Assembly (NCBI GenBank): GCA_016839425.1
Contig: JAEOUI010000238.1
Coordinates: 1 to 16,312, forward strand
Source: Promethearchaeota archaeon
Lineage (GTDB): Archaea > Asgardarchaeota > Lokiarchaeia > Sigynarchaeales > SOKP01
DNA: 16,312 bases
Direction of reading: 5' to 3'
Of this stretch, positions 1 through 16,312 are shown one piece after another; positions within the stretch are counted from its first letter, which is position 1, and every line of letters begins with the position of its first letter. A program made the position numbers and the translations under genes. The notes under the pieces are model-generated. The model was not told the origin of the DNA and ran no database searches. It saw nothing but the letters and a program-made list of their open reading frames with translations.

Positions 1-966
1 AATTTAAAAAATGTTGCTGTTAAAATTCCCTTGGGCTTATTCACTTGTGTTACTGGAGTATCTGGGGCGGGAAAAACAAGTCTCATCATTGATTGCTTGT
101 TTAAAGGCCTACATAATTTAATTAATACAAGAAGTGCAAGAGTTTTTCCAGGAGAATTCAAGAAGATCATAGGACACGAACAAATAGACAAAATAATTGA
201 TATCGACCAATCGCCTATAGGTCGAACACCAAGATCTGTCCCCGCAACCTATACGAAAGCCTTGGATTACATACGGGAAATATTTGCATCCTTACCAGAA
301 TCAAAAGCTAGAGGCTACAAAAAAGGGCGTTTTAGCTTTAACACGACATCTGGACAATGCAAGAAATGCAATGGAACGGGATATATTTTGAAAGAAATGT
401 ATTTTCTCCCCGATGTTTATATTAAATGTGATTTATGCCAAGGTCTAAGATATAACTCAGAAACGCTTGAAATCAAATTTAAAGGAAATACAATTTCTGA
501 TGTTTTAAGGATGACTTTCGATCACGCTTGCGAGCTTTTCGAAAACTTTCCGAATCTTAAAAGAACATTGAAAACCGTCATTGAAGTAGGGTTAGGATAC
601 CTTGAATTAGGCCAATCTTCAACAACATTAAGCGGGGGAGAATCCCAGAGGCTAAAGATTGCTCGTGAACTCAGAAAAACGAGCACGGGAAACACATTAT
701 ACATCCTTGACGAACCAACAACTGGATTAAGTGCCTATGATATTAAAATTCTCTTGAAAGTTCTTCAAAAATTAGTAGACAAGGGAAATACGATGATAAT
801 CATAGAACATAACATGGATGTTATTAAATCTGCTGATTATATCATTGATGTCGGACCTGAAGGTGGAGAAAAGGGTGGAAAGATCATCGCGAGCGGGTCT
901 CCGGAAGACATCCTTAAATCAAGAACATCTCATACAGCAAAATTCCTTAAGAAATACCTTTCTTGA
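1..966 (+). CDS. uvrA: Excinuclease ABC subunit A (UvrA), C-terminal part, 5' truncated by window edge
   Basis: This is the second nucleotide-binding half of UvrA, the ATP-driven damage sensor of nucleotide excision repair that loads UvrB on damaged DNA. The reading frame is open to base 1 and already encodes UvrA-like residues ([12 protein letters not shown]) before the TTG at 31, so that TTG is not a start. Visible motifs in order (321 residues): Walker A GVSGAGKT near 19-26; [19 protein letters not shown]; a zinc module with Cys pairs CKKC and CDLC around residues 120-146 separated by the family's MYFLPDVY stretch; signature LSGGESQR; Walker [12 protein letters not shown]-loop IIIEH; C-terminal FLKKYL. 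The residue after TTGL is Ser, where most UvrA proteins have His. It ends with TGA at 964-966 and is followed by T-rich sequence. Family assignment is secure. Which UvrA subfamily it belongs to cannot be told without the N-terminal half. Confidence 0.95.
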
Positions 967-1092
967 TATTTTTAAAAAATAGTCATATTTTCTTCTTGTT
1001 ATCTACTATAAAGATTTGATTTTAATGGAAAAGCTAAGCATATAATTGATTTTTTTCTTAATTATTTTAATAATCATCTTCAACTATTTGTC

Positions 1093-2988
1093 TTGAAAAT
1101 TCTTATCTTAAGTCACTTCGATGCTCGAGTAGGTCCAGTACCTTTTTTATTCGCACCTAAAATTATAGATGAAGCAATTTTAAATCAGATACCGGATTTA
1201 ATGAATGTATTTGATCAAAATGGATTCTTCGTGCACATTGTTGGTGGATTCAAAAGCGCAAATTATGTGTTTGAAATACCTAATCCTCATTCGCGTGGAA
1301 ATGTTGAAATGCTCCTTATATCCATACTCATTACCGAAGGAGATCTCAATATTGAGCTATCAAAAGAACTCTTAAAAAGATTTTCCTTGGAGCTTAATAG
1401 TATCGATAGCGCCTATCAAGCGTTTTACCCAAAATCGAGTAAAAATGAGATAATTGGATCAAAATACGACGAAATTAGTGCTCTTTTCAATGCGTTCTAT
1501 GATTCATTTCCCGAAGAAAGTGTTATCAAGCGAAGAAAAGACGCTAAAATATTTGTTTTTGGGTTATCGAAAGCGGGAAAGACCACTATAATAAAAACTC
1601 TACAGAAGGCTGAAGTTAGTAATACCATTCCTACCACGAGTGTTGGAATTTCAAGAATACATTTACATAATTTATCAATATTGACATATGATGCACCTGG
1701 TCAATCAAAATTTAGGAATTTGTGGACGGATTACTTGGACAAGCAAGATGGACTGGTCTTTGTTCTCGATGCTTCAAGAAAGGAGAAATTTACAAACGCT
1801 CGAGATATATTACATCAGGTTGTAGATCAAGAATCAATGAAAAACCTGCCTTTATTGTTGCTTTACAATAAAATCGATTTATGCTCGCCTAATATCGAAG
1901 AAATCAACAAGATTTTAGAGCTTGATAGGTTAAAAAAAACCAAATTTAAAACATTTTTAACAAGCGGATTTAATATCTCAACAACTTCCGAGGCGTTTAA
2001 ATGGTTAACCCAACAACTTTTACCCTTAATAGAACCCTCTGAAAGCACTGCTTTAAATGAGGAAATCGGCGAAGGAATTATATTTTCTCGATGGGACGAT
2101 AATAGTGGGTTGGAAGTAATAGCCAGCTATCCACCCAACGCTTTTAGCGATCCTGAAGTTTTGGCCATTAACTGCTTTTCAATCTCTCAAACTATTTTTG
2201 GTGGAGATAAATTTAAAAAAATATCTGTTATATTTCCATTTGTACATTTAAAATCAAAAATCGCCATTTATTTTGATTATGTAGAACAACCTACAATCCG
2301 TGGGGGCAAGTTACCCCTTTCTATGTTGATTTCTTTCAATGAAGAGGTTCCTAACGATTTCATTCACCAGCTAGATTCCGTAGTATTTAACGAATTGCTG
2401 AAAATCAAGCCCCATTACCTTGAAAAAGATAATGTCAAGCACGACCTGGCAAGAATCTTTGAAATGATCAGCGAAATACTTAATTCCGGATTATTCACTG
2501 ATGGTAGCAGTAAAAGTGCTCCTTTCAATGAGAATTATGAGATGCCAATTCCAAAATTTAACACATTTCTAGAATATTTTAAAGCCTATGGAAATAAACA
2601 AGATATTCCATATCTTAAAGAAGAGCTTTCTTCATTTGACTATATTTTTCGTTGTTCGATATGTCAATCAGAATTTAAACAAAAAATGACTATCTTACAT
2701 CCTGCATTTCAATTGATCAAAGTTTGCCAAACATGTCTACACGAAATAACTATTGCTGACATAAATACTATATACCACTTGTTTTTAGCATATGGCGGGT
2801 ATTTTGGGATGAATAAAACACACGATATAAGCGAAGAGACAATAACTTTCTTGAGAGATGAGATTAAATCAAAAAAAAATGGCATTGATCCAATAGAGAG
2901 ACATGTTAAAGTATTCCATAAAGCCTTACTATTAGGTATTTATCCGGAACGCTTTAATAAAGAAATATTACCTTATTTAAGAACTTGA
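1093..2988 (+). CDS. Arf-like small GTPase embedded in a longin-like / zinc-ribbon multidomain protein
   Basis: A 631-residue multidomain protein. Residues 1-112 look like a longin/roadblock-type domain (starts MKILILSHFDARVGP). Residues about 150-312 are a small GTPase closest to the Arf/Sar group: P-loop GLSKAGKT (157-164), switch I PTTSVGIS (180-187), G3 DAPGQ (200-204, catalytic-position Gln kept), G4 NKID (259-262), weak G5 TSGF (290-293). The text FRNLWTDYLDKQDGLVFVLDAS mirrors Arf proteins. Residues about 324-440 look like a second copy of the N-terminal domain; both share a pattern ending in RG followed by a hydrophobic LLIS/SMLIS strand. Residues 521-548 hold two Cys pairs (CSIC, CQTC), a likely zinc ribbon. 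There is no signal peptide or membrane helix, so it is probably cytosolic or peripheral to membranes. The TTG start is chosen because the frame has no ATG or GTG upstream and the next Met (37) would remove the first strand. The next gene starts about 21 nt downstream, so they are probably co-transcribed. The exact role is unknown. Confidence 0.85.
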   Translation: MKILILSHFDARVGPVPFLFAPKIIDEAILNQIPDLMNVFDQNGFFVHIVGGFKSANYVFEIPNPHSRGNVEMLLISILITEGDLNIELSKELLKRFSLELNSIDSAYQAFYPKSSKNEIIGSKYDEISALFNAFYDSFPEESVIKRRKDAKIFVFGLSKAGKTTIIKTLQKAEVSNTIPTTSVGISRIHLHNLSILTYDAPGQSKFRNLWTDYLDKQDGLVFVLDASRKEKFTNARDILHQVVDQESMKNLPLLLLYNKIDLCSPNIEEINKILELDRLKKTKFKTFLTSGFNISTTSEAFKWLTQQLLPLIEPSESTALNEEIGEGIIFSRWDDNSGLEVIASYPPNAFSDPEVLAINCFSISQTIFGGDKFKKISVIFPFVHLKSKIAIYFDYVEQPTIRGGKLPLSMLISFNEEVPNDFIHQLDSVVFNELLKIKPHYLEKDNVKHDLARIFEMISEILNSGLFTDGSSKSAPFNENYEMPIPKFNTFLEYFKAYGNKQDIPYLKEELSSFDYIFRCSICQSEFKQKMTILHPAFQLIKVCQTCLHEITIADINTIYHLFLAYGGYFGMNKTHDISEETITFLRDEIKSKKNGIDPIERHVKVFHKALLLGIYPERFNKEILPYLRT

Positions 2989-3009
2989 AATCTTAGAAAC
3001 GAAAAATTG

Positions 3010-4281
3010 ATGAGAATGACTATAGCAAATAAGAAAAAAATAAACGACATCGCAACTGTTATGGAATTTCTTAATGATGTAATCCATATTCAACATGTTC
3101 TTCTTATAAACAAGGTTTCAAGTGCGTGTTTTTATTTCTGGAACAATAAATTTGATTCTGAACACTTTGCAAACCTTGAAACAGTATTAAACATTGTTTT
3201 AGAATTTGGAAATAATATTAACACACAACTAGCGATAAACAAGATTAATTTCGGTAACAATTGCAATGTTATCATTGCAGACGGAAGTTATTTTCGTATC
3301 GCTGTTAGCCAATCAAAGAAATCTTCGTTAATATTTCGATACAAATTATTAACGCTCCTAAAAATAATTGAAACTGAGTTTAAAGTCATTCAAAATGATT
3401 TTTCAATTGATTTTAAAAATTTTAACAAACTCGAGAGTATGTTTCAAAATCAACTTCATTTATCTTTACTTCTCGCTCATAAAATTAATTATAATTACGA
3501 AAATCTCGATAATCTTCTTAAATATGATTCTAAAAATGTAATTAATGTTGTTAATTCGCTCGTTCAAGAATATAAATCCCCTTTTTTTTTCATTCCAATA
3601 CTTATTCAAAGTATTTCCCAACGGACTGATTTGAGACACGAACAAATTCTTGAGGCACTTTTAGAACTTCAAAAATTACAAGTAATTCAACCGATAAAAA
3701 TTCAAAACAACTCAAGTTCTCTAACGAAAAAGCAACTTGAACTTCTACATAACTTAGAAAATTTAGACAATTTTTTTAATGCTCAGAAATTTGCGACTTT
3801 TATGGAATCTCGAACACCAATTGAAAGAGAGATTTATCTTTATACTCTGATTCGAAACAGAAAGATCGATTCGCCTCCAATTAAGGCTGATGAGGTGGCG
3901 ATTAGAATTAAAAATGTGAAACTAGCAAGAAAAACTCTCGAAGATCAAAAAAAAAAAATTAAATCTGCTTTCAATAAGAAGGATTTCGAAATTGTCAAGA
4001 TCTTATGCAATGATGCCATTAAAATCGCTTTCTATTGGAATTTAGGAGATAATTTAAAACATTTTATTAATATGAAACGATTAGTTAAGATCCAAGAAAA
4101 TATTAAAAAATTAAATCAAATTAAAGCAAAAGCTGAAAGTGCTCTAAATGCTGGGCACAAATCGCAAGCTTCTCATTATTTCTCCTTGGCAAGCGAAGTT
4201 GCCAATGTTCTATATAATCTTGGCTATTTAGAAATATATGACGAATTATGCATTCTCTCAAAGCAAAAATCAAATTTATAA
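3010..4281 (+). CDS. Longin-like domain protein with C-terminal TPR-like helical repeats (hypothetical)
   Basis: A 423-residue protein with no name I can assign. Residues about 25-127 show the strand/helix pattern of Asgard longin/roadblock-like domains: VLLINKVSSACFYFW, then a helix, then INFGNNCNVIIADG, then a long C-terminal helix. Residues about 190-235 could be a winged-helix unit (HEQILEALLELQKLQVI), which is weak. Residues about 305-420 are Lys-rich helices in two similar units, each with a pattern like A-hx-A-F/Y-x-L-G (FYWNLGDN and VLYNLGYLEI), suggesting two TPR-like hairpins for protein binding. I place the start at the ATG at 3010 rather than the TTG directly before it; another ATG lies at 3016. 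It follows the GTPase gene by about 21 nt. Longin and roadblock proteins often regulate or scaffold small GTPases, so a partner role is reasonable inference. The coding sequence is extremely AT-rich and holds a run of twelve A at 3947-3958, yet the frame stays open on both sides. Confidence 0.75.
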   Translation: MRMTIANKKKINDIATVMEFLNDVIHIQHVLLINKVSSACFYFWNNKFDSEHFANLETVLNIVLEFGNNINTQLAINKINFGNNCNVIIADGSYFRIAVSQSKKSSLIFRYKLLTLLKIIETEFKVIQNDFSIDFKNFNKLESMFQNQLHLSLLLAHKINYNYENLDNLLKYDSKNVINVVNSLVQEYKSPFFFIPILIQSISQRTDLRHEQILEALLELQKLQVIQPIKIQNNSSSLTKKQLELLHNLENLDNFFNAQKFATFMESRTPIEREIYLYTLIRNRKIDSPPIKADEVAIRIKNVKLARKTLEDQKKKIKSAFNKKDFEIVKILCNDAIKIAFYWNLGDNLKHFINMKRLVKIQENIKKLNQIKAKAESALNAGHKSQASHYFSLASEVANVLYNLGYLEIYDELCILSKQKSNL

Positions 4282-4327
4282 ATTCCTTATTTTAACTTTA
4301 ATAGAAAAACTCTAAATCTAGTATTCA

Positions 4328-4335
4328 TTTTATAA
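4328..4335 (+). promoter_or_regulatory. Putative TATA box of aIF5B
   Basis: TTTATAAT lies 29-36 nt before the ATG, the spacing expected of an archaeal TATA box for a transcript with a very short leader. It is called by eye only; AT-rich background makes false hits common. Confidence 0.4.
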
Positions 4336-4353
4336 TCCATAAATAACTTGTTT

Positions 4354-4360
4354 GGTGTGA
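4354..4360 (+). promoter_or_regulatory. Shine-Dalgarno-like GGTGTGA before aIF5B
   Basis: GGTGTGA sits three bases before the ATG at 4364 and resembles the archaeal GGTGA ribosome binding core. It supports that ATG as the start. The spacing is somewhat short. Confidence 0.4.
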
Positions 4361-4363
4361 AAA

Positions 4364-6169
4364 ATGGGAGAAAACACGATTAAAACGATTAGGGCTCCAA
4401 TTGCTTGCATTTTAGGGCATATTGATCATGGTAAGACTTCGCTTTTAGATTACATTAGAGGGACTATTGTCCAACAACGTGAAGCAGCGGGCATAACTCA
4501 ACACATCGGGGCCTCGTACTTTCCTTTAGAAGATATCAAGAACTTTCTCAGCAAATCCAGACCAGAATTTGCCCAAAAAGAGTTCCAACTCCCAGGAATT
4601 CTCGTAGTTGATACACCTGGTCACGCAGCTTTTATGAATCTGAGGAAGCGAGGAGGTGCTGTTGCTGATATTGCTATCTTGGTCGTGGATGTAACGGCAG
4701 GAACGATGCCAATAACCTGGGAGTCCGTGAGGATCCTTCGCGAGCGAAAAACTCCTTTTATCATCGCCGCAAACAAGATAGATCGCATTGCTGGGTGGAA
4801 GCCCACCAAGGATGCAGATTTTTTAGACACCTATAACAAGCAAAAGCCTCATGTCAAGGAATTTTTGGACGAAAAGATATATTCAATTATTGGAAATTTT
4901 TTGGAAGAAGGATTCAAGGATTGCGATGTCTATTACAAGATAAAGGACTTCACGCAAAAACTCGCTATTGTTCCTACAAGCGCCAAAACGGGCGAGGGGA
5001 TCTCGACTCTGTTAATGATTCTAATGGGTTTAGTACAGCAATATTTGACGAAAAACTTGAAATTTTCTGAAGGTCCAGCTAAGGGGGTTGTTTTAGAAGT
5101 CAAAAAAGAAAAGGGGCAAGGAAAGACAATGGATGTACTTATCTATGATGGTGTACTTAATAAAGGAGATGATTTCATTGTAGGTGGATTGGATGGTCCC
5201 ATCAAATCTAAAGTCAGAGCCTTACTCACACCAAAGCCGCTAGATGAAATTCGAGATCCAAGACAAAAGTTCGACACCGTGGATTTCGTGAGCGCTGCAG
5301 CTGGTATAAAGATTTTAGCACCGAACATTGACGAAGTAGTTGCGGGCTCTCCTTTTAAAATAGTGGGAGATCCATCTGAAGAAGAGCGCGTGTTTAAAGA
5401 AATCGAAGAGGAAGTTGACGCCATCAAGATCAAAACCGATAAGGCAGGAGTCGTGTTGAAAGCCGATACTCTCGGTTCGCTTGAAGCACTTGAAAACCAT
5501 TTCTCGAAAGAAGGCGTAAAAATAAGTATTGCCGATGTGGGACCCATTAAAAAAGAAGACATTCTTAACGCAGGTATTGTTCGTGGTTTCGATCAATATT
5601 CCGCAGTAGTATTAGGTTTTAATGTTCCTATACTACCTGAAGCCGAAGAACAAGCCTACAAGGACAATATAAGGATTTTCACAAACAATGTGATTTATCG
5701 CTTACTCGAAGATTATATCGAATATTCTGAAACTCGAAAAGCAGAGGATACGGCGAAAAAGTTAAGTGAGCTCATCTTACCTGCTAAACTGAAGATGCTT
5801 CCCGATTATGTGTTTCGAAATTCAAATCCCGCTGTTTTTGGTGTATCAGTGGAAGGTGGAACTTTAAAACCTAAAGTCATGCTTCTTACAGATAAAGCGA
5901 AAAAAGCAGGGAGAGTACACCAAGTACAAGATAAGGGACAATCTCTTGAAAAGGCAGACAAGGGATCTGAAGTTGCAATCTCCGTGAAAGGTATCGAAAT
6001 TGGACGAGATATTGAAAGAGATGAGATATTGTATGTTAGCCTTCCCGAATCACATGTGAGGCAATTGATGGCGCGCTTTCTAAATGAAATGACTACAGAT
6101 CAAAAAGAAGTTCTCCGTGACTATATAAAAATGATGCGAACACATTCGCATCCGTGGTGGGGAATGTAA
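4364..6169 (+). CDS. infB: Translation initiation factor aIF5B (IF2 family)
   Basis: A 601-residue GTPase that promotes subunit joining and initiator-tRNA positioning in archaea (homologue of eukaryotic eIF5B and bacterial IF2). G motifs are complete: GHIDHGKT (18-25), switch I GITQHIGAS (43-51), DTPGH (83-87), NKID (137-140), SAKTGEG (206-212). After the G domain come a beta-barrel domain II (GVVLEVKKEKGQG), domain III (VVLKADTLGSLEAL and KISIADVGPI) and the C-terminal barrel IV with GVSVEGGTLKP. It ends in PWWGM, close to the usual archaeal C-terminus. Length is normal for the archaeal form, which lacks the long N-terminus of eIF5B. No intein is present, although archaeal infB often carries one. 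Codon use is less AT-biased than in the gene before it, as expected for a highly expressed gene. It converges on the GH3 gene with a 13-nt gap. Confidence 0.97.
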   Translation: MGENTIKTIRAPIACILGHIDHGKTSLLDYIRGTIVQQREAAGITQHIGASYFPLEDIKNFLSKSRPEFAQKEFQLPGILVVDTPGHAAFMNLRKRGGAVADIAILVVDVTAGTMPITWESVRILRERKTPFIIAANKIDRIAGWKPTKDADFLDTYNKQKPHVKEFLDEKIYSIIGNFLEEGFKDCDVYYKIKDFTQKLAIVPTSAKTGEGISTLLMILMGLVQQYLTKNLKFSEGPAKGVVLEVKKEKGQGKTMDVLIYDGVLNKGDDFIVGGLDGPIKSKVRALLTPKPLDEIRDPRQKFDTVDFVSAAAGIKILAPNIDEVVAGSPFKIVGDPSEEERVFKEIEEEVDAIKIKTDKAGVVLKADTLGSLEALENHFSKEGVKISIADVGPIKKEDILNAGIVRGFDQYSAVVLGFNVPILPEAEEQAYKDNIRIFTNNVIYRLLEDYIEYSETRKAEDTAKKLSELILPAKLKMLPDYVFRNSNPAVFGVSVEGGTLKPKVMLLTDKAKKAGRVHQVQDKGQSLEKADKGSEVAISVKGIEIGRDIERDEILYVSLPESHVRQLMARFLNEMTTDQKEVLRDYIKMMRTHSHPWWGM

Positions 6170-6182
6170 AATAAATTTTGGA

Positions 6183-8294
6183 TTAATTCGATACTTTAAA
6201 AGTTCCCGATAAGCGAATGTCTCTTGACGAGCTACCGAGTAGAATTCTAAATTCTCCTGGTTCTATTTTCCACGATTTCGTATATTCATCGAAAAACGAC
6301 AAATCTTTAGGGCATAATTTGAATATAATCTTTTTATTTTCACCTGGTTCTAACTTTATTTTTTGAAATCTCTTGAGTTCTTTAATAGGTCTTGGAACGC
6401 TCGATTCAACATCTTGCAGATATAACTGAACTATTTCAGCTCCTCGACGATTACCCGTGTTTCGAAGTTCCATTGAGATAGATAATTCTTCCTTTGATGT
6501 GATGTCTTCTTGTGAAATCGACAAATCGGAGTATTCAAATGTAGTATACGATAAACCATGACCAAAACAGAACAATGGCTCAATGTTCTTCTTATCGAAA
6601 TGACGATAACCCACAAAAATACCTTCGTCGTATAAAACATCGTCGCGATCGTATTTAATCCTTAATTCGTTTTTATTTACGACAACATCTCCTTCTTTCA
6701 AGTTATTCCAATCTTTTATTCCTGGATATGATTGTAATGTGGAATGCGCTGGAGAATCTGATAATTTCCGAGGAAAAGTTATTGGTAATTTTCCAGAGGG
6801 ATTTACATCGCCAAAAATGATGTCTACCAAGGCGTTACCGCTCTCCATCCCTGCGTACCACGCTTGAATGACGGAGGGTACATCGTTTATCCAATTATCC
6901 ATGGCTACAGGGGAGCCACTGATTACAACAACGATTGTTTTAGAATTTTTTTTTACTGTTTCCTTTATGAGTTGTTCTTGTTCAGATGGAAGTTCTAAAT
7001 ATAACCTATCCTTGTTTTCGCAATCGTTAAACTTTTCGTGATTTAATCCAACACAAATTATCGTAACTTCGCTTTTTTCTGGAGCGGAAACGATCTTGAT
7101 CTTGCCCTTACATTTCAGTTTAAAACCTTCGAATGGTGTAATTTCGTATAATGTATTAACGGAAGAGCTCCCCCCTCCTGAAGCCATCTTCTTTTTAGCA
7201 TTTGGTCCCTGAATAGAAATTTTTTTTATTTCGCTAATATCTAACGGAAGCAAATTCTTTTCATTCTTCAAAAGAACAATCCCTTCCTGTGCGATTTTTT
7301 TTGCTAATACTTGATGCTCTGGAGCGTTGCGATATTTTTCAAAATCCCTATTTTCTTCTTCAAATAGTCCTACTAAAAACATGACTCGCAATAACCTCTT
7401 GAGGTTTTCGTCTATGGTTTGTTCTTTCAGAGTGCCATCTCTCAATAAATTCTTTATTTTTTTTGGATGGTAACAAAACGCCTGGTTTTTAGGGATCATT
7501 TTTATATTTCCAGGCATTTCGAGGCTCAATCCTGCTTTCATGCAACCTTTGGTGCTCGTAAACCTTGTAGCAAACCAATCTGACATTACGAATCCACAAA
7601 AATCCCATTCTTTTACAAGCTTATTTAATAGCAATTCTTGATTTTCACAACCATATTCTCCATTTACTCTATTATAACATGCCATCACACTCCAAACATC
7701 CGCTTCCTTAACGGTAGCTTCAAAAGCAGGTAAATATATTTCTCTAAGAGCTCTCTCACTTATTTTAGAATTGACTTCAAATCTATTAAACTCTTGATTG
7801 TTTGCTGCGTAATGCTTTGCGCAAGCAGCAATATTCTGGCTCTGTATCCCTTTTACAACCGCTACTGCCATTTTTTTATTCAGAAACGGATCTTCGGTTT
7901 GATATTCAAAGTTTCTACCGCATAATGGAGTTCTTTGAATATTAATCCCTGGTGCTAAGACTATATGTCGTCCGATAGATTTGGCTTCTCTGGCGAGGGC
8001 TATTCCAAACTGCTCTGAAAGTTCGACATTCCATGTTGCAGCCCTGCAGGTTGCAACGGGAAAGTAAGTCATTTTTCCTGCGAAGCGCACGGCAAAACCT
8101 CCAATTCCATGTGGACCATCGGTCATTTTTATAGGAGGAATATTTAACCTCTTTATCGATTTTGTCAAAAATAACTTTTGGCCAGATAATAACGACAATT
8201 TTTCGTCAAGTTTTAAACGATTCAATAAGTCTTGGACTCTTTCATTTAGATCCAAGTTTTTATCTCTAAAGGGGATTTTTTCGTTCTGTTCCAT
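6183..8294 (-). CDS. Glycoside hydrolase family 3 (beta-glucosidase-like)
   Basis: A 703-residue GH3 enzyme that removes terminal beta-linked sugars from oligosaccharides or glycosides with retention of configuration. The N-terminal barrel shows KMTDGPHG (57-63), RAATWN, GRNFEYQTEDP, the KH pair (160-161) and VMSDWF with Asp239 as the probable nucleophile. The alpha/beta sandwich domain follows (EGIVLLKNEKNLLP; GGGSSSVN near 373-380). Glu426 in CENKDR is the likely acid/base, matching the E-x-x-D-R pattern of the family. GDVNPSGKLPITFPR leads to a C-terminal fibronectin-III-like domain (about 610-703), a standard arrangement for beta-glucosidases. No signal peptide is visible, so it probably works in the cytoplasm on imported oligosaccharides. 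The substrate (glucoside, xyloside or other) cannot be read from the sequence. It is divergent from a winged-helix gene that may regulate it. Such enzymes are common in bacteria, so horizontal acquisition is possible but unproven. Confidence 0.93.
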   Translation of the reverse strand: MEQNEKIPFRDKNLDLNERVQDLLNRLKLDEKLSLLSGQKLFLTKSIKRLNIPPIKMTDGPHGIGGFAVRFAGKMTYFPVATCRAATWNVELSEQFGIALAREAKSIGRHIVLAPGINIQRTPLCGRNFEYQTEDPFLNKKMAVAVVKGIQSQNIAACAKHYAANNQEFNRFEVNSKISERALREIYLPAFEATVKEADVWSVMACYNRVNGEYGCENQELLLNKLVKEWDFCGFVMSDWFATRFTSTKGCMKAGLSLEMPGNIKMIPKNQAFCYHPKKIKNLLRDGTLKEQTIDENLKRLLRVMFLVGLFEEENRDFEKYRNAPEHQVLAKKIAQEGIVLLKNEKNLLPLDISEIKKISIQGPNAKKKMASGGGSSSVNTLYEITPFEGFKLKCKGKIKIVSAPEKSEVTIICVGLNHEKFNDCENKDRLYLELPSEQEQLIKETVKKNSKTIVVVISGSPVAMDNWINDVPSVIQAWYAGMESGNALVDIIFGDVNPSGKLPITFPRKLSDSPAHSTLQSYPGIKDWNNLKEGDVVVNKNELRIKYDRDDVLYDEGIFVGYRHFDKKNIEPLFCFGHGLSYTTFEYSDLSISQEDITSKEELSISMELRNTGNRRGAEIVQLYLQDVESSVPRPIKELKRFQKIKLEPGENKKIIFKLCPKDLSFFDEYTKSWKIEPGEFRILLGSSSRDIRLSGTFKVSN

Positions 8295-8543
8295 ATCTAA
8301 TCATCCATCTACTAATAATGTTAGTCGAATTTATTCAATATTTATTCTTTAATATATTAATCTCGATAAATAAATTAAAGTTCTAAATATGGGTGTATAC
8401 ATTAAATATTATATATAATTCTCAAGCAAAGGTAATTTAAAAAGCCCTTCATTTTAATAAATAACGCGGTTTAGGTCACAAATTAGTAATAATATTTATA
8501 ATATTATATCATAAGATAAAAATAAATGTCGTAGTTTGAATAT
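8295..8543. promoter_or_regulatory. Divergent promoter region between GH3 gene and winged-helix regulator
   Basis: A 249-base AT-rich non-coding stretch with promoters expected in both directions. For the minus-strand GH3 gene, a 12-bp palindrome (TTAATATATTAA, 8349-8360) about 55-66 nt before its ATG could contain the TATA box, and GGATGAT (complement of 8300-8306) sits five bases before the ATG as a weak ribosome site. For the plus-strand regulator, TTTATAATATTA (8495-8506) lies about 40 nt before the ATG, flanked by 8-bp arms ATAATATT/AATATTAT. I see no tRNA or coding sequence here. Confidence 0.5.
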
Positions 8544-9884
8544 ATGACAAGAAAAGTTGATTACAAGCAAAAAATTTACCAATGTATTCTAAATAATGGT
8601 TATGGGTTGACAGTTACAGATATAGCCAACGAAATCAACTTTAGTAGGAACACCGTCTATAAGTACTTGGAAATCCTTGAAAACGAGGAACTCATTTATA
8701 AAAAAAAAATTGGAATGTACACACTTTACTTCTCTCAAGAAGAAAACATATTAAACAAGGATCTGATTATTTCGTTCCTAAAAGGTCTCTTGTTGAATTT
8801 AAAAAACGCATTTCCAGAAAAAGGAGCAATGTTTCAAGAATTTGGAAGAAATATGGCAAAAACCATAAAGATTAGCTTTTCTGAAGATGATTTAACATAC
8901 TTTAAAAAACTCATGTACGAATCGGACGAAAAAATCTTAGAATCAATTGGTAATTACTTGCCTTATTTTAACCTCATCCACGACAGCGTCGCTGTATCGG
9001 AAATTTTCATCGATAAAAAAAATAAAAAAGCGTCAATAACATTCTTAAACTCCGATATGTTGGAACTTACAGACGATTATATTTATTATTTTTACCTCAT
9101 CGTAGGATTGATGGAAGAAACATTGTCTGAACATATAGGTCGTGATATCAAGTTTGATGTGCTTGAGTACGAAACATTTGATGTAAAAAAGAATAGTTTC
9201 GTTAAAATTTCTGTTGGCATTCAAGTAATGCTTCCCGATATTGAGATGAAAGATTATGACGAAATCATTTCAAAAGAATCTGAAATCCCAAACATTGATG
9301 TAATAAAAAAGACATTAAACCCTCAAACGCTTTCTTATGTGGTTCACGCGTGCGTTCTTGGTCAAAATTTGTTAATACTTAGCGAAAACGATGAAGTTAA
9401 AGCATTATTTATTAACTTCATCAGAACAATCTACAGCGATCTATTCGATATTAATTTTTCCGTCGAAAATTATAATTTCTATCAGAATAACAAGGCTCTT
9501 TACAAGGACTATATTGTCATAGGGGGTTCTGAAATAATTTACGATAAGAAAAACTTGTTAAATAAGCGAAAGATAAAAATTGAAAGCGTGATCGTTCAAC
9601 AATTCTTTAACGAGCCTTCTCCAGACAAAAGTTATTTTATGCTTAGAAGAGAAATGCAAAAGGCCTACATGCTTTCAAAGGAATTATCGGATATTATTTC
9701 AGCTTTCTTCAAGCAGAACGAGGAACCAAAGGAGATAGATTCAAAAATTATAACAGAAGCCTTGGAAAAGAAATATAACACGAGCATTACGACTTCTTAT
9801 TTGGCTTTCTTAGTAGATATTATGGAAAATTATTTTGGCGTTAGCGTTCCAAAAGTTTGGAAATTTTTCTTATTCCAACTCTAA
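8544..9884 (+). CDS. Winged-helix transcriptional regulator with V4R-like sensor domain (tentative)
   Basis: A 446-residue protein. Residues 5-65 form a winged helix-turn-helix: LTVTDIANEINFSRNTVYKYLEILENEELI followed by a short wing (KKKIGMYTLYF), as in ArsR/TrmB-like archaeal regulators. Residues about 75-228 resemble the V4R/small-ligand domain seen in some archaeal regulators: FLKGLLLNL, EFGRNMAK, YLIVGLMEETLSEHIGR and VKISVGIQV. This is pattern recognition only, and a Cys usually present near the end of V4R is absent. Residues about 255-446 (LGQNLLILSE, DYIVIGGS, then a helical end) I do not recognise. There is no ribosome binding site before the ATG, so the transcript may be leaderless or nearly so. 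It is divergent from the GH3 gene, which makes GH3 and its own promoter the first candidate targets. Confidence 0.65.
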   Translation: MTRKVDYKQKIYQCILNNGYGLTVTDIANEINFSRNTVYKYLEILENEELIYKKKIGMYTLYFSQEENILNKDLIISFLKGLLLNLKNAFPEKGAMFQEFGRNMAKTIKISFSEDDLTYFKKLMYESDEKILESIGNYLPYFNLIHDSVAVSEIFIDKKNKKASITFLNSDMLELTDDYIYYFYLIVGLMEETLSEHIGRDIKFDVLEYETFDVKKNSFVKISVGIQVMLPDIEMKDYDEIISKESEIPNIDVIKKTLNPQTLSYVVHACVLGQNLLILSENDEVKALFINFIRTIYSDLFDINFSVENYNFYQNNKALYKDYIVIGGSEIIYDKKNLLNKRKIKIESVIVQQFFNEPSPDKSYFMLRREMQKAYMLSKELSDIISAFFKQNEEPKEIDSKIITEALEKKYNTSITTSYLAFLVDIMENYFGVSVPKVWKFFLFQL

Positions 9885-9962
9885 TTACGCTTTCGGATCG
9901 AACACAAGGGAATATTGCTATTAAGAAAGATAATTTTTTAGGTTTCACTTCATTATAGGCAA

Positions 9963-9971
9963 TACATATAG
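9963..9971 (+). promoter_or_regulatory. Putative TATA box of cca
   Basis: TACATATAG lies 28-36 nt before the ATG at 9999, a plausible archaeal TATA position. It is called by eye and is weak evidence on its own. Confidence 0.3.
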
Positions 9972-9998
9972 TTATTTAATTCTTTGTTTGGATTTATA

Positions 9999-11450
9999 AT
10001 GAATTCTGTTGAGCAAGTGTTACGGAATGTGCTGGAGCAGATAACACCTACTCCCGAAGAAATTTATGTCGTTAACGAAGTTATAGATGTTATTTCTACT
10101 TTGTTAAAACAATCTGCAAGCGAATCGGGAGTACAAATTTCTACTATTGACCCACAAGGTTCCACGGGGATCAAACAAACACATCTAAGAAACGATTTTG
10201 ATATTGATTTATTCATTGGTTTAGATTATTCATCGTTTGAGTTGAAACACCCCGGATTGAGTAAGAACAAGAAAAAAAAAGAGTTTAAAAAAGATTTCTT
10301 AAAATTATGTAATGATTGGATCTTAAAATCGCTTAATCTTAAGCAATTTCGAGATCTAAACATCTTATACGCAGAACATCCCTATGTAAACGGAAGATTC
10401 ATAGATCCTGAAAAAAATCTTGATATTAAAATTGATGTCGTACTTTATTTTGACTTGCCTCTTGAATATATTAGAAAAAATGGCCCTATTACTGCCGTTG
10501 ATAGATCTCCTTGGCACGGACGGTTCGTTCGCGATAACCTTTCGTATGATCAAAAAAATGATGTGAGACTTTTAAAACAATTCTTCAAGAGTAATTATAG
10601 CTATGGAGATAAAAGTGCCCTCGGCAAGGGAGGCTTCATTGGATATAGCGCAGAATTACTGATATATCATTTCAAAAGCATTATCGATGTATTTCAAAAT
10701 TTTGAAGAATTATATTTGAGACCTTTGGATTACTTCAAAAGAGACGAGAAAAAAATTAAGTCAATTTACCATTTTCAAAACGATCCCCTTTTAATAATAG
10801 ACCCAGTTGACAAAAATCGAAATGTGGCATCAGCTATTTCGAAAAGGGCTTATAAATATTGTTGTAAAAGAATTAGCGAATTTTTGAATGCTCCTAGCGA
10901 AGATTTTTTTTTAATACGACCAATACCCGAAGATAAAAATTTAGATACCCCAAATTATTACATTGTTGAATGCAAAAATACAGATTCCAATGTTCATTAT
11001 ACTATCAATAGGGATAAATTGTATTCTTTAGCTGAAAGCTTGAAAAAAAACGGCGAAAAAGAATATTCTCACGAATCGCGTTTTGGGAAAATAGAGTTTG
11101 AAATATATTTTGAAAGTAAAATCGGGGAATTCAACATTGCCATATATTGTGAAGTTCCAACTATTTCTTCTACATATTTTAGAAGAGGTCCTTTGGATCA
11201 AGATACATCTCACGCAATAAAATTCAAGCAAAAAAATCAAAACTATATTACAAAAGACGGATATTTATGGGTTGAATCTAAGAGACAATTTTCTGAATTC
11301 CTTTCTTTCCTTACATTTTTCGTAGAAACTCGCATTCCCAAATCTTTAGAAATAAAAAATATCACAAAAGCTATCAATGTACAAGCTAAGTCTGCTAAAA
11401 GGGCTTTATATGTCTTAAAAAATTATGTTCTACCATATCTCGACGATTAA
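9999..11450 (+). CDS. cca: CCA-adding enzyme (tRNA nucleotidyltransferase, archaeal class I)
   Basis: A 483-residue enzyme that builds or repairs the CCA 3' end of tRNA from CTP and ATP without a nucleic acid template. The N-terminus (VEQVLRNVLEQITPTPEE) is typical of the archaeal enzyme and fixes the start at the ATG at 9999; a TTG five codons upstream adds only MFGFI. The nucleotidyltransferase core has GS (54-55), the metal-binding pair in DFDIDLF (Asp68, Asp70) and the third carboxylate in KIDVVLY (Asp146). Further family text follows: TAVDRSPWHGRFVRDNL, DVRLLKQFFKS and GGFIGYSAELLIYHF. The C-terminal part matches the tail and tRNA-binding domains (KNTDSNVHYTINRD, FRRGP). Length is normal to slightly long, with a Lys-rich insert near residues 88-98. 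It stands about 115 nt after the regulator gene and 48 nt before the corrinoid protein gene. Confidence 0.93.
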   Translation: MNSVEQVLRNVLEQITPTPEEIYVVNEVIDVISTLLKQSASESGVQISTIDPQGSTGIKQTHLRNDFDIDLFIGLDYSSFELKHPGLSKNKKKKEFKKDFLKLCNDWILKSLNLKQFRDLNILYAEHPYVNGRFIDPEKNLDIKIDVVLYFDLPLEYIRKNGPITAVDRSPWHGRFVRDNLSYDQKNDVRLLKQFFKSNYSYGDKSALGKGGFIGYSAELLIYHFKSIIDVFQNFEELYLRPLDYFKRDEKKIKSIYHFQNDPLLIIDPVDKNRNVASAISKRAYKYCCKRISEFLNAPSEDFFLIRPIPEDKNLDTPNYYIVECKNTDSNVHYTINRDKLYSLAESLKKNGEKEYSHESRFGKIEFEIYFESKIGEFNIAIYCEVPTISSTYFRRGPLDQDTSHAIKFKQKNQNYITKDGYLWVESKRQFSEFLSFLTFFVETRIPKSLEIKNITKAINVQAKSAKRALYVLKNYVLPYLDD

Positions 11451-11498
11451 ACTAAAATAATACTGAATAATAAACAAATCGATTGCGAATATTGGAGT

Positions 11499-12137
11499 AT
11501 GGAAAAAATTACACGAATGATTGTTGAATTGGAAATTGAAGAGATACAAGATGTAGTAAAAGAGGTCATTAAAGAACAAAATGTAGATTCTTTATCACTA
11601 TTAAGGGCAATAATGAGAGGAATGGAGGAAGTCGGTAAGAAATACGAGAATAAGGAATATTATTTAGCAGAGTTAGTTCTTGCTGCTGAAACAACAAAAA
11701 TTGCACTTGAAATAATTACACCAATTTTATCTAAGAATTTTAGTTTACAAGAAAGAGAAAAAATAATATTATGCACGGTAAAGGGTGATCACCATGATAT
11801 TGGAAAAAATCTACTTGGGACTCTTTTAAGGGTTTCAGGATTCCAAGTCATAGATCTTGGGACGGATGTGGATGCTTCTACGATAGTATCTACAGTTTAC
11901 AAGACAAATGCAAGAATAATTGCTCTTAGCACATTGCTAACGACCACAGCACCTCAAATCAAAAATATTCATGAAAAATTTAAGGAAGAGGGATTGAGGG
12001 ACAAGGTTAAGTTAATTGTTGGAGGTGCTTCAGTGAATGCCGAACTTGCTCGCCAATTTGGTGCTGATATGTATGGTGAAGATGTTCTTATTGGAGTCAA
12101 AAAAATAAAAAAATTATCAAATTTATTTTCTAGTTAA
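11499..12137 (+). CDS. Corrinoid (B12-binding) methyl-carrier protein
   Basis: A 212-residue protein of the methyltransferase corrinoid-protein family (MtmC/MtbC/MtaC, MetH B12 domain type). Such proteins carry a methyl group on cobalt between a substrate-specific methyltransferase and an acceptor such as tetrahydropterin or coenzyme M. Residues 1-80 are the helical cap domain (LLRAIMRGMEEVGKKYENKEYYLAELVLAAE split over several helices). Residues about 88-212 are the Rossmann-like B12 domain with KGDHHDIGKN (96-104; His99 should ligate cobalt from below), the Ser of LSTLL (144) and IVGGASVN (173-180), which line the nucleotide tail. No MtmB/MtaB/MtrH-like methyltransferase or RamA-like activator is in the window, so the substrate is unknown. 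It begins 48 nt after cca and could be on the same transcript. GGAG occurs just one base before the ATG, too close for a normal ribosome site. Confidence 0.92.
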   Translation: MEKITRMIVELEIEEIQDVVKEVIKEQNVDSLSLLRAIMRGMEEVGKKYENKEYYLAELVLAAETTKIALEIITPILSKNFSLQEREKIILCTVKGDHHDIGKNLLGTLLRVSGFQVIDLGTDVDASTIVSTVYKTNARIIALSTLLTTTAPQIKNIHEKFKEEGLRDKVKLIVGGASVNAELARQFGADMYGEDVLIGVKKIKKLSNLFSS

Positions 12138-12157
12138 TATTGAAAGAGATTTAATTA

Positions 12158-12174
12158 TTTTTTCTTCATCTTCT
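12158..12174 (+). terminator. Possible T-tract terminator after corrinoid gene
   Basis: TTTTTTCTTCATCTTCT follows the stop codon by about 20 nt. Archaeal RNA polymerase can terminate at U-rich tracts without a hairpin. This is weak evidence in AT-rich DNA. Confidence 0.3.
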
Positions 12175-12417
12175 TGATATCATTAGTTAAATACATTGAA
12201 AAAGTATATCAAGAATTATTTGTTAGTATATTTTTTTACTCGTTTTTTCAAAATTCGAATAATTAATCTGAAAAAACTCAAAAACAGCTCTTTTATGCGC
12301 TCATTAGTAAAATTTTTTAATTTTCTCGTATTTACATTGATCAATTTACTCTCGAAATTATGTAGTAAGACACAAATTATTTCTTAATTTTACGAGAATA
12401 AACAACTAAAATTGATA

Positions 12418-12422
12418 AGTGA
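12418..12422 (+). promoter_or_regulatory. Shine-Dalgarno-like AGTGA deciding the EF-2 start
   Basis: AGTGA lies five bases before the ATG at 12428 and matches four of five bases of the archaeal GGTGA core. This favours the ATG over the in-frame GTG at 12419, which falls inside the element. Confidence 0.35.
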
Positions 12423-12427
12423 ACATT

Positions 12428-14680
12428 ATGGTTAAAGTAAAAAACCCTGAAGAAATTCAAAACTTGATAATAAAGGGTTCGTACGAAAAAAAACGGATTT
12501 TCAGCATCGTAGCACACATTGACCATGGTAAAACGACCGCTTCGGACTACCTAATGAGAAGGGCGGGGCTCATGCGAGAAGAAGACGCAGGACAACTCCA
12601 GATGACCGACTCTGATGATGAGGAACAGGAGCGAGGTATTACGATATTTACTAGCGTTGTATTATTGGCTTTTAACGATCCTAGAAAACCGAAAGAGGAA
12701 GAACCGTATATATTTCAAATTAACGACACTCCCGGACACATATCGTTTACGGGAGAAGTATCTCGAGCGCTTCGAGGCAGTGATGGAGCCATTATATTAG
12801 TAGATGCTCTCGAAGGTATCATGACACAAACGGAAACAAACATTCGCTTGGCTGTTGGAGAAGAGCTATCCAAGCCCGTTCTATTCATTAATAAGGTCGA
12901 TAGGTTGATCGCAGAGCTCAAGCTTAAACCAGCCGATGTGTTTCAAAAAATCGACGCAATCACTAAAGAAATTAACGATCTCATCAAAAAAATCAGACCG
13001 GAAGGATTTGACTGGGGTGTTGATTTCGCCAAGAATTCCGTAGCCATTGGTTCGGCAAAGCATGGCTGGGGATTTACATATGAGATCTTGATAGAAAAGG
13101 GTCTAAAGCCCCAAAATGTCTTTGAAAAATACGCTGAAGGAGACATCCAATGGTTGAGGGAAACGCTTCCTTTGGACGAAAGCTTGCTCCGTATGGTCGT
13201 TGATCACCTTCCAGACCCTATTAGTGCTGCAAAATACAGGATTCCACACATTTGGAGCGGAGACCTCAATTCTGAATTAGGTCAATCTTTACAAAAAAGC
13301 GACCCAAATGGTCCGTTATATGGCATGATTACAAAGATTTTCTTGGATCCCAAGAAAAACTACCAAGCAACGCTCATTGGGCGTGTCTTTTCTGGTACTT
13401 TTGATCAAACAGACTCTATTTACCTCATTGGAAGCCGAGCTACAAACCGAGTCAAGAGATTGGGAGTTATGGAAATTACGGATATATTAGATGTTCCTAA
13501 AGTTCCCGCGGGGAATTTATTTGCGATGTTCGGATTTATTTGTCCGTCAGGTGAGACTTTTATGAACGCAGAGAATCTACCGAAGGATAAGGAAGAGCAG
13601 AAAAAGATTCCTTCGTTTGAAACCATCCAATACGCTTGCGAGCCTGTTGTATCCCGTAGCATTAAATCGAAAGATCCTCACGATATCGACAAGCTCACGG
13701 AAGTTGTTAGCAAATGGCTTCAAGCAGATCCTACGGCAGAATATCGAATGGACAAGGAGTCTGGCGAATTCATCTTAAGTGGTATAGATCCGCTCCAAAT
13801 TGAAATTCTCACCAAGCGTATCAATAATCAGGTTGAAATTGTCATTGGTGAACCGATTATTGTTTACAGGGAAAAAATTACGAAAAAAAGCAAGGACTAT
13901 CATACTAAGTCTGCAAACACCCACAATCGTATCTTATTATACATGGAACCCTTGGACGAACAAACCGAAAAATTGATTGAAACAGGTAGAATCCACGATT
14001 TACAGGACGAAAAAGAAAGAGCTGCTATTCTTAGAGACGAACTAGGCTGGGATGCAAAAGAAGCTCGTCGAATTGTTGATGTTTATCAAGGTAGCTTGCT
14101 TGTAAACGGAACTTCTGGTTTGCAGAGATTCGATAAAGTGAAATCTTATTTAGTTGCTGCGTTTAGAGATTGGCTTGGACAATGCATCCTTGCTAAGGAA
14201 CCCGCTGCTGGTATAAAAATAACTTTCACTGATATGACAATCCATGAAGATACAAGACATACGGGGTATGGTCAGATTGCAGGAATGGTTTGGTCGGCAA
14301 TGTCTTTGGCAATGCTCGACGCAGGACCTCATATATATGAACCCATTCAAAAAATCGATATAAAGACGCCTGAAGGAACTGAAGGTGGTGTGACCGGAAT
14401 CATCAACAAGCGCCGAGGAAGAATCTCTAATGTTATTCCTGAAGGAGAATATGTGCGAGTACAAGGACAAATTCCAGCTGCCGAAACGATTGGTATTGCG
14501 GACGAGATTCGGGGGGCAACTCAAGGGCGTGCCTTTTTTGGATACGAATTCTCGGGATTTGAAAGAGTTCCTGGAAGTTTGGAAGAGAAACTCATAATGG
14601 AGATTCGTAAGCGAAAGGGAATGCCAGAAGAATTACCCTCAGGTAAGTCCTGGGATAGATTTATCTACAAAAGAACCTAA
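12428..14680 (+). CDS. fusA: EF-2-family translation elongation GTPase, divergent (candidate aEF-2 paralogue)
   Basis: A 750-residue EF-2/EF-G family protein, the GTPase that moves tRNAs and mRNA through the ribosome. G motifs are intact: AHIDHGKTT (29-37), switch I with EQERGITI (66-73), DTPGH (100-104), NKVD (155-158). Domains II (YGMITKIFLDP; GRVFSGTF), III, IV (YLVAAFRDWL; GIINKRRGRI) and V (EGEYVRVQGQIPAAETIG) follow in normal order. Two hallmark motifs are altered. The domain III signature, usually SGMGELHLE, reads SGIDPLQIE (451-459). The diphthamide loop, usually HxDxIHRGxxQ, reads HEDTRHTGYGQI (606-617): the His at 611 remains but the next Arg and Pro positions are Thr and Tyr. The C-terminus also differs (ELPSGKSWDRFIYKRT). 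Codon use is less AT-biased than its neighbours, suggesting high expression. It may be the sole EF-2 of a lineage without diphthamide, or a second EF-2-like protein; the window cannot decide. Confidence 0.9.
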   Translation: MVKVKNPEEIQNLIIKGSYEKKRIFSIVAHIDHGKTTASDYLMRRAGLMREEDAGQLQMTDSDDEEQERGITIFTSVVLLAFNDPRKPKEEEPYIFQINDTPGHISFTGEVSRALRGSDGAIILVDALEGIMTQTETNIRLAVGEELSKPVLFINKVDRLIAELKLKPADVFQKIDAITKEINDLIKKIRPEGFDWGVDFAKNSVAIGSAKHGWGFTYEILIEKGLKPQNVFEKYAEGDIQWLRETLPLDESLLRMVVDHLPDPISAAKYRIPHIWSGDLNSELGQSLQKSDPNGPLYGMITKIFLDPKKNYQATLIGRVFSGTFDQTDSIYLIGSRATNRVKRLGVMEITDILDVPKVPAGNLFAMFGFICPSGETFMNAENLPKDKEEQKKIPSFETIQYACEPVVSRSIKSKDPHDIDKLTEVVSKWLQADPTAEYRMDKESGEFILSGIDPLQIEILTKRINNQVEIVIGEPIIVYREKITKKSKDYHTKSANTHNRILLYMEPLDEQTEKLIETGRIHDLQDEKERAAILRDELGWDAKEARRIVDVYQGSLLVNGTSGLQRFDKVKSYLVAAFRDWLGQCILAKEPAAGIKITFTDMTIHEDTRHTGYGQIAGMVWSAMSLAMLDAGPHIYEPIQKIDIKTPEGTEGGVTGIINKRRGRISNVIPEGEYVRVQGQIPAAETIGIADEIRGATQGRAFFGYEFSGFERVPGSLEEKLIMEIRKRKGMPEELPSGKSWDRFIYKRT

Positions 14681-14682
14681 AT

Positions 14683-14715
14683 CTTTATTTTTCTTTCTTA
14701 TTTTTTTCTTTACAT
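14683..14715 (+). terminator. T-rich terminator after EF-2-like gene
   Basis: Directly after the stop codon comes a nearly uninterrupted pyrimidine stretch with T runs of 5 and 8 bases broken by single C or A. This is the form of archaeal intrinsic terminators that need no hairpin. Confidence 0.5.
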
Positions 14716-14765
14716 TTATCTTATCTAATTTATAATTAGACCATTAATTTAAGATAAAAAATTGT

Positions 14766-14773
14766 AAAAAAAA
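14766..14773 (-). terminator. T8 terminator of the HAD gene (minus strand)
   Basis: Eight A on the plus strand read as T8 on the minus strand, about 24 nt after the HAD stop codon and just after a short imperfect stem (AGCAT/ACGCT). It is a plausible archaeal termination site. Confidence 0.4.
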
Positions 14774-14796
14774 GAGCGTGAAATGCTTCTTATTAT

Positions 14797-15507
14797 TTAG
14801 ATGTTAAATACAGTTTTAAGTTCCTTCGGCTCATCAATTAAAATGTCTGGATTGAGTTCTTTTAAAGCATTCTTTTTAGCCAAACCAGTTGCAACGGATA
14901 CAATTTTAACTTTTGCTGCCTTGCCCGCAAGGATGTCAGATGTCATGTCTCCAATAAAAACGGCGTTGTCATTATTCAAATTCCATTTTTTAAGTATCTT
15001 GAGGATACCTTCTGGACTGGGTTTGTTTTCGTTAACATCGTTAAATCCCACTATCACATTAAAGTATTTTTTAATGTTGTATTTTTCCAGTATCTCTTCT
15101 GCGTAAGTGCTCTTATTATTTGTTAAAACAGCTAGTTTTGTTTTTTTAGATAAGCTAGATAATAATCCCTCAATTCCTTCGAATAATTTTGCGCTCTTGC
15201 GGTATTCGTTAAATTGATTGAATAAAAACACCACTATCCTCATTTTTTTAAAATAACTCAGTCCTTCAAAAAACGAAGCGTCTTTTAGTAAGTTGTAAGA
15301 ATTTAGAATTATTTGAGGGAGCGGGTAATTTTGGACGTCTTCTAGGAGATGAGCAACTTCCTGAAGAGCATTGTCGAGATCGATATTCATTTTGTATTTC
15401 TCGACACCATCTTCAACTGCTTTGCGAATTGAGGGTCCAACATCGTATATCACGCCGTCTAAATCAAATATAATACCTTTGACTGTACTCAAATCAATTG
15501 TTCCCAT
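14797..15507 (-). CDS. HAD-superfamily hydrolase, phosphoglycolate phosphatase-like
   Basis: A 236-residue haloacid dehalogenase-like phosphatase. Motif I is FDLDGVIYD (nucleophile Asp15, acid/base Asp17), motif II VLTNN (Thr129), motif III NKPSPEG (Lys162) and motif IV GDMTSD (Asp187, Asp191). A helical cap (about 25-105) lies between motifs I and II, the C1-cap arrangement of phosphoglycolate phosphatase, beta-phosphoglucomutase and similar enzymes. The KPSPEGI and VSVATGL text is typical of Gph-type proteins. The natural substrate cannot be read from sequence. The ATG start at 15507 has no ribosome site, and a palindromic TATA-like element sits 16-41 nt upstream, which fits a leaderless transcript. 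The gene is convergent with the EF-2-like gene and divergent from L7Ae. Confidence 0.9.
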   Translation of the reverse strand: MGTIDLSTVKGIIFDLDGVIYDVGPSIRKAVEDGVEKYKMNIDLDNALQEVAHLLEDVQNYPLPQIILNSYNLLKDASFFEGLSYFKKMRIVVFLFNQFNEYRKSAKLFEGIEGLLSSLSKKTKLAVLTNNKSTYAEEILEKYNIKKYFNVIVGFNDVNENKPSPEGILKILKKWNLNNDNAVFIGDMTSDILAGKAAKVKIVSVATGLAKKNALKELNPDILIDEPKELKTVFNI

Positions 15508-15522
15508 GATGAATTGAATAAA

Positions 15523-15548
15523 TGATTAAATTAATTTTAATTTAATCA
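15523..15548. promoter_or_regulatory. 26-bp near-perfect palindrome over the HAD promoter
   Basis: Arms TGATTAAATTAA and TTAATTTAATCA are perfect inverted repeats of 12 bp around a 2-base centre. The element covers the place where a TATA box (TTAAAATT on the minus strand) would lie for a leaderless HAD transcript starting at 15507. It could be an operator that blocks the promoter, or simply a symmetrical AT-rich promoter. Confidence 0.5.
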
Positions 15549-15651
15549 ATTCGCAGATTTTTTTAAACCTTATTTCCTTGGACCTTGAAGCTAAATCGGA
15601 AATTTTATTTAATATCCTATACTATAGTATTCATAAAAATCAATGATTTAT

Positions 15652-15660
15652 GATAATATA
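15652..15660 (+). promoter_or_regulatory. Putative TATA box of the L7Ae-S28e operon
   Basis: GATAATATA lies 25-33 nt before the L7Ae ATG, fitting a very short leader. A 12-bp palindrome (ATACTATAGTAT, 15619-15630) lies just upstream. Called by eye. Confidence 0.35.
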
Positions 15661-15684
15661 CTTGATATATTGGAATGAGAAAAC

Positions 15685-16056
15685 ATGAGTTATGTAAAAT
15701 TTAAAGTACCTGAAAACTTACAATCGGCGATTAAAAACGCCGTTCAGACGATAGCGGAAACAAAGGATAGCAAGATACGGAAAGGAATGAACGAAGTTAC
15801 CAAGTCAATAGAACGTGGAACTTCCAAGCTAGTAATAATGGCAGAAGACGTGACTCCTCCCGAAATCTTGTTTCACATACCTTTGTTATGTGAAGAGAAA
15901 AAAATTCCTTACGCATATGTTGCAACCAGAAAAGAAGTTGGAAACATTGCGAAAATAAATGTTAGTGCTAGCGCTATTTCTATTGATAGCGTTGGCTCGG
16001 GAAATGATAGCGCTCTTAAAGACATCGTAAAGAAAGTTAACGAGTTGAAAAAATAA
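15685..16056 (+). CDS. rpl7ae: Ribosomal protein eL8/L7Ae (kink-turn RNA-binding protein)
   Basis: A 123-residue L7Ae protein. In archaea it binds kink-turns in 23S rRNA, box C/D and H/ACA guide RNAs and RNase P RNA. The RNA-contact loop KGMNEVTK (33-40) keeps the Asn-Glu and Lys that grip the kink-turn; the usual KGTNE reads KGMNE. The core IMAEDVTPPEILFHIPLLCE (51-70) and EKKIPYAYV are near-invariant in the family. Length is normal. The C-terminus (SVGSGNDSALKDIVKKVNELKK, spread over the last 22 residues) is more Ser/Lys-rich than usual. The stop codon is 16 nt before the S28e start. L7Ae-S28e, often followed by L24e and ndk, is a known archaeal operon order, so more ribosomal genes may lie beyond the right edge. 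Confidence 0.97.
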   Translation: MSYVKFKVPENLQSAIKNAVQTIAETKDSKIRKGMNEVTKSIERGTSKLVIMAEDVTPPEILFHIPLLCEEKKIPYAYVATRKEVGNIAKINVSASAISIDSVGSGNDSALKDIVKKVNELKK

Positions 16057-16061
16057 TCCTT

Positions 16062-16066
16062 GGTGA
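16062..16066 (+). promoter_or_regulatory. Shine-Dalgarno GGTGA deciding the S28e TTG start
   Basis: A perfect GGTGA core lies six bases before TTG at 16073. There is no in-frame ATG or GTG before the conserved S28e sequence begins, so this site identifies the TTG as the start. Confidence 0.6.
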
Positions 16067-16072
16067 ATTCAT

Positions 16073-16312
16073 TTGGTTAAAATAGAGAAACAAAAAGGAG
16101 GATCAAGTCCTTCTGAGGACGACCAATCCATCCCCGCTCAAGTTATCCAAATAGTTGGAAGAACTGGGCTCACGGGAGAGATTAACCAAATAAAAGTAAG
16201 ACTCCTCGAAGGAAGGGATAAAAATCGAATTCTTACTCGTAACGTGAAAGGCCCTATTAGGGTAGATGATGTTATCATTCTCAGGGAAATTGAACGAGAG
16301 GCAAGAAAATTA
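16073..16312 (+). CDS. rps28e: Ribosomal protein eS28 (S28e), 3' end cut by window edge
   Basis: This small-subunit protein lies near the mRNA exit region. The 80 visible codons include the family core [20 protein letters not shown] (24-43), [17 protein letters not shown] (45-61) and the C-terminal [10 protein letters not shown] (71-80), after which archaeal S28e usually ends within one or two residues. So nearly the whole protein is present and only the last codon or two and the stop are missing. The start is TTG at 16073, backed by GGTGA. The 22 residues before the core (rich in Lys, Ser, Asp) are longer than the roughly 8-10 usual in archaea. It is second in the L7Ae operon, 16 nt after the first gene. 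Confidence 0.93.

Follow-up and report, generated by a model that had tools for sequence, protein, structure and literature searches.

A longin-Arf-longin GTPase and an adjacent soluble relative of membrane-protein tails in an Asgard archaeon

Two neighbouring genes on the forward strand of an Asgard contig, of which we analysed a 16,312-nucleotide stretch (the window), encode a GTPase with a complete Arf-type G domain between two domains of longin topology, and a soluble protein homologous to the predicted cytoplasmic tails of large Asgard membrane proteins. The interpretation that we favour, with a probability of about 0.48, is that gene 1 may specify a self-regulated Arf-type switch and gene 2 a soluble adaptor derived from a receptor tail, and that the two bind. 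The domain order, the intact G motifs, the tail homology, the absence of a hydrophobic segment and purifying selection are the elements of this account that we count as established. The two longin-type domains would regulate the G domain in cis, and the C-terminal CxxC module of the GTPase would hand the signal onward, an output position that in most relatives may be held by PAS domains, to which a histidine kinase is often added. Gene 2 would descend from a large Asgard membrane protein that lost its outer and membrane-spanning parts and kept the cytoplasmic tail, and would bind the GTPase through its longin/roadblock-type domain, paralleling the placement of such a domain in cis in longin-GTPase fusions. 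Binding of the two proteins, the direction of signalling and its output are the parts of this scheme that we infer.

The gene pair bears on what the many small GTPases of Asgard archaea respond to. If longin-type domains serve both as tails of surface receptors and in cis on GTPases, they would offer a concrete and testable path by which surface signals reach the switch proteins, which eukaryotes came to employ in membrane traffic and nutrient sensing. An Arf-type GTPase with a longin pair, fused to PAS and histidine-kinase domains, would bring eukaryote-type and prokaryote-type modes of signalling together in one protein, and the gene pair hints at how Asgard archaea, the closest relatives of eukaryotes, may couple surface sensing to eukaryote-like switches.

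Architecture and relatives of the GTPase

Gene 1 (1093..2988, forward strand, as are all features given here) starts with TTG and encodes 631 amino acids. A first domain of longin topology (1093..1512; residues 1-140) is followed by the Arf-type G domain (1525..2031; residues 145-313), by a second longin-topology domain, domain 3 (2068..2487; residues 326-465), and by a C-terminal CxxC-x20-CxxC module (2653..2736; residues 521-548) that may bind zinc and is present in all seven long-tail GTPase proteins. This is the order of domains that the preliminary description of the locus had proposed. The G domain matches Arf above the Pfam cut-off and its motifs are complete: the P-loop GLSKAGKTT (1561..1587; residues 157-165), the switch II motif DAPGQ (1690..1704; residues 200-204), which reads YDAPGQ and keeps the catalytic-type Gln, and the guanine-specificity motif NKID (1867..1878; residues 259-262), which reads NKIDL. 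Residue 2 is Lys, not Gly, and the G domain begins at residue 145, behind a longin-topology domain; because it is internal, the classical N-terminal amphipathic, myristoylated Arf helix right before the G domain is absent from gene 1. Judged from sequence, the G domain is of Arf type but is not a classical Arf.

The longin character of the flanking domains is carried by predicted topology. AlphaFold2 secondary structure gives the order b1-b2-a1-b3-b4-b5-a2-a3 in both domain 1 and domain 3, and the two resemble each other. Neither retrieves a longin family in Pfam at E <= 1 or a roadblock match, a comparison with PDB sequences returned nothing credible, and no profile match links them to the gene 2 domain or to roadblocks; the match lists of the fold search were taken up by the G domain, so that the flanks were hardly probed. 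The earlier label 'longin-like' agrees with the predicted order of elements in both domains and finds no counterpart in the Pfam longin and roadblock families. Domains of the domain 1 type occur elsewhere in Asgard proteins, standing alone or preceding PAS-type regions; a conceivable resemblance of domain 1 to the DENN/NPRL2 type of longin is given no weight.

Fifty proteins, gene 1 included, have the GTPase core, and 18 of them have a precomputed HATPase_c domain. Among the 45 core proteins placed in a tree, 32 have PAS domains in place of the CxxC module, frequently joined by a histidine-kinase ATPase, and all 32 lie on one side of a single branch (support 100/99). Every labelled relative is from Asgard archaea (17 of 51 proteins carry an organism name; 17/17 loci), in agreement with the suggestion that the family is Asgard-specific. 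At L017, the third short-tail GTPase locus, there is no multi-pass neighbour in a sequence that begins 315 bases before the gene. We found no published report of GTPase-PAS-kinase chains in the literature searched.

Gene 2 and the tails of large membrane proteins

The product of gene 2 (3010..4281; 423 amino acids) is soluble, with no hydrophobic segment of its own. It comprises a longin/roadblock-type domain (3037..3399; about residues 10-130), a middle helical unit (3427..3714; about residues 140-235) that is common to membrane-protein tails and winged-helix-like by eye only, and C-terminal helical hairpins (3877..4275; about residues 290-422) that are TPR/MIT-like at best.

With a profile built from the gene 2 pair of orthologs, large proteins give matches in their tails at E values down to 3e-58, and the homology, which is well supported, spans nearly the whole predicted cytoplasmic tail of the membrane-anchored Asgard proteins. 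In these large proteins a hydrophobic segment lies 11-30 residues before the tail (18/18 read), and none precedes the corresponding region in gene 2 or its ortholog. Gene 2 falls within a clade of membrane-protein tails (98/95), at 19-26% identity to them; its long branch (2.8 changes per site) and atypical composition make this placement less certain and leave room for a drift in function. Gene 2 appears to be a soluble derivative of the membrane-protein tail family and not itself a receptor. Its reading as an orphan, based on one relative in a protein search, was refuted by the finding of long proteins, which a length filter had kept out of that search. No relative was found in the viral collection, nor any published report of receptor-tail proteins in the literature searched.

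The nature of the N-terminal domain is judged from its relatives. Gene 2 itself matches no Pfam longin or roadblock model, and its predicted structure is poor (pLDDT 47; about 30-37 over the N-domain, from a two-row alignment) and too weak for a meaningful fold search. Three genomes (G003, G125 and G094) contain 12 weak Pfam Longin matches, four of which coincide with matches of the gene 2 family profile (E 0.03-0.22; 4/27 family matches, all weaker members); a family member of 144 amino acids gives E 0.03. The family profile can also be aligned in order with a profile of Asgard roadblocks; the alignment covers 85 columns and scores 24.9, the best of 60 shuffles scoring 17.9. At the sequence level the domain qualifies by way of these relatives as a member of the longin/roadblock superfamily, of either type, and it is on their profiles, not on a Pfam match or model of its own, that the longin-like domain first suggested for gene 2 stands. 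The 'TPR-like' end fares similarly: helical hairpins are predicted, but no TPR match exceeds the curated cut-off in gene 2, TPR_2 matches weakly in 7/20 family members (best E 0.0025; 13.7 and 14.8 bits in two members against a cut-off of 27), and MIT matches on the C-terminus of the family are likewise weak and below cut-off.

The tail profile matches 214/227 Asgard genomes, and many of these matches are soluble proteins. Among 16 low-scoring genomes picked by hand, 23 of 32 domain-bearing ORFs lack a hydrophobic segment in the preceding 95 residues, and most matches span only about profile positions 27-149; the ORFs came from 30 loci, two of them overlapping and counted twice. Since soluble members are common there, a longin-type domain alone does not mean a receptor. 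We dropped the statement that the receptor tail occurs 'in 214 of 227 genomes', a tally that takes in any protein with a longin-type domain, and we claim the receptor form solely for the tail-family members that were read, the large proteins being putative receptors.

Linkage to GTPases and alternative explanations

As originally described, gene 2 lies 21 nt downstream of gene 1 on the same strand (spacer 2989..3009; an alternative TTG start is at 3007). The closest relative (L001 and L018, which denote one place) has 19 nt between the stop codon and the annotated GTG, or 13 nt if an earlier GTG is taken as the start. This is the only relative in which gene 2 stands beside the GTPase, within at least eight consecutive syntenic genes; a phmmer search over the ORFs of 16 other GTPase family loci (L002-L017, with flanks of varying length) found no gene 2. 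Because the whole block is syntenic in both genomes, adjacency there is weak evidence of function. The idea of a neighbour 'dedicated' to this GTPase does not survive these results, and the lack of a conserved neighbourhood, which the preliminary description had named as evidence against itself, is largely what we see, the pair occurring in two syntenic genomes only. The pair also loses its standing as a self-contained switch, gene 2 being related to membrane-protein tails and PAS and kinase domains being the commoner fusion partners of the GTPase core. Of 227 genomes, one (G001) was found to hold both a long-tail GTPase and a soluble tail protein of full length, and neither was seen alone among the hits read. 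The 12 window proteins scanned include no kinase and no Pfam roadblock, and an Rfam search of the window gave no match.

Elsewhere, four ORFs join the gene 2-type domain directly to a GTPase, N-terminally in L199, L200 and L201 and C-terminally in L237. Across three genomes, 5/27 family matches lie less than 1 kb from a same-strand GTPase, against 0.63 expected (0/2,000 random placements reach 5). Three of the five are longin-GTPase fusions; with fusions excluded, just 2/24 matches are that close to a GTPase, and a local check at E < 0.01 did not recover one of them, L202. At L218, a GTPase gene begins 33 nt downstream of a membrane-anchored member on the same strand. A wider survey of membrane-protein genes found GTPases around them in 8/20 regions against 5/19 controls, which is no enrichment, so that the proximity in three genomes is not upheld as a general GTPase neighbourhood of membrane proteins. 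Seven of the eight GTPase-bearing regions share one convergent arrangement, with the GTPase 1.5-4.6 kb past the 3' end, probably a single inherited neighbourhood. Many membrane-protein genes are preceded by a gene of ~230 amino acids, an ATP-grasp_5 protein in 3/3 scanned, which we judge unrelated.

These data bear on three rivals to a switch and adaptor that bind. The genes may be adjacent by descent only, with gene 2 serving another GTPase or process and proximity being kept by short evolutionary distance; we hold this to be rather unlikely, even though synteny extends over at least eight genes in the sole other genome with the pair and membrane-anchored members have no general GTPase neighbourhood. 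Against it stand the short same-strand spacing in both genomes, the GTPase-regulating type of both genes and the finding of both partners in the same one of 227 genomes. A distinctly less probable account has gene 2, as a soluble protein, compete with the large membrane proteins and draw off GTPases or other cytoplasmic partners independently of gene 1. It would suit the homology over nearly the whole tail and the presence in G001 of a membrane-anchored family member as well (L068; 1,573 amino acids), but low identity and the long branch make common partners uncertain, and the tight link of gene 2 to gene 1 is left unexplained. We find it very improbable that the two flanks in gene 1 and the domain in gene 2 have unrelated a/b folds with a mere longin-like look, and that gene 1 is a GTPase with extra domains of another kind. 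In favour of this are the want of a Pfam or credible PDB sequence match for domains 1 and 3 and a fold search that scarcely probed them; against it are the predicted element order in both flanks, their mutual likeness and the repeated weak Pfam Longin matches among gene 2 relatives.

The switch-and-adaptor pair could also be a soluble branch of a widespread Asgard mode of membrane sensing, in which large anchored and multi-pass (about 8-TM) proteins would act through longin-type cytoplasmic domains on Arf/Rag-type GTPases, the GTPase being built into a PAS/histidine-kinase chain in some lineages. We regard this broader reading as doubtful, and lowered its weight because many domain proteins in the low-scoring genomes are soluble.

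Comparison with known systems

Eukaryotic Rag GTPases carry a further domain of roadblock type, and Rag/Gtr proteins, together with LokiRagO and LokiRagM, resemble gene 1 in being small GTPases with an extra domain; the structures of the latter two (8yl2 and 8zla) appear as Foldseek rows for gene 1. Gene 1 differs from Rag/Gtr in that its G domain is Arf-type by Pfam and is flanked by two longin-topology domains, and from eukaryotic Arf in that its G domain is internal, with such domains on both sides. According to the available part of the report on the Asgard genome MK-D1, a fusion with a GTPase in the middle, flanked by a longin and a roadblock domain, has already been described there, and GTPase genes generally do not share operons with those for roadblock, longin or TRAPPC3 proteins (PMC10933270). 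These fusions, like gene 1, join a GTPase to longin/roadblock domains and include Arf-annotated, Rag-like members; unlike for the gene 1 and gene 2 families, a CxxC module, a PAS/kinase output and a receptor-tail partner are not reported in that part of the source (PMC10933270).

Conservons and actinobacterial G protein systems, as set out in the available parts of two sources, unite a histidine kinase, a roadblock protein and a small GTPase in one signalling unit, encoded by separate genes and with a bacterial MglA-type GTPase (PMC13343842, PMC4316618). The conservon/AGPS set (histidine kinase, MglB-type roadblock, CvnC and MglA-type GTPase) does not occur together among the 12 window proteins scanned, and the gene 1/gene 2 pair, which has no kinase, resembles a conservon in working principle only. 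Longin-GTPase fusions and kinase-roadblock-GTPase operons are already published kinds; the Asgard relatives of gene 1 differ from conservons in combining an Arf-type GTPase, longin-topology domains, PAS and kinase in a single chain.

Architecture and distribution of the gene 1 family

The protein encoded by gene 1 (window 1093–2988, forward strand) contains the Arf-type G domain anticipated in the preliminary description: Pfam places Arf at residues 145–308, and the P-loop, DAPGQ and NKID motifs are all complete. In the predicted structure model, a domain with the element order b-b-a-b-b-b-a-a lies on either side of the G domain. Comparison of these flanking domains (domains 1 and 3) gave an hhalign score of 22.8 across 102 columns, against a maximum of 20.4 in 60 column shuffles and 11.2 for the reversed control, and the two look like distant copies of one another. 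The proposal that the flanks are longin-like stood as far as predicted element order goes. The name itself found no supporting match among Pfam or PDB sequences, and the G domain occupied the result lists of the fold searches, so 'longin' rests here on the order of the modelled elements. The CxxC/CxxC module described behind the flanking domain was found after domain 3 as CxxC-x20-CxxC, with identical spacing in 7/7 long-tail proteins, the family members that carry it; it may bind zinc.

The core of gene 1 is common to 50 of the 51 proteins from the protein search, 18 of the 50 with a precomputed HATPase_c domain. A tree was built from 45 core proteins (P0041, P0042 and P0046–P0048 were omitted as short or N-terminally incomplete). 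A branch (100/99) separates the 32 PAS-type rows, sorted by length and with a precomputed PAS domain in every one except P0011 (a partial record), from seven CxxC-module and six short-tail proteins. A scan of GTDB species genomes yielded 17 loci, every one titled Lokiarchaeota, Lokiarchaeia, Sigynarchaeum or Sigynarchaeota. Among the 227 genomes of the phylum of G001 (the genome containing locus L001), 26 have a match at E ≤ 1e-60, with up to five candidates scored per genome. Other proteins have domain 1 but no G domain, with PAS-type regions behind it (L029 and L030, domain names assigned by eye), and it is also present in domain 1–Arf proteins of 310–328 aa (L049–L053). Two GTPase domains related to that of gene 1 share one protein in L031 (334–2244, 637 aa) and L033 (1375–3210, 612 aa).

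Besides genes 1 and 2, the window contains a cut uvrA and genes for aIF5B, a family-3 glycosidase, an HTH protein, a CCA-type tRNA nucleotidyltransferase, a B12-binding protein, EF-2, a HAD hydrolase, L7Ae and S28e. Its closest relative, contig JAFGGO010000015.1 (L001), comes from a Lokiarchaeota MAG. Synteny between the two extends across eight genes or more, and their proteins are between 57% (gene 2) and 95% (aIF5B) identical. The HTH protein (8544–9884, 446 aa) is 92% identical there, a conservation similar to that of uvrA (93%) and far above that of genes 1 and 2. The tRNA nucleotidyltransferase (9984–11450) scores 195 bits against a family cut-off of 281 bits (TIGR03671) and is a divergent version.

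Gene 2 and the tails of membrane-anchored proteins

Two initial searches with gene 2 (window 3010–4281, forward strand) recovered a single relative because they were limited to proteins of similar length. When the same 227 genomes were searched in six frames, the gene 2 profile matched 88 at E ≤ 0.01, the best matches spanning almost the entire profile inside long frames. We examined 18 large proteins with such a tail (836–3,031 aa, some cut by contig ends or running through masked bases). A hydrophobic segment precedes the tail by 11–30 residues in all 18, and ten (1,553–3,031 aa) have a second within their first 37 residues; three contain further segments, so that 'single-pass' is true of most and not all under this predicted topology.

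A tail-enriched profile, with up to seven candidates scored per genome, matched 214 of the 227 genomes at E ≤ 1e-6. Among the matches listed, at least 80 genomes have one of at least 200 positions and about 47 one of nearly full length. The hydrophobic segment lies directly upstream in 34 of 37 additional long-match members, one of the three exceptions being cut by a contig end. In 16 low-scoring genomes, matches were mostly confined to the longin-type domain and the segment was present in 9 of 32 ORFs and absent from 23. Almost the whole phylum therefore has the gene 2-type domain; the receptor form is common among the members examined but may not extend throughout the phylum.

No hydrophobic segment was found in gene 2 or its ortholog, and the two nest, on a long branch, within a clade of membrane-anchored tails. 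The simplest history would be that the outer part and the membrane part were lost. Other frames of about gene 2 length, checked in genomes G124 and G137, proved to be members truncated at contig ends.

Fold, GTPase links and possible membrane partners

Four of 12 weak Pfam Longin matches coincide with gene 2-family members (genomes G003, G125 and G094), Pfam Longin also matches a member of 144 aa (E 0.03), and an in-order alignment was obtained between the family profile and Asgard roadblocks. This is evidence for a longin/roadblock-type fold in the tail domain; the longin-like neighbour of the preliminary description holds to that extent. One 252-aa protein (L204 341–1096) has an N-terminal gene 2-type domain followed by a domain that is roadblock-like by eye.

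Fusions and gene order are evidence that the domain may work with GTPases. In L199, L200 and L201 it forms the N-terminal part of a fusion with a GTPase, and in L237 the C-terminal part (GTPase residues 12–178, domain 192–296). In L206 (239–4248) the gene for a 757-aa membrane-anchored protein with a gene 2-type tail is preceded, on its own strand, by two small GTPase genes with one extra small ORF between them, and in L218 a GTPase gene lies 33 nt downstream of a membrane-anchored member. A general GTPase neighbourhood of the membrane-protein genes is counted against by its frequency, 8 of 20 regions versus 5 of 19 control regions.

Gene order further suggests that both kinds of longin-type domain partner membrane proteins in Asgards. 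In L005 and L008 the short-tail GTPase gene adjoins one for a multi-pass protein of about eight TM segments (L005 5513–6346, L008 11538–12374), with nine hydrophobic 17-residue segments in L005 and five in the L008 protein, which runs out of frame towards its end. No such neighbour was seen at the third short-tail locus, L017, where the sequence starts 315 bases before the gene. The multi-pass protein had no Pfam match (L005, L008) or NCBIfam match (L005). At E ≤ 1e-15, 23 of the 227 genomes have relatives of it (among them L252 1504–2316, L255, L258, L261–L263, L267 and L268). In nine of the 23, a neighbouring gene product gives a profile match to the gene 1 core or the gene 2 family, and a tenth, G001, has a longin-like protein nearby, by eye; stand-alone domain 1 is the neighbour in six genomes. 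Several partners share, by eye, a similar short C-terminal peptide (DDFxxKF, HDFASKF, KKFKKFxW).

A candidate switch and its relation to known systems

We propose that gene 1 is an Arf-type switch whose own longin pair would both hold and sense it, the C-terminal module serving as output, and that gene 2 would add another longin-type contact, one that descends from the tail of a membrane protein. The binding, its direction of signalling and the output are all predictions, and we put the probability of this reading at slightly under one half. A broader reading, in which a widespread Asgard membrane-sensing system would signal through longin-type cytoplasmic domains to Arf/Rag-type GTPases, PAS/histidine-kinase-fused in some lineages, we consider less likely than not. 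Both are held slightly less likely because the low-scoring genomes are rich in matches without an upstream hydrophobic segment.

Asgard GTPases fused to longin or roadblock domains, or placed between both, are described in PMC10933270, whose discussion has MK-D1 GTPase genes generally outside operons with longin/roadblock-type genes. The word GTPase is absent from the main text of the archaeal and Asgard sensor-kinase papers PMC10343646 and PMC5847659. Literature covering few subscription papers, and without bioRxiv, contained no report of receptor-tail proteins or GTPase–PAS–kinase chains, which is not proof of absence. In bacterial conservons, according to PMC13343842 and PMC4316618, kinase, roadblock and GTPase are joined as separate genes, whereas Asgard relatives of gene 1 carry GTPase, PAS and kinase in one chain.
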